Shown: one piece after another, positions 1-59,747 of the stretch | Position numbering within the stretch: the stretch's first letter is position 1 | Layout: each line of letters starts with the position of its first letter | Source: Polynucleobacter sp. | GTDB lineage: Bacteria; Pseudomonadota; Gammaproteobacteria; Burkholderiales; Burkholderiaceae | Reading direction: 5' to 3' | Assembly (NCBI GenBank): GCA_030157655.1 | Contig: JAOAUK010000030.1 | Location: 1-59,747 of the forward strand | Length of the DNA stretch: 59,747 nt | Position numbers and translations under genes: made by a program | Notes under the pieces: generated by a model | Seen by the model: only the letters and a program-made list of their open reading frames with translations | Databases searched by the model: none | What the model was told of the DNA's origin: nothing

Positions 1-32
1 ATTGCTATTAGTTTTGAGCTCATGCCCTGATT

Positions 33-503
33 TTAGTGCAATGCCCCATTGATTGCACTGCGAATCTCTTGGGCCAGATGAGCTCTTTCATGAGCAAAAA
101 TAAACTGGCCGATTTGGACGGCTTCCTGACCCATCTCAAGGGTAACCAGATGTTTTTGGGTGTCTGATTTGAGCTCTGGGTCTTTCACCCTAACCCATGG
201 CGCATTCCAACTCACTACTGTTCTTCGATTACCTAGAAACAACTCTATTGTGAACTCTGTGCCATTAAGAATGACTCTTTCATAATCACTAGCATGGCGC
301 GCATAAATGAGTAGCGCAATACCCAATACAAGCAGCTCAGCAAATGTAAACGGCAAAATCATCCAAGCCCCTTGCCACCAAAAATAAGCAGCAATGAGAC
401 AAGAAAAGCAAACCATCGAAAGATAAAAAAGCCCGACCTGCCGTGGCGTGAATGAACAATTACGCCTCATATGCCAAATGCGACTGGTAGGAGTGTTGTC
501 CAT
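33..503 (-). CDS. DUF2244 family integral membrane protein
   Basis: A 156-residue protein with two hydrophobic segments (about residues 25-45 and 50-67), then a soluble domain. The N-terminal pattern RRNCSFTPRQ and the two-helix-plus-domain layout match DUF2244. In Burkholderiales this family often lies beside cytochrome c oxidase genes, but none is visible here because the window ends just after the gene. Its function is unknown. It starts 5 bases after the phhB stop and is probably co-transcribed with phhB. The family assignment comes from recalled pattern, not a search. Confidence 0.75.
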   Translation of the reverse strand: MDNTPTSRIWHMRRNCSFTPRQVGLFYLSMVCFSCLIAAYFWWQGAWMILPFTFAELLVLGIALLIYARHASDYERVILNGTEFTIELFLGNRRTVVSWNAPWVRVKDPELKSDTQKHLVTLEMGQEAVQIGQFIFAHERAHLAQEIRSAINGALH

Positions 504-508
504 CAGAT

Positions 509-808
509 CTATCTCAAACTCACGGCAATCCGGTCCATGGCGTGAGCCAATGCCACATCACGCTCTGTTAAACCTCCGCTATCGTGGGTAGATAACGTCA
601 CTTGCACTTTATTCCACACATTGAACCATTCAGGATGATGATTCATTTCTTCAGCAATAATTGCTACTTGAGACATGAACTCAAATGCAAGCTTAAAGTC
701 TTTAAAAATAAATTCTTGATACAACGCGTCTCTGGTTGGCAAAATGCCCCAACCAGGTAATTCACTCATCAGTAATTGGCGCTTGGCCGTATCTAGTAAT
801 TGAGCCAT
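509..808 (-). CDS. phhB: Pterin-4a-carbinolamine dehydratase
   Basis: A 99-residue cytosolic enzyme that dehydrates 4a-hydroxytetrahydropterin, recycling the cofactor of aromatic amino acid hydroxylases. The family motif is plain: N56-H57-H58-P59-E60-W61 followed by H75-D76 in TLSTHD, and the length is usual. No phenylalanine hydroxylase gene is in view, so its partner must lie elsewhere or the protein may serve the DCoH-like side role. It lies 43 bases downstream of the TSUP gene on the same strand and may be read through from the sox operon. Confidence 0.9.
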   Translation of the reverse strand: MAQLLDTAKRQLLMSELPGWGILPTRDALYQEFIFKDFKLAFEFMSQVAIIAEEMNHHPEWFNVWNKVQVTLSTHDSGGLTERDVALAHAMDRIAVSLR

Positions 809-851
809 GTGATTAATTTATCACCAAGCATCAATCCTTGCTTGCGGTTGT

Positions 852-1658
852 TTAGGCGATGATCAACTTAACCATCATGGCTACTGAAAGCATCAATGCA
901 AAGATGGCAAAAGATTGTTGAACGCGCGGACCAGAGATGGACTTAACCGCTTGACGACCGATCAACAAACCCACTACCGAGCCACCAGCAAAAGGAGCGG
1001 CCAAAGTCCAGTTCATCGAGCCATACAAGTTAGAAAACAGTACGCCGCCAAATGAAACAATTGTCAAAACGCCCAGTGAAGTTGCCACAATCGACTTCAT
1101 CGGTAAATCTGTAAATCTTCTGAGAGCCGGAACAATGATGAACCCGCCGCCAACCCCTAGTAATCCAGAAAAGAAACCAGCCAATGCTCCTGACATTGCC
1201 AATGCTCTAGCGCATGGCAATGTCCAAGTTAACTTTCCAATCGTTTGATCTAGCATGCATGGAGGACCTAACTCCTCATCGAGGCCAGCCAACTCTCTTT
1301 GAGCTTGCTTCCACATATTTCTTGCTACTAATAGGAGTACTAAACAGAAAATAAGAACCAAAGGCCAATTGGGTAATTGATGTGCAAGCCATATGCCAAC
1401 TGGTGAAAACAGCAATCCAGCAGTTGCTATCAACATCGCCGCTTTATAACGCATGATCTTAGAGTGCAAACCTAGGTAGGCTCCCAAGCCAGCAGATAAA
1501 GAAACTGCCAGCAAACCAATCGGCGCAGCCTCTGCCACATTAAGATGAAGAAAAAAGCCTAGGAGCGGAACAGAAAGAATGGCGCCACCGGCGCCAGTCA
1601 AGCCAAGAACCACACCTACAAATATACCCAGGGCAATACTAATCAGGACTACTTCCAA
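852..1658 (-). CDS. TSUP (TauE/SafE) family sulfur-anion exporter
   Basis: A 268-residue polytopic membrane protein with about eight helices in two inverted halves. The glycine-rich repeats GLTGAGGAILSVPLL (near residue 20) and GLLGVGGGFIIVPAL (near residue 165) are the TSUP signature. The family moves sulfite, sulfoacetate, taurine-related anions or thiosulfate. Its place at the end of the sox operon suggests export of sulfite or another sulfur anion. The start codon is TTG, 4 bases after the stop of the YeeE fusion gene, so translational coupling is likely. The substrate is inferred from context only. Confidence 0.85.
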   Translation of the reverse strand: MEVVLISIALGIFVGVVLGLTGAGGAILSVPLLGFFLHLNVAEAAPIGLLAVSLSAGLGAYLGLHSKIMRYKAAMLIATAGLLFSPVGIWLAHQLPNWPLVLIFCLVLLLVARNMWKQAQRELAGLDEELGPPCMLDQTIGKLTWTLPCARALAMSGALAGFFSGLLGVGGGFIIVPALRRFTDLPMKSIVATSLGVLTIVSFGGVLFSNLYGSMNWTLAAPFAGGSVVGLLIGRQAVKSISGPRVQQSFAIFALMLSVAMMVKLIIA

Positions 1659-1662
1659 CTAA

Positions 1663-3180
1663 TTAACCAACCTGCTGCGCTAGCATGTATAAATTAGTCG
1701 ATCTTGCACCTGAGCGGCAAAATGCCAAAATTGGGCCAGGCAAGGTCTCTAACAAACGAGCCATTTCTTGCGCTTGCTCTAGAGTGATCTGACCACTGAC
1801 AACTGGTAGATAAACATAATTAAGGCCTAACGATTTCGCTACTTGCTCAACATCAGCACTCAACGGTTGCGCTGGACCACCCTCACCATCTGGGCGATTA
1901 TTAATGATGCTCTTGTAACCTTGGCGAGCAATCTCAGCAACATCTTCAGGGGCAATTTGACCCAAAGTACCAAATTGATCTGTATGACAAGCGATTTGTA
2001 GTGGCATGCCACATCCTCCAGTGTTTGAATGATAAGTTGGTGAGTTACCTGCAACCACAGGCTCACATGGTGGCGGAAGCATTCTCCATTGAAGATACTT
2101 CATCGCCAAAATTGCTCCAACAATAAATGCTGCAAAAGCAATGAATGAATTAATAGCCAAGGTAGAGATGCCTGTTAAACCCTGACCTATCGTACAACCC
2201 ATAGCTGTGACACCACCAATACCCATTAGCACACCACCTAATAGGTGATTGCCAGTGTCTTCAGCATTTCTAAAACTTTCCCAATGGAATGTTTTAGTAA
2301 CCAATGAATAAATAGTTGAGCCAATCACTAGACCGAATACTGAAGCAATACCCAAAGTAACTTTTTTACTAGTATCACTAAAGAAAGTTAGCCACTCGAT
2401 CACATAAGCATATGGCGCCACATAAGTAAGACTTTCCATACGACCACTGTTGGTTGCAACAAACACTTCTTCTAAGGTATTAGGATCTTCAGCAACATAA
2501 CCCAGAGAACCAGATATCCACCAAATGGCCAAAATGGCTCCACCAACACCAAAGCCTGCTAGAAGATTATTGAAGTTCCAAAAGTCTTTTCTAAATAAAG
2601 CAAAAAGCATTAATGCTCCACCAAGGACCAATGGCAAAGCCAGTTGCAAGGTGCCCTTAGCAATACCCCATTGGGCAGACAACACGCTAGGTAGGTCTTG
2701 AGAAGTTGATAGAGTGAGAGTCACTGCGTCGACAGTATTAACTCTTAAAACACCAAAGACACCCTTTAAGGTCATATACGAAGACAAAGCCAAGGTTAAG
2801 AAAACCACCAAGGACTTTAAATTGCCAGCACCAATGCGCAATAGCGTTTTGCTACCGCAACCAGATGCTAGAACCATACCAAAACCAAACATCACACCAC
2901 CAACAATGGTTGATAACCAAGTTAGCCTACTGCCGGTATAAATCGATTTGCTGGTGTCGATCATGCCTATGCTAGTCATTAAACCAACGCCGATCATCGC
3001 CACGCCAATAGCTAACAACCATTGACGCATGCGTGTCCACTCGCCCATCACAACAACATCCGTCACAGCACCCATGGTGCAAAAACGAGTTTTTTGTAAG
3101 ACGATGCCTAATAGCACTGTGACCCCAAAGGTGGCCCAGATAACGTTATTTGCAATGGTGTTTAAATCAATTTCAGGCAT
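1663..3180 (-). CDS. YeeE/YedE (TsuA-type) thiosulfate transporter fused to a DUF442 sulfurtransferase-like domain
   Basis: A 505-residue protein. Residues 1-365 form a polytopic YeeE/YedE transporter whose three conserved cysteines, thought to hand thiosulfate across the membrane, are C34 (RFCTMG), C108 (GFGMVLASGCGS) and C329 (GIGGVTAMGCT). After a proline/glycine linker, residues 393-505 form a DUF442 (TIGR01244, BLH) domain with the CX5R loop C488-R-S-G-A-R494. That loop is typical of phosphatase-fold sulfurtransferases. The fused domain probably receives the imported sulfur in the cytoplasm. It lies 41 bases after the CbiM-like gene in the sox operon. The transporter call is firm; the coupled transfer is inference. 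Confidence 0.87.
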   Translation of the reverse strand: MPEIDLNTIANNVIWATFGVTVLLGIVLQKTRFCTMGAVTDVVVMGEWTRMRQWLLAIGVAMIGVGLMTSIGMIDTSKSIYTGSRLTWLSTIVGGVMFGFGMVLASGCGSKTLLRIGAGNLKSLVVFLTLALSSYMTLKGVFGVLRVNTVDAVTLTLSTSQDLPSVLSAQWGIAKGTLQLALPLVLGGALMLFALFRKDFWNFNNLLAGFGVGGAILAIWWISGSLGYVAEDPNTLEEVFVATNSGRMESLTYVAPYAYVIEWLTFFSDTSKKVTLGIASVFGLVIGSTIYSLVTKTFHWESFRNAEDTGNHLLGGVLMGIGGVTAMGCTIGQGLTGISTLAINSFIAFAAFIVGAILAMKYLQWRMLPPPCEPVVAGNSPTYHSNTGGCGMPLQIACHTDQFGTLGQIAPEDVAEIARQGYKSIINNRPDGEGGPAQPLSADVEQVAKSLGLNYVYLPVVSGQITLEQAQEMARLLETLPGPILAFCRSGARSTNLYMLAQQVG

Positions 3181-3221
3181 ATTAGATATAGATAGAGCTC
3201 AAACCTTGTAAGCCTGCCATT

Positions 3222-3905
3222 TTATGGCATTTTTGTAGTTTGACTCTTTAGATACTCTTGATCACTAAATCGTGGCACCCAATGCGGCTTATAAATAACA
3301 AAAACTGCCAAGAGCATCCCAGAAAGAGATCCCTCGGTAAAAGACAAAATAAGTAACGCAACAAACCAATCAATGATGTCCATAGACAGCCCCATAGTGG
3401 CAGGCCAAAAGGTTTGATGCCAAATCATGAGGGCTGCAGCAGGAAGAATCACGCTTAAAACACCTGCTACATAGCCATGACCAAAAATGAATATGAACAA
3501 GTGTTTTGGCAAGCAACCACCAATCAAACGCATGATTCCGCATGCACACATCGCAGGCATGACTCCTAATACCAAAAATTGACGCAAAGCATGATCCAAA
3601 GTCCAACCGCTAACTAACGCAACAATGGCGGTCACCCCCGCTAGCATCACAATTGCAGGCCGTAATCCATACATTGCAACGAGTAATGAAGCGCCAAAAA
3701 ATTGGAATGACAAACCGACCAAGGCTTCCTCAGCCATACCAGGCAAATGGGCACGTATATTCCACGCCAAACCAAGCGCAACAATTCCGCCAAGTACTGA
3801 ATTTAAAACTTCAGGCCTAATTAATACTTTCCAATGATCTTTGGAAAAGGCCCAAAAAAGAATAAGACCGGAAAGCGCTAGCGATAAACCGGTCATATTC
3901 ATCAT
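3222..3905 (-). CDS. CbiM-like ECF-type membrane protein (COG3235)
   Basis: A 227-residue protein with about six to seven hydrophobic helices. The segments GVMPAMCACGIMRLIGG and SFTEGSLSGMLLAVFVIYKPHWV resemble the COG3235 branch of CbiM-like energy-coupling-factor permeases. True CbiM proteins bind Co or Ni, but no CbiQ/CbiO partners are nearby, so metal uptake is not shown. A strong AAGGGG site 6 bases before the ATG overlaps the soxB stop region, and the gap to soxB is 10 bases, so it is translated with the sox genes. Its role there is unknown. One option is metal supply, since SoxB needs manganese; this is a guess. Confidence 0.65.
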   Translation of the reverse strand: MMNMTGLSLALSGLILFWAFSKDHWKVLIRPEVLNSVLGGIVALGLAWNIRAHLPGMAEEALVGLSFQFFGASLLVAMYGLRPAIVMLAGVTAIVALVSGWTLDHALRQFLVLGVMPAMCACGIMRLIGGCLPKHLFIFIFGHGYVAGVLSVILPAAALMIWHQTFWPATMGLSMDIIDWFVALLILSFTEGSLSGMLLAVFVIYKPHWVPRFSDQEYLKSQTTKMP

Positions 3906-3915
3906 TTAGATCCCC

Positions 3916-5643
3916 TTACGCCGCGAATCCTGGGTTGCCTTTGGCGCCTTCAATCTTAGGCATATTCAAAGACTTCGCTTTGACGGTCTTAATATCTTTA
4001 AGATACTTAGCCACCACATCCCAAATTGGTTCACCACCGACTGCTTTAGCTTCCTCCGCTACTGGAGCCCAACCCGCAACTTTATAAGTCTTATTAGGGT
4101 CAATTAATTTGCCACCCAGCATCATGTTGCTAATGCGCTTACCTGCCTCACCCATTGGGTTAATTGCATACTGCAAGCCACCCACACGCACCATGTCACC
4201 ACCTTGTTGGTAGTAAGGATCTGGATTGAAGAGATTGTCAGCAATATCTTCTAAAACAGTCTTGATCATGTCGCCCTTCATCATCGTGACCGTGGTCCAC
4301 GGGTAAGTAATCGCCGTTTGGTCCATCACATGCTCCATCGTAATGGCCTGACCTGGCAATAAGGATGTACCCCAACGGAAGCCTGGTGAAAATGCAATTT
4401 CAGCATTCTTAACCGCCATCAAACCATCCAAAATAAGTTGGTCAAAACTACCGTTGAAGTTACCGCGACGATAGAGTAAGCCCTCTGTGACAGCTAACTT
4501 CTCACCCAACTTGGTTTCGTATGGAGCACGAATCTTATCGATCAACTTGTTCATGGCAGGATCTGCAGGGATCATGTCTGAGAACACTGGCAATAACTTA
4601 TAACGGAAATCAGCCACCTTGCCACCGTTAACCTTAAAGTCCAACACACCCAAATACTTACCATTTGAACCAGCGTTCGTAACAAGCGTTACGCCGCCAG
4701 CATTTTTGACCTTCACAGGAGTTGGCACACCATCATGCGTGTGACCACCCATGATCGCATCGATACCCGTCACACGACTAGCCATTTTCAAGTCAACGTC
4801 CATACCATTGTGAGATAGGACAACCACAACTTTGGCACCTTTAGCACGCACTTCATTCACCATCTTTTGCATATTCTCGTCTTGAATACCAAAAGTCCAG
4901 TTAGCAACCATGTAACGTGGGTTAGCAATTGGTGTGTATGGGAAAGCTTGGCCAATCACAGCCACTTTTACACCATTCATTTCACGAATCACATACGGAT
5001 CAAAAACTTGGTCGCCAAAATCATTGGTTTTAATGTTTTGCGCTAAGAAAGAAATCTTGCCTTTAAAGTCTTTTTCAACAATCTCTTTCACACGCTCTTC
5101 GCCAAGAGTCATCTCCCAGTGAGGCGTCATGATGTCTACACCCAAAGCCAAACAGGCATCCACCATGTCTTGGCCATTGGTCCACAAAGAAGTACCAGAA
5201 CCTTGCCAAGTATCACCACCATCTAGTAGCAAGGAACCTGGGCGACTGGCTTTCATTTTTTTCACTAATGTGGCCAAGTGCGCAAAGCCACCGACCTTGC
5301 CATACATCGCCGCCGCTTTTTCAAAATCCAAATAAGTGAATGCGTGTGCCTCACGAGTACCCGGCTTAATGTTGTGCGCCTTTAACAGGTGCTCACCCAC
5401 TAAGTGAGGTGTTTTACCTAACTGCGCACCAAAGCCCAAATTAACATCAGGCTCACGGAAATAGATTGGTTTTAACTGCGCATGACAGTCAGTGAAATGC
5501 AGAAAGTGCACATTGCCAAAACGAGGTAAATCATAAAACTGATTAGCTGCAGACTGAGCATTGGAATAATCCGAATTCAAAGCCATGCCACCTGCTGAGG
5601 CAACTGCTAAAACTTGTAAAAACTCTCTACGATTCATTGACAT
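3916..5643 (-). CDS. soxB: Thiosulfohydrolase SoxB
   Basis: A 575-residue periplasmic enzyme that hydrolyses sulfate from SoxY-bound S-thiosulfonate. The N-terminus has a Tat signal (NRREFLQVLA, residues 4-13). The binuclear metallophosphoesterase motifs follow in order: FTDCHAQ (D52, H54), LLLDGGDTWQGSG, LSHNGM and GGHTHD. The C-terminal 5-nucleotidase-like domain is present and the length is normal for SoxB. Metal ligands in the family bind two Mn ions. It is the last canonical sox gene of the operon, separated from soxX by 73 bases that contain a terminator-like hairpin. Confidence 0.97.
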   Translation of the reverse strand: MSMNRREFLQVLAVASAGGMALNSDYSNAQSAANQFYDLPRFGNVHFLHFTDCHAQLKPIYFREPDVNLGFGAQLGKTPHLVGEHLLKAHNIKPGTREAHAFTYLDFEKAAAMYGKVGGFAHLATLVKKMKASRPGSLLLDGGDTWQGSGTSLWTNGQDMVDACLALGVDIMTPHWEMTLGEERVKEIVEKDFKGKISFLAQNIKTNDFGDQVFDPYVIREMNGVKVAVIGQAFPYTPIANPRYMVANWTFGIQDENMQKMVNEVRAKGAKVVVVLSHNGMDVDLKMASRVTGIDAIMGGHTHDGVPTPVKVKNAGGVTLVTNAGSNGKYLGVLDFKVNGGKVADFRYKLLPVFSDMIPADPAMNKLIDKIRAPYETKLGEKLAVTEGLLYRRGNFNGSFDQLILDGLMAVKNAEIAFSPGFRWGTSLLPGQAITMEHVMDQTAITYPWTTVTMMKGDMIKTVLEDIADNLFNPDPYYQQGGDMVRVGGLQYAINPMGEAGKRISNMMLGGKLIDPNKTYKVAGWAPVAEEAKAVGGEPIWDVVAKYLKDIKTVKAKSLNMPKIEGAKGNPGFAA

Positions 5644-5669
5644 AAAAATAACCTTATTTGAATAATAAA

Positions 5670-5703
5670 AAAGACCGCCAATTCCAACGAAGTAGCGGTC
5701 TTT
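5670..5703 (-). terminator. Terminator-like stem-loop between soxX and soxB
   Basis: AAAGACCGC (5670-5678) pairs with GCGGTCTTT (5695-5703) around a 16-base loop that can form a small inner TTC/GAA stem. Read on the minus strand, the stem is followed by TTTTATT, so it resembles a weak intrinsic terminator. Because soxB lies directly downstream with no evident new promoter, it is more likely an attenuator or mRNA 3-prime stabiliser than a full stop. Confidence 0.6.
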
Positions 5704-5716
5704 ATCTTTCCGTGAA

Positions 5717-6322
5717 TTACTTGTTAACTGGTGACTCTGGATCTAACAATAGAGCCATCACGTGGCGCATTTGATCTTCAGTTAACAATTTGTAATGGCC
5801 CATGCGAGGCATATTGCTACAGGCGTTATACGCTTTAGCGTTATAAATTTTTCCCCAAGTGTATTGAACAACATCAACAGAGTTACCGCGAATCTTGCCG
5901 TAATTCCACAATGATGGGCCAATGTTGCCATGAGAAATTTCTTTTTTGTTAATTTGATGACAGTTGTAGCAACCACCGCCATTAACCGTATCAGCCTTAT
6001 CTGTCCAAGTAGCGCCACGACCACTTTGAGCAATCTTTTCGCCCTCTTTCCAATCGCCTAAGTATTTGCCATCAGAAGGCTGTTTGATTGTCGCCATATT
6101 AGCTTTCTCAATCGCTTCACGCTTTTTAGCATCACCCTTACCACTCAAGGTAACAGGATCAGAGCAAAACTTTTGCGTGTCATCACGATCCAAGCGATCC
6201 ATACCAGCAATACCTTTAGCATTAAAGCTAGCGGCGTGATCTTTTTCAAACTTACTTTGCGCTACTGTAGATGTGGCGGCAACCACTAATGCTGCAGAAA
6301 CTAATAGATGTAATTTTTTCAT
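5717..6322 (-). CDS. soxX: Sulfur oxidation c-type cytochrome SoxX
   Basis: A 201-residue periplasmic monoheme cytochrome, the small subunit of SoxXA, which joins thiosulfate to SoxY. It has a Sec signal (about residues 1-21), a CYNCH heme site (C118, C121, H122) and a likely distal Met in the SNMPRMGHY region. The N-terminal extension before the heme domain makes it longer than the shortest SoxX forms. A GGGAG site lies 6 bases before the ATG. It follows soxA by 16 bases. Confidence 0.93.
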   Translation of the reverse strand: MKKLHLLVSAALVVAATSTVAQSKFEKDHAASFNAKGIAGMDRLDRDDTQKFCSDPVTLSGKGDAKKREAIEKANMATIKQPSDGKYLGDWKEGEKIAQSGRGATWTDKADTVNGGGCYNCHQINKKEISHGNIGPSLWNYGKIRGNSVDVVQYTWGKIYNAKAYNACSNMPRMGHYKLLTEDQMRHVMALLLDPESPVNK

Positions 6323-6338
6323 ATATATCTCCCGCGGC

Positions 6339-7139
6339 TTAGCGCTTCAATCCTGGTGTATTCATTTCGCCACCATTAGCCTTCACACCCATGTAAACAG
6401 ATAAAGCAATCGTCACATCTGATGTGTAAATAGGCTCAGGGAAACGCTGTTGACGATAGCAATCATTCAAGCGACGTTGCATCGTCCAGAAGTTACCGCT
6501 AGAAACACGATAAGCCGGCCAGTAGCCAAAACCTAAAGCAGCACCTTTTTGTACTGTAATGTTTGGCAAATCTTGCAAACGAATACGCTTACCTTCTTCA
6601 CCATGACATGATGCGCATGAGAAATCCATGGGGCCACCTTGGAAATAGAAGGCCTTCTCACCCATCGCAAACATTTCTTTTTCTTTAGGATGCTTGTTAG
6701 GCACGTTAATCTTCATGCCCTTAGAGTGTGTCACCACATAAGCTACCACTGCCTCAACATCTTTACGCTTGCCCTTTTCAAAGCCAGCACTGATGATTTC
6801 TTTAGGGTCATAGCCTTGCAACTTTTCCATACAAGTAATGATGCGAGACTCTAGATCTTGAACTTTATTAGTATCTTTAAAGTAGCGTGGCAATTCTGCT
6901 GCCGCACCCTTCACAACACCAGGACCTTTACCTAAGTCACATTTTTGCAATGTGGCATTTTTGGGGCCCATTGGTTTTTGCCAAATATCTTCACCCGCTG
7001 CTTCATATAACTCAGAAGGATTACCATCAGCGATCATCTCGCGATATTTAGCAATATCATCAGTCGCGCTTTGAGCCAAGGCCAATCCAGCCATGGCGCT
7101 CAAAGAGACTAATAAAGCACTTTTCATTATCGTCTTCAT
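6339..7139 (-). CDS. soxA: Sulfur oxidation c-type cytochrome SoxA, monoheme type
   Basis: The catalytic subunit of SoxXA, periplasmic, with a Sec signal. I place the start at the ATG at 7139 because GAGGAG lies 5 bases before it; an upstream in-frame GTG (7145) is less likely. Numbered from that GTG, the heme site is C177-A-S-C180-H181 and the active-site heme-ligand cysteine is C229 (RRLNDCYRQ). The N-terminal domain has lone cysteines C69 and C105 but no CXXCH, so it carries one heme with a probable disulfide in place of the second heme of diheme SoxA. This is the usual arrangement in type II SoxXA. Confidence 0.93.
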   Translation of the reverse strand: MKTIMKSALLVSLSAMAGLALAQSATDDIAKYREMIADGNPSELYEAAGEDIWQKPMGPKNATLQKCDLGKGPGVVKGAAAELPRYFKDTNKVQDLESRIITCMEKLQGYDPKEIISAGFEKGKRKDVEAVVAYVVTHSKGMKINVPNKHPKEKEMFAMGEKAFYFQGGPMDFSCASCHGEEGKRIRLQDLPNITVQKGAALGFGYWPAYRVSSGNFWTMQRRLNDCYRQQRFPEPIYTSDVTIALSVYMGVKANGGEMNTPGLKR

Positions 7140-7161
7140 TACCACTCCTCTAAAGATAAAA

Positions 7162-7190
7162 CCCCGCCATTCATGAAGAGATTAGCGGGG
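7162..7190 (-). terminator. Terminator-like stem-loop between soxZ and soxA
   Basis: CCCCGC (7162-7167) pairs with GCGGGG (7185-7190) around a 17-base loop that contains TTCATGAA. On the minus strand the stem is followed by TTTTATCTTT, typical of a weak terminator. It resembles the hairpin before soxB in outer stem, loop length and inner TTC/GAA pairing, and lies in the 68-base gap before soxA. Confidence 0.6.
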
Positions 7191-7207
7191 CTTTATTCAC
7201 ATACAAA

Positions 7208-7519
7208 TTAGCTAATTTTTGCTTCGTCTGTACGTTTGTCGTTTTTGTTATCTACCCAAGTAATGCTAACTGTGTCACCCTTAGCACCACCCTTGAACTT
7301 AAAGTTCAAGAATGGGTCTTTAGAAACAGCTGGGCCAAACTGAGCTTCAAACACTTGCTTACCTTTACATGTCGCTGTCAGTGTTGTGATGTGATGTGCA
7401 GGAATTACTTTACCTGATGCATCTTTACGCTGACCTGTTTCCATGTCGTGTTTCATCAAAACTTTAACGTCAACTACGCCGCCATTCTCTTGGGCACGTA
7501 CGCGCATTGGATCTGCCAT
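7208..7519 (-). CDS. soxZ: Thiosulfate oxidation carrier complex protein SoxZ
   Basis: A 103-residue, mostly beta-strand partner of SoxY; the SoxYZ heterodimer carries sulfur intermediates. It has no signal peptide and is exported in complex with Tat-bearing SoxY, as is usual. The start MADPMRVRAQ and the segments PAHHITTLT and DPFLNFKFKGGAKGD match SoxZ, and the length is normal. An AAAGGA site lies a few bases before the ATG. It sits 57 bases downstream of soxY. Confidence 0.95.
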   Translation of the reverse strand: MADPMRVRAQENGGVVDVKVLMKHDMETGQRKDASGKVIPAHHITTLTATCKGKQVFEAQFGPAVSKDPFLNFKFKGGAKGDTVSITWVDNKNDKRTDEAKIS

Positions 7520-7576
7520 TTTTATTTCCTTTCAGTACAAATTAATGAGTTAAATGAATCTTGTGCGGGGGAGCTA

Positions 7577-8032
7577 TTAGCCGCCACAACCACCCAAAGT
7601 CACCTTAACTTCTTTTGTTGTCACATACCACTTACCGTCAGCCTTCACTAAAGCATGTACGTTTGATGTTTGACCCATCTTTACACGTGAAGCAACAAAT
7701 GCCTCTGAGTCAGCGCTCAACAAAAATTGAGCTGCTAATGCGCTTGGGTTTTTCTCAACCAAAATGGCCATTTGTTGTGTTTTTGGCAATGTTGATGTCA
7801 CGCCAACAGGTACAACTGCACCGTTTTCTGCAATATCAGGAGCATTGATAGTGATAGCTGATGATTTGTCAGCTGATGAACCACCTAATGATTTCAATAC
7901 ATCGTCCAATGACTTTGCATCAAACGCTACTTTATTCCACTCAGCTGCTTCAGCTTGAGAGATCAAGCCAGTTGCCGCCATCAAACCAATGATTGCTGTT
8001 AATCGCAATGCTTCACGACGTTTTAGGTTCAT
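7577..8032 (-). CDS. soxY: Thiosulfate oxidation carrier protein SoxY
   Basis: A 151-residue periplasmic carrier whose C-terminal arm GGCGG (C149) binds the sulfur chain covalently. The full motif VTLGGCGG is intact at the very end. The N-terminus KRREALRLTA is a Tat signal, which also exports SoxZ. Length and layout are standard. It follows soxD by 62 bases with no hairpin between them, so carrier and SoxCD are probably made from one message. Confidence 0.96.
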   Translation of the reverse strand: MNLKRREALRLTAIIGLMAATGLISQAEAAEWNKVAFDAKSLDDVLKSLGGSSADKSSAITINAPDIAENGAVVPVGVTSTLPKTQQMAILVEKNPSALAAQFLLSADSEAFVASRVKMGQTSNVHALVKADGKWYVTTKEVKVTLGGCGG

Positions 8033-8094
8033 ACGAACTCCTTCTTAAAAAACTAAATTTCAAAAAATTCTGAATACTTATCCATCTTAACGGT

Positions 8095-9159
8095 TTATTT
8101 ACCAGTAAGCATCCATCTTACAAGTACATCAATATCGCCCTCAGGTACGTGAGCATGCGGTGGCATAGGGATTGCACCCCATGTGCCCGCACCACCAACC
8201 TTCACCTTCTTGTGCAACTTACTCATTGCATCAGCCTGTCCCTTGTATTTGGCAGCCACCTCTGAAATGGCTGGACCAATAGCACGGCTAGCTGGTGCAT
8301 GGCATGTTGAACAATTATGCTTCTTAAATAAGCCTTCTGGGGTGATAGATTCAGCTGCAGCCAAATTTACTGCCATTAAGCCCTTACCTGGTAACTTAGC
8401 CAATGGTGGCTTTGTTGTATCTGCGCCACGGAATGGACCATACGGTCTATTTTGCAGTGCAAGATTTTCATGGGCATTACGTGCGTAATCAGGCAATGTT
8501 GAACCAATCGTCACGTGTTTTGTGCAATTAGTCATACAAGCTGTTGCTTTAACGTCTGGCTTACCGCCCTCATTCCACATACCGTGCGCTTGAGTCATAC
8601 CATTACGGTTCGGCATTAACTTTTGCACTTCAGCAATATTTTGGTCACTTAAAGTGAAGTCTTCCGGAACAATCTCCGCCATCGATAAAACATAACCTAA
8701 TACAGCATAGGTGTCATCAACAGACAATGTTCTAGGAGCATTCCAAGGCATGGCGCGGTGAATGTAGTCCCAAAGCGTTGACACTGTTGCTACTTTCATC
8801 AAAGTAGTTCTTTGCGGCTGTTTATCACTTGTTAAAGAAGCTACACGACCAGTTTTAATGTCATCCTTAGTTGTACCGCCAACGATGGGCGTGAACACTT
8901 CATTTGATTCACCAAAAGTGCCATGACATGAAGCACAGCGACCTTCCCATACCTCTTGACCACGAGCTGTTGTGCCAGATCCCTTTGGAAGACCTTTGAA
9001 GTCAGGTCTAACATCAATGTCCCAAGCAGCCACTTCGGCTTTAGTTGCTTGACGGCCAATACCCGGGTAATTTGACTGGGCAAAAGCAGTTGTCACGGCA
9101 CCAAATGCCAAACCTGCCACCACGAGATGTTTAGTTAATTGATTAGCCAACTTGAACAT
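8095..9159 (-). CDS. soxD: Diheme cytochrome SoxD (SoxCD electron-accepting subunit)
   Basis: A 354-residue periplasmic cytochrome with a Sec signal and two heme sites, C75-A-S-C78-H79 and C283-S-T-C286-H287. It accepts electrons from the Mo subunit SoxC during oxidation of SoxY-bound sulfane sulfur and passes them to soluble cytochrome c. A further cysteine pair (C208, C212) lies between the domains and may form a disulfide. The start overlaps the end of soxC by 17 bases, with GGGGAG 7 bases before the ATG, showing tight coupling. Confidence 0.93.
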   Translation of the reverse strand: MFKLANQLTKHLVVAGLAFGAVTTAFAQSNYPGIGRQATKAEVAAWDIDVRPDFKGLPKGSGTTARGQEVWEGRCASCHGTFGESNEVFTPIVGGTTKDDIKTGRVASLTSDKQPQRTTLMKVATVSTLWDYIHRAMPWNAPRTLSVDDTYAVLGYVLSMAEIVPEDFTLSDQNIAEVQKLMPNRNGMTQAHGMWNEGGKPDVKATACMTNCTKHVTIGSTLPDYARNAHENLALQNRPYGPFRGADTTKPPLAKLPGKGLMAVNLAAAESITPEGLFKKHNCSTCHAPASRAIGPAISEVAAKYKGQADAMSKLHKKVKVGGAGTWGAIPMPPHAHVPEGDIDVLVRWMLTGK

Positions 9160-10492
9160 TGCTCAACTCCCCGTTCACATCAAGCTTCCATGCTTGAATT
9201 GAATTATTGTGATAAATGGAACGTGTACCACGAACCTCACGCAACTGTTTAACCATTGGCTGTACATAGCCTGTTTCATCAGTAGCGCGAGACATCAAGA
9301 TGGCTGGTGAACCATCCCATACCCAGTCCATATTGAAACGAGTAATCGCTTTCGATAAAACTGGAGTCTCTAGGCGAGCTCTACGCCAGTTATTACCGCC
9401 ATCAACTGAGATATCAACGTGCTTGATCTTGCCTCGGCCAGACCACGCCATACCACTGATGTTATAGAAGCCTTTGTCTAACAACTGTTGGCCACCTGAT
9501 GGCGTTGTGATCACAGACTTACACTCTTGTACAGTGGTGTACTGACGATGTAAACCACTTGGCAATAAGTCGATGTAGTGAACTGCTTCGTCTTTACTAG
9601 CGTATGGCATGTCGCCCACTTCAATACGACGCAACCACTTCACAGAACTCACACCTTGTACGCCAGGAACTAATAAACGTAATGGGTAACCATTTTCAGG
9701 GCGCAACATTTCACCGTTCATACCCCAAACCACTAATACGTCTTTTAACGCGTTGTCCATTGGAATAGTTCTAGTCATACCAGAACCATCGCCACCTTCG
9801 GCCAAAATGTACTTACCTTTTTTCAAATCCGCGCCGCACATATCTAGCAACACTGATAGAGGTACACCTGTGAATTCGCAGCAAGACAACATACCGTGCG
9901 TGTATTGAACGCTTGGCACAGCAACGTTACCCCACTCCAAACCTGTATTAGCACCGCACTCAATGAAGTGAATACGTGAAACGCTTGGCAAGCGCATCAA
10001 GTCATCCATGGTGAATACTTTTTCTTGACGAACCAAACCATTGATCATCAAACGATGTTGCGCTGGATCGATGTCATACCAACCTTGATGATGACGCTCG
10101 AAATGCAAACCGTTAGGTGTAATGATGCCGAAAAAACCTTGTAGCGGTGAAAACGCCACAGATGCTGCTGGCACACGAGTCAAACCTGGTGACTCACGAC
10201 GTTGTAATGCAGCTTCCCATTGTGAGGGCATACCGTAAGGACGAGCAGCAACTGGCTGACCTAAGGTCGTTTGCCATTGTTGCTTTTCCAAAATAACTTT
10301 TTCACCTTCAGCGGCGATTGCTGTACCTGCTGCTGTGGCACCTAAAGCCGCAACAAAACTCTTACGCAAGAAACCGCGGCGCTCTTCACTCAAACCATGC
10401 TCATAAACTTCATCAGCAAATTGCTGAGTCACAAAGTTTTCTGGCGCACGACGTAACCTACCTATTGGTGTAGATTTCTTTTTAACTGGCAC
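9143..10492 (-). CDS. soxC: Sulfur dehydrogenase molybdenum subunit SoxC
   Basis: A sulfite-oxidase-family Mo enzyme exported by Tat (SEERRGFLRKSF). In the frame opened by a TTG at 10519, the Mo-binding cysteine is C188 in HFIECGANTGLEWG, followed by the Mo-cofactor dimerisation domain with VKWLRRIEV. I prefer the GTG at 10492 as start because GGGGG lies 4 bases before it, while the TTG has no visible ribosome site. With SoxD it removes six electrons from SoxY-bound sulfane sulfur, so sulfate rather than stored sulfur should be the product. First gene of the sox operon. Confidence 0.94.
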   Translation of the reverse strand: MPVKKKSTPIGRLRRAPENFVTQQFADEVYEHGLSEERRGFLRKSFVAALGATAAGTAIAAEGEKVILEKQQWQTTLGQPVAARPYGMPSQWEAALQRRESPGLTRVPAASVAFSPLQGFFGIITPNGLHFERHHQGWYDIDPAQHRLMINGLVRQEKVFTMDDLMRLPSVSRIHFIECGANTGLEWGNVAVPSVQYTHGMLSCCEFTGVPLSVLLDMCGADLKKGKYILAEGGDGSGMTRTIPMDNALKDVLVVWGMNGEMLRPENGYPLRLLVPGVQGVSSVKWLRRIEVGDMPYASKDEAVHYIDLLPSGLHRQYTTVQECKSVITTPSGGQQLLDKGFYNISGMAWSGRGKIKHVDISVDGGNNWRRARLETPVLSKAITRFNMDWVWDGSPAILMSRATDETGYVQPMVKQLREVRGTRSIYHNNSIQAWKLDVNGELSNVQVG

Positions 10493-10716
10493 AGGACCCC
10501 CAAAGTTCAAACAATGCAAAATTTTTGTATGTTGAATATGTTTTCAACTAGTGTGAGATTATTCATGTTTATAGATCTTTTTGAAATATGCAAATAACAA
10601 AAAGTTGTTACTTTTTTGCGGTTTAAGGGTAAGCACTATGCTTTTTTCATGAACACTTATTTGCTTTATCTAACTGAAAATATTTTTTTGCTAACAGCTA
10701 TAAAATTTCACTAACT
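10493..10716. promoter_or_regulatory. Divergent promoter region between soxC and modB with an inverted repeat
   Basis: About 220 bases, very AT-rich, holding the divergent promoters of the sox operon and modBC. Close to soxC lies GTTGAATATGTTTTCAAC (10531-10548), perfect 6-base arms around 6 bases, a good candidate operator. I do not see a convincing ModE-type site, and no regulator gene (SoxR, ArsR type) is adjacent. Exact -35/-10 pairs cannot be assigned with confidence. Confidence 0.5.
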
Positions 10717-11358
10717 ATGTCATTTGATACACAAGCACTCATACTTTCACTCAAGCTCGCCTTGTGTACTTTGTTATTTTTAATTCCATTCGGAATTTGG
10801 GCCGCTTATCAACTGGCGCACAGCAAAAAAAATAAATCAGTTTTAGAAGCATCACTTGCTTTACCACTCATGTTACCTCCCACCGTTCTTGGTTACTACT
10901 TACTCGTTACATTTAGTGACATTAAATTTTTCAATCAACCGTTGGTGTTTAGCTTCACTGGTTTAGTGATTGCTTCAATTATTTTTAATTTGCCATTTGC
11001 CATTCAACCGATTCAGCGTGCATTCGAAGCAATCCCTTTAGAAATTAATGAAGCTGCCAAATGCAGCGGCTTAAATCGTTGGCAAGCATTCAAGCTCATA
11101 CAACTACCACTCGCTTGGCGAGGCATCATCAGTGCAGCTGTGATGACTTTTGCGCACACCCTTGGAGAGTTTGGCGTGGTCTTAATGATTGGCGGATCTA
11201 TTCCAGGAGAAACCAAAACGATTGCGATTTCAATCTACGATAGCGTACAAAATATGGATAACGCGGGTGCTGCGATGATGTCCTTGGCTTTGTTGCTCAC
11301 CTCATTATTGGCGATCACCTTGAGCTACCAGCTCACTAACCGGAAGAAGGTGCGCTAA
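10717..11358 (+). CDS. modB: Molybdate ABC transporter permease ModB
   Basis: A 213-residue inner-membrane permease with five to six helices. The sequence LPLMLPPTVLGYYLL and the EAAXXXGLNRWQAFKLIQLPLAWRGI coupling loop (residues ~110-135) mark the ModB/CysT type; MLPPTVLGYYLL is typical of ModB. It overlaps the modC start by one base (TAATG). No modA binding-protein gene is adjacent, so the binding protein must be elsewhere. The position beside soxC fits molybdenum supply to SoxC. Confidence 0.88.
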   Translation: MSFDTQALILSLKLALCTLLFLIPFGIWAAYQLAHSKKNKSVLEASLALPLMLPPTVLGYYLLVTFSDIKFFNQPLVFSFTGLVIASIIFNLPFAIQPIQRAFEAIPLEINEAAKCSGLNRWQAFKLIQLPLAWRGIISAAVMTFAHTLGEFGVVLMIGGSIPGETKTIAISIYDSVQNMDNAGAAMMSLALLLTSLLAITLSYQLTNRKKVR

Positions 11359-12443
11359 TGCTATACGTCAACATACATCGCCAAAAAGACTTCCCTATCA
11401 ACATTCAGTTTGAATGTGACTTAGGCGAGCTTCATGTGTTAGTCGGTCCATCTGGCAGTGGCAAAACAACCGCGTTAAGAAGCATTGCGGGCCTGTCTGA
11501 TGTAAATGGTTTGATTCGATGCCAAAACCAGGTATGGCTAGATACCACTCAAAAAACTTGCGTCCCAACAGAAAAAAGATCGGTTGGTTTTTTATTTCAA
11601 CAATATGCCCTATTTCCACACCTAACAGTTTTAGAAAACGTCTGCATCCCCTTAATCGCCAGACATGCGTCATCTAATGACGAAGGTCATCGTTGGTTAA
11701 AACGATTACGTATCGCCGATTTAGCAGATCGCTACCCTCACGAAATCTCTGGCGGTCAGCAACAGCGAGTTGCTCTAGCAAGGGCTTTAGCACGCGATCC
11801 TCAGGTGTTGTTATTGGATGAGCCGTTCTCTGCAGTAGATGCACCCACCCGTCAAAACCTTTACGAGGCTCTCTCAGAGCTACGCCAGGCTGTATCACTA
11901 CCTATTATTTTGGTCACACATGATCTCAATGAAGCGATTCGCTTGGGTGACAAAATTACCGTGATTGACAATGGCGTGAGCTTACAAACATCTGCTCCGC
12001 AACAATTACTAGATAAACCACGTAACGCACGCGTTGCAGAATTAGTGGGTAGCCCCAACTTATTTCAAGGTGTTTTTGAATCAGGCACCTTAAGCTGGGG
12101 GCATGCAGGTTTAAAACTGTTGGTAAAAGATAAAGGGAAAATCAAAAAGCCTACTGATGTGGCATGGGTAATTCCCAGTCACTCGATTGAGGTGATTAGC
12201 TCTGAACAAGATATAAATAGTTACAAAAACAATCTAATTGACTGCGAAGTTATTCGAGTCCGACAATTGGGTCAAATTGCTGTGGTTTATTGGCAAGTGA
12301 AAGGATGTGATGATCAAATCGTCTGGCAAGCTTCCGCCAATGAGCTAAGAAGATTAGGTATTACGGTGGGTGCTCACAAGAAGATTTACTTAGACTCCGA
12401 TCAAATACACATCATGCCAATCAACCCAGAACTCATTAAATAG
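11358..12443 (+). CDS. modC: Molybdate ABC transporter ATP-binding protein ModC
   Basis: A 361-residue ATPase. Walker A is GPSGSGKTT (near residue 32), the Q-loop is in GFLFQQYALFPHL, the signature is ISGGQQQRVALARAL, Walker B is VLLLDEPFSAVD, and the switch histidine is in LVTHD. The last third (about residues 240-361) is a TOBE/MOP-like oxyanion-sensing domain, as in ModC. It pairs with modB. A sulfate ATPase would look similar, but the ModB partner favours molybdate or tungstate. Confidence 0.87.
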   Translation: MLYVNIHRQKDFPINIQFECDLGELHVLVGPSGSGKTTALRSIAGLSDVNGLIRCQNQVWLDTTQKTCVPTEKRSVGFLFQQYALFPHLTVLENVCIPLIARHASSNDEGHRWLKRLRIADLADRYPHEISGGQQQRVALARALARDPQVLLLDEPFSAVDAPTRQNLYEALSELRQAVSLPIILVTHDLNEAIRLGDKITVIDNGVSLQTSAPQQLLDKPRNARVAELVGSPNLFQGVFESGTLSWGHAGLKLLVKDKGKIKKPTDVAWVIPSHSIEVISSEQDINSYKNNLIDCEVIRVRQLGQIAVVYWQVKGCDDQIVWQASANELRRLGITVGAHKKIYLDSDQIHIMPINPELIK

Positions 12444-12457
12444 TTAAACGAGGTTTT

Positions 12458-13462
12458 ATGAAGATGAATAACCGCAGAAATATCCTTAAATTATCTCTAG
12501 GTGCTGCAGGTTTACTAGTCTTACCTCAAGCCATTGAACTGGCTAAAGCAACCGAGGACTTCATCAAAGGTCCTCGCGTCAAAGATCACCCCATCAAACA
12601 ATTAAGTAAACATGTTTGGATGATTTATTCACCGGATGGTTTTCCTACTGCAGAGAACCAAGGGATGATGGCCAACATCACTTTTGCCATTACAGCCAAA
12701 GGTGTGGTGGTGTTAGATAGCGGCGCATCACTTCAAATTGGGGAGATGGCGATTCGGATGCTCAAAACAGTGACCAAACAACCGGTCGTTGCTATCTTTA
12801 ACTCCCACTATCATGGCGATCACTTTTTAGGCAATCAAGCGTTCATTGATGCCTATGGGCCAATGCCTATTTATGCACACCCCTATAGCCTTGAACAAAT
12901 CAAAGGGATTGAAGGCAATACTTGGCGCAGTCTCATGGAACGTTGGACTAATCAAGCCACGGTAGGTACCAAAGTTATTCCACCAACACACCCCGTCAAA
13001 CATGGTGACGTATTTAACTATGGTGATGTCACTATCAAGGTTCATCACTATGGTGTTGCACATACCCCGGGTGATATTTGCATGGAAGTGGTTGAAGACA
13101 AGGTCACCCATGTTGGCGATATTGCCATGGACCAAAGAATTGCCAATATTGATGACGGATCCTATGTTGGCACATTTAAAACATACAAAGCTCTTTACGA
13201 ATCAGCTGGTCAACAGTTATGGATACCTGGTCATGGACACGCCAAAAAAGAATTGCTGAACGAGTACGGGGCATTTTTAGCAGGCATCTATGAAACATGT
13301 GTTCAAGCGGTTAAGGATGGCATCGACCCAAGCACTGCCAAAGGATTGGTTTTGAAAGATCCTCGAGTCATTAAGTATGCGAAAAACACCAAAGGCTTTG
13401 AAGCAAATATCGGCAAGTACGTGAGTCTTGCTTACTTAGAAGCAGAAAAGGAAGCCTTTTAA
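12458..13462 (+). CDS. Tat-exported MBL-fold metallohydrolase, SoxH-like
   Basis: A 334-residue metallo-beta-lactamase-fold protein with a Tat-like N-terminus (NNRRNILKLSLGAA). Zinc ligands are visible in HYHGDH (H117, H119, D121, H122), H near VAHTPGD, D in HVGDIAMD, and H in IPGHGH. The family includes SoxH of sox clusters and quinoprotein-relay-associated hydrolases; its substrate is unknown. It is 14 bases after modC and next to the sox operon, which supports the SoxH-like reading. GAGG lies 4 bases before the chosen ATG; an ATG two codons later is possible. Confidence 0.78.
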   Translation: MKMNNRRNILKLSLGAAGLLVLPQAIELAKATEDFIKGPRVKDHPIKQLSKHVWMIYSPDGFPTAENQGMMANITFAITAKGVVVLDSGASLQIGEMAIRMLKTVTKQPVVAIFNSHYHGDHFLGNQAFIDAYGPMPIYAHPYSLEQIKGIEGNTWRSLMERWTNQATVGTKVIPPTHPVKHGDVFNYGDVTIKVHHYGVAHTPGDICMEVVEDKVTHVGDIAMDQRIANIDDGSYVGTFKTYKALYESAGQQLWIPGHGHAKKELLNEYGAFLAGIYETCVQAVKDGIDPSTAKGLVLKDPRVIKYAKNTKGFEANIGKYVSLAYLEAEKEAF

Positions 13463-13472
13463 GCTTCCTTTT
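13446..13472 (+). terminator. Terminator overlapping the end of the SoxH-like gene
   Basis: AAAAGGAAGC (13446-13455) pairs with GCTTCCTTTT (13463-13472) around a 7-base loop that contains the stop codon. The run of T after the stem fits termination of modB-modC-soxH. It also separates this unit from convergent metZ. Confidence 0.75.
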
Positions 13473-13501
13473 CATGAACAGCGAGTATTCGGTTTAAATG
13501 T

Positions 13502-14704
13502 CTAAGCCTTTAAACCAGGCAATAAATCGTTTTTGATATCTTCGATATTTTCTAGACCAACCGCAATACGTACCAAACTATCCGTGATGCCGGCTGCTGC
13601 ACGAGCCTCCGGTGTCACTCGCACATGCGTGGTAGTTGCTGGATGCGTGATGGTTGTTCTTGTATCACCCAAATTGGCTGTGATCGATAACAATTTAGTG
13701 CCATCAATCACCTTCCAAGCAGCTTCTTTGCCACCTTTGAGTGTGAACGACAAAATGGGACCGCCCATTTTTTGCTGAGCTTTTGCCAACTCATACTGCG
13801 GATGAGACTTCAAGCCAGGATGGTAAACACGCTCAACAGCTGGTTGCTTTTCTAACCACTCCGCTAGCTCTAGAGCTGATTGGCTTTGTTTCTCTACTCT
13901 TAAGTTAAGAGTTTCTAAACCCTTCAAAATCACCCAGGCATTAAATGCAGAAAGCGTTGGCCCAGCCGTACGTACGTACGGAAAGACCTTACCCAAAATA
14001 AATTCTTCCGTGCCCACTACTGCGCCACCTAAAACACGGCCCTGACCATCGAGGTACTTGGTCGCAGAATGAATCACCACATCAGCACCCAACTCTAGAG
14101 GCTTCTGTAACGCCGGTGTGCAAAAGCAGTTATCGACCACATACAGCGCATTAGCCGCTTTTGCAATTTTTGCTATCCCTGCTATATCCGCCACTTCCGT
14201 CAATGGATTCGATGGGGTTTCCAAATAAAACAGTTTGGTATTTGGTTTGACCGCAGATTTCCATGAGCCAAGATCAGACATATCCACATACGTTGTTTCA
14301 ATGCCAAACTTACCCAAAATTGCCGTGAATAATTGAATCGTTGCGCCAAACACAGAGCGTGAGCAAACAACGTGATCCCCTGCTTGCAAATGAGACATTG
14401 CCACAGTCATAATCGCAGACATACCAGAAGAGGTCGCAATACAAGCCTCCCCACCTTCCATCGCAGCCAAGCGATCTTGGAACATCGCCACAGTAGGATT
14501 GGTAAATCTTGAATAAATAAACCCTTTTTCTGCATTGGCAAAACCATGAGCTGCATCAGCAGCGCTGTCAAAACAGAAACTAGATGTCAAAAACATCGCT
14601 TCAGAGTGCTCATTAAATTCTGTACGACGAACACCCGCTCTAACACCCAAGGTGTCAGTTTGCAGATTTTTGATATCGAGAGGTGCTCTTTTTTTATCGC
14701 TCAT
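13502..14704 (-). CDS. metZ: O-succinylhomoserine sulfhydrylase
   Basis: A 400-residue PLP enzyme of the Cys/Met metabolism family. It makes homocysteine from O-succinylhomoserine and sulfide. The PLP lysine is in HSATKYLDGQGR, and TNPTVAMFQDRLAAMEGGE and YLETPSNPL are family landmarks. In proteobacteria this gene commonly follows purF, as here (9-base gap). Last gene of the long minus-strand run. O-acetylhomoserine as substrate cannot be excluded from sequence. Confidence 0.92.
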   Translation of the reverse strand: MSDKKRAPLDIKNLQTDTLGVRAGVRRTEFNEHSEAMFLTSSFCFDSAADAAHGFANAEKGFIYSRFTNPTVAMFQDRLAAMEGGEACIATSSGMSAIMTVAMSHLQAGDHVVCSRSVFGATIQLFTAILGKFGIETTYVDMSDLGSWKSAVKPNTKLFYLETPSNPLTEVADIAGIAKIAKAANALYVVDNCFCTPALQKPLELGADVVIHSATKYLDGQGRVLGGAVVGTEEFILGKVFPYVRTAGPTLSAFNAWVILKGLETLNLRVEKQSQSALELAEWLEKQPAVERVYHPGLKSHPQYELAKAQQKMGGPILSFTLKGGKEAAWKVIDGTKLLSITANLGDTRTTITHPATTTHVRVTPEARAAAGITDSLVRIAVGLENIEDIKNDLLPGLKA

Positions 14705-14713
14705 GACTCAATA

Positions 14714-16255
14714 CTACTCTTGAGATGCTAAATGTAAATGTAATTGTGATCTTGCCAAATCAGAACCTTCAGCTTGCTGGCGATCCGCCAAAGACTTTGG
14801 CGTATTACGAGAAGCCTCCAAAGCATCCAAATAAGACTCAGTGATATCGCCAGTAATGTACTGGCCATCAAAGCAAGAGGCATCAAAGTTAGCAATTGCT
14901 GGGTTGATATCTCTCACTGCTTTTTTAAGATCTTCAACATCTTGATAAATGAGTTCGTCTGCACCAATCAACTTGGTGATCTCATCATGTGTACGGCCAT
15001 AAGCCACTAACTCACTTCGCGTTGGCATATCAATACCGTAGACGTTAGGGAATCGCACAGGAGGTGCTGCTGAAGCAAAAATTACTTTTTTAGCACCCGC
15101 ATCACGCGCCATTTGTACGATTTCATATGAAGTGGTACCGCGCACAATCGAGTCATCCACAATCAAAACGTTTTTGTCTTTGAACTCTAAACGCATCGCA
15201 TTGAGTTTTTGACGCACTGACTTTTTACGCATCGCTTGACCAGGCATGATGAAGGTACGGCCAACATAACGATTCTTAAAGAAACCTTCACGGTATGGCA
15301 CACCCAATAACTTAGCTACCTGCATCGCAGCTGGGCGGCTTGAATCAGGAATTGGCATAACCACATCAATTTGCGAAACATCTGTCTCACGAGCAATCTT
15401 TTCTGCTAAGTAGTTACCCATCAATAAGCGCACGTCATACACAGTCACGCCATCAATACATGAATCCGGTCTAGCCAAATACACATACTCAAAAATACAT
15501 GGGTTTAAGCGCGCGTTCTCAGCGCACAATTTACTTTGGAACTGACCATCCATACCAATGAAGATAGCCTCACCAGGTGCGACATCTCTCACAAACTTAA
15601 AGCCAAGACCTTCTAGCGTTACAGATTCAGAAGCAATCATCCACTCAGGGCCTTGCGCCGTATCCATACGGCCAATACATAACGGACGAATACCAAATGG
15701 ATCACGGAAGGCTAACAAACCATAACCAGAAATTAAAGACACTACCGCGTAAGAACCTTTCAAACGCTTGTGAACCTCAGTCACAGCAGTAAAAGCAGCA
15801 CCAGCATCTAATGCAATGCTGTTAGTAGCACGCTGCAACTCATCTGCTAAAACGTTAAGCAAAACTTCTGTATCTGAATTGGTATTAATGTGGCGACGAT
15901 CGCGATAGAACATCTCATCACGCAAAGCAGGCGCATTAGTTAAATTACCGTTGTGAGCCAAGATGATGCCAAATGGAGCGTTCACATAAAAAGGTTGTGC
16001 CTCTTCTTCGCTACTAGCAGAGCCAGCCGTTGGATAACGCACCTGACCAATACCTGCGTTACCCGGCAAGCTACGCATATTGCGCGTACGAAACACATCA
16101 CGCACCATACCATTGGCTTTGTGCATGCTAAATGAACTGCCATTCATGGTAGCAATACCTGCTGCATCTTGTCCACGATGTTGCAACAGCAACAAAGCGT
16201 CATAGAGCAACTGATTTACTGGACTATTGCCTACTGCACCGACAATCCCGCACAT
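14714..16255 (-). CDS. purF: Amidophosphoribosyltransferase
   Basis: A 513-residue enzyme of the first committed purine step, making phosphoribosylamine from PRPP and glutamine. The mature N-terminal nucleophile is C2 (MCGIVGAVG), followed by the Ntn glutaminase domain (RGQDAAGI, HNGNLTNA). The C-terminal phosphoribosyltransferase domain has the PRPP loop VLIVDDSIVRGTTS. Length is standard. It lies 24 bases after cvpA, the conserved cvpA-purF pairing. Confidence 0.97.
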   Translation of the reverse strand: MCGIVGAVGNSPVNQLLYDALLLLQHRGQDAAGIATMNGSSFSMHKANGMVRDVFRTRNMRSLPGNAGIGQVRYPTAGSASSEEEAQPFYVNAPFGIILAHNGNLTNAPALRDEMFYRDRRHINTNSDTEVLLNVLADELQRATNSIALDAGAAFTAVTEVHKRLKGSYAVVSLISGYGLLAFRDPFGIRPLCIGRMDTAQGPEWMIASESVTLEGLGFKFVRDVAPGEAIFIGMDGQFQSKLCAENARLNPCIFEYVYLARPDSCIDGVTVYDVRLLMGNYLAEKIARETDVSQIDVVMPIPDSSRPAAMQVAKLLGVPYREGFFKNRYVGRTFIMPGQAMRKKSVRQKLNAMRLEFKDKNVLIVDDSIVRGTTSYEIVQMARDAGAKKVIFASAAPPVRFPNVYGIDMPTRSELVAYGRTHDEITKLIGADELIYQDVEDLKKAVRDINPAIANFDASCFDGQYITGDITESYLDALEASRNTPKSLADRQQAEGSDLARSQLHLHLASQE

Positions 16256-16279
16256 ATAAAACCTCTATCTTTTTAAAAC

Positions 16280-16795
16280 TTACTTCTTCAACTGCTCAGA
16301 CACCTGAGCAGCCCACTCATCCGGTAACCATGCCTTAGCCATGCCAGTTAACAATTCAACGGCAGGCAAGCACCACGCTTTACGCCATTCAGTAGTTTGA
16401 GAAAGGCTGGTTAAAACAATCAGACTACTCAAAATAACCACAATCAAAAGACCTCTTAACAAGCCAAACGCAAAACCTAATAGTCGATCCATAGGACTTA
16501 AGCCTGCTTGCTGCATGATTTTCGCTAAAAAGCGTCCAATTAAGGCGCAAATAATCATGGTCAGAATAAATAGGATCACAAAGCCTAAAGCTAAGCGAGT
16601 CATATCACCACCAGGAACTCCCGTTAACCATTCTTGAGCTAACCAAGTCGCGTAGTGATATGAAATCCAAGCTGCAGCAACCCAACCAACCAATGCCAAC
16701 ACCTCTCTGACCAAACCACGCCACACACCTACTAATGATGAGATGACTAAGATGGTAAAGAAGGCGATGTCGACAAGTGTGAAATGAAGGTTCAT
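16280..16795 (-). CDS. cvpA: CvpA family membrane protein
   Basis: A 171-residue inner-membrane protein with four hydrophobic segments. The N-terminal DIAFFTILVISSLVGVWRGLVREVL and the SPMDRLLGFAFGLLRG segment are typical of CvpA (colicin V production protein). The family affects cell-envelope homeostasis in several bacteria, but the molecular role is unclear. The gene sits between a SPOR-domain gene and purF, the widespread proteobacterial order. Confidence 0.93.
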   Translation of the reverse strand: MNLHFTLVDIAFFTILVISSLVGVWRGLVREVLALVGWVAAAWISYHYATWLAQEWLTGVPGGDMTRLALGFVILFILTMIICALIGRFLAKIMQQAGLSPMDRLLGFAFGLLRGLLIVVILSSLIVLTSLSQTTEWRKAWCLPAVELLTGMAKAWLPDEWAAQVSEQLKK

Positions 16796-16814
16796 GTTAT
16801 CTGCGCCCGTCTAT

Positions 16815-17486
16815 TCACTCAGACTTTTGCTCGATGATCTTCGGACTCAGACCAACGTATTTGATTTTCTTTTCCGCAGCTTCGGCAGCAGCTCGATCGC
16901 CGTATGGACCAGATCTGAGCAGATGGAGCTTGACGCCCTCTTTATTTGTTTTGTGATCCACATAGGTAGATACTTTTTGCTCAGTCAGTTTCTTTTGCCA
17001 ATTTTTGACGCGATCATCCGATGAAAATGCGCCAATCTGGATAATGAATTTTCCTGTGGAAGATCCTGCCGCCGATTTTTTATCTTCAAGAATAGATAAA
17101 ACCTCTTCACCCTTATCTAGAGTTTTAGCAACAGGTGCTGGCTTATCAGATTTTGGCTCTTCTTTTTTAGCTTCCTTACTGGCTTCTTTATTTACTTCTT
17201 TATCTTTACTAGGTGTAGCTAAGTCAGCACTGGATTCCTCGCGCTTAGCATCAACTTTTTGCTCATCTTTGGCACCAGGCTGAATAATTTGAATAGCAAT
17301 ATCGTTGTTGTATTGCTTAGGCTTTGAATCAAAAATAATGGGCAGGCCAGCAACTGCCACAGTAACTAAAAATACCGCACCGATTAATCGATGTCGAGCA
17401 CGTTGACGCTCAGGGTCCTCAGTCAGGCCATCTTCAACTGGCGTGTTGTTTTTGGTACTTGGGCGGTTAAAGAATGGTAGGCGCAT
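16815..17486 (-). CDS. SPOR-domain protein (DedD/FtsN-like)
   Basis: A 223-residue protein with a short cytoplasmic N-terminus, one transmembrane helix (about residues 34-50), a low-complexity Lys/Glu-rich linker, and a C-terminal SPOR domain (about residues 145-220: FIIQIGAFSSDDRVKNW to LSPKIIEQ) that binds denuded septal peptidoglycan. This resembles DedD, and the position between folC and cvpA matches dedD in many proteobacteria. It probably acts at the division site. Confidence 0.85.
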   Translation of the reverse strand: MRLPFFNRPSTKNNTPVEDGLTEDPERQRARHRLIGAVFLVTVAVAGLPIIFDSKPKQYNNDIAIQIIQPGAKDEQKVDAKREESSADLATPSKDKEVNKEASKEAKKEEPKSDKPAPVAKTLDKGEEVLSILEDKKSAAGSSTGKFIIQIGAFSSDDRVKNWQKKLTEQKVSTYVDHKTNKEGVKLHLLRSGPYGDRAAAEAAEKKIKYVGLSPKIIEQKSE

Positions 17487-17519
17487 CAGCTAAATTGTTT
17501 GGTCAAAGTTGTGTCATCG

Positions 17520-18821
17520 TTAATGAGCTTTTGCATTTCGATAGGCCAATACACCAGCAACGGTATAGAAGGATCCGAATACCGTAATTCTATCACCCTC
17601 ACCCGCCTTTTTTAGTGCTGCTTGATAAGCTAATTCAGGACTTTCAAATACTTCAATCCCAGAATCCTGACCTTCTTTAAACCCTAGCCCCCTCAATTGG
17701 CTAGCCAAGGCTTGGCCACTGGCTGCTCTGGCTGTGGGTAGATCGCAAAAATACCAATAATCAATCTTATCCAACATGGGTTTCATGACCCCCTGGATAT
17801 CTTTATCTGCCATGGCTCCAAATACCGCAATCGTGTACGGGTGGTAGGCCATATTCTCTAAATTCTGGGCCAAAGCGGCACTAGCGTGGGGGTTATGAGC
17901 CACATCTAAAATGATGGTGGGCTGACCTGGGAGCACCTGAAAACGCCCTGGCAACTCCACCCATGCCATACCGTTTCTGATTTCTTGGGCCCCAACAGGC
18001 AAACGGTCTCTAACAGCTATCAAAGCGGCAATCACAGCCGAGGCATTCAAAAGTTGATTGGCGCCCCGCAAAGCTGGATAGCCCAGGCCTGAGAAACGCT
18101 TGGTACGACCAGCCCAACCCCACTGTTGTTTATCGCCTTGGAAGTTGTAATCACGACCCATTAACCATAAGTCAGCGCCAATAGCGTTGGCATGATCAAT
18201 CAATGATTGAGGTGGCACTGGATCGCCACAAACAGCAGGTTTTCCTGGACGGAAAATACCAGCCTTTTCAAAAGCAATTTTCTCTCTGGTGTCACCCAAA
18301 TAATCCATGTGATCCATATCGATGCTGGTGACAATCGCACAATCTGCATCAATGATGTTCACAGCGTCCAAACGTCCACCTAAACCCACTTCTAAGATCA
18401 CAGCATCCAAACCAGCTTGCGAAAACAGATGCATGATGGCCAAGGTGGTGAACTCAAAGTAAGTCAAACTCGGCGCATCTGGCAAAGAGACTCTAGCGTC
18501 TTCAACAATGGCAAAGTGTTTCAACAACAATTCATCACTGACCATCTCGCCACCCACGCGAGCACGCTCATTGAACTTTAAAAAGTGAGGCGACGTATGG
18601 CAGCCGACTTTATAAGAAGCCGCCAAAAGAATACTTTCTAGTAATGCGCAAGTTGAACCCTTGCCATTGGTGCCGCCAACAATAAACACGGTGGCGTCGA
18701 TACGTAACTGAAGAGCCTCTTTGACGCGATTGATACGCTCTAAGCCCATATCAATGCCAACTGGGTGCGCATTTTCTAAATGACGCAACCAATCATCTAA
18801 ATTGTCAAACGTAGCGGACAA
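17520..18821 (-). CDS. folC: Bifunctional folylpolyglutamate / dihydrofolate synthase
   Basis: A 433-residue Mur-ligase-like enzyme adding glutamate to folates. It has the P-loop GGTNGKGST (near residue 48), the TSPH loop, and the C-terminal domain with DVAHNPHA. The start codon is TTG; the N-terminal pattern LDDWLRHLENAHPVGIDMGLERI is the usual FolC start, so no later start fits. It lies 16 bases after accD, the widespread accD-folC order. Confidence 0.95.
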   Translation of the reverse strand: MSATFDNLDDWLRHLENAHPVGIDMGLERINRVKEALQLRIDATVFIVGGTNGKGSTCALLESILLAASYKVGCHTSPHFLKFNERARVGGEMVSDELLLKHFAIVEDARVSLPDAPSLTYFEFTTLAIMHLFSQAGLDAVILEVGLGGRLDAVNIIDADCAIVTSIDMDHMDYLGDTREKIAFEKAGIFRPGKPAVCGDPVPPQSLIDHANAIGADLWLMGRDYNFQGDKQQWGWAGRTKRFSGLGYPALRGANQLLNASAVIAALIAVRDRLPVGAQEIRNGMAWVELPGRFQVLPGQPTIILDVAHNPHASAALAQNLENMAYHPYTIAVFGAMADKDIQGVMKPMLDKIDYWYFCDLPTARAASGQALASQLRGLGFKEGQDSGIEVFESPELAYQAALKKAGEGDRITVFGSFYTVAGVLAYRNAKAH

Positions 18822-18837
18822 GTGCTTAACTAGAAAC

Positions 18838-19710
18838 TTAGGCGACTGAATCAGTGGGTTGCTTTAACAACAACGCCAATAAATCAGCAATTTCTTTACG
18901 CATATTGCGACGATCGACAATCATGTCAATGCCACCTTTTTGCATCAAGAACTCAGAGCGCTGGAAGCCCTCCGGTAATTTTTCGCGAACAGTTTGCTCA
19001 ATCACGCGTGGCCCTGCAAAACCAATCAAGGCCTTTGGTTCAGCCATCACCACATCACCCATGAAGGCAAAGCTAGCTGAAATACCACCCATGGTTGGGT
19101 CTGTTAGGACGCTGATATAGGGCAACTTGGCATGCGCCAACTTCACCAACATAGCGTTTGTTTTTGCCATTTGCATCAATGACAACAAACTCTCTTGCAT
19201 GCGCGCACCACCTGTGGCACTGATACAAATAAACGGCACTTTTTGCTCAAGAGCTGTCTGAGCACCGCGCACAAAACGCTCACCCACTACTGAGCCCATC
19301 GAACCACCCATGAACTCAAACTCAAAGCAAGCCACCACCACTGGAATTGTGTGAATAGCACCAGCCATCACTACCATCGCGTCTGTTTCACCCGTGGTAT
19401 CGATAGCATCTTTTAAGCGGTCTGGGTACTTTTTAGTGTCTCTGAACTTCAAGGCATCCACTGGCAAAACTTCTTGACCAATCTCATGACGACCTTCTAA
19501 ATCGAGTAACTTATCCAAGCGCTGGCGGGCATTGATGCGCATGTGATGATCACATTTAGGGCAAACATGAAGATTTGCCTCAATATCATTGCGGTAAAGC
19601 ACTGCCTCACAAGATGGGCATTTAACCCACAAGCCCTCAGGAACGCTTTTACGTTGCGCAGGGTCAGTATGTTGAATACTTGGCGGTAGTAATTTATCGA
19701 TCCAGCTCAT
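18838..19710 (-). CDS. accD: Acetyl-CoA carboxylase carboxyltransferase subunit beta
   Basis: A 290-residue subunit of the carboxyltransferase that makes malonyl-CoA for fatty acid synthesis. The N-terminal zinc ribbon has C31-X2-C34 and C50-X2-C53, and the crotonase-like core includes [18 protein letters not shown] and [13 protein letters not shown]. Length is usual. It starts 2 bases after trpA, so accD expression is linked to the trp block. AccA is not in this window. Confidence 0.97.
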
Positions 19711-19712
19711 AT

Positions 19713-20510
19713 TTATTGGTCCAAAGCCTTGCGGATGTCTTTTAGGAAATTCTCTAGCGATTGTACTCTTTGTGAACTAGGGGTTTCCTCTAATAATTGC
19801 ACAATTCTGCTACCAATCACCACAGCATCCGCTGTTTGCCCTACAGCCACGGCTGACTGGGCATCTCTGATACCAAAACCCACGGCAATAGGCACCTCAG
19901 ATGCCGCCCTAATTTGGGGAATAATGCTCGCAACTGCCTTAGTATCCAAATTAGCCGCCCCAGTAACCCCTTTCAGGGATACGTAGTAAATGTAGCCAGC
20001 AGCCACCTTACCCACTTGATCAATTCGCTCTTGAGATGAGGTTGGAGCCAACAAGAAAATAGGATCAATACCCGCTGCACGACATTGCTTAGCAAAGTCC
20101 TCACACTCTTCTGGTGGGTAATCCACCACCAAAACACCATCAACACCTGCATCTTTAGAAGTTCTGACAAATGTTTCTGTGCCCATGTGTTCGATCGGGT
20201 TTGCATAACCCATTAAAACAATCGGTGTGTGATCATTCGTTTGACGGAACTCTTTAACTATTTCAATGCAGTGCTTAAGCGTCGTACCATGAGATAAAGC
20301 TCGCTCAGAAGCTCTTTGAATCACTGGGCCATCGGCCATTGGATCGGAGAAAGGCACCCCCAACTCAATCACATCTGCCCCACCACGCACCAAGGCATGT
20401 AACAACTCTAAAGTGAGACTAGGCTCAGGATCACCTGCTGTAATGAATGGAACTAAACCTTTACGGCCTTGTGCTTTTAACTCAGCAAATACTTTTGCAA
20501 TTTTTGACAT
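19713..20510 (-). CDS. trpA: Tryptophan synthase alpha chain
   Basis: A 265-residue TIM-barrel enzyme that releases indole from indole-glycerol phosphate and channels it to TrpB. The signature [26 protein letters not shown] holds the catalytic Glu and Asp region, and the phosphate site is in [11 protein letters not shown]. It is 8 bases after trpB and 2 bases before accD. No trp leader peptide or attenuator is seen in front of the trpFBA group. Confidence 0.97.
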
Positions 20511-20518
20511 CGATATTC

Positions 20519-21712
20519 CTAAAACTTCAAACCTGATTCTTGCGCAACAGTGTGCATGTCCTTATCACCACGACCTGATAAATTCACCAAAATCGTTTTA
20601 TCTTTAGCTAAGGTTGGCGCTAATTTGCAGGCATAAGCAATCGCATGACTGCTCTCTAATGCAGGGATGATGCCCTCAATGCGACAGCAATCATGAAAAG
20701 CCTTCAAAGCTTCATCATCTGTCACTGCAACATACTCAGCACGCTTCGAGTCTTTTAACCATGCATGCTCAGGACCTACCCCTGGGTAGTCCATACCAGC
20801 GGATACAGAATGCGTTTCAGCAATCTGACCGTTTTCATCTTGCAATAGGTATGTACGATTGCCATGCAATACACCAGGCGTACCTGCAACCAATGCAGCT
20901 GAGTGCTCTTTGGTATTTAAGCCATGGCCCGCTGCTTCCACACCAATTAATTGAACACCTGGCACATCAATGTATGGATAGAAAATACCCATGGCATTCG
21001 AGCCACCGCCCACGCAAGCCATCACGTAGTCTGGTTGGCGACCAATCATTTCTGGCATTTGTACTTTGCACTCTTCGCCAATCACGCTCTGAAAGTCTCT
21101 GACCATCATCGGATAAGGATGAGGGCCGGCCACAGTACCAATGATGTAGAAAGTAGTTTCAACATTGGTAACCCAGTCACGCATCGCTTCGTTCAACGCA
21201 TCTTTAAGAGTTTTAGTACCTGATTCGACAGGCACCACCGTGGCACCCAATAACTTCATGCGGTAAACATTTTGCGCCTGACGAGCCACGTCGACTGCAC
21301 CTTGGTAAACAATACATTCCAAACCCATACGAGCACAAATCGTTGCGGTTGCAACACCATGTTGCCCTGCACCCGTTTCAGCGATGATGCGCTTTTTACC
21401 CATGCGCTTAGCCAACATCGCTTGACCAATCACATTATTGATTTTATGTGCGCCTGTGTGGTTAAGATCTTCACGCTTTAAATAGATTTGCGCGCCACCC
21501 AACATCTCACTCCAACGCTTGGCGTGATAAACAGGTGATGGACGACCTACAAAGTGTTTTAGCTCAGAGTGAAACTCAGCCAAAAACTCTGGATCATGTT
21601 GGTATTTAGCATAAGTCTCTTTGAGATCATTTAATGCATACATCAATGTCTCAGAAACAAACACACCACCATAAGGTCCAAAATGACCTCTTACGTCTGG
21701 AAAATCATACAT
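20519..21712 (-). CDS. trpB: Tryptophan synthase beta chain
   Basis: A 397-residue PLP enzyme condensing indole and serine. The PLP lysine is in [11 protein letters not shown], the glycine-rich phosphate loop is VGGGSNAMG, and the start [19 protein letters not shown] is the classic TrpB N-terminus. Length is standard. It lies 11 bases after trpF. Together trpF-trpB-trpA cover the last steps of tryptophan synthesis; trpE/D/C are not in the window. Confidence 0.97.
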
Positions 21713-21723
21713 AGTCTTGACCT

Positions 21724-22401
21724 CTATACGGCTTGAGTGCCTTGATTGGCACCACGAACTACATCAATAAACGCCTTCATTAATTCAGGGCTTTTTTGAC
21801 CTTTAGCTGTTTCAATACTGCTAGAAACATCGACAGCACAAGGTTTAAGGTGCGAGATTCCCTCGACCACGTTGTGCGTGTTCAATCCACCACTCAAAAC
21901 GACCCGATGCGCGTTTTCTTTTGCCCATAGTTCCGGTATCAAAGACCAATCGAATACATGCCCGCCTCCACCGTAGCCCTCAACGAAGGCATCTAGTAAA
22001 AAACCGGCTGCTTTGGCATATTGTAGAGAAAAATCAGAAAGGTTGAAGCCTGGCTTCATTCTGGCTGCTTTCATCCAAGGCATGCCCTCGGCAATCTCCT
22101 CGCAGCGCTTGGCAGACTCATCCCCATGAAACTGCCACAAGGTCATAGGCACACGGTCTTTGATCCTCTTAACTTCCTCATCCGTGGGGTTCACCACCAA
22201 GGCAACCGCATCGACTCCACCTGGCATCCGTCCAATTAAGGCCGCAGCCATCTCAGGACTCACATATCTTGGGCTTGGCTCATAAAAGACAAACCCTAGC
22301 GCATCCACCCCCAAAGAAACAGCCGCATCAACATCCGATGAGCGTGTAAAGCCACAGAACTTAATCCGGGTTTTTTCAGGTGTATGTTTTAACAAGCCCA
22401 C
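21724..22401 (-). CDS. trpF: Phosphoribosylanthranilate isomerase
   Basis: A 225-residue TIM-barrel isomerase. It has the conserved start [12 protein letters not shown] (catalytic Cys), [14 protein letters not shown], and the phosphate-binding [12 protein letters not shown] with [11 protein letters not shown]. The start codon is GTG at 22401 and no better start is visible before RTRIKFCG-type sequence. It lies 16 bases after truA, the conserved truA-trpF-trpB order of betaproteobacteria. Confidence 0.95.
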
Positions 22402-22417
22402 TTCAACTTACCTCAAT

Positions 22418-23239
22418 TCACTTAAAAAGTTCTGTTGGCAAGAGACTACCCGCCAAACTAGGCTCAGGAATCTCAAAATGTTCTGGATATCCTACCCTAA
22501 TCAGGTACAAACCATCTGGCATAAATGTCGGAGCAGCTAATTGACGGTTACGGGCCTCCAAAACACTTTTTAGCCAATTAGGGCCTTCTTTGCCTGACCC
22601 CACCGCTAACAAACTACCTACCAAGTTTCTGACCATGTGATGCAAAAAGGCATTGCCTCTGACCACAAAGTAAATCCAAGGGCCATTTTGGTGAATGTCT
22701 AACTGATAAAGCGTTTTGACTGGGGTCTTGCTTTGGCACTCAGACGATCTAAATGAACTGAAATCATGCTCACCCAATAAACATTGACTAGCTTCGCGCA
22801 TGACCTCTAAATTGATGGACTTACCCTGAGGCAATATGTAATAACCCGCCTTACCAGCCACCAAGGGCGCAGCACAAGGGCCTGTTAATAGCGCATAACA
22901 ATAGGTTCTTTCAAAGCCACTAAATCTAGCATCAAAATCAACTGGCACAGGCTTAACCCATTGCACACTGATGCTAGCAGGCAAAAAAGCATTCACGCCC
23001 TTCACCCAAGATAAATCAGGTCTAACTATGTCAGTATCAAAATGAACCACCTGTCCCAAAGCATGAACACCTGCATCGGTACGTCCAGCTGTGATGGTTT
23101 TAACTTCTGTAATCGCCGGGTCGCCAATGAATTTTAAAAGCGCTGCTTCTAAATGATCCTGAACCGTTTGGCCGCTCTGCTGAGTTTGCCACCCAGAAAA
23201 GGCGGCTCCGTCATATTGCAAACCCAGCGCTAGACGCAT
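22418..23239 (-). CDS. truA: tRNA pseudouridine(38-40) synthase TruA
   Basis: A 273-residue tRNA modification enzyme. The catalytic aspartate is in [14 protein letters not shown], the N-terminus [14 protein letters not shown] is typical, and [17 protein letters not shown] is the second family block. It acts on the anticodon stem of many tRNAs. It follows fimV closely in the same transcription unit (7-base gap), as in many Pseudomonas and Burkholderia genomes. Confidence 0.97.
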
Positions 23240-23246
23240 GGCGATG

Positions 23247-24545
23247 TTATGACGTACGCTGATTAATCTCAGCCAACAATGAGTTAGCTTGGATAGTTAG
23301 ATCAGGATCGACTTGACTGCTCACAGCCAATACTTCCTGAATAGCCTGACGAGCTGCAGAGAAATCTTCAATCGTGATGTAGGCACGTATTAAATTCAAT
23401 TTAACGCGCAAGGTTTCTGCCGTTGGTAGCTCATCAACTGATGCCGCTAAATTAGCAGCTTGCTTTGTATCAAGACTCAAATCCAAAGAAGCAAATAGCT
23501 TGGCCGCATGCTCAGGAATCACAGGATTAGATTCAGCAGCCCTGGCTTTAGTAGCCTCAGTGCGAGATAACTTTAAAAGTACCCATAGTGCAAGAAGAAT
23601 AAATACAGCGAGAACGCCTGGGCCTGCATAGTCTTTCCAATCTGTTGGCGCTTTAACACCAGAGGCTTGATCACCACTTTGAATTAGCTTTTTAAGATCA
23701 GAAATATTTTTTTCTAACTCAACAATTCTTTGCTTGGCATCTGAGAGTGCTTTCTCTTGAACGAGCAACTCTTCCATGCGACGCTTTGCCTCACCTTCTA
23801 AGCCAGCCGCAGGGCCGACCTTAAGACGATCACCAGCAAGCTCTGATTTAGAAACATCTGTTAGAGGCAAGTTAGCCTGACCAGAACGGTAAGCAGAGTT
23901 AGCAGTCATAGCAATTTCTTTTGCTTCTTGCTTAGGTACGCTTTGCACCATCGCCTTGCTTGGCATTTTTAATTCTGCACCAGCCATCAAGCGATGAATG
24001 CTGCCGCCAGCAAATGCTTGTGGGTTTGCGCGATAAAGAGCAATGAGAGCTTGGTCTAAATTGGCATCATCAAAATCAGCAATTGCCTTGGTTGCAATCT
24101 CAGTGAGCGTCTCACCAGACTTCACTTCCACCTTGGCTTGATCAGCGACCATCAAGGTGTAAACACGTCTAACCAAACCAGCGGACCAACGCAACTCCAC
24201 CAAAGCGTCTAAGAAAACCTCATTGGGCGCTAACTTTAAGACTTCATCGGAACTAATTTTGATGGCTACTGGCTCTTGCTTAGAGCCTTTAACCAAACTC
24301 ACTCGTAATTGAGCTTGTGTAGCTGATGAACTAATACCTAAGCGCTGATACATCTCAGGACTGGCTAGAGCCGCCTGAATGTCTTTAAGCGCATCAATGT
24401 CACTTGGATTAACTTGTACTGCAATCTGCGCCACCAACGGTTCACCTACTTTGGATTGGATACTTAAGTTACCCAAGTTCAAAGCGAGTGCCTGCCCAGC
24501 AAATACTGCTAGGGCAAGACCAACTAGGTAGCGCGATAAGAACAA
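23247..24545 (-). CDS. fimV: FimV/HubP-family polar peptidoglycan-binding protein
   Basis: An inner-membrane protein of about 432 residues, much shorter than Pseudomonas FimV. I place the start at the TTG at 24545, because GGAG lies 7 bases before it and a signal peptide ([21 protein letters not shown]) follows at once; the longer frame from 24614 has no such support. Order: signal, FimV N-domain ([20 protein letters not shown]), LysM-like stretch ([15 protein letters not shown]), coiled coil, transmembrane helix ([19 protein letters not shown]), and a C-terminal TPR-like segment. The start touches the asd stop codon. It probably organises the cell pole and type IV pili. Confidence 0.88.
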
Positions 24546-24546
24546 A

Positions 24547-25680
24547 TTAACGCTCCAACAAAATGCGCAACATGCGACGCAATGGCTCGGCAGCACCCCA
24601 TAACAACTGGTCACCGACTGTGAATGCGCCCAAGTAGTCTGGACCCATTGCTAACTTATGCAAACGACCTACTGGCACCGTTAATGTGCCGGTCACTGCT
24701 GCAGGCGTCAAATCTCTCTCAGTCGTTTCACGATCATTAGGCACTACTTTGACCCAATCATTCGCGCCGGCCAAAATACCTTCAATGTCGCTCAAAGGAA
24801 CATCTTTTTTCAACTTAATCGTCAAACCTTGTGAGTGGCAACGCATTGCGCCAATACGCACACATAAACCATCAATAGGAATGCTGCCTGCAGAACGGAA
24901 CGGTGCATTACCTAAAATCTTGTTGCACTCAGAACCACCCTTCCACTCTTCTTTTGTTTGACCGTGCTCTACTGGCACATCAATCCATGGAATCAAGCTG
25001 CCAGCCAATGCTGTGTTGCGGAAATTCTTTTTAGGGAAATTAGCTGAACGCATTGTTTCAGCCACTTTGCGATCGATATCCAAAATAGCGGATGCAGGAT
25101 CAGCCAACTCTGCCTTGACTGCATCATGTAATGCACCCATTTGAGATAGCAACTCACGCATGTTTTGTGCGCCAGCACCAGAAGCTGCTTGATAGGTCAT
25201 CGCACTCACCCACTCAATCATGCCTTCACGGAACAAGCCACCCATGGCCATCAACATCAAGCTCACTGTACAGTTACCACCCACCCATAAATTGCCACCT
25301 TTGGCAATTGCAGAGTCAATCACAGGACGATTCACTGGGTCCAAAATAATCACAGACTCATCAACCATGCGCAATGCGCTAGCCGCATCAATCCAGTGGC
25401 CCTTCCAACCAGTGGCACGAATCTTTGGATAAATCTCTTTGGTGTAATCGCCACCTTGGCAAGTAATGATGATGTCGCAACGCTTAAGGGCATCTACGTC
25501 ATCTGCTGAATAGAGTTTCTTTTCGTTCTTAGCCATTGCAGGAGCTGGGCCCCCTGCGTTACTTGTACTAAAGAAAACTGGTTCGATCAAAGCAAAGTCA
25601 CCTTCGTCCTGCATGCGCTGCATCAGAACGCTACCAACCATACCTCGCCAACCTACTAAACCAACTAATGGAGTTGCCAT
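24547..25680 (-). CDS. asd: Aspartate-semialdehyde dehydrogenase
   Basis: An enzyme of about 377 residues that reduces aspartyl phosphate for Lys, Thr, Met and diaminopimelate synthesis. The start is the ATG at 25680, since AGGTG lies 5 bases before it and the NADP loop [13 protein letters not shown] follows directly; an in-frame TTG at 25695 is unlikely. The catalytic cysteine is in [12 protein letters not shown] and the substrate segment is [11 protein letters not shown]. It lies between leuB and fimV, a common order. Confidence 0.97.
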
Positions 25681-25722
25681 AACGACACCTATCAATAAAA
25701 AATTAAATTAGGGATATCTATC

Positions 25723-26790
25723 TTACAGAGCTTTTAAAACTGCCTCACCCATTTCACGGGTACCAACCAATTTGCAACCTTCAGTCTTAATGTCGCCTGT
25801 TCTGTAACCTTGCGCCAATACTTTTTGTACCGCTTGCTCAATACGGTCAGCTTGATCTGCTTTACCCAAAGAGTAACGCAACATCATCGCAGCAGAAAGA
25901 ATCGTTGCCAATGGATTGGCTACGCCTTTACCAGCGATATCAGGAGCTGAACCATGACTTGGCTCATACAAACCTTTGTTATTTTTATCTAATGATGCAG
26001 ATGGCAACATACCGATTGAACCCGTCAACATCGCTGCCTCATCAGACAAGATGTCGCCAAATAGATTACCTGTCACCACCACGTCAAATGCTTTTGGCGC
26101 CTTCACCAATTGCATAGCAGCATTGTCAACGTACATATGACTCAACTCAACGTCTGGGTACTCTTTACCAATACGCGTCATCACTTCTTTCCACAACTGA
26201 GAAGTTTCCAGTACATTGGCTTTATCAACACTGCACACACGCTTATCGCGCTTTTGAGCTGCTTGGAATGCCACGTGGGCAATACGCTCCACTTCTGGCT
26301 CGCTATAACGCATCGTGTCAAAACCTTCACGCGTGCCTGGGAACAAACCATCAGTGGCCGTACGAATCCCTTTTGGTGAACCAAAGTAAATGTCACCATT
26401 GAGCTCACGCACGATCAAAATATTCAAACCAGCAACAATCTCTGGTTTTAAGCTAGATGCTTCAGTTAATTCTGGGTAACAAATAGCTGGTCTTAAGTTA
26501 GCAAACAAACTCAAATGCTTACGCAGACCAAGGATCGCTTGCTCAGGACGTAACTCACGCGCTAAGGCGTCGTACTTCCAATCACCAACAGCACCAAACA
26601 AGATCGCATCTGCTTCTTTAGCAAGCTTTAATGTGTCCTCTGGCAATGGATGGCCTTTGGCTTCATAGCCAGCACCACCCACAGGGGCAGTTTCCATCTC
26701 AAAAGACTCACCCAAGGCATTTAATACATTTACAGCCTCAGTAACAATTTCTGGGCCAATGCCATCACCTGGCAATACTGCAATCTTCAT
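25723..26790 (-). CDS. leuB: 3-isopropylmalate dehydrogenase
   Basis: A 355-residue NAD-dependent oxidative decarboxylase of leucine synthesis. Landmarks are the start [14 protein letters not shown], the substrate helix with [17 protein letters not shown], the catalytic [14 protein letters not shown], and [26 protein letters not shown]. Length is standard. It is 21 bases downstream of leuD, forming leuC-leuD-leuB. Confidence 0.97.
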
Positions 26791-26811
26791 GTAAAACCTT
26801 TAATAGGAAAT

Positions 26812-27459
26812 TTAAGGAAGCTTGGTGCCCAACCAGGGCATGCGCAAGATGCGCTCTGCTTCATAAGTTTTGATTTTATCGGCATGACGCAAAGTCAAAC
26901 CAATGTCATCCAAACCGTTAATCATGCAATATTTTCTGAATGGTGCAATATCAAAATCATATGCACGACCATCAGGAGCAATCACCTGTTGCTTTTCTAA
27001 ATCAATCGTTAATTGATAACCATTGAATGCAAATGTCTCATTGAATAAATGGTCTACTTGTTGCGCAGATAAAACGATTGGCAACAAACCATTTTTATAG
27101 CAATTGTTAAAAAAGATGTCTGCAAAGCTAGGGGCGATAACCGCTCTAAAACCATATTGCTCTAAAGCCCATGGAGCATGCTCACGTGAACTACCGCAAC
27201 CAAAGTTTTGGCGCGCCAAAAGAATGCTGCCACCCTTATAGCGAGATTGGTTCAATACAAACTCAGGATTGATTGGGCGATTGGAACAATCTTGACCAGG
27301 TTCACCCTGATCCAAATAACGCCATTCATCAAAAAGATTTTGGCCAAAGCCAGTTCTCTTGATTGATTTCAAGAACTGCTTGGGAATAATCGCGTCTGTA
27401 TCAACGTTCTCACGATCAAGTGGAACAACAACGCCCTGATGAACTGTGAACTTATCCAT
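26812..27459 (-). CDS. leuD: 3-isopropylmalate dehydratase small subunit
   Basis: A 215-residue subunit that forms the isopropylmalate isomerase with LeuC. Landmarks are [38 protein letters not shown] and [16 protein letters not shown]. It overlaps the stop of the upstream lipoprotein gene by one base (TAATG), so its translation is probably coupled to that small gene. Confidence 0.97.
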
Positions 27460-27647
27460 TATTTAACCGGTGTAACGACCACGCCAGAATTACCAGAATC
27501 ATTTTTAGAGTCAGATTTGCTCGGCGTGTTTTTATCAATCACCGTACCTAAGTTCTGTAAATCTTGGCCTAAGCCTGAAATCGTATTGCATGCAGCCAAT
27601 CCAGAGATCATCAAAATGGCTGCAGTAATTTTCAAAAATTGTTTCAT
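27459..27647 (-). CDS. Entericidin-family small lipoprotein
   Basis: A 62-residue lipoprotein with signal peptide and lipobox (GLAAC, C20 in this numbering). The mature start [15 protein letters not shown] matches entericidin A/B proteins, which in E. coli form a toxin/antidote pair tied to stationary phase. I chose the ATG at 27647 because GGAG lies 6 bases before it. The tail is rich in Ser, Lys, Asp and Asn. It sits between leuC and leuD, overlapping the leuD start; I recall the same placement in other Burkholderiales. Its role there is unknown. Confidence 0.8.
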
Positions 27648-27662
27648 AGAGGTCTCCAATAT

Positions 27663-29075
27663 TTAAGCTATTTTACGAACATCTACAAAGTGACCTTCTA
27701 GGGCAGCAGCAGCAGCCATAGCAGGACTTACTAAATGTGTTCTACCGCCATTACCTTGGCGTCCTTCAAAGTTACGATTAGATGTAGATGCACAACGCTC
27801 ACCTGGCTCTAAACGGTCAGCATTCATCGCCAAACACATAGAGCAACCTGGCTCACGCCATTCAAAGCCAGCCGCCTTGAATACTCGATCTAAACCTTCG
27901 CGCTCGGCCTGCTCTTTTACCAAACCTGAACCAGGCACCACCATGGCTAAACGCACCGTTGGTGAAACCTTTTTAGCAATACGCTCAACCACTCTAGCTG
28001 CCGCACGAATATCTTCAATACGACTATTTGTGCAAGAACCAATAAATACTTTATCGACTGAAATTGATTCAATCGGCGTATTCGGTGTGAGAGCCATGTA
28101 GGTCAGAGCGCGCTCCATTGCTTCACGCTTGACTGGATCCTTTTCTTTTTCAGGATCAGGTACGCGATCATCAATCGATAAAACCATCTCTGGTGATGTG
28201 CCCCAAGTTACCTGTGGCTTAATGTCCTCAGCACGCAACTCAACCACTCGATCAAATTGAGCGCCTTCATCTGTATGCAACGTTCTCCAGTACTGCAAAG
28301 CTTGACGCCAAGCTTCGCCCTCTGTAGGAGAATATGGGCGACCTTTAACGTAGTTAATTGTGGTCTCATCAACACCAACAATACCTGCCCTAGCACCAGC
28401 TTCGATAGCCATATTGCAAACAGTCATGCGACCTTCCATCGATAAAGAACGGATCGCATCACCAGCAAACTCAATCGTGTAACCAGTACCACCAGCAGTA
28501 CCAATTTTGCCAATAATTGCTAAAACAATATCTTTGGCAGAACAACCTAAAGGCAACAAACCGTCTACACGCACCAACATGTTTTTGCTCTTTTTTATGA
28601 GCAAAGTTTGGGTAGCTAATACGTGCTCAACCTCTGATGTGCCAATACCAAATGCCAATGCGCCAAATGCGCCATGGGTACTTGTGTGAGAGTCACCGCA
28701 AACAACCGTCATGCCAGGCAATGTCGCGCCCTGCTCAGGGCCAATCACGTGAACAATACCTTGACGCTTGTCGTGCATTTTGTATTGCGTAATACCAAAT
28801 GCATCACAGTTTTGATCCAAGGTATCAATCTGTAAACGCGATACTGGATCTTTAATACCTTCAGAACGATCAGTCGTCGGAACGTTGTGATCAGACACCG
28901 CCAAGTTTGCTGAGTTTCTCCAAACTGGACGGCTCGCTAAAGACAAACCCTCAAAGGCTTGAGGGCTTGTAACTTCATGGAGCAACTGTCTGTCTATGTA
29001 GAGGACGGTAGTCCCGTCCTCTTCCATATGAACAACATGGTCATCCCATAATTTGTCATACAACGTACGTGCCAT
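27663..29075 (-). CDS. leuC: 3-isopropylmalate dehydratase large subunit
   Basis: A subunit of about 470 residues carrying the 4Fe-4S cluster. Cluster cysteines are visible in IGSCTNSR and in [11 protein letters not shown]. The start is the ATG at 29075 ([15 protein letters not shown]), with AGGA just before it; a longer open frame reaching 29156 lies inside gltA and is not used. It begins 13 bases after gltA, so leucine synthesis is physically attached to the TCA genes. Confidence 0.97.
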
Positions 29076-29088
29076 TGATCTTCCTAAA

Positions 29089-30399
29089 TTAACGCTTAGC
29101 GATTGGTGCCACTTGACGTGTTGGGCTACCAACGAACAATTGACGTGGACGGCCAATCTTGTACTCAGGATCAGTGATCATTTCTTCCCACTGAGAAATC
29201 CAACCCACTGTACGTGCTAGAGCGAAGATACATGTGAACATTTCTGTTGGGATGCCCAAAGCGCGCTGAACAATACCTGAGTAGAAGTCTACGTTTGGAT
29301 AAAGTTTGCGGCTAACGAAGTATTCGTCTTCCAACGCGATCTTCTCAAGAGTCATTGCCAACTTGAACAATGGATCATTTTCCAAACCTAATTCTTTAAG
29401 AACTTCGTAGCATGTTTCACGCATTAATTTAGCGCGTGGGTCAAAGTTCTTATAAACGCGGTGACCAAAGCCCATCAAGCGAACGCCTGAGTTCTTGTCT
29501 TTAACTTTAGCAATGAAGTCGTCGATCTTCTCAACGCCACCATTTGCTTGAATCTCTTCCAACATTTGCAAGCAAGCTTCGTTAGCGCCACCGTGAGCAG
29601 GACCCCACAAGCAAGCCACACCAGCAGCAATCGCTGCAAATGGGTTTGTGCCTGAAGAACCAGCCAAACGAACTGTTGAAGTTGAAGCATTTTGCTCATG
29701 GTCAGCGTGCAATGTGAAGATGCGATCCAAAGCGCGAACCAATACGTCATTCACTTTGTACTCTTCACATGGCGTAGCAAACATCATCTGCATGAAGTTA
29801 GCTGTGTATGAAAGATCGTTTCTTGGGTAAACGAATGGTTGACCTACTGAATATTTGTAAGCCATCGCCACCAATGTTGGCATCTTAGCGATCAAACGAA
29901 TTTGAGCTACTTCACGTTGCTTCGCATCGTTGATATCCAAACCATCATGGTAGAAAGCTGCCATTGCACCAACCAAGCCTGTTAATACAGCCATTGGATG
30001 CGCATCGCGACGGAAACCGCGCAAGAAGAATTGCATTTGCTCGTGAACCATCGTGTGATGCATCACCAAGCTATCGAATTCTTTCTTTTGAGCTGCATTT
30101 GGCAACTCACCTTTTAATAACAAGAAGCAAGACTCTAAGAAATCGCAGTTAGTCGCCAAATCTTGGATTTGGTAACCGCGGTACAACAACTCGCCTTTAT
30201 CGCCATCGATATAAGTGATCTTAGAGTTACAAGAAGCTGTAGACATAAAGCCTGGGTCATAGGTGAACTTACCTGTTTGACCATAAAGCTTGCGAATATC
30301 AATAACGTCCGGACCCACTACACCTTTGTAGATAGGTAGCTCGATGGCAGGTGTGCCATCAGAGAAGGATAACGTGGCTTTTTCATTTGTGGCGTTCAT
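29089..30399 (-). CDS. gltA: Citrate synthase
   Basis: A 436-residue type II (hexameric, gram-negative) citrate synthase condensing oxaloacetate and acetyl-CoA. Catalytic residues lie in [29 protein letters not shown] and [15 protein letters not shown], with the late Asp in [16 protein letters not shown] precedes the ATG. It is the sixth gene of sdhCDAB-sdhE-gltA, with a 75-base gap from sdhE that holds a weak hairpin. Confidence 0.97.
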
Positions 30400-30466
30400 T
30401 TTTCATTCCTTATACGCGTTTTTTGGTACTAGCAAACAAGCAAGTTCTATTCCAGGCAACTACTTT

Positions 30467-30489
30467 GTTAGAAATTATTCTTTTCTAAC
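30467..30489 (-). other. AT-rich stem-loop across the sdhE stop codon
   Basis: GTTAGAAA (30467-30474) and TTTCTAAC (30482-30489) pair around a 7-base loop. The stop codon of sdhE lies in this structure. The stem is AT-rich and has no long T run, so it may only modulate read-through into gltA or protect the sdh message. Confidence 0.35.
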
Positions 30490-30741
30490 AGGTCGCAACA
30501 TGGCCAGGACACGTTGCACCCCTTGATTCGCAAGATCCCCCTCCGGTTCCTTGCGACGTAGTAACAAATCCATCAAGTCATTGTCACTTAAATCCAACAA
30601 ACTATTGAGTGGCTCAAGGTCACTCTCTTCGATCTGATCATGGAAGCGCTCAAAAAAGCGCTCCATCATCAAATCATTTTCCAACAAACCTCGACGCGCA
30701 CGCCAACGCAAGAGCGACAAGGTCTCTGATGATATCGGCAT
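30475..30741 (-). CDS. sdhE: Succinate dehydrogenase assembly factor SdhE
   Basis: An 88-residue small helical protein that helps attach FAD to SdhA. The conserved block RRGLLENDLMMERFF (RGxxE motif, residues ~14-28) and the later LSDNDLMDLLLRRKEP are typical. Its stop-to-start overlap with sdhB (ATG at 30741, shared base) and its place between sdhB and gltA support the call. Confidence 0.93.
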   Translation of the reverse strand: MPISSETLSLLRWRARRGLLENDLMMERFFERFHDQIEESDLEPLNSLLDLSDNDLMDLLLRRKEPEGDLANQGVQRVLAMLRPVRKE

Positions 30742-31448
30742 TAAACTGCTCTGCGAACCATCAACTCTTTAATCTTACCAATTGCCTTTGTAGGGTTTAA
30801 TCCTTTTGGACATACGTCTACGCAGTTCATGATGGTGTGGCAACGGAATAGACGATATGGATCTTCCAAGTTATCTAAACGCTCACCAGTAACCTGGTCA
30901 CGACTGTCAGCAATAAAACGATAAGCTTGTAATAGACCAGCAGGTCCTACAAACTTGTCTGGGTTCCACCAGAATGATGGGCAAGATGTCGAGCATGATG
31001 CGCACAAGATGCACTCATACAAACCATCTAACTCTTCACGCTCTTCAGGGCTTTGCAAACGCTCTTTCTCTGGAGGCGGAGTGTCATTTACTAGGTATGG
31101 ACGAATCGAGTGGTATTGCTTAAAGAACTGAGTCATGTCAACGATCAAGTCACGTACTACTGGCAAGCCAGGTAGTGGGCGCAAAGAAATCTTCTTTGGC
31201 AATGTCAACATGTTAGTCAAGCAAGCTAAACCATTTTTACCGTTGATGTTCATCGCATCTGAACCACAAACACCTTCGCGGCAAGAACGACGGAATGACA
31301 AAGTCTCATCCATCTTCTTAAGCTTCATTAAGGCATCCAATAGCATGCGCTCTGAACCATCCAACTCAACCTCGTATGTTTGCATGCGTGGCGCTGCATC
31401 AACATCTGGATCGTAACGGTAGACTTCAAATATACGTGTATCGCTCAT
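30741..31448 (-). CDS. sdhB: Succinate dehydrogenase iron-sulfur subunit
   Basis: A 235-residue subunit passing electrons from SdhA to the quinone site. The 2Fe-2S ligands are in [22 protein letters not shown], the 4Fe-4S in [12 protein letters not shown], and the 3Fe-4S in [15 protein letters not shown]. All cysteines are present and the length is standard. It overlaps sdhE by one base and follows sdhA by 19 bases. Confidence 0.98.
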
Positions 31449-31467
31449 TTTTCTTCCTTAATAACTC

Positions 31468-33246
31468 TTAGAAGGTACGAACCTTAGGTGGAACGGATTC
31501 AACTGTTAGCGGAGTCAATTTGACTGGCTTGTAGTCGAGCTTATTACCTTCGCTGTACCAGAGAGTGTGCTTCATCCAGTTAACGTCATCACGTTCAGGA
31601 TGATCGTCGTGAGCGTGAGCACCACGACTCTCTTTGCGAGCTGCAGCAGAAACAATCGTTGCGTTAGCCGCCTCAATTAAGTTCTCCAACTCTAGAGCTT
31701 CAATACGTGCTGTATTGAAAACTTTAGACTTGTCTTTGAGGTGAATGTTCTTAGCGCGTGATGTCAATTCATTGATCTTAGCTACACCACCATCCAACAA
31801 CTCTTGCGTACGGAACACGCCGCAATGTTTTTGCATTGCGCTGCGAATATCGTTAGCAACGTCTTGTGTGTATTCACCAGAAGTTGAGCTATCCAATTTA
31901 GCCAAACGAGCTCTTGAGAAATCAGCTGCATTTTCTGGCAATGGCTTGTGTTCTTTTTGCTTAAGCGCTGTAGAAACAACGTGATTACCAGCAGCACGAC
32001 CGAACACCAACAAGTCTAACAATGAGTTAGTACCTAGACGGTTAGCGCCGTGTACTGATACGCATGAGCACTCGCCCATCGCGTAGAAACCATTGATAAC
32101 TTCGTTTGGATTACCGTTCTTAGGTGCAACCACTTGACCATGAATATTCGTTGGAATACCACCCATCTGATAGTGAATAGTTGGCACAACAGGAATTGGT
32201 TCTTTAGTCACGTCAACGTTCGCAAAGTTAATACCAATCTCATAAACAGATGGCAAACGCTTGTGAATTGTTTCAGCACCGATGTGTGTCAAATCAAGAA
32301 CAACGTAGTCACCGTTAGGGCCGCAACCACGACCTTCTTTGATCTCTTGGTCCATTGAACGTGAAACGAAGTCACGTGGTGCCAAGTCTTTCAAAGTTGG
32401 TGCATAACGTTCCATGAAACGCTCACCGTTCTTGTTACGCAAAATACCACCCTCACCGCGGCAACCCTCTGTCAAGAGAACGCCTGCACCGGCTACACCA
32501 GTTGGGTGGAATTGCCAGAATTCCATATCTTCCAAAGGCACACCTGCGCGAGCAGCCATACCCATACCGTCACCAGTATTAATGAAAGCATTTGTAGAAG
32601 CTTGCCAAATACGGCCAGCACCACCAGTTGCAAACATCACGCACTTCGCTTCAAGAATGTGAAGTTCGCCTGTTTCCATTTCTAATGCAGTTACACCAAC
32701 TACGTCACCTTCTGCATCACGAATGATGTCTAACGCCATCCACTCAACAAAGAAGTGCGTCTTAGCGCGAACGTTGCGTTGGTAAAGAGTGTGCAACAAA
32801 GCGTGGCCAGTACGGTCAGCAGCAGCACAAGCACGTTGCACAGCTTTTTCACCGTAGTTCGCTGTGTGACCACCGAATGGACGCTGATAAATCGTGCCAT
32901 CTGGGTTACGGTCAAACGGCATACCGAAATGCTCTAACTCATAAACAACTTTTGGAGCTTCACGACACATAAATTCGATCGCATCTTGGTCACCTAACCA
33001 GTCAGAACCTTTTACTGTGTCAAAGAAGTGATAGTGCCAATTGTCATCGCTCATGTTGCCCAAAGATGCGCCGATACCACCTTGCGCTGCAACTGTGTGT
33101 GAACGTGTTGGGAAAACCTTTGATAAAACGGCTACATTTAAACCAGCTTCAGCTAATTGCAATGATGCGCGCATACCGGCACCGCCGGCACCAACGATAA
33201 CAACGTCAAAACGGCGACGAGGTACTGCTGTCTTAATGGCAGTCAT
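31468..33246 (-). CDS. sdhA: Succinate dehydrogenase flavoprotein subunit
   Basis: A 592-residue FAD subunit oxidising succinate to fumarate. The FAD-binding GAGGAGMRASLQLAE starts near residue 18, the covalent FAD histidine is in SHTVAAQGGIGASLGN, and the active-site arginine/histidine blocks lie in QFHPTG and VHGANRLGTNSLLDLLVFGR. Start is 3 bases after sdhD. Length is standard. Confidence 0.98.
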   Translation of the reverse strand: MTAIKTAVPRRRFDVVIVGAGGAGMRASLQLAEAGLNVAVLSKVFPTRSHTVAAQGGIGASLGNMSDDNWHYHFFDTVKGSDWLGDQDAIEFMCREAPKVVYELEHFGMPFDRNPDGTIYQRPFGGHTANYGEKAVQRACAAADRTGHALLHTLYQRNVRAKTHFFVEWMALDIIRDAEGDVVGVTALEMETGELHILEAKCVMFATGGAGRIWQASTNAFINTGDGMGMAARAGVPLEDMEFWQFHPTGVAGAGVLLTEGCRGEGGILRNKNGERFMERYAPTLKDLAPRDFVSRSMDQEIKEGRGCGPNGDYVVLDLTHIGAETIHKRLPSVYEIGINFANVDVTKEPIPVVPTIHYQMGGIPTNIHGQVVAPKNGNPNEVINGFYAMGECSCVSVHGANRLGTNSLLDLLVFGRAAGNHVVSTALKQKEHKPLPENAADFSRARLAKLDSSTSGEYTQDVANDIRSAMQKHCGVFRTQELLDGGVAKINELTSRAKNIHLKDKSKVFNTARIEALELENLIEAANATIVSAAARKESRGAHAHDDHPERDDVNWMKHTLWYSEGNKLDYKPVKLTPLTVESVPPKVRTF

Positions 33247-33249
33247 TCG

Positions 33250-33612
33250 TTATACCCTCCAAAGGATTTGAGCGGTATAGCCAAGAGATGCAATCAGCCA
33301 TAACGCGGTTAATACGTGTAATGTCAAACGGATACCGACTGGTTTGATGTAATCCATCCAGATATCACGAATACCAATCCAAGCGTGGTAGAGCAAGCTC
33401 AAAATCGCCAAGAAAGTAATCAACTTCATGACTTGGTTTGCGAACAAACCTGACCATGCTTCGTAAGTTGCATCACCTAGTAGGAATGCCACCAACAAAA
33501 TCAAAGTAAAAACGATCATGATCACAGCAGTAATACGCTGCAACAACCAATCTTTAAGACCGTAATGAGCACCTACAACTAAGCGCTTTGGTCCCACATT
33601 GTTATTAGCCAT
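33250..33612 (-). CDS. sdhD: Succinate dehydrogenase membrane anchor SdhD
   Basis: A 120-residue anchor with three helices. The heme/quinone region HAWIGIRDIWMDYIKP is the SdhD hallmark, and the N-terminal GLKDWLLQRITAVIM is typical of the family. It lies 9 bases after sdhC and 3 bases before sdhA. Confidence 0.94.
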   Translation of the reverse strand: MANNNVGPKRLVVGAHYGLKDWLLQRITAVIMIVFTLILLVAFLLGDATYEAWSGLFANQVMKLITFLAILSLLYHAWIGIRDIWMDYIKPVGIRLTLHVLTALWLIASLGYTAQILWRV

Positions 33613-33621
33613 GGCGACTCC

Positions 33622-34008
33622 TTAAAACAAACCAAATAGTTTGGCTGCACATACTGCTGCCAAACTTAAGCTGATCACTAAAACAGATACTGCTGATTTA
33701 GCTGAAGATGCTTTATCAATACCCTTGTGCAAATCAAGCATCAAGAAACGAATACCAGCACAGAAGTGGTGCAAATAAGCCCAGATCAAAGCCAAAATAA
33801 TGAGCTTGATGATTGGATTTGCCAAAACCGCTTTGAAAGTCTCAAAGCTGATTTCAGATGTGATGCTTTTATCCAATAAATACAACACGAATGGGATTAA
33901 AACGAACATCAAAAGACCGCTCACACGGTGCAAAATTGATACCTTACCGGCCCAAGGCAAACGGTATTTCATTAAATCAAAAACATGAATATTTCTAAAT
34001 TCTGGCAT
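33622..34008 (-). CDS. sdhC: Succinate dehydrogenase cytochrome b556 subunit
   Basis: A 128-residue three-helix subunit. SILHRVSGLLMFVLIP contains the quinone-site Ser/Arg, and LHHFCAGIRFLMLD contains a heme-ligand histidine. GAGG lies 6 bases before the ATG. It is the first gene of the long minus-strand run; the 130-base upstream gap holds its promoter and the convergent-side gntR terminator. Confidence 0.94.
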   Translation of the reverse strand: MPEFRNIHVFDLMKYRLPWAGKVSILHRVSGLLMFVLIPFVLYLLDKSITSEISFETFKAVLANPIIKLIILALIWAYLHHFCAGIRFLMLDLHKGIDKASSAKSAVSVLVISLSLAAVCAAKLFGLF

Positions 34009-34051
34009 TTATGACCTCACTTGTATTTTTGCTGTACTGCAAAACCTTTCG

Positions 34052-34092
34052 ATTTTATCGCTTAATTAACTTTCGCAAGTCTGACTTTTCAA
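34052..34092 (-). promoter_or_regulatory. Candidate sdhC promoter
   Basis: On the minus strand TAAAAT (34052-34057) is a good -10 and TTGCGA (34073-34078) a moderate -35, 15 bases apart. A second -35 option is TTGAAA (34087-34092). The palindromic AAGTC-T-GACTT lies between them and could be a regulator site. The assignment is tentative. Confidence 0.3.
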
Positions 34093-34115
34093 AAAAATTT
34101 TCTTCAAATACATAT

Positions 34116-34138
34116 AAATGCCTAAAACTTAGGCATTT
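34116..34138 (-). terminator. Hairpin at the end of the gntR gene
   Basis: AAATGCCTAA (34116-34125) pairs with TTAGGCATTT (34129-34138) around 3 bases, directly after the gntR stop. The T run on the minus strand is short (TTTATATG), so termination may be leaky and could read into the sdh promoter region. Confidence 0.65.
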
Positions 34139-34873
34139 TTAATTAAGTTCATTCAAATAATGATGGGTAGAAGTCAGGTAAACAGCCTTACGAACTTCTA
34201 CAGGACGCTCTCCGTAGGTGAATGAGACTCGCTCTACCGCCAGTAATGGCGTATTGATCTCAATACCTAGGTGCTTGGCAGACAGCTCGTCGGCAGCCAC
34301 CGCCCTCAAACGCTCAGTTGCTCTAACCATGTGGGTAGCAAACTCAGTCTCAAATAGTGCGTACATCGGACCGCGCCAATCGACCAAACGCTCTGTTGTT
34401 AGACCCTTGAAAGTAGTGCCTGGCAACCAAATCTCTTCGTAAACCGTTGCTTCTTCAGAGAAAAATAGAATACGTTCAATCTGAACCACAGCATCGCCTG
34501 CCTTGAGATCCAATAATTTGGCAATCTCAGCCGGCGCACGCAAGCGCTTGCAGTCCAAAATCTTGCTTTTAGGGTAATGAGGTTCGCCGTTATCAGGCAC
34601 CAACCTTAAAAATCGGAAATGCACACGATCTTCATGGTGCGTAGCCACAAACGTGCCCTTGCCCTGCCTTCTAACTAGTAAATTTTCGCTAGCCAACTCA
34701 TCAATGGCCTTGCGAACCGTCCCCTGACTGACCTTAAAGCGCGCTGCTAGGTCATTTTCGCTAGGGATAGCCTCTCCTGGCTTCCACTCGCCAGCTTGCA
34801 AACTGCCCAAAATCAGTGCTTTGATCTGCTGATAAAGTGGGCTAAAGGTGGCGATTGTTTCGGTCATGACCAT
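34139..34873 (-). CDS. GntR family (HutC subfamily) transcriptional regulator
   Basis: A 244-residue regulator. The N-terminal winged helix (about residues 10-75) has PSENDLAARFKVSQGTVRKAIDELASENLLVRRQGKGTFVA. The C-terminal UTRA ligand domain (about 95-240) has VERVSFTYGERPVEVRKAVYLTSTHHYL. Divergent mdh and downstream sdh genes suggest it controls the TCA cycle; the ligand may be a TCA acid, which is inference. Two palindromes lie just upstream of it. No strong ribosome site is seen; an ATG two codons later is possible. Confidence 0.9.
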   Translation of the reverse strand: MVMTETIATFSPLYQQIKALILGSLQAGEWKPGEAIPSENDLAARFKVSQGTVRKAIDELASENLLVRRQGKGTFVATHHEDRVHFRFLRLVPDNGEPHYPKSKILDCKRLRAPAEIAKLLDLKAGDAVVQIERILFFSEEATVYEEIWLPGTTFKGLTTERLVDWRGPMYALFETEFATHMVRATERLRAVAADELSAKHLGIEINTPLLAVERVSFTYGERPVEVRKAVYLTSTHHYLNELN

Positions 34874-34898
34874 TATTTCATCACAAGCAAGGGGTTTT

Positions 34899-34960
34899 AG
34901 TCTAGAGACTTATGTCTTATATAAGACTATTTGACAGAAATAGTGCTAAAGACCTAAACT
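34899..34960 (+). promoter_or_regulatory. mdh promoter with two GTCT/AGAC palindromes (likely GntR operator)
   Basis: AGTCT-AG-AGACT (34899-34910) and the perfect 14-base palindrome GTCTTATATAAGAC (34914-34927) lie side by side, 3 bases apart. Just downstream is TTGACA (34931-34936) and TAAACT (34955-34960), 18 bases apart, a good mdh promoter. GntR-family regulators usually bind short palindromes near their own gene, so these are its probable operator. Binding itself is not shown. Confidence 0.65.
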
Positions 34961-35029
34961 TTGTAGGATTTGCGTCAGGAGAATGGCGCAAGATACCCCT
35001 TTCTTTTACTTTAAGCTCGGAGCAAACAC

Positions 35030-36016
35030 ATGGCAAAAGCCCCATTGCGTGTCGCCGTTACAGGCGCAGCCGGTCAAATCGGTTATTCACTACTATTCCG
35101 CATCGCTAACGGCGATATGTTGGGTAAAGATCAACCAGTGATTTTGCAGTTATTGGAAATCCCTGACGAAAGAGCTCAAAAAGCTTTGACAGGCGTAATG
35201 ATGGAGATTGACGATTGCGCATTCCCATTGTTGGCAGGCATGACAGCTCACAGCAACCCAATGACAGCGTTCAAAGATATTGACTACGCCGTACTAGTAG
35301 GTGCACGTCCACGTGGCCCAGGTATGGAACGTAAAGACTTGTTATCAGCTAACGCTCAAATCTTTACTGCTCAAGGTAAAGCATTGAACGCAGTAGCTAA
35401 GCGCACTGTTAAGACATTGGTAGTTGGTAACCCAGCTAATACAAACGCTTACATCGCCATGAAATCAGCTCCAGATCTACCAGCTAAGAACTTCACAGCG
35501 ATGTTGCGTCTTGACCACAACCGTGCCTTGTCACAGTTGGCAGCGAAGACTGGTAAAGCAGTTGCAGATATCGAGAAACTAGTTGTTTGGGGTAACCATA
35601 GCCCAACAATGTACCCTGACTACCGCTTTGCAACTATCGGCGGTCAATCAGTTAAAGACATGATCAACGACGAAGAGTGGAACAAGAACACATTCTTGCC
35701 AACAGTTGGTAAGCGCGGTGCAGCGATTATTGATGCACGTGGCTTGTCTTCTGCTGCTTCTGCTGCTAACGCTGCGATCGATCATATTCATGATTGGCAC
35801 TGTGGCACAAACGGCAAGTGGGTAACAATGGGTATTCCATCTGATGGTTCATACGACATTCCTAAAGAAGTGATGTATGGCTTCCCAGTAACTTGCGAAA
35901 ACGGCGAGTACAAGATTGTTCAAGGTTTAGAAGTTGATGCGTTCTCACGTGAACGTATGAATTTCACATTGAGCGAATTGACTGAAGAGCAAGACGGCGT
36001 AAAACACTTGCTATAA
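35030..36016 (+). CDS. mdh: Malate dehydrogenase
   Basis: A 328-residue NAD-dependent enzyme of the LDH-like MDH type common in beta/gammaproteobacteria. The NAD loop is [19 protein letters not shown], the mobile loop arginines are in [15 protein letters not shown], and the catalytic pair is in RLDHNRA and [20 protein letters not shown] lies 7 bases before the ATG. Divergent from the gntR regulator; transcribed toward a CitE-like gene 15 bases on. Confidence 0.97.
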
Positions 36017-36031
36017 GCAAGCACGCTCTTA

Positions 36032-37003
36032 ATGCAACCTAGTCAAGTGTTGTTCCAAGGTGAGGCCCTTCCGAGGGCCTTACCTGTTTGTGATCACTAC
36101 GCAGGCACAGAAGTGCGCATGCGTAAGGCCTTAAGTTTGCAAGCAGAACTTGGTCCAGTCTTTGACATCACCTTTGACTGTGAAGATGGCGCACCTGTTG
36201 GCAAAGAAGCAGAACATGCCCAACTAGTCGTCGATATCCTGTTAAGCCCCGAGAATCAATTCAACCGCGTTGGCGTTCGGATCCACGATCCAAGCCACCC
36301 TTGTTGGAAATCTGATGTGGCAACACTGGTCAGTAAAGCTGGTCAAAAAATAGCATTTGTGATGATTCCAAAAGTGGAGTCAGCCAAGCAAACTCAAACA
36401 GTAATTGATGAAATCAATCGCGTTGCTAAAGCAGCCGGCATTGATCGAGAAATTCCAGTTCAAGCGTTGATTGAAACTCATGGCGCACTGCATGATGTGT
36501 TCGCGATTGCCGCGTTACCTCAAATTGAGTCGCTGAGTTTTGGTCTCATGGATTTCGTCTCGGCTCACCATGGTGCAATACCGGGCGATGCCATGGATCG
36601 CGGTCAGTTTGATCACCCACTCATCGCCCGTGCGATGTTAGAAATTTCAGCAGCTTGTCATGCACATGGCAAAGTTGCCTCACACAATGTGTGTACAAAT
36701 ATCAATGATGTAGCGATTATTGAATCTGATACTTTGCGAGCAAAAAATGAATTTGCCTATACGCGTAAGTGGAGTATTCACCCTAATCAAATCCCAGTGA
36801 TTGTGAAAGCCTTATCACCAACATCTAGCGATGTTGAAAGTGCCGCAGCTATTTTGCTAGCAGCCCAAGAGGCAAACTGGGGACCTATCCAACACGCCGG
36901 CAAACTTCATGACAGAGCAAGCTACAGATACTTCTGGACAGTCTTACAAAAAGCTCACTTGTCTGGTCAAACGATTCCACCAGCAGCATTAAAACTGCTT
37001 TAA
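36032..37003 (+). CDS. HpcH/HpaI-CitE family CoA-ester lyase
   Basis: A 323-residue TIM-barrel protein. The metal/substrate blocks FDCEDGAPVGKE, QALIETHGALHDVFAIA and FGLMDFVSAHHGAIPG match the citrate lyase beta / malyl-CoA lyase family. No CitD/CitF partners exist here, so citrate lyase is unlikely; a malyl-CoA or citramalyl-CoA lyase is possible. Linked to mdh with a 15-base gap, so its substrate may be a malate-derived CoA ester (inference). No clear ribosome site was seen. Confidence 0.85.
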   Translation: MQPSQVLFQGEALPRALPVCDHYAGTEVRMRKALSLQAELGPVFDITFDCEDGAPVGKEAEHAQLVVDILLSPENQFNRVGVRIHDPSHPCWKSDVATLVSKAGQKIAFVMIPKVESAKQTQTVIDEINRVAKAAGIDREIPVQALIETHGALHDVFAIAALPQIESLSFGLMDFVSAHHGAIPGDAMDRGQFDHPLIARAMLEISAACHAHGKVASHNVCTNINDVAIIESDTLRAKNEFAYTRKWSIHPNQIPVIVKALSPTSSDVESAAAILLAAQEANWGPIQHAGKLHDRASYRYFWTVLQKAHLSGQTIPPAALKLL

Positions 37004-37072
37004 ATTTTTTTAATTAAAAATATATTCGGTAGCGAACAAGCTATCAGGTCATCTTTTGCTTAGAATGTAACT

Positions 37073-38284
37073 ATGTCTAGTTACAGACCCAAAAACTCCT
37101 CACGCATCTCACCTGAATCTGAACGCCTTGTGTCAGATGCTTTATCACTGGCCGCATCAGGCAGTCGTGTAGAAGATATCTTTTGGGAAAGTCGACTCAT
37201 GGAGCGACTTTTACGCCTCTTGCATGCACAAAATCAAAATGCAATTGAAAGCGCGCTTGATCAAACCTTAAAAATTAATCCCATTGCTTTTGATTGTCTG
37301 GCTGAAAATGCAGAGACCCTTGCCGAGTCCTTGACCTTAGAGCACGATGGCGAACATTGGGATGCAGTACTCATCGCTATCCCAATTATTGCTAGAACTC
37401 GCTACAGCATTCCGTCAGGTAAGCTAAGTGCTGAATCCATCAGCGCTACTGGTAATTTGCTGCATGAACAAATCGTTGCTCAAAATGCTCGCATTGCACT
37501 GGTGCCCTGGCTATATAGCATCGATCAAATGCCTCACTCACACTGTCAAACACGATTGCTACTTGAAAAGCTAGCTAACGCTGCAGTCAATGGTGGCGAA
37601 ATTAAGTTAGAACTGCGCGATATGCCAGAAACAATTCCGGTACTGGCCGATCCAAGATATATCGTAGGCGTGGTGGCTGCCCCCTCCTCTGGACCACTGT
37701 TCAGATGGCAAGAAGAATCACCCCGCAGACAAGAGCGTTCAGTGTGTTTGCAAAATTGGCAATCAGGGCTTAAAGACACCATCGCTGCAATCATGCCCGG
37801 TTGCGAATTTGAACTATCTTTACCTGAAGCCTACTTCACGAACTGTCGTGAGGCAGACCGCAAAATTAGACCGCTAAGCATACTCGCTGCAGTTAATTAT
37901 TTGGGGTCGATTTTGAATATTGCTCCAGCAGGACTATCTTGCGTGATCGCAGGATTTGGTGATGAGCAATGTGATGAATATCGTATTTCTTTTGCATTAA
38001 AAGGTTCTAAAGAATTAATTTACGGTGTGATCTGGCCTCTATACGATCGCGAGTCTGTTGCTAACGACGCGATCAATGACATCTCGATTGAAGACAGTCC
38101 TATTCGAGAAATCTATGACACCATCAAAGCTGCAGGTATTGAGGATCAGTTCAGGCACGCCGATTTATACAAACCTGAGATGTGCGAGGATTGTGGTGCA
38201 CCGATGTTCGTTGATAGAGCCGGTGAAATTGTTCACGCTGAGATGCCTGACGACACCCCAAGTCAACAACCGTTGTTTCACTAA
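37073..38284 (+). CDS. DUF2863 family protein
   Basis: A 403-residue soluble protein. The N-terminal SPESERLVSDALSLAASGSRVEDIFWESRL is the block I recall for DUF2863 in Burkholderiales. The C-terminus has a small Cys pair (CEDCGAP) that could be half of a zinc site. No known catalytic motif is visible and the role is unknown. Its stop codon overlaps that of the convergent SOUL gene (CTAA), so no terminator separates them. Confidence 0.75.
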   Translation: MSSYRPKNSSRISPESERLVSDALSLAASGSRVEDIFWESRLMERLLRLLHAQNQNAIESALDQTLKINPIAFDCLAENAETLAESLTLEHDGEHWDAVLIAIPIIARTRYSIPSGKLSAESISATGNLLHEQIVAQNARIALVPWLYSIDQMPHSHCQTRLLLEKLANAAVNGGEIKLELRDMPETIPVLADPRYIVGVVAAPSSGPLFRWQEESPRRQERSVCLQNWQSGLKDTIAAIMPGCEFELSLPEAYFTNCREADRKIRPLSILAAVNYLGSILNIAPAGLSCVIAGFGDEQCDEYRISFALKGSKELIYGVIWPLYDRESVANDAINDISIEDSPIREIYDTIKAAGIEDQFRHADLYKPEMCEDCGAPMFVDRAGEIVHAEMPDDTPSQQPLFH

Positions 38285-38937
38285 TTCTTAGATTCAACCC
38301 TCAACCAAATCTCGTTGCGCCTAAAGAATGGCAATGTCCATGGCGGGTTGTAACGTGATAGCTGCACGGTGCCTTGCGCATTCAATGATTGTTGCTTAAG
38401 CCACGCTTCTAATCTTTTAGTTTGTGCCTGCATCTTTTCTTCATCCACAAAACCACTAAATCTGACCACTGCAAGATCATGTGACTTGATCTCACGAATC
38501 ACAATGTTTTTGTTTTTAGGCTTAGGCAAAGTCTCTAAGCTGAACTTAGATGGCATCACAAAAGATAGCTTCCATGTTGACTGTTGATCGCCACCTTGAG
38601 TTTCAACTGTCACAGGAGCAGTCATGGCAATCTTGGATGACAAATCCGGCTCCACTGTTACAGGCGCCGTCATCTCAATTTTTTCAGCCTGCTTTTTCAG
38701 AGGGTCTTCATTGTTACCAAAGATGTAATCAGCCACCTGACGAAAGCCACGATTAGATGCCTCACTCAAGCTTCCTGTGACCACCACCTCAGCGATGATC
38801 ATCGCCTCATATCGACGCAACTCAAAATCACCGTCTTTGATCACCACTTGATACTTGGGTTCTTCAATAGCCATTGCATTACCAATCTGTGTAAAAGCCA
38901 ATACCAATCCTAAGAGGATGTGAGAAATATTTTTCAT
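38281..38937 (-). CDS. SOUL family heme-binding-like protein, exported
   Basis: About 218 residues from the ATG at 38937, which opens a signal peptide (MKNISHILLGLVLAFTQIGNAMA); a longer frame exists but runs into yaaA. The SOUL domain has YQVVIKDGDFELRRYEAMIIAEV, KIEMTAPVTVE and SFVMPSKFSLETLPKPKN. SOUL proteins bind heme or other hydrophobic ligands; function in bacteria is unclear. It follows yaaA by 10 bases. Confidence 0.85.
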   Translation of the reverse strand: MKNISHILLGLVLAFTQIGNAMAIEEPKYQVVIKDGDFELRRYEAMIIAEVVVTGSLSEASNRGFRQVADYIFGNNEDPLKKQAEKIEMTAPVTVEPDLSSKIAMTAPVTVETQGGDQQSTWKLSFVMPSKFSLETLPKPKNKNIVIREIKSHDLAVVRFSGFVDEEKMQAQTKRLEAWLKQQSLNAQGTVQLSRYNPPWTLPFFRRNEIWLRVESKN

Positions 38938-38947
38938 ACTGATACTT

Positions 38948-39721
38948 TTACTGTTCTTTTCTTCTAAATACTGGCTTGGTCTCAGTGCTCTCTTTAGGAG
39001 CATATTGATAACCTTCTGAGTCAAAGTCTTGAAGGTCTGCGACCTTTTCAATTTTGTTATCAATGATGAAGCGCGTCATCAAGCCTCTGGCGCGCTTGGC
39101 ATAAAAAGAAATGATTTTGTACTTGCCAGCCTTCTCATCCTGAAAAACTGGTGCGATCACTGGGTAACCAAGCTGATTAGCCTTCACAGACTTAAAGTAC
39201 TCATCAGAAGCCAAGTTAATTAATAACTTAGATTTTTGCTTGTCTAAATCTAGCTTTAAAGCATTGGTAATTTTGTCACCCCAAAAAGCATAGAGATCTT
39301 TACCGCCAGCATTTTTAAAAGCTGTGCCCATCTCTAATCTGTATGGCTGCATCAAATCTAATGGCTTTAAAACGCCATACAAACCAGATAAGACTCTGAC
39401 ATGATCTTGTGCGTAATCCAAGGCCTTAGGCTTTAGGGATGGCGCATCCAAACCCTCATAAACATCGCCATTAAACGCCAAGATTGCTTGCTTACTGTTT
39501 TTACTCGTAAAGGTTTTAGTCCAATCACCAAAACGAGCCACATTGAGTGAAGCTAGCTTATCGGACAAATCCATGAGCTCTGCCACTTCTTGCAAAGATA
39601 GCTTTTTTAAATCTTTGATTAATTTGGCGGACTCATCAATAAAAATGGGTAAAGTATGCTTATCAGTGCTTGGGGGCGTGTCGTAATCTAAACTCTTTGC
39701 AGGCGAAAGTACTATCAACAT
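38948..39721 (-). CDS. yaaA: Peroxide stress protein YaaA (DUF328)
   Basis: A 257-residue protein from the ATG at 39721 ([17 protein letters not shown], the classic YaaA start); the longer open frame upstream overlaps the divergent aminotransferase and is not real. The family lowers free iron during peroxide stress in E. coli. Blocks [30 protein letters not shown] and [16 protein letters not shown] are present. Only 19 bases separate it from the divergent aminotransferase start. Confidence 0.93.
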
Positions 39722-39740
39722 GGCAGAATAATCAAAAGTA

Positions 39741-40958
39741 ATGAATACAAATAATACTGCTTTGAAACAAATTACGCTCCCTACTCGCTTACCTAAAGTT
39801 GGCACCACTATTTTTACAGTGATGTCAGCGCTAGCCAATGAGCACCAAGCCATTAATTTAGGCCAAGGCTTTCCAGACTTTGGTTGTGATCCAGCCTTAC
39901 CTAATGCCGTTCATGAGGCAATGCTAGCAGGTCATAACCAATACCCTCCGATGGCAGGTGTTGCACCATTGCGTGAAGGTATCAGCAAAAAGATTGCCTC
40001 CTTGTACGGCAAGCAATATGACCCTCAGACTGAAATCACCATCACTGCAGGCGGTACACAAGGTATTTTTACAGTCATTGCCTGTGCCGTTGGACCAGGC
40101 GATGAAGTGATTGTGATTGAACCTGTTTACGACTCCTACGTACCTGCCATTGATACCGTTGGCGGCAAAGCTGTACCAGTACAACTGATTGTTAATCGCA
40201 ATGAATCTGGCCAGATCACAGGCTATGAGATTCCGTGGCAAGCCATCAGCCAAGCTATCACGTTGCGTACCAAAATAATCATGATTAATTCGCCACACAA
40301 CCCGACTGGGATGGTTTGGGAATCAGAGGATTTAGAAAAACTCGCTGACATAGTACGCAATACCAATATATTGATCTGTAGCGATGAGGTCTATGAACAC
40401 ATGGTCTATGACGGACAGATGCATCAAAGCGTGGCACGTCATCCGGAGTTAGCAAATCGTAGTTTTGTTATTTCTAGCTTTGGTAAAACTTATCATGTGA
40501 CTGGCTGGAAAGTTGGCTACGTGGCAGCGCCTGCGGCACTCACCCATGAATTTAGAAAAGTTCACCAGTTCAATGTGTTTACCGTCAACACCCCGATGCA
40601 ATATGGTCTTGCGAAATATCTAGAAAACGCTGACCACTATCTGAACTTGCCTCAGTTTTATGAACAAAAGAGAAATTACCTAAGAGCAGGTCTTGCTCAA
40701 ACCAAGTTCGAGCTACTACCCTCACCAGGAACTTATTTCCAATGCGTGGATTACACACAGCTAGGAATCCCAGAGAGTCAATTAAGTAGCAGCGATTTTT
40801 GCCAATGGCTCACCAAAGAAATTGGTGTTGCAGCCATCCCTGTATCGGCTTTTTATAGCGAACCCGTCGAGTCAGGGGTGATTCGTTTTTGTTTTGCCAA
40901 AAAAGAAGATACTCTCGCAAAGGCAATCGTACGATTGCAACGTTTATCAAAATCTTGA
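39741..40958 (+). CDS. Methionine (kynurenine-type) aminotransferase
   Basis: A 405-residue fold-type I PLP transaminase resembling YbdL. The blocks [32 protein letters not shown] and the PLP lysine segment [16 protein letters not shown] are clear. YbdL-like enzymes prefer methionine and aromatic amino acids; the exact substrate cannot be told here. It is the first of a pair with the GST gene, 12 bases apart. Confidence 0.88.
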
Positions 40959-40970
40959 ACTGGACCCAAC

Positions 40971-41693
40971 ATGAAGAACGCTCAAAAACCGATAGACATT
41001 TATAGCTGGGCAACCCCTAACGGTCATAAAGTGCACATCATGATGGAAGAATGTGGCTATCGTTTAGGTAAAGAGTGGGTAGCTCACCCGATTGATATTG
41101 GAGCCGGTGATCAGTTCAAGAAAGAGTTTTTAAAGATCAGTCCCAATAATAAAATTCCAGCGATGCTTGACCCTAATGGCCCTGATGGCAAGCCGATTGC
41201 TTTGTTTGAGTCGGGAGCCATTCTCCTATACCTAGCTAGCAAAACAGGTCAATTCTTGCCAAAGACAGATCGGGCTAAATTTGAAGTCCTGCAATGGTTA
41301 ATGTTCCAAATGGGTGGTGTTGGACCCATGTTAGGACAAACACATCACTTCAGAATCTATGCGCCAGAAAAAATTGATTACGCCATCAATCGCTATACCA
41401 ATGAAACACGCAGGCTTTACGGCGTGATGGATAAAGAGCTAGCTAAAAAACCTTATATAGCCGGCAAGGAATACAGCATCGCAGATATCGCCATTTTTCC
41501 ATGGACACGCTCTTGGAAAAATCAAGGGCTAACCCTAGAAGAGTTCCCCAATGTTTTGCGCTGGCATCAGGAAATTGCAGAACGTCCGGCAGTTCAAAGA
41601 GGCGTAGAAGTTTTGACATCTCTCAGAAAACCTTTGGTCGATAACAAAGCAAGAGATGTTCTTTTTGGCAAAACTCAATACCAAAAAAGATAG
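40971..41693 (+). CDS. Glutathione S-transferase family protein (YfcG/YghU-like)
   Basis: A 240-residue thiol transferase. The thioredoxin-fold N-domain has SWATPNGHKVHIMMEECG and NNKIPAMLDPNGPDGKPIALFESGAILLYL (cis-Pro and ESGAI glutathione site). The helical C-domain has EYSIADIAIFPW. The T-P-N-G-xK motif is that of Nu-class disulfide-reductase GSTs such as YfcG. Probably co-transcribed with the aminotransferase. Confidence 0.9.
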   Translation: MKNAQKPIDIYSWATPNGHKVHIMMEECGYRLGKEWVAHPIDIGAGDQFKKEFLKISPNNKIPAMLDPNGPDGKPIALFESGAILLYLASKTGQFLPKTDRAKFEVLQWLMFQMGGVGPMLGQTHHFRIYAPEKIDYAINRYTNETRRLYGVMDKELAKKPYIAGKEYSIADIAIFPWTRSWKNQGLTLEEFPNVLRWHQEIAERPAVQRGVEVLTSLRKPLVDNKARDVLFGKTQYQKR

Positions 41694-41708
41694 TTACCGC
41701 TTAAATAC

Positions 41709-42353
41709 TCACTGCTTAATTTTTAGGTAGAGCGATTTCAGTACTACCCACACCGCCGGCAAACCAGGAATGATGATCATGGCTAAAGCGACAATTGAAA
41801 AATTGTCTTTGACCCACGGATGTTCACCAATCAAATAACCAAGACCTGTTAAACCTACCACCCACAAAATACCCCCAATGAGGTTATAGGTAGCAAAGCG
41901 TGGGTAAGACATGTGTGCGACCCCCGCAATAAAGGGTGCAAAGGTTCTAATAAACGGCATGAATCTGCCAACGACAATGGTAATGGGCCCATGCTTTTCG
42001 TAAAAAGCATGGGTTTTATCAAAAGCTTCTTTGTTAAACCAACGAGAGTCTTCCCAAGCAAATACTTTGGGACCAAACCATCGCCCTATTGAATAGTTCA
42101 GCGCATCACCCGCCACCGCAGCAACGAGCAAAAGAATTAACAAGATAGGCAAACTCATGCCACCTACAGCTGCAATTGCACCAGCCACAAACAAGAGAGA
42201 ATCGCCCGGTAAAAATGGCATTACTACCAAACCAGTCTCAACAAAAATAATGGCAAACAATAAAACGTAAACCCAAGCGCCCCAATGATCAACGACCGTG
42301 ACTAGGTGCTTATCTAGATGTAGAAATAAATCTAGTAGGTAAGAAAAATCCAT
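41709..42353 (-). CDS. DedA family membrane protein
   Basis: A 214-residue polytopic protein with the SNARE-associated/DedA pattern: FVETGLVVMPFLPGDSLLFVAGAIAA, GDALNYSIGRWFG, and FGRFMP-like VGRFMPFIRTFAPFIAGVAHMSYPRF. Family members act as lipid scramblases or undecaprenyl-phosphate recyclers. It shares one base with the end of the purU stop/start junction, suggesting coupling. Confidence 0.93.
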   Translation of the reverse strand: MDFSYLLDLFLHLDKHLVTVVDHWGAWVYVLLFAIIFVETGLVVMPFLPGDSLLFVAGAIAAVGGMSLPILLILLLVAAVAGDALNYSIGRWFGPKVFAWEDSRWFNKEAFDKTHAFYEKHGPITIVVGRFMPFIRTFAPFIAGVAHMSYPRFATYNLIGGILWVVGLTGLGYLIGEHPWVKDNFSIVALAMIIIPGLPAVWVVLKSLYLKIKQ

Positions 42354-43219
42354 TACTGAAACACCACAGTACTCTTACCGTTTAAGAGAATGCGATGCTC
42401 TGCGTGCCAACGCACAGCCCTAGATAGAGCCATACACTCCACATCACGCCCGACCGCAGCCAACTGTTCTGGGTCCATCGAGTGATCCACACGCTCGACA
42501 CCCTGCTCAATAATCGGGCCTTCATCCAAATCAGTTGTGACGTAGTGGGCTGTTGCACCAATTAGCTTAACGCCACGCTGATGGGCCTGCCAATATGGCT
42601 TAGCTCCCTTAAAGCTAGGTAAAAACGAATGATGAATATTGATGGCTTTGCCAGATAACTTTTCGCAAACTTTGGGTGACAAGATTTGCATGTATCTAGC
42701 CAACACAACTAAATCAATTTTTTTCTGGTCAATCAATTCCAGCAACTGTTGCTCTTGCTCATCTTTACGCGCATCGTTAGCACTTGATAACGGCATGTGA
42801 TGGAATGGGATGTTGTAGGTATTAGCTAGACCTTCAAAATCTTGATGGTTCGATACGATTCCTGCGATCTCAATAGGCAAATAACCACTATGAGTTCTAA
42901 ATAAGAGGTCGTTCAAACAATGCCCTAATTTAGACACCATGATCAATACCTTGGGTTTACTCGCTGCATCAAAGAGTTCCCACTCCATTTGAAACTTCTG
43001 CCCCACTGCCACGAAAGAAGACTTCAATTGCTCAAGATCCAGAGCTTTCTGAGTTTGAGCAAAATGAACCCTCATAAAGAAACGATTCGTGAATGTGTCG
43101 CTAAATTGCGCAGAATCAAGAATATTGGCCGTTTCGTTAAAAAGGAACTGGCTAACCGCATGGACAATGCCAGGGCGATCAGGACATGCAATTTTTAGAA
43201 TAAAACCTTGTGTAGACAT
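42353..43219 (-). CDS. purU: Formyltetrahydrofolate deformylase
   Basis: An enzyme of about 288 residues freeing formate from 10-formyl-THF, balancing one-carbon pools. An N-terminal ACT domain (ACPDRPGIVHAVSQFL) is followed by a formyltransferase-like domain with the catalytic NIHHSFLPSFKGAKPYWQA and GATAHYVTTDLDEGPIIEQ. The start could be the ATG at 43219 or the one at 43234; neither has a clear ribosome site. Divergent from the hydroxyacyl-CoA dehydrogenase. Confidence 0.93.
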   Translation of the reverse strand: MSTQGFILKIACPDRPGIVHAVSQFLFNETANILDSAQFSDTFTNRFFMRVHFAQTQKALDLEQLKSSFVAVGQKFQMEWELFDAASKPKVLIMVSKLGHCLNDLLFRTHSGYLPIEIAGIVSNHQDFEGLANTYNIPFHHMPLSSANDARKDEQEQQLLELIDQKKIDLVVLARYMQILSPKVCEKLSGKAINIHHSFLPSFKGAKPYWQAHQRGVKLIGATAHYVTTDLDEGPIIEQGVERVDHSMDPEQLAAVGRDVECMALSRAVRWHAEHRILLNGKSTVVFQ

Positions 43220-43324
43220 ACCGCCATTATCCATAAAGCGCTGATTTGGAGCTAAAAATTCGCTAACAATGCTAGATGAAGCTTAAACTTATGCTTTTGA
43301 TATTTAAATATAAAAGGTTTCGGT

Positions 43325-44176
43325 ATGAGCATTCAATCTGTCGGCATTATTGGCGCAGGAACAATGGGTAATGGTATAGCCCAAGCTTGTGCAGTTTCTG
43401 GATTAAATGTGGTGATGGTTGATATCAGTGATGCAGCCGTACAAAAAGGCTTGGCAACGATTTCAGGCAGCCTAGACCGCCTCATCAAAAAAGAAAAAAT
43501 GACAGAAGCAGAAAAATCTGCAGCACTATCCCGTATCAAGACCAGCACTAACTATGCTGACTTCAATAGCACCCAAATGGTGATTGAAGCTGCTACTGAG
43601 AACTACGAACTGAAATTAAAAATCCTTAAGCAGTTAGACAGTATTGTGAGTAAAGAGACGATCATCGCCTCCAATACCTCTTCTATCTCTATTACACAAA
43701 TGGCTGCTGAAGTTAGCAACCCAGATCGATTCATTGGCATGCACTTTTTCAATCCAGTACCAATGATGGCATTAGTGGAGATTATTCGCGGCTTACAAAC
43801 CAGCGACGCGACTCATGCACTAGTGCAAAACATGGCAAAAGATTTGGGCAAAGAACCGATCACCGTTAAAAATGCCCCTGGATTTGTGGTCAACAGAATT
43901 TTGGTACCGATGATCAACGAAGCATTCTTTGTATTAGCTGAAGGTTTAGCAACACCAGAAGATATTGATGCTGGTATGAAATTAGGTTGCAACCACCCTA
44001 TCGGACCTCTTGCTTTAGCTGACATGATTGGCTTAGATACTTGCTTGGCGATCATGGAGGTGTACTTCAAGAATTTCAATGACTCTAAATATCGTCCTTG
44101 CCCGCTATTACGCGAAATGGTAGCCGCTGGCTACCTTGGTCGTAAATCTGGCAAAGGCGTATACAACTACAACTGA
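43325..44176 (+). CDS. 3-hydroxybutyryl-CoA dehydrogenase
   Basis: A 283-residue NAD-dependent enzyme. The Rossmann loop is GIIGAGTMGNGIAQACA, the catalytic histidine/glutamate region is GMHFFNPVPMMALVEIIRG, and GFVVNRILVPMINEAF and LGRKSGKGVYNYN close the family pattern. It reduces acetoacetyl-CoA or oxidises 3-hydroxyacyl-CoA, as Hbd/PaaH do. AAGG lies 7 bases before the ATG. The DUF3429 gene follows by 5 bases. Confidence 0.95.
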   Translation: MSIQSVGIIGAGTMGNGIAQACAVSGLNVVMVDISDAAVQKGLATISGSLDRLIKKEKMTEAEKSAALSRIKTSTNYADFNSTQMVIEAATENYELKLKILKQLDSIVSKETIIASNTSSISITQMAAEVSNPDRFIGMHFFNPVPMMALVEIIRGLQTSDATHALVQNMAKDLGKEPITVKNAPGFVVNRILVPMINEAFFVLAEGLATPEDIDAGMKLGCNHPIGPLALADMIGLDTCLAIMEVYFKNFNDSKYRPCPLLREMVAAGYLGRKSGKGVYNYN

Positions 44177-44181
44177 TCATC

Positions 44182-44649
44182 ATGCTCGCACCCATCACTA
44201 AACGTCTAGGCTACGCAGGATTAATTCCATTTATTCTGCTCTCAGCACTTGTTCAATTTGCTGAATCCCCTTGGGATTTTTGGGCAGCTAATTCTTTATT
44301 ACTGTACGGCGCGAGCATTGCATCATTTGTAGGGGCGCTACATTGGGGCCCATTACTCGGACCCCAATCAAATACTGTTAGTAATAATTTCTGGCGCGAC
44401 AAAGGCGCATGGCTGTGGGGAGTAGTGCCTTCTTTATGCGCATGGGGCGCACTCCACTTAGCATTTTCTTCTGGCTATTTTGTGATTGCTGCCACTTTAT
44501 TGGTAGCCCTACTAGTCGATCGCCAGCAATTCCGTCACCTAATTAGTGATGAAGATTATTTGGCAGATTTCCTACAAATGAGAACAACTCTTACCTTGGT
44601 GGCAGCAGCCAGTTTAGTCTGGGCTGGCATTGCAATTAGGCAGTTCTAA
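44182..44649 (+). CDS. DUF3429 family membrane protein
   Basis: A 155-residue protein with four to five hydrophobic helices. LGYAGLIPFILLSALVQF and LLLYGASIASFVGALHWG are the DUF3429 blocks. Function is unknown. It lies 5 bases after the hydroxyacyl-CoA dehydrogenase gene. The stop codon sits in the loop of a long hairpin. Confidence 0.8.
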   Translation: MLAPITKRLGYAGLIPFILLSALVQFAESPWDFWAANSLLLYGASIASFVGALHWGPLLGPQSNTVSNNFWRDKGAWLWGVVPSLCAWGALHLAFSSGYFVIAATLLVALLVDRQQFRHLISDEDYLADFLQMRTTLTLVAAASLVWAGIAIRQF

Positions 44650-44660
44650 CTGCCTAATTG
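44633..44660 (+). terminator. 13-base-pair hairpin around the DUF3429 stop codon
   Basis: CAATTAGGCAGTT (44633-44645) pairs perfectly with AACTGCCTAATTG (44648-44660), with the stop codon at the tip. No long T run follows on either strand, so it may block read-through between convergent genes or stabilise 3-prime ends rather than act as a classical terminator. Confidence 0.55.
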
Positions 44661-44673
44661 ATTCAATGTGTAA

Positions 44674-45216
44674 TTAATGTTGGTGTGCTTTTGCCAACAA
44701 CTTTTCTGTGTAGGCAATGGCCAAGGCTGAAATAACAAACGTTAAGTGAATTAGCGTTTGCCAAAGTAGCGTCTTATCGTCCATGCTTGGCGCATTGATA
44801 AAAGTCTTCAATAAGTGAATTGAAGAAATACCAATGATCGCTGTCGCAAGCTTTACTTTGAGAACACCTGCATTAACGTGAGACAACCACTCCGGTTGAT
44901 CAGGGTGATTTTCAAGTTCTAGGCGAGACACAAAAGTCTCCCAACCACCCACAATCACCATGACCAACAAATTTGAAATCATCACCACGTCAATCAAACC
45001 CAAAACAATCAACATGATTTCTGTTTCGGTGGTACCACCCTTGGCCATCATCATGGTGATGAGGTGCACCAACTCATGCCAGAATTGGTAAACATAGACG
45101 CCTTGGGCAACAATCAAACCTAAGTACAAAGGTGCTTGCAACCAGCGGCTCATAAATATCCAACGTGGCAATGGGCGCAATTTGGCTTCTAAAGGGTGTG
45201 GGGTGTTTTGGCTCAT
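44674..45216 (-). CDS. YqhA/UPF0114 (TIGR00645) family membrane protein
   Basis: A 180-residue membrane protein with three to four helices. [30 protein letters not shown] and [33 protein letters not shown] are the family blocks. Function is unknown. It is convergent with DUF3429 and divergent from rarA. Confidence 0.9.
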
Positions 45217-45293
45217 GATTGTCCTAGCTCTTTTAAGTTAATCGCTAAAATATTTTTTAGTCACGCAACATGCGACAATTCTAATATTGAATC

Positions 45294-46601
45294 ATGTCTT
45301 TATTACAAACTAACGAGCATTCTACGCCTCTAGCCGAAACCTTGCGCCCCAAGACTTTGGGCGACTTGGTGGGTCAAACTCATTTGTTTGGCGAAGGCAA
45401 ACCGCTTGATTTAGCTTTCCGCTCAGGCAAACCTCACTCGATGATTTTATGGGGGCCACCTGGGGTTGGCAAAACCACGATTGCTCGTTTAACAGCCCAT
45501 GTCTTTGATTGTGAATTCATTGCTCTATCTGCTGTTCTTGCTGGCGTTAAAGAAATCAGACAGGCGATTGAATTAGCAGAACATCATTTACAACAATTCA
45601 ACAAAAAGACCATTTTGTTTGTTGATGAAATCCACAGATTTAATAAATCCCAACAAGATGCACTCCTGCCCTTTGTTGAATCTGGCTTAGTGACTTTTAT
45701 TGGCGCCACTACTGAGAACCCCTCTTTTGAAGTTAATTCAGCGCTGCTCTCTAGAGCGCAAGTGTATGTTCTTAAGTCTTTAACTCCACCTGAGCTATTA
45801 GAGCTACTCGCAAGAGCTCAACAGTCGATCAAAGATGTGACGTTTGATGATGCTGCCAAAGAGATGCTAGTTACTTTGGCGGATGGTGATGCCAGACGTT
45901 TCCTCAATTTGGTTGAGCAGACTTATCACGCCGCAAATACCAATCAAGTGACATTGGTCTCTGCAGAATTTTTAAAAAATTCTTTAGGGCACCTAACCAA
46001 GAGATTTGATAAATCAGGCGATCATTTTTACGATCAAATATCTGCACTACATAAATCAGTCCGCGGTTCAAGTGCAGACGGCGCCCTGTACTGGTTCTGC
46101 CGAATGATCGATGGTGGTGCTGACCCCAAATATTTAGCACGCAGAATTATTCGAATGGCTTGGGAAGATATTGGTTTGGCAGACCCAAGAGCCATGCAAC
46201 TCGCTAATGATGCTGCACTCACCTACGAACGCTTAGGTAGCCCTGAAGGCGAACTGGCTTTGGCAGAAGCTTTGATTTATTTGGCTGCCGCACCTAAAAG
46301 TAATGCGGCCTATCAAGCGTATAACCAAGCTCGCTCTTTTGTGGCAGAACACGGCAGTGATGAGGTGCCGATCCATTTGCGCAACGCCCCTACTAAACTC
46401 ATGAAAGAGTTAGGCCATGGCAAAGCATATCGCTACGCCCATGATGAACCCCACGCTTATGCTGCGGGCGAAACTTATTTACCGAATGGCATCAAAGACC
46501 AAGATTGGTATCAGCCAACTGATCGCGGACTAGAGACAAAGATCAAAGAAAAACTAGCCTTTTTAAAATCTTTAGACGCGGCTAGCAAAAAGAATAAATA
46601 A
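45294..46601 (+). CDS. rarA: Replication-associated recombination protein A (AAA+ ATPase)
   Basis: A 435-residue AAA+ protein acting at stalled replication forks. It has [15 protein letters not shown], Walker [10 protein letters not shown], Walker [19 protein letters not shown], sensor [16 protein letters not shown], and the C-terminal tetramerisation domain ([25 protein letters not shown]). Length matches RarA/MgsA. A strong terminator follows. Confidence 0.95.
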
Positions 46602-46621
46602 AAATTAAGTTATAGAAGTAA

Positions 46622-46653
46622 AAAAGCCTGCACAAATAACTGTGCAGGCTTTT
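46622..46653. terminator. Bidirectional terminator between rarA and fccB
   Basis: AAAAGCCTGCACA (46622-46634) pairs with TGTGCAGGCTTTT (46641-46653) around 6 bases. A-rich and T-rich flanks make it work on both strands, ending rarA and the fccA-fccB unit. Confidence 0.9.
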
Positions 46654-46668
46654 CTGGAGCGCTGGGAT

Positions 46669-47946
46669 TTAAACCAGCATGTCCGCCCAAATGTTTCTGG
46701 CCCAAGCGTGAGCATACTCACCCTCAAGAGGGTTCGCTGCTGCTGAAACACCACCAGAACCTGGCACAGTCACCATTGTTTTCTTCGCTGCATCATATTG
46801 ATGAACGCTGGCAACGTGTACGACATCTTGTGAAGACACAAAGCTGTAGCAAGTGTTGTTGTACACAGGCAACTGATTCACATCAGCACCGCTCAGAATT
46901 GCCACAACTGCTGCCGCACAAGTCTTACCGTGTTGGTTAGCCATGTGACCTGACTTAGGCATGCCTGGCGCGATCTGAATAGAGTCACCAAGTACGTGAA
47001 CGTTTGGAGCAACTTTGGACTCAAATGTTAAGAAATCCACTTCGCACCAACGACCGTTCATGTTTGCCAAACCAGTCTTCACTGCAATAGCGCCCGCGCG
47101 CATTGGGGGCAATACGTTCAACACGTCAGCCTTGATGTCATCATTGAATTCAAACTTCAATGTCTTACCCTTCACATCAACGTCTGTTAATGAGTGCTTA
47201 GGACGGTACTCAACAATACCTGCATAACGACGTGACCATGCCAACTTGAATAAACCTGGCTTAGATGTCACATCATCATTCGCGTCCAAAATTAATACCT
47301 TGCTCTTTGGCTTGTTCTTTTGGAAGTACTCAGCCACTTGGCAAGCACGCTCATATGGTCCTGGAGGGCAACGGTATGGAGCCAAAGGAATTGAAATGGC
47401 AAATACGCCACCATTTTTCATGCTTTCCAATTGCTTTCTTAAACCAATTGTTTGCTCGCCAGCTTTCCACGCATGCAACACTTCATTTTGAGCATTCGGT
47501 GCCAACATACCTGGTAACTTGTCATAAGTTAAATCAATACCAGGAGAAACAATCAAGCGATCGTAGAACAATGATGCGCCACCAGCTAATCTCACCTGCT
47601 TTTTAGCCACATCAATAGAAACTACAGAATCTCTCACTAAATTAACACCGTGATTTTTTCTTAAGCCTTCATAAGACACTGTGATGTCTTCAAGCTTCTT
47701 GCTGCCACCAATCACTAAATTTGATAGTGGGCATGAAATAAAGTTTTGGTTAGGCTCAATTAATGTGACATCAGCTGTGTAGTTTGAAAACTTACGCACA
47801 TACTTAGCTGCTGTTGCACCACCGTAACCACCACCAATCACTAGAACTTTAGCGCCCTTGGCATCAATGTTTGTTGTAGCACAGCCAACCAGGGTTGTTG
47901 CTGCAGCGCCGGCACCTACTAATTGTATAAATTCGCGTCTTTGCAT
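46669..47946 (-). CDS. fccB: Sulfide dehydrogenase flavoprotein subunit (flavocytochrome c, FccB/SoxF-like)
   Basis: About 425 residues. The Tat signal is QRREFIQLVGAGAA; the start is one of two adjacent ATGs (47946 or 47949), with AGGAG 6 bases before the first of these in best spacing. The FAD loop is KVLVIGGGYGGATAAKYVRK, and cysteines in FISCPLSNLVIGG and YRCPPGPYERACQ fit the redox-active disulfide. It oxidises sulfide in the periplasm and passes electrons to the cytochrome encoded just upstream. Confidence 0.93.
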   Translation of the reverse strand: MQRREFIQLVGAGAAATTLVGCATTNIDAKGAKVLVIGGGYGGATAAKYVRKFSNYTADVTLIEPNQNFISCPLSNLVIGGSKKLEDITVSYEGLRKNHGVNLVRDSVVSIDVAKKQVRLAGGASLFYDRLIVSPGIDLTYDKLPGMLAPNAQNEVLHAWKAGEQTIGLRKQLESMKNGGVFAISIPLAPYRCPPGPYERACQVAEYFQKNKPKSKVLILDANDDVTSKPGLFKLAWSRRYAGIVEYRPKHSLTDVDVKGKTLKFEFNDDIKADVLNVLPPMRAGAIAVKTGLANMNGRWCEVDFLTFESKVAPNVHVLGDSIQIAPGMPKSGHMANQHGKTCAAAVVAILSGADVNQLPVYNNTCYSFVSSQDVVHVASVHQYDAAKKTMVTVPGSGGVSAAANPLEGEYAHAWARNIWADMLV

Positions 47947-47959
47947 CATTAACTCCTGA

Positions 47960-48310
47960 TTATTTAGTTTTCTTAGGGGCAGCTTTTTCAACTGGTAAAG
48001 AGGCAAAGTAAGCAGAAATCTGTTCGATTTGCTCGTCTGTATAGCCCTTGCTCAATTGATGCATGATAGAAGCTACGCGCTTACCTGATTTGTACTCATT
48101 CATTTTTTGAATCAGCTCAGCCTTTGTTTGACCAGCAAGACTCGCCATACCGCCTTCGGAGTAACCATCAGTACCATGACATGCTGAACATGATGCTGCC
48201 CATTGTTTAACTTGCAAGCTTTGAGCATTGACTGAGCCTGCTATGACCATCAAGCTCAAGAATGAAACTGCAGCCAATATGGAAGACTGGCGCGTAAATA
48301 ATTGACTCAT
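47960..48310 (-). CDS. fccA: Monoheme cytochrome c, FccA-like partner of the sulfide dehydrogenase
   Basis: A 116-residue periplasmic cytochrome with a Sec signal and one heme site, C41-S-A-C44-H45. A candidate Met ligand lies in SIMHQLSKGYTDEQI, like half of cytochrome c4. The gap to fccB is 13 bases, so they form one unit. A GGGGG site lies 4 bases before the ATG. FccA of some species has two hemes; this one has one. Confidence 0.85.
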   Translation of the reverse strand: MSQLFTRQSSILAAVSFLSLMVIAGSVNAQSLQVKQWAASCSACHGTDGYSEGGMASLAGQTKAELIQKMNEYKSGKRVASIMHQLSKGYTDEQIEQISAYFASLPVEKAAPKKTK

Positions 48311-48481
48311 ATTTCCCCCTTTAATAACCTCTTGATTCTACTAGTTAGGCTTAGTCTCAACCCTTGGGGTTTAACCCTAAAGTTAGCGACATTTACTAAC
48401 TAATCTATTATTCAGAATCAAGTGAAAAAGCGCAAACAATTAATTTGCATAAGGTTATTTCTAGCTGCAATAAATCTTTTT
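48311..48481. promoter_or_regulatory. Upstream region of fccA
   Basis: 171 bases between fccA and the convergent-facing end of the thioredoxin gene. It holds the palindrome GGGTTTAACCC (48367-48377) with a second GGGTT close by, a possible operator. I see no clear promoter pair or T-rich terminator for the TlpA gene. No open frame here looks real. Confidence 0.35.
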
Positions 48482-48973
48482 CTATTTTTGCTTTTGGGCA
48501 TAACGAGCCAGCTCAAAGAAATCCAAATCAACCATCAAGCCATAATCTTTTTGAATAACTTTTCCCTGCGGATTCAGAACATATACCTCAGGCACCCCTC
48601 TTCTTTTGCCAATCGCTTTTGATAACTCTGGGGTCATCATCACCACAGGAAATGTATAACTATTTTTAGCCAAATAAGCGTGTACAGGGCTTACAGTCTT
48701 ATCGATTGAAATCGTGATGATGTTGAGTTGATTGGCTGGTACCTTTTGCATCAACTGCTCTAAATGAACATTTTGCTTGCGGCAGTATGAGCACCACGTG
48801 GCCCAGACTTGAACCACGGTATACCTTTGCTTCCACTGACTCTCGGTATAGGTTTGCCCCTGCACTGAGCGCAACTCACCCAGCGCCAATTGATCACCTA
48901 CTTCAATGGCATGGGCACTGATACTTGTGATGAATAAACTAATGAGTACAGCAATTGATGCAAATTGTTTCAT
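48482..48973 (-). CDS. TlpA-type periplasmic thioredoxin
   Basis: A 163-residue thioredoxin-fold protein with a Sec signal (residues 1-22) and the active site W60-C61-S-Y-C64. The fold continues with NIITISIDKTVSPVHAYL and the cis-Pro block GVPEVYVLNPQGKV. It could reduce periplasmic disulfides, perhaps keeping heme-site cysteines or SoxY reduced (a SoxW-like job), but this is inferred from the neighbouring fccAB. No CcdA/SoxV partner is in view. Confidence 0.82.
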   Translation of the reverse strand: MKQFASIAVLISLFITSISAHAIEVGDQLALGELRSVQGQTYTESQWKQRYTVVQVWATWCSYCRKQNVHLEQLMQKVPANQLNIITISIDKTVSPVHAYLAKNSYTFPVVMMTPELSKAIGKRRGVPEVYVLNPQGKVIQKDYGLMVDLDFFELARYAQKQK

Positions 48974-49012
48974 ACTGAAATTATCAACAATCGCATCAAT
49001 GCTGACTAGCTA

Positions 49013-49708
49013 TTACTCAATAAATTGCGTGAAGTTTTGAGCTGGCTCACGTTCTGTGACTAGCGTGTTTTCAATTTTTGACATGTCTGCATAACCTAAA
49101 GACATGCCGCAAACTAATTGTTGCTCTGGCTTTAAGCCTAAGTGCTTGGCAATGATTTTGTGAAACTGGGTAAACGCAGCTTGCGGACAAGTATCTAGAC
49201 CACGCGCCTTGGCAGCCAACATCACGTTTTGCACAAACATGCCATAGTCCAACCAACTACCTTGTTGCATCACACGATCTATTGTGAAAAACAAACCAAC
49301 TGGCGCATCAAAAAACTGGAAGTTTCTTGCGCCCTGCGCCTGCATCTTGCTTTTATCTTCCTTGCCAATACCCAATAAACCATAAAGGTCAAAACCAACT
49401 TTGCGACGACGTGAAATATACGGATCCACCCATTTGGATGGGTAGTAGCTATATTCTTCAGTATGCTCTTTGAGTAAATCAGGATTGGCCAAGGCAGCCA
49501 AAATATCATCCGTAATTGCTTGCTTGGTAGCACCAGTCACGACATACACCTGCCACGGCTGTGTATTGGTTCCAGATGGTGCACGACCTGCCACATTTAA
49601 TAACTCCAAAATTTGCTCTTTAGTCACATCTTTAGGTAGAAAGGCTCTGATCGAACGGCGAGCTTTCATGTTCTCGTCAACAATTTTGGTGATATCTGCT
49701 TGATTCAT
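49013..49708 (-). CDS. Nitroreductase family protein
   Basis: About 231 residues from the ATG at 49708 (MNQADITKIVDENMKARRSIRAFLP); the longer frame to 49771 lacks support. The FMN site blocks RRSIRAFLPKDVTKEQILELLNVAGRAPSGTNTQPWQVYVV and CGMSLGYAD are clear. Such enzymes reduce nitroaromatics or quinones with NAD(P)H. Divergent from the cold-shock gene. Confidence 0.9.
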   Translation of the reverse strand: MNQADITKIVDENMKARRSIRAFLPKDVTKEQILELLNVAGRAPSGTNTQPWQVYVVTGATKQAITDDILAALANPDLLKEHTEEYSYYPSKWVDPYISRRRKVGFDLYGLLGIGKEDKSKMQAQGARNFQFFDAPVGLFFTIDRVMQQGSWLDYGMFVQNVMLAAKARGLDTCPQAAFTQFHKIIAKHLGLKPEQQLVCGMSLGYADMSKIENTLVTEREPAQNFTQFIE

Positions 49709-50065
49709 GGAGTTTGTCTCTTCTTTATTAATTGAGCCTAGAGGATAAAACAGAGTGCAACTTTGTGCCAAAGCCGCCTAATTCAGCCATACCTGCCCAA
49801 AAAAGCTATTGAAAACCCTCCCCAAGGGCAAAAAGTTCATAAATATGTCAAATTCAAGGCTTTTTTGCCCTAAAAACCTAGTAAAAGCCCTGATTAAAAA
49901 AACATAACCATTTAAGAAATTTGTGCGATACTTGGTCTGTAGGTCTTCAAGTAGCTTCCGTCGTTTCCATTTTTCAAAATGGGTGATTCGGTTAGTTGAA
50001 TCTTCCAGCCCTGCAAAGAAATGGTGAGAAATCACCACGTTTAATTTTTTTAAGGAATTTCAGTA
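49709..50065 (+). promoter_or_regulatory. Long structured leader of the cold-shock gene
   Basis: 357 bases without a real gene. Close to csp lie three hairpins: CCATTTT/AAAATGG (49967-49982), GATTC/GAATC (49985-50002) and TGGTGA-GAAA-TCACCA (50022-50037, GNRA-type loop). A TGCGATACT extended -10 (49924-49932) would give a leader of roughly 130 bases. Long, structured leaders control translation of many cold-shock genes. AAGGA lies before the ATG. The left part holds the nitroreductase promoter. Confidence 0.5.
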
Positions 50066-50269
50066 ATGGCAACAGGTATTGTTAAATGGTTTAACGACGC
50101 AAAAGGTTTCGGTTTTATTACTCCTGATGGCGGTGGTGAAGATTTGTTCGCTCACTTCTCAGCTATTCAAGGTAACGGTTTCAAAAGCTTGAAAGAGAAC
50201 CAAAAGGTTAGCTTTGAAGTAACAACTGGCCCTAAAGGCAAACAAGCTTCAAACATCAACCCAATGTAA
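50066..50269 (+). CDS. Cold shock protein (CspA family)
   Basis: A 67-residue RNA-chaperone domain. RNP1 is KGFGFI and RNP2 is LFAHFSAI, preceded by the usual [14 protein letters not shown] start. It melts RNA secondary structure at low temperature. Monocistronic: long leader before it, strong terminator after it. The codon use looks like a highly expressed gene. Confidence 0.97.
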
Positions 50270-50287
50270 TTTGGTTGTTTGTTAAAC

Positions 50288-50315
50288 AAAAAACCCGACT
50301 TAGGTCGGGTTTTTT
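50288..50315 (+). terminator. Terminator of the cold-shock gene
   Basis: AAAAAACCCGAC (50288-50299) pairs with GTCGGGTTTTTT (50304-50315) around TTAG, followed by six Ts. It is a classic strong intrinsic terminator. Confidence 0.95.
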
Positions 50316-50318
50316 GTT

Positions 50319-50334
50319 GCCTAAATTTTTAGGC
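50319..50334. terminator. Second hairpin between csp and the chromate transporter
   Basis: GCCTAAA (50319-50325) pairs with TTTAGGC (50328-50334). T-rich bases follow on the plus strand. It may back up the csp terminator or help end the convergent transporter message. Confidence 0.4.
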
Positions 50335-50351
50335 ATATTTTTAGGGGGTGG

Positions 50352-50936
50352 TTATATCCAACCTAAAGCACCCAAGATAGTTCCCACTAGTAGCAGTAGC
50401 AAAATATGTATCTTGGTTTTCCAGATCAGTAAGACCGTGATGCCGGTACATAACCACAAAGCCCAATCAGTAGAAAACTGACTATTGCTAGCACTGATGA
50501 TCCAGCTAGTAGCCAAGATGGCACCAATCACAATCGGCGCTAAACCTTGTTTGAATGCTAAAACATAAGCGCTGTGTTGATTCGCTTGCACCCATTTGGC
50601 AGTAGAGTAAGTTAACAAAGAACTGGGCAACATCACCCCAATCATGGCAAACACCATCCCAATGGTTCCCCATAGATACTGCGCATACAAACCTACCGCT
50701 GAATTAATACCAATATGCCAACCCATCATGGCAATCACCAAAATGTTCGGGCCTGGCGCAGATTGCGCAATAGCAATGGAGGCCGAAAATTGCTCCTCTG
50801 TGATCCATCCATTTTGATTAACCAAATGACGATGCATCTCAGGTATCACCGTGACGGCACCACCCACTGCCATTAAAGATACAGCCATGAAATGCAAAAA
50901 GACGATGAACCAATCACCCCAAGAAAAACTCAACAT
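50352..50936 (-). CDS. Chromate transporter, second half (ChrA short type)
   Basis: About 194 residues from the ATG at 50936 (MLSFSWGDWFIVFLHFMAV); the longer frame is not supported. It is one CHR domain with several helices and the block VGGAVTVIPEMHRHLV then IAQSAPGPNILVIAMMGW. It overlaps the first-half gene by 7 bases, so the two short proteins are made together and probably form a heterodimer that exports chromate or sulfate-like anions. Confidence 0.87.
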   Translation of the reverse strand: MLSFSWGDWFIVFLHFMAVSLMAVGGAVTVIPEMHRHLVNQNGWITEEQFSASIAIAQSAPGPNILVIAMMGWHIGINSAVGLYAQYLWGTIGMVFAMIGVMLPSSLLTYSTAKWVQANQHSAYVLAFKQGLAPIVIGAILATSWIISASNSQFSTDWALWLCTGITVLLIWKTKIHILLLLLVGTILGALGWI

Positions 50937-51487
50937 GACTTCACCCGACGATAAGTCATGTAAATAGAAAAGACACCTAAAGTGAGCAATACGTAAACCA
51001 AAGGAATTCTGATCAGCGCGACCAACACAAAGCACAGTGCCGCTAAGGCAATTGATGGCCAATATCCAAGGGGGTGTTTTTTAAGAGCACTGGCTAGCTT
51101 TAAAGAAGTACCAGCAATCAAACCAGCGGCCACAGCCCCCATTCCTCTAATGGCCCCATTGATCACAGGATACTCACCCAGATTTAAATACAGAATGGCA
51201 ATGACTATTAAGGCTAGCATCGGAAAAACCAACATGCCCGCAATCGCGACCAAGGCCCCAGATAAACCAAAGTATCTAGCGCCAAAGATAATAGCCAAAT
51301 TAATGACGTTAGGTCCAGGTAGCACTTGGGCAACAGCCCACTCTTCTAAAAACTCTTCTTTACTGTACCAACGCTTCTTTTCAACCAACTCTCGTTGGGC
51401 AACTGGTAAGACCCCACCAAAACCTTGAAGTGCCAGCCATGTGAATGCCCAGAATATTTCTGTTTTGGATTGAGGATGTTGCTTCAT
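50930..51487 (-). CDS. Chromate transporter, first half (ChrA short type)
   Basis: A 185-residue CHR-domain protein. FTWLALQGFGGVLPVAQRELVEKKRWYSKEEFLEEWAVAQVLPGPNVINLAIIFG is the N-terminal family block. It pairs with the overlapping second-half gene. The physiological substrate in an organism without chromate stress is unknown; sulfate is one candidate. Confidence 0.88.
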   Translation of the reverse strand: MKQHPQSKTEIFWAFTWLALQGFGGVLPVAQRELVEKKRWYSKEEFLEEWAVAQVLPGPNVINLAIIFGARYFGLSGALVAIAGMLVFPMLALIVIAILYLNLGEYPVINGAIRGMGAVAAGLIAGTSLKLASALKKHPLGYWPSIALAALCFVLVALIRIPLVYVLLTLGVFSIYMTYRRVKSC

Positions 51488-51532
51488 AAAGAGATTTTAT
51501 CTTGTGACACTTCACACTTTTGAAATGTCGAC

Positions 51533-51560
51533 AAAAAAGGGAGCTATCGCTCCCCTTTTT
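51533..51560 (-). terminator. Terminator of the RodZ-like gene
   Basis: GGGAGC (51539-51544) pairs with GCTCCC (51549-51554) around TATC. On the minus strand the stem is followed by TTTTTT (51533-51538). It ends the RodZ-like gene before the chrA promoter. Confidence 0.88.
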
Positions 51561-51579
51561 GGATGAATTAATACTTTTA

Positions 51580-52515
51580 TTACTTTTCTTGCAAGCTCAA
51601 AGTCTTCACTTGCTCAGAGGCAGGTTTAACTGGTCGACCTTGGAAAAAAACATTCACTTGAGATAAACCATTTGTTAATACTGTGAATGGCGACTTACCT
51701 GTGAAAGTGTGATTACCGCCCGCATCAATTGTTTGCATAGTTGATTTGCCGGAGGCATCAATCACACACACTGTTTGTTTAGTCTTGGTCACCACATAAA
51801 CGAAGTTGCCAGGCTTTGTTGGATCAGACACTGTGAAGGCAGTTGGAGATGCATCAGCCTTAGGACATCCAGCATCCACAGCTGAGACGGTTGATGTCAC
51901 TTGCGCTGCAGAAGCTTCCGGTTTTACTTCTTCTATCACTTGCTCTTGCGGTGCCTCTACCTTTGGCACCTCAGGAGTTGGTCTAACTAATTCAATGATG
52001 CTATCTTTAGTGAGATATAAACCAATCAATACCAAAGCCACAAGCACCAATCCGGCAGCACGCTTGCCAGACTCGATGCTCACTTGTGGCGATCTAACAG
52101 AATCACCTGATTTGATATTTTCTAGATTAACTTTTTCTTCTACTGGCAAAGTTCTTTGAATAGGCGCAGGTGGCACATCATCTGGTAACGCTGGAGGTTC
52201 AACTTGAGACTCTTCTACAGACGTATCAAATGCCAAAGATGTTTGTGCAACTGCATCACCATCAGGATGAACCAAAACACGTGACTCATCTAACTCTAAT
52301 AGTTTGGCAATTTTTTTTGCGACGGTTACTTTGTGAGCTTCAGAATAAAAGCTACTAATACCACCCTCTTCCAACTCAATGATGTGCTTTTTTGACAAGC
52401 ATGCCTTGTGCGCCAGATCTTCTGGCTTGTAACGCTTTTTTTCGCGTGCAGATTTAAGTACCTTTCCCTGAATTTCAGGAAGGATTTCTAATTTATTTTT
52501 TGAACCTGCTGCCAT
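51580..52515 (-). CDS. RodZ-like HTH/transmembrane protein
   Basis: A 311-residue protein. An N-terminal Xre-type helix-turn-helix (about residues 15-75) is followed by a Pro-rich linker, a transmembrane helix (about 153-169), and a C-terminal periplasmic DUF4115-like beta domain ending in GKSPFTVLTNGLSQVNVFFQGRPV. This is the layout of RodZ, which links MreB to the cell-wall machinery. It is not next to ispG as RodZ often is, so a paralogue is possible. GGAG lies 5 bases before the ATG. Confidence 0.78.
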   Translation of the reverse strand: MAAGSKNKLEILPEIQGKVLKSAREKKRYKPEDLAHKACLSKKHIIELEEGGISSFYSEAHKVTVAKKIAKLLELDESRVLVHPDGDAVAQTSLAFDTSVEESQVEPPALPDDVPPAPIQRTLPVEEKVNLENIKSGDSVRSPQVSIESGKRAAGLVLVALVLIGLYLTKDSIIELVRPTPEVPKVEAPQEQVIEEVKPEASAAQVTSTVSAVDAGCPKADASPTAFTVSDPTKPGNFVYVVTKTKQTVCVIDASGKSTMQTIDAGGNHTFTGKSPFTVLTNGLSQVNVFFQGRPVKPASEQVKTLSLQEK

Positions 52516-52606
52516 TTTGTCTCCAAGGCAATCTTTTTTACAATAACATTACTTTAGCATTGATTTAAATTCTCATAAAAAACATGTGTTTATCTATCAG
52601 AATTCG

Positions 52607-53218
52607 CTAAGAAACCTTCACTAAAGCCAAAAAACGAACCAAATCCTGTAAAGAATCGGCCTGCATTTTCTCCATAACCCTTGATTTGTGAACCTTGATA
52701 GTGGCATCCGTTGTTCCCAAGCGGACTGCAATGTCTTTATTCATAAGACCATCTACCAAAAGTGCACATACTTGTTTTTCACGAGGGGTTAGAGATTCAT
52801 ATCGTTGTGTCACCGTCATACTTTGTGTGGTGACTTTAAACACTTCCTTATCTTTTTCTACTGCTGATGCAATCGCCTTTAATAAGTCATCTAAGTTAAA
52901 TGGCTTAAATAAGAAATCAATGGCGCCCTGCTTCATTGCAATCACAATCTCATGGGGTAAAGACTCACCAGAAATAAAGATGATGGGAGTATTTCTACCC
53001 AGGTCATTCAAACGCCTTTGTAGCTCTGTACCTGACATGGTGGGCATGCGCATATCTAAAAGTATGGCTGCAGGTGATACAGGAATCGATTGCTCAATAA
53101 AGTCTTCTGGGCACTCAAACACATTCACGGTGTAGCCGTAATTGATCAACATCCTTGAGAGTGAAGTTCTCATGGATGCATCATCATCAACCACATAAAT
53201 ATGTCCTAAATCGCTCAA
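52607..53218 (-). CDS. FixJ/NarL-type response regulator (orphan)
   Basis: A 203-residue regulator. The receiver domain has D11/D12, phosphoacceptor D55 (ILLDMRMP), S83 and K105 (FLFKPFN). The C-terminal LuxR-type helix-turn-helix has LTPREKQVCALLVDGLMNKDIAVRLGTTDATIKVHKSRVMEKM. The start is TTG at 53218 with AAGGA close before it. No sensor kinase is nearby. Three ATATTAG repeats lie in its upstream region. Confidence 0.93.
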   Translation of the reverse strand: MSDLGHIYVVDDDASMRTSLSRMLINYGYTVNVFECPEDFIEQSIPVSPAAILLDMRMPTMSGTELQRRLNDLGRNTPIIFISGESLPHEIVIAMKQGAIDFLFKPFNLDDLLKAIASAVEKDKEVFKVTTQSMTVTQRYESLTPREKQVCALLVDGLMNKDIAVRLGTTDATIKVHKSRVMEKMQADSLQDLVRFLALVKVS

Positions 53219-53262
53219 AATTTCCTTAATTGCTTTGATTTGGTTCTAATCAGTTGGGTTTG

Positions 53263-53308
53263 ATATTAGTTACATTTATCATATTAGGATATTAGCTGTT
53301 AAGCTAAT
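53263..53308 (-). promoter_or_regulatory. Repeats upstream of the response regulator
   Basis: ATATTAG occurs three times (53263-53269, 53281-53287, 53289-53295). ATTAGCT (53291-53297) and AGCTAAT (53302-53308) form an inverted repeat around 4 bases. These could be binding sites for the regulator itself or for another factor; binding is not shown. Confidence 0.45.
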
Positions 53309-53321
53309 GCTTGCCATAAAA

Positions 53322-53349
53322 AAGGCAGCCAGGTTACCAAGGCTGCCTT
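53322..53349 (-). terminator. Terminator of the TctC-CMD unit
   Basis: AAGGCAGCC (53322-53330) pairs with GGCTGCCTT (53341-53349), with a small inner GG/CC pairing in the loop. On the minus strand a run of Ts follows. It ends the gene pair before the response regulator promoter. Confidence 0.88.
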
Positions 53350-53368
53350 GATCGATTGTTTGATGTAT

Positions 53369-53911
53369 TTAGTGCTGATCAGGTGTAACTTCGAGTGCCA
53401 CCAAGAATCTAGAGACCATGTTGTATGTAGCAATCACTCCCACCAGTTCGACTAATTGAGTATTACCCAATTGGCCCTGCAAACGCTTCATGAGAGACCG
53501 ATCCACTTCAATCGATTTGGTCATTTGAATGGTGAGCTCCAAGGCATCTTGCTCAAGTGCTGTAAATAAACCCTCGAGCATAACTTCTTGACCCAATGAA
53601 CCCAAGGCATTGACTTGCGCTTCAGTACCGCCCGCTTTAATGAATATCGGCGAGTGGTGCAAGAACTCATAGTCAGCGCGATTGAGCACTGCTACACCAC
53701 ACATCGCTAACTCACGTAGCTTGAGATCCAAAGCGAGATGACTTCTCACCTCACCTAAGAAAGCATTCCACCCTCTTGAAAACGGTGTGCTATGTAAGAG
53801 CATGCGATCTAAGTTAATCAGATCTCCACCACGTCGCTCACGGATGGCTGCCACCAAATCCGCTGGCTCTTGCAAGTCCAGCGGCTGGTAAGGCACAAGA
53901 CGTTCTGTCAT
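53369..53911 (-). CDS. Carboxymuconolactone decarboxylase family protein
   Basis: A 180-residue all-helical protein of the CMD/AhpD superfamily. The block LKLRELAMCGVAVLNRADYEFLHHSPIFIKAGGTEAQV fits the family, with a histidine pair in HHS in place of the AhpD C-x-x-C, so peroxidase chemistry is unlikely. Its substrate is unknown. It starts 3 bases after the TctC gene and is probably co-transcribed. Confidence 0.83.
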   Translation of the reverse strand: MTERLVPYQPLDLQEPADLVAAIRERRGGDLINLDRMLLHSTPFSRGWNAFLGEVRSHLALDLKLRELAMCGVAVLNRADYEFLHHSPIFIKAGGTEAQVNALGSLGQEVMLEGLFTALEQDALELTIQMTKSIEVDRSLMKRLQGQLGNTQLVELVGVIATYNMVSRFLVALEVTPDQH

Positions 53912-53914
53912 GAC

Positions 53915-54886
53915 TTAGTTAGTTGCTTTGATATTGTTGGCTTTAATAAATACGCCCCAAACATCAATTTGCTTGTTCACAAACTCTTGCGCAGGCTTAG
54001 GACCCAAGCCCATGATCTCAATACCTTGAGACTTCAAACGAGTTGAAACATCAGGATTTTTCAAAGCCTTAGCTACCTCTTCATGCATGCGATTGATGAT
54101 CGCAGGCGGAGTTTTTGCTGGAGCAATGATGGCCCACCAAGCTGGTGCTTCAAAATTTGGGTAGCCACTTTCAGCAATGGTTGGCACGTTCGGCATTTCA
54201 GGGGAACGCTTACTTGTTGTCACCGCTAAAGGCACAATGCCACCAGCTTCTACGTGAGGCTTGACCAAAAATAATGAGCCAATCGCCAATGGCACATGGC
54301 CTGCTAATGCGTCTTGCATCAAAGGACCACCGCCACGATAAGGCACATGAGTCCAATCAAATTTGGCATCCTTAGCTAACGAAGCTAAAGCCAAATGACC
54401 CAAGCTACCTGTACCAATTGAACCATAGCTATTTGGTTTTTTAGCTTTTGAGTTTTCAATCAACTGCTTAAAACTAGTGATGCCTGAAGTTTTACTCGCT
54501 GTCAAAACCATTGGCGCAGTACCAATCATGGTTACAGTGGCCAAATCAGTTTTGGTGTTGTACGGTAATTTTTCAATCATGTTTTCGTTCACGCCATGAG
54601 TGTCAAATACCACGCCAAAGGTATAACCATCTGGCTGTGCCTTTGCTACAGCTGCAGCACCAATAGAACCAGAAGCGCCGCCAATGTTTTCAACAATGAC
54701 GTTTTGCTTGAGTTGATTTTGTAATGTCGGCGCCAAAATACGCGCCACCTGGTCAACTGATCCCCCTGGTGGAAATACAGCAATCAATTTAATGACTTTT
54801 TGACCTGGCCAATCGTTGTTTTGAGCTTGAACTGCTCCTGAAATACACAAGGCTGAAATCAGCCCCGCTAATAGCTTAGCTTTCAT
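53915..54886 (-). CDS. Tripartite tricarboxylate (Bug/TctC) family receptor
   Basis: A 323-residue periplasmic binding protein with a Sec signal. WPGQKVIKLIAVFPPGGSVDQVARILAPTL and the later NIGGASGSIGAAAVAKAQPDGYTFG are the Bug family hallmarks. It binds a small carboxylate, but the ligand cannot be read from sequence. No TctA/TctB transporter genes are adjacent, as is common for Bug proteins in Burkholderiales. Confidence 0.93.
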   Translation of the reverse strand: MKAKLLAGLISALCISGAVQAQNNDWPGQKVIKLIAVFPPGGSVDQVARILAPTLQNQLKQNVIVENIGGASGSIGAAAVAKAQPDGYTFGVVFDTHGVNENMIEKLPYNTKTDLATVTMIGTAPMVLTASKTSGITSFKQLIENSKAKKPNSYGSIGTGSLGHLALASLAKDAKFDWTHVPYRGGGPLMQDALAGHVPLAIGSLFLVKPHVEAGGIVPLAVTTSKRSPEMPNVPTIAESGYPNFEAPAWWAIIAPAKTPPAIINRMHEEVAKALKNPDVSTRLKSQGIEIMGLGPKPAQEFVNKQIDVWGVFIKANNIKATN

Positions 54887-54928
54887 GTTGTCTCCTTTAT
54901 ATGGATGTCCGGCCTATTTAGCTCTGTG

Positions 54929-54957
54929 ACGACATAAATATCCCACACTCCTATAAT
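54929..54957 (+). promoter_or_regulatory. Promoter of the 2-hydroxyacid dehydrogenase gene
   Basis: ACGACA (54929-54934) and a perfect TATAAT (54952-54957), 17 bases apart, form a good sigma-70 promoter. It lies in the divergent gap with the TctC gene. Confidence 0.65.
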
Positions 54958-54990
54958 GAATGCAATTAGAAAATAACTGGAGACTGCGCC

Positions 54991-55956
54991 ATGCGCAAAA
55001 AGATCATCGTCCTAGATGACTACGAAAATTCGTACGAGAAGTTATCGGATTGGTCCAAGATCAAAGCTGCCGCTGATGTGGAGATTTTTAATCAGCCTTT
55101 GTACGGCCAAGAGTTACTTAAAACCCTAGAAAAAGCCCATGCTTTGGTATTAATGCGTGACCGCACACCATTGCCAGCCAGCCTGATTGATCAACTATCC
55201 CATCTTGAATATGTGGTTTTTACGGGTACCCGTAATTTAGCCCTGGATGCCGCCGCACTTAAACAAAGAAACATTCCTATTAGCCACACTGAATGGGGCC
55301 CTTCTAAAGACAGCACGGCTGAACTGACCTGGGCACTAATTTTGGGCCTACATAAACGCCTAGTAGAACAAAACCAATTACTCACCCAGCAAGCTTGGCG
55401 CAATGAGCACTCTTTATTACCGGTATTAAAAGGTCGCACCTTGGGCTTGATTGGCCTTGGTGAAATCGGCAGCCGTGTAGCTAAAGTGGCCTTGGCTTTT
55501 GGCATGAAAGTTGTCACCTGGAGTCCGAATATGACCCCAGCAAGGGCAGAAGCTGTGGGTGCTGAGTCCGTCTCTTTAGATGAGTTGCTGCAACAATCAG
55601 ATATTGTTTCTTTGCACATTGTGGCGAGCGCCACAACCAAAGGTTTACTCAACCAAGAGAAACTAGCTTTGATGAAAAAAGACGCTTTGTTAATCAATAC
55701 ATCGAGATCAACTTTGGTAGATACACATGCACTTGTTGTAGCTCTTAATGATCGAACGATTGGCGGAGCTGCGATTGATGTGTTTGATGCTGAGCCGCTA
55801 GTTGCTGATCATCCCTTGCGCAACACCCCCAATACATTATTAACACCGCACTTAGGCTTTGTGGCACAACCAGTGTTTGAGAGTTTTACAAAAGGCGTTG
55901 TTGAATGTTTAGAGGCTTGGTTAAATGGCCAACCAGTTATCCGCCCTTTGCCTTGA
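54991..55956 (+). CDS. D-2-hydroxyacid dehydrogenase family protein
   Basis: A 321-residue NAD(P)-dependent reductase. The Rossmann loop is GLIGLGEIGSRVAKVAL; the catalytic triad is in INTSRSTLVD (Arg), DVFDAEPL (Glu) and LTPHLGF (His). Substrate is unknown. GGAG lies 8 bases before the ATG. It is divergent from the TctC-CMD pair, which hints at uptake and oxidation of a common hydroxy acid (inference). Its 3-prime end overlaps the Smr gene by 32 bases. Confidence 0.92.
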   Translation: MRKKIIVLDDYENSYEKLSDWSKIKAAADVEIFNQPLYGQELLKTLEKAHALVLMRDRTPLPASLIDQLSHLEYVVFTGTRNLALDAAALKQRNIPISHTEWGPSKDSTAELTWALILGLHKRLVEQNQLLTQQAWRNEHSLLPVLKGRTLGLIGLGEIGSRVAKVALAFGMKVVTWSPNMTPARAEAVGAESVSLDELLQQSDIVSLHIVASATTKGLLNQEKLALMKKDALLINTSRSTLVDTHALVVALNDRTIGGAAIDVFDAEPLVADHPLRNTPNTLLTPHLGFVAQPVFESFTKGVVECLEAWLNGQPVIRPLP

Positions 55957-56389
55957 TTGCGGCAACCCCAGAAGAGCACTCGATAAGGTGTGCCCTTTCT
56001 GCGGTTCATCAGAAATGCCAGAAGTTCCTAAAAAGCTGGCGGGTATTTACACCCTCAATTTAGAACATCAACTCCCAACTGTTGATCAAGCGATTGAAAA
56101 GTTTGATCGCACATTAGAAGAGTTATCCGATACGGCGATGAGAGTTGTGAAAGTGATCCATGGTTATGGCTCAGGTGGCAAAGGTGGTCGCATCAAAGAA
56201 GCTGTGCGACAAGAATTGATTTATCAACGCCGCAGTCATTTGATTGATTCTTTTTACGCAGGTGAAGATTTGTTACCCGGTCGAGAAACCTACCAAGAAC
56301 TCATGAAACGTCACCCAACTCTGAAGAGTCTATTGACCAAAGATGTTTTTGGTAATGCGGGCATTACTTTGATTGTTTTAAAACGATGA
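55925..56389 (+). CDS. Smr-domain protein with N-terminal zinc ribbon
   Basis: A 154-residue protein. A zinc ribbon at the start (C9-X2-C12, C23-X2-C26 by ORF numbering: CLDCGNP, CPFCGS) is followed by an Smr domain with VIHGYGSGGKGGRIKEAVRQEL. Smr domains nick or bind nucleic acid. GAGG lies 9 bases before the ATG, inside the upstream gene. The first zinc ligand is encoded in the overlap. The stop overlaps the next start (ATGA). Confidence 0.82.
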   Translation: MANQLSALCLDCGNPRRALDKVCPFCGSSEMPEVPKKLAGIYTLNLEHQLPTVDQAIEKFDRTLEELSDTAMRVVKVIHGYGSGGKGGRIKEAVRQELIYQRRSHLIDSFYAGEDLLPGRETYQELMKRHPTLKSLLTKDVFGNAGITLIVLKR

Positions 56390-56586
56390 GCACATCACAA
56401 ATATGCCCACAGTGTGGCACCACTTTTGGCTGCGATATTGCGCAGGGTAAAACGCACTGTTGGTGCATGGAGTTACCCGCCATCCCAAAAGACATCACCG
56501 CTAAAACAGCAGGATTATCTGAAGGTTGTTTGTGCCCCGCTTGCCTCAAAAAACTGGCCCAATCAGTTGGCCACAAAAATGATTGA
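56386..56586 (+). CDS. Cysteine-rich CWC family small protein
   Basis: A 66-residue protein with cysteines in CPQCGTTFGC, HCWC and CLCPACLKKL, the Cys-rich CWC pattern, probably binding zinc. The WC pair and its size fit the family. Function is unknown. ATGA overlap with the Smr gene suggests coupled translation. Confidence 0.82.
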   Translation: MSTSQICPQCGTTFGCDIAQGKTHCWCMELPAIPKDITAKTAGLSEGCLCPACLKKLAQSVGHKND

Positions 56587-56609
56587 AGCTAGCTAGTTCA
56601 CTCAGCCAA

Positions 56610-56732
56610 TTACTCAGAACGACTGCAGACCCATTCTCTGCGTTGCCACTCACCTGGTTTTTCAGCAAAAACCATCCAAATTACCAAACCGCTAATAACT
56701 GACCAAACTGGGTTAGAAATCAATGTTTTCAT
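56610..56732 (-). CDS. 40-residue single-pass membrane protein, likely SOS-controlled
   Basis: A small ORF too short for most gene finders. Start ATG at 56732 with AAGGAG 7 bases before it; stop TAA at 56610. The peptide begins MKTLISNPVWSVISG, has one hydrophobic segment (about residues 9-23), and ends in a charged, Trp- and Arg-rich tail. A near-perfect LexA box lies 45 bases upstream. Size, single helix and SOS control recall TisB, SidA and similar damage-induced peptides, but I see no sequence match to any of them. Function is unknown. Confidence 0.6.
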   Translation of the reverse strand: MKTLISNPVWSVISGLVIWMVFAEKPGEWQRREWVCSRSE

Positions 56733-56777
56733 CGTTATGCTCCTTGAGACTCCATTAAATACAAGGCCTAAGCCATA

Positions 56778-56797
56778 TACTGTATAAATATACAGTA
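56778..56797. promoter_or_regulatory. LexA (SOS) box
   Basis: TACTGTATAAATATACAGTA fits CTGT-N8-ACAG and differs by one base from the classic E. coli consensus TACTGTATATATATACAGTA. It is 45 bases from the ATG of the 40-residue ORF on the minus strand and 113 bases from the Cys-rich gene on the plus strand, so it could control either or both. Confidence 0.85.
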
Positions 56798-56910
56798 TTT
56801 TAGAAAAAAGTCAAAGAATTTAATAAAAAGATGAAAAATGGCCTGAAATGGGCAAATCGTCACTAGGTCAAATAATGGGTTTATCCTATCGCCTAAAGGG
56901 AAAATGACGC

Positions 56911-57099
56911 ATGACAACAACAGAAATGATCTTTGATGGGCTGGTCTGGCTCATCGGTGGCTTAGTGGTGATTTATATGAGCAAACGCTATTGGGTGATG
57001 TTTCGCCATCGCAACACCCCCACTTCTGGTAGCTGCAATGACCAAAGCTCATGCTCCTCTTGCCCGAGCAAACAACAATCAACAAAGGATGCTCGATGA
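56911..57099 (+). CDS. Small Cys-rich single-pass membrane protein
   Basis: A 62-residue protein: one helix (about residues 9-23) then a basic stretch and a tail with C42, C48 and C51 (SCNDQSSCSSCPSK). This resembles FeoB-associated Cys-rich membrane proteins, but no feoA/feoB is here, so the label is only by shape. AAAGGG lies about 10 bases before the ATG. Its stop overlaps the next start (ATGA). A LexA box is 113 bases upstream. Confidence 0.7.
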   Translation: MTTTEMIFDGLVWLIGGLVVIYMSKRYWVMFRHRNTPTSGSCNDQSSCSSCPSKQQSTKDAR

Positions 57100-57545
57100 A
57101 CGTATCTTTAGCTAATCAAAGATCTTGGCTCAAGTTGTCACAAGTTCTGGTGGCCCTGGTATTTTTTATTGGGATGAATACGTCATTTGCACAAGCCGAT
57201 GTGCCAGAGAGCAAAAACTACGAAGGTATTCAGTACATCACTGGCGGTATTGGCAGTGAAGAATCAGAGGCCATGCTTGAACTAGGTAAGAAATGGCCGC
57301 TGGTATTGGAGTTTTCTCAGGCTCATCCACAAAGACCTCTGTGGGTAGCCGATGTGACTGTAAAGATTATCGATCAAAAGAAAAAGGTGGTGTTTAACGC
57401 CATCAGTGACGGCCCTATCTTGTTACTCAATTTAGCCCCCGGCAACTATGAGTTGCAACTCTCGTTCGAAGGTAAGCCCCTAAAAAGAACCGTGAAGATC
57501 GAAGAGAACAAGCCTATCAAGCTGTCGATTACCTGGCCTATCTAA
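57096..57545 (+). CDS. Periplasmic protein of unknown function
   Basis: About 149 residues from the ATG at 57096, which overlaps the preceding stop (ATGA); a longer frame lies inside that gene. A Sec signal (VLVALVFFIGMNTSFAQA) precedes a domain with beta-rich segments such as PLWVADVTVKIIDQKKKVVFNA and LLNLAPGNYELQLSFEGKPLKRTVKI, which recall carboxypeptidase-regulatory or Ig-like domains. I do not recognise a defined family. It pairs with the small Cys-rich membrane protein. Confidence 0.7.
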   Translation: MNVSLANQRSWLKLSQVLVALVFFIGMNTSFAQADVPESKNYEGIQYITGGIGSEESEAMLELGKKWPLVLEFSQAHPQRPLWVADVTVKIIDQKKKVVFNAISDGPILLLNLAPGNYELQLSFEGKPLKRTVKIEENKPIKLSITWPI

Positions 57546-57566
57546 TCTTCATCATTAATTATCTCC

Positions 57567-58589
57567 ATGCGATCAGCCTTTATAGATAACCTCAAAGGAC
57601 TGTCTTGCATCCTGATCATGCTTCACCATTTGGCTTTTTATGGCCCTATGTCCGATGTCGCTATGTCAGTGATTCCGGGAGTGATTGATTGGTTATTTGT
57701 ATATGGTCGGATGGCTGTTGCAGTGTTTTTGGTGATTGGTGGATTTCTAACAGGCCAAAAACTGCTAGAACAGAATGTCTTTGTTCATAAGAGCGTGTTT
57801 CAGTTAATTTGGCATAAGTACCAACGCTTGGTGATTCCTTACCTAGCAGCCATCATCCTCGCAATCATTTGTTCATTTATAGCAAGCCAATGGATGCAAC
57901 ATGCATCCATCTCGGCGATGCCAGAACCTAAACAATTAATCAGTCATTTGTTCTTTTTACAAAACCTGCTCGGCTATGAATCACTCTCAGCAGGTCTTTG
58001 GTATGTGGCCATGGATTTCCAGTTATTTGCAGTAACAGCTTTGGTACTTTTCTTGATCGATACCATCCTACCGACTCATTGGTCTTATCAGCGCACACAA
58101 TTAATTAGCGTACTGATCGTTGCTTTGGTAACGCTGGCCTCATTGTTCATTTTCAATTTGGACGATAGTTATGACGCTACTTTTTTATATTTCTATGTAG
58201 CCTATGGTCTAGGTATTTTGGCTGCGCAAATTGCCCAGACAAAATCAAGAATGTTTTTGTTATTTTTGTTATTAGACTTTTTGCTGTTTGCCTTGTACCT
58301 CGACTTTAGAGGTCGAGTATTGATTGCCGCTATCACTGCTGCTGTGCTTTGCTTGAGCTATCAAAGCTTATGGGTCAACGCTAAATTTTGGATGAATCCA
58401 CTCGCCAAGTTGGGTCGTATGTCGTATTCGATTTTCTTAGTGCACTTCCCTGTTTCACTGGTGGTTAGCAGTATTTGGGTACAACTCTATCCAGAGAACC
58501 CATGGCTTAACGTTGTTGGCATAGTCACATCTACACTACTAAGTTTGTTTGTTGCGATTCCTTTTTATCAATTCATAGAGAAGCGTTAA
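57567..58589 (+). CDS. Acyltransferase family 3 membrane protein
   Basis: A 340-residue protein with about ten helices. The start RSAFIDNLKGLSCILIMLHHLAF holds the family catalytic histidine, and a later MSYSIFLVHFPVSLVV block is also typical. Such enzymes acetylate or succinylate sugars, lipids or glycans. The substrate is unknown and no polysaccharide genes are nearby. It lies 21 bases after the periplasmic gene and may share its transcript. Confidence 0.87.
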   Translation: MRSAFIDNLKGLSCILIMLHHLAFYGPMSDVAMSVIPGVIDWLFVYGRMAVAVFLVIGGFLTGQKLLEQNVFVHKSVFQLIWHKYQRLVIPYLAAIILAIICSFIASQWMQHASISAMPEPKQLISHLFFLQNLLGYESLSAGLWYVAMDFQLFAVTALVLFLIDTILPTHWSYQRTQLISVLIVALVTLASLFIFNLDDSYDATFLYFYVAYGLGILAAQIAQTKSRMFLLFLLLDFLLFALYLDFRGRVLIAAITAAVLCLSYQSLWVNAKFWMNPLAKLGRMSYSIFLVHFPVSLVVSSIWVQLYPENPWLNVVGIVTSTLLSLFVAIPFYQFIEKR

Positions 58590-58676
58590 CCACTGCGCTG
58601 TTATGGCAATTATTTTTCCCTGTTCATTTACTTATAAAAACTATAAACTATTTGCCTAGCAACTTGAGGAGCAAAA

Positions 58677-59102
58677 ATGACCAGCATGATGTTTAGTAGT
58701 GCCGAATATATCCGCGAACTTAGAACAAGCGGCTTTAGCCAAGAGCAGTCAGAAACAATAACAAAGGGTGTGGAAAACATAAGGGAAGATATGAATCAAC
58801 TTGCCACTAAAGAGGACTTAAGAGAACTCAAAGATGATGTCAAAGAACTCAAGAAAGAAACTCAAAGTTTACGAAAAGAGTTACATGAAAGCATCAATGG
58901 AGTACGCACAGAGCTACATGAAAGCATCAGTGGATTACGTACAGAGTTCAAAAATGAATTCAAAAATTTTAAAGATGAAATCTTCGCTAGAATGGATGAA
59001 TACAATGAAAATATTCTTCATCGCTGGATCGCCAAATCATCTGTCTTAATCATGACAGCAACTGCAGTGATCATTGGCACGATTGCATTTATGCATCGAT
59101 AA
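58677..59102 (+). CDS. Coiled-coil membrane protein (DUF1640-like)
   Basis: A 141-residue protein with a long Lys/Glu-rich coiled coil (about residues 30-110) and a C-terminal helix (about 120-138, SSVLIMTATAVIIGTIAFM). This is the layout of DUF1640/CCDC90-like proteins. A 33-base unit encoding ELHESINGVRT is repeated in tandem (58878-58943). GAGGAG lies 5 bases before the ATG. Function is unknown. Confidence 0.78.
   Translation: MTSMMFSSAEYIRELRTSGFSQEQSETITKGVENIREDMNQLATKEDLRELKDDVKELKKETQSLRKELHESINGVRTELHESISGLRTEFKNEFKNFKDEIFARMDEYNENILHRWIAKSSVLIMTATAVIIGTIAFMHR
58878..58943 (+). repeat. Tandem 33-base duplication inside the coiled-coil gene
   Basis: Units 58878-58910 and 58911-58943 differ at only a few bases and encode ELHESINGVRT and ELHESISGLRT. 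A shorter TTCAAAAAT doublet follows a few bases later. In-frame duplication of 11 residues keeps the heptad-like register and lengthens the coil. Confidence 0.8.
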
Positions 59103-59330
59103 CTAGTTCACCCAGCCTTGTTTCCAATCCGATCCATTGGTGAGCAATCGCCAGTGGATTGTTTTTTGTCTTTTCGTCATAACCGCCTCAAGCACCACTT
59201 GATCAACTGGCAAACCCTCTTCCTCAGGCTCAATGACCTTCACCACCAAAAAATGCTTTTCTTTATTGATGGGGTGAACAGCAGTCCACTTGGTCAGCAG
59301 TAGTTTCTTAGGGTGGATAGAATTTTTCAC
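59103..59330 (-). CDS. Tryptophan-rich protein, TIGR02450 family
   Basis: A 75-residue protein. KKLLLTKWTAVHPINKEKHFLV and the end KTIHWRLLTNGSDWKQGWVN match the small Trp-rich TIGR02450 family seen in proteobacteria. Function is unknown. It ends next to the end of the coiled-coil gene (convergent) and starts close to the divergent CoA-binding gene. Confidence 0.82.
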   Translation of the reverse strand: MKNSIHPKKLLLTKWTAVHPINKEKHFLVVKVIEPEEEGLPVDQVVLEAVMTKRQKTIHWRLLTNGSDWKQGWVN

Positions 59331-59382
59331 TGAGATAGATTTAGTACTTTAATTTTTTCGTGGCTCATAAGATACTGCAGTC

Positions 59383-59747
59383 ATGAAATCATTATTACAA
59401 GAAACCAAGGTGATTGCAGTGGTGGGTCTTTCTGATAAGCCATCACGTCCCTCTTATGATGTGTCGCGCTATATGCAAGCACATGGCTATAAGATCATTC
59501 CAGTGAACCCCTCTTGTACGGAGATATTGGGTGAAAAGTGCTACCCAGACTTAAAGAGTATTCCCATAGCAGTAGATATGGTGAATGTCTTTAGGAAATC
59601 TGAAGATTGCTTGCCTGTTGCAAAAGACGCTGTCGCAATTGGTGCTAAGTCACTATGGCTACAGTTAGGCGTGATCAATGGTGAGGCTCATGACTTTGCC
59701 CAAGCACATGGCCTACAAGTGGTGATGGATAAGTGCTTGAAGATTGA
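59383..59747 (+). CDS. CoA-binding domain protein (YccU-like), cut by the window end
   Basis: A partial gene of 121 codons, open at the right edge. The start MKSLLQETKVIAVVGLSDKP and the blocks SRYMQAHGYKIIPVNP and LWLQLGVIN are typical of small CoA-binding Rossmann proteins like YccU, which are about 140 residues long, so only the last few residues are missing. Function is poorly known. Confidence 0.88.
   Translation, partial: MKSLLQETKVIAVVGLSDKPSRPSYDVSRYMQAHGYKIIPVNPSCTEILGEKCYPDLKSIPIAVDMVNVFRKSEDCLPVAKDAVAIGAKSLWLQLGVINGEAHDFAQAHGLQVVMDKCLKI

Follow-up and report, generated by a model that had tools for sequence, protein, structure and literature searches.

In Escherichia coli, SulA does the job of holding back cell division, and TisB is a bare amphipathic helix under antisense RNA control. 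To our knowledge, the SOS mini-proteins known so far are mostly unrelated to each other. Caulobacter provides the two closest described cases. One is SidA, a LexA-controlled inner-membrane division inhibitor of 29 amino acids, as presented in PMC4211646. The other is DidA, a division inhibitor of 71 amino acids that is paired with the WYL activator DriD. According to PMC12340889, DriD uses a pseudo-palindrome that covers the -35 element and keeps a constant spacing to the -10 element, activates didA after DNA damage, and does not drive its own gene. Here, we describe a candidate counterpart in Polynucleobacter that is tied to LexA in some lineages and, it seems, to a WYL regulator in others.

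The peptide gene in the window

The stretch analyzed, hereafter the window, is a 59,747-nucleotide contig of Polynucleobacter sp. that carries the following features.

56610..56732, minus strand: peptide ORF of 40 amino acids, stop included; present once in each of 49 genomes out of 186 from the genus, with a dN/dS of 0.12 in its own clade
56667..56711, minus strand: predicted hydrophobic helix, residues 8 to 22, from AlphaFold and hydropathy
56625..56678, minus strand: conserved core from W19 to C36, consensus W-xx-F-x-E-xx-G-E-[WF]-x-[RK]-x-E-W-[VI]-C
56740..56745, minus strand: ribosome-binding site AAGGAG, by direct reading
56778..56797, no strand assigned: LexA box TACTGTATAAATATACAGTA, one mismatch from the consensus
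56787..56814, minus strand: promoter TTGACT-16-TATATT, with its -10 element within the LexA box

A preliminary description of this DNA had reported a 40-residue ORF with an AAGGAG ribosome site, one helix, and a LexA box with one mismatch 45 bases before the ATG. Each of these elements was recovered where it had been placed; the 45-base gap was counted by hand, and the helix is predicted within the hydrophobic stretch of the window's peptide. No other site in the window comes within three mismatches of the LexA consensus, and none arose in 100 shuffles. The promoter, on the same strand as the ORF, matches at 10 of 12 positions, a match that is weak when taken alone (2 promoter-like sites versus 1.2 expected from shuffles). 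In all 14 genomes of the window's clade (clade I), the LexA box lies over the -10 element of TTGAC[ATC]-16-TATATT, and a GGAG/AGGA-like site precedes the peptide. Positions 56911-57099 encode a divergent 62-amino-acid protein with a hydrophobic stretch and a Cys-rich tail, which resembles FeoB-associated proteins weakly and below the cut-off.

The family and its LexA boxes

The peptide occurs in 49 of 186 Polynucleobacter genomes, always as a single copy (46 genomes when searched with one sequence), and the remaining 137 hold no detectable copy. The carriers fall into clade I (14), clade II (18), clade III (14), and clade IV (3). None of 24 other genera sampled yielded the peptide, and the 11 matches among 398 genomes of the family all came from Polynucleobacter (1 of 25 genera). 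Searching genomes with named records returned 32 loci; one bears the title Thermoflexus, and the titles of the other 31 read Polynucleobacter, Burkholderiaceae, or betaproteobacterium. P. cosmopolitanus MWH-MoIso2, a cultured strain of clade I, is among the carriers. The peptide on the Thermoflexus hugenholtzii contig (L131) belongs to clade III, and the record is probably mislabelled or mis-binned. A set of 5.8 billion proteins contributed 43 relatives of 24 to 53 residues, none named beyond hypothetical protein; this search admitted 0.55 to 1.75 times the query length, so that longer proteins with the motif would be missed. Pfam, NCBIfam, and PADLOC offered no named family for the peptide, and its profile had no match in PDB. 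Likewise, the titles and abstract openings of open-access papers on Polynucleobacter LexA, the SOS response, or WYL do not mention it. The earlier statement that no relative is known therefore holds for named families but not beyond them: unnamed relatives are many and, within the reach of the searches, belong to this genus. In the three clade IV genomes (L082-L084), the peptide has diverged; in L083, a response-regulator-like gene follows it.

The dN/dS ratio is 0.12 in clade I, 0.14 in clade III, and 0.12 in clade II (clade II, 36 equal-length pairs, 15 distinct sequences, 16 of 18 loci; clade III, 13 of 14 loci; pS, 0.59-0.64), and variation in clade I falls mostly on third codon positions (29 of 40) rather than on first (12) or second (6) positions. 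Judged by these substitution patterns, the peptide is evolving under purifying selection. Two other coding possibilities were considered and rejected. Antisense frame 1 stays open in all 14 cases, with a dN/dS of 0.22, yet the sense ratio is lower and variation concentrates at third positions; the same two observations speak against out-of-frame coding.

Control sites were surveyed in the 150 bases before each peptide start. A LexA core without mismatch lies 33 to 79 bases upstream of the peptide in 14 of 14 clade I and 14 of 14 clade III genomes, whereas none of the 18 clade II and 3 clade IV genomes has one. The preliminary description had proposed to look for the ORF and the box in related genomes, and two sister clades have kept both (28 of 28 cores; dN/dS, 0.12 to 0.14), an outcome that strongly favors its reading. 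The genome of the window also encodes lexA, with a box of its own, CTGTATAGAATGACAG, just upstream. The strict form ACTGT-N8-ACAGT has 18 sites in six of the 14 clade I genomes (the window's and five others). The first downstream ORF is the peptide at six of them, recA at four, a umuD-like gene at three, a Y-family polymerase gene at two, and lexA at one, the SOS gene names being our readings of the sequences. Both remaining boxes belong to one genome (G069): one is letter-identical to the four recA boxes, and the other is unrelated. From the ORF readings and the letters of this recA-like box, 17 of the 18 strict boxes stand at SOS genes or the peptide. Several also face a second gene, namely, a response regulator (recA boxes), an HNH-like gene (umuD boxes), or another enzyme (polymerase box of G053).

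In clade III, the peptide lies downstream of an acyltransferase-like gene in the five loci read, a locus that differs from that of clade I. Here, weaker hexamers of the -35-like and -10-like kind flank the box, which takes up their 17-base spacer; these pairs are the best of several offsets, with 8 to 9 of 12 matches. In 13 of 14 clade III loci (L069-L081), a second LexA-like site is visible about 84 to 105 bp ahead of the peptide, close to where the upstream gene ends.

At the sequence level, the case for a new SOS-controlled peptide is strongly supported. In the preliminary description, it figured as a possible new damage-induced membrane peptide; the predicted damage control and the novelty stand on these comparisons, whereas the membrane nature does so only partly, the strong helix being specific to clade I.

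The palindrome and the WYL regulator of clade II

All 18 clade II genomes carry the palindrome GCTCA-N5-TGAGC without mismatch before the peptide, together with no LexA core of fewer than two mismatches. In the 28 LexA-type genomes, the best palindrome has at least two mismatches, and the three clade IV genomes have neither site before the peptide. The same palindrome precedes genes for a WYL regulator. Among the 24 WYL genes read out of 84 matches, it is exact in 20, has one mismatch in 3, and is absent from 1 (G042), which lies divergent. A -10-like hexamer with A2/T6 follows the palindrome at 11 bp in every one of the 18 peptide promoters and in 20 of 23 WYL promoters; the three WYL promoters with the palindrome and without this hexamer are those of L107, L027, and L020. 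In two clade II genomes (L020 and L027), the WYL gene and the peptide gene are arranged tail to tail, and both of these adjoining WYL genes depart from the 11-bp layout in their own promoters. Adjacency was discarded as the link between regulator and peptide because most WYL genes sit elsewhere; the shared operator links them instead.

WYL matches (E up to 1e-20) occurred in 17 of 18 genomes of clade II, the one exception being 80% complete, in 1 of 14 clade I genomes, in 6 of 14 clade III genomes (including one fragment, G180, and four at 45 to 47% identity that are maybe not orthologues), in 1 of 3 clade IV genomes, and in 46 of 137 peptide-free genomes. With kinship ignored, a Fisher test of the association with clade II gave 2.6e-7 against the rest and 3.0e-6 against clades I and III. 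The bare palindrome is unspecific, with 132 forward sites in 27 genomes versus 36 for a reversed control, and clade I genomes lacking the WYL gene contain it as well. Adding the spacing and the A/T positions left 62 sites versus 2 in the control, in 12 genomes (7 with the peptide and 5 without); the spacing was derived from the same promoters, and several of these sites lie in or near unrelated ORFs.

The regulator has WYL and WCX domains over the cut-off and matches no helix-turn-helix family at E 0.01, its residues 2-45 giving weak matches to such repressors far below the cut-off. Relatives of solved structure comprise PafBC and WYL chains, among which 8tp8, a structure we take to be DriD, and 9pfq align over residues 26-319 of 326. 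The likeness to DriD is distant (8tp8, E 5.5e-6; 7tzv, which PMC12340889 gives as DriD, E 9.2e-6). Since the operator geometry is the same in kind as that of DriD, the protein is likely an activator, probably acting over the -35 element as DriD does. In clade II, it would drive the peptide by binding the operator common to its own gene. A literature search on a Polynucleobacter WYL regulator found no paper among open-access articles.

Among the genes behind the palindrome are those for small proteins that are exported or membrane-bound, for a VIT-domain protein, for a cytosine methylase, and for restriction-like proteins, and these are not clear repair genes; therefore, the signal of the regulator may not be DNA damage. 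Promoter-like sites with the palindrome and the A/T positions cluster within about 35 kb of WYL genes, some of them back to back (G013, G075, G044, G111, G063, and G184), and the clustered sites (L171-L177, L181, and L182) lie near genes for small exported repeat, VIT-domain, methylase, and restriction-like proteins, perhaps a WYL-governed island. In four peptide-free genomes (L148, L150, L164, and L185), a tiny ORF of 43 to 47 codons sharing the motif NNFNGISLA..LSYCAVLK stands behind the WYL palindrome and may encode a second effector.

It is quite conceivable, if short of an even chance, that the clade II regulator answers a signal other than damage, such as phage or envelope stress, and that in this clade the peptide serves as a general stress effector. 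The non-repair content of the regulon points that way, as do the match of PADLOC WYL profiles to the regulator and the company that WYL proteins also keep with defence systems and islands according to PMC9122601. However, the solved relatives include PafBC and DriD, both described as DNA-damage regulators, and a sister part of the genus puts the same peptide under LexA.

The relation between both kinds of control was placed on an unrooted tree of one gene, read as sdhA, from 31 genomes (the window's, 24 other peptide carriers, and six peptide-free). A branch with 100/100 support parts clades I and III from clades II and IV and the peptide-free genomes; support for clade II is 62/93. The simplest history would be one of descent with gene moves, later losses, and one regulator exchange, in either direction on this unrooted tree. 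Across these genomes, the peptide seems wired either to LexA or to the WYL regulator, never to both. The novelty lies in a family that spans the genus and in an effector for which LexA and WYL control have apparently been exchanged. Such a pair of wirings amounts to a natural experiment on how an SOS response and a non-SOS response replace each other, and a predicted operator, GCTCA-N5-TGAGC, and a predicted regulon are now available for the WYL regulator.

Mode of action and described counterparts

AlphaFold models the window's peptide as a helix at residues 8-22 followed by a loose tail (mean pLDDT, 71; pTM, 0.35; residues 11-20, pLDDT 85). The best 19-residue octanol score is 10.7 for the window's peptide and 11.7 for another clade I member, versus 1.8 for one clade III peptide, -5.4 and -3.2 for two from clade II, and -3.2 for one from clade IV. 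The other clades' hydrophobic stretches seem too short for a classical membrane span, so that membrane action is maybe not the shared function. Conservation resides in the tail: F-x-E-x8-E-W-x-C is found in 41 of the 43 proteins (exceptions, P0040 and P0043), and clade IV retains only part of the core consensus. Invariant positions were read from chosen rows, 27 and then 28 (including 27 of the 43 proteins), from which those two exceptions were left out. As far as the alignment and hydropathy go, the strong helix is a feature of clade I and the Trp/Glu/Cys motif is the conserved part. Of the helix peptide of the TisB, SidA, or DidA type that the preliminary description had envisaged, the strong helix is retained in the window's clade, but the conserved core is Trp-rich and polar. 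This motif fits a protein-docking peptide for which the membrane would be the place rather than the target.

SulA was found over the cut-off in none of the 186 genus genomes by a search that recovers the E. coli control, with two matches at E 9e-4 below the cut-off. The post of a division brake would thus be vacant in Polynucleobacter, which is a hint rather than proof. We favor, tentatively and at somewhat under an even chance, an SOS-controlled, genus-specific mini-protein that serves as a damage-induced, protein-binding brake at the membrane, most likely on cell division, and that is WYL-driven elsewhere in the genus. LexA, seated on the -10 element of the promoter, would keep the peptide gene off, and DNA damage would turn it on through LexA cleavage. 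In clade I, the N-terminal helix may hold the peptide at the inner membrane, from where the Trp/Glu/Cys tail could act on a protein target, perhaps the divisome. The most likely outcome would be slower cell division, or slowing of another membrane-side process, during DNA repair.

A damage-induced peptide with a target other than division is also a real possibility, albeit a tentative one; it might modulate a protease, a polymerase, a transporter, or an envelope enzyme. The conserved part being the polar Trp/Glu/Cys motif and not the helix suits this alternative, as does the lack of a sequence pointer to the divisome and of any PDB or NCBIfam match. We found no specific counterpoint to it, beyond the fact that SulA, not found over the cut-off, leaves the role of a division brake available.

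A TisB-type toxin, whose helix would insert, lower the membrane potential, and form persisters, appears improbable. The LexA box and the hydrophobic helix with its octanol score of 10.7 speak for it in the window's clade. However, a clade III relative with the same LexA control scores 1.8, with 8 unbroken hydrophobic residues versus 15 in the window's peptide, and it is the acidic, Trp-containing tail that is conserved. A TisB-like pore is thus unlikely, given the conserved motif and the clade-specific helix. Moreover, an Rfam search of the 1.8 kb around the gene (55900-57700) gave no match at E up to 1, which leaves no known antisense antitoxin at the locus and disposed of a known regulatory RNA as a candidate.

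That the palindromic box, standing between both genes, serves the divergent gene at 56911-57099 and leaves the peptide ORF a bystander is very improbable and was dismissed, since the promoter faces the peptide ORF in 14 of 14 genomes, the 62-amino-acid gene occurs in 7 of 14 at the filter used versus box and ORF in 14 of 14, a LexA box also stands before the peptide in clade III, where the locus differs, and the peptide ORF is under codon-level selection.

Returning to the protein-binding brake that we prefer, a broader proposal is more doubtful still: a mini-protein family whose control has been exchanged within one genus between LexA and a DriD-like WYL activator would make the two pathways interchangeable for one effector, and this effector could be the missing SulA-type checkpoint of Polynucleobacter. 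The family, with its codon-level evidence of translation and 28 of 28 LexA cores, makes such ideas testable in freshwater bacteria in which SulA was not found.

The likeness to TisB, SidA, and DidA is one of control and size. TisB is a LexA-controlled small hydrophobic peptide, as the peptide in the window's clade would be, but neither a bare amphipathic helix nor antisense RNA control is seen for the latter. YneA and SosA of the Firmicutes, compared here by description, are likewise SOS-induced and are division inhibitors. SidA is tiny, SOS-controlled, and at the inner membrane as described in PMC4211646, features that the window's peptide would share; the Polynucleobacter family differs from this description by a conserved Trp/Glu/Cys tail and by the weak helices of its other clades. 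DidA and DriD share with the clade II arrangement a small protein and a palindrome over the -35 element at a fixed distance from the -10 element. The DriD operator reads ATACGAC-N7-GTCGTAT instead of GCTCA-N5-TGAGC, and the Polynucleobacter WYL gene carries the site itself, whereas DriD is not self-driven. Finally, Caulobacter SidA and DidA are two separate proteins, whereas Polynucleobacter has one peptide that sister lineages keep under LexA.
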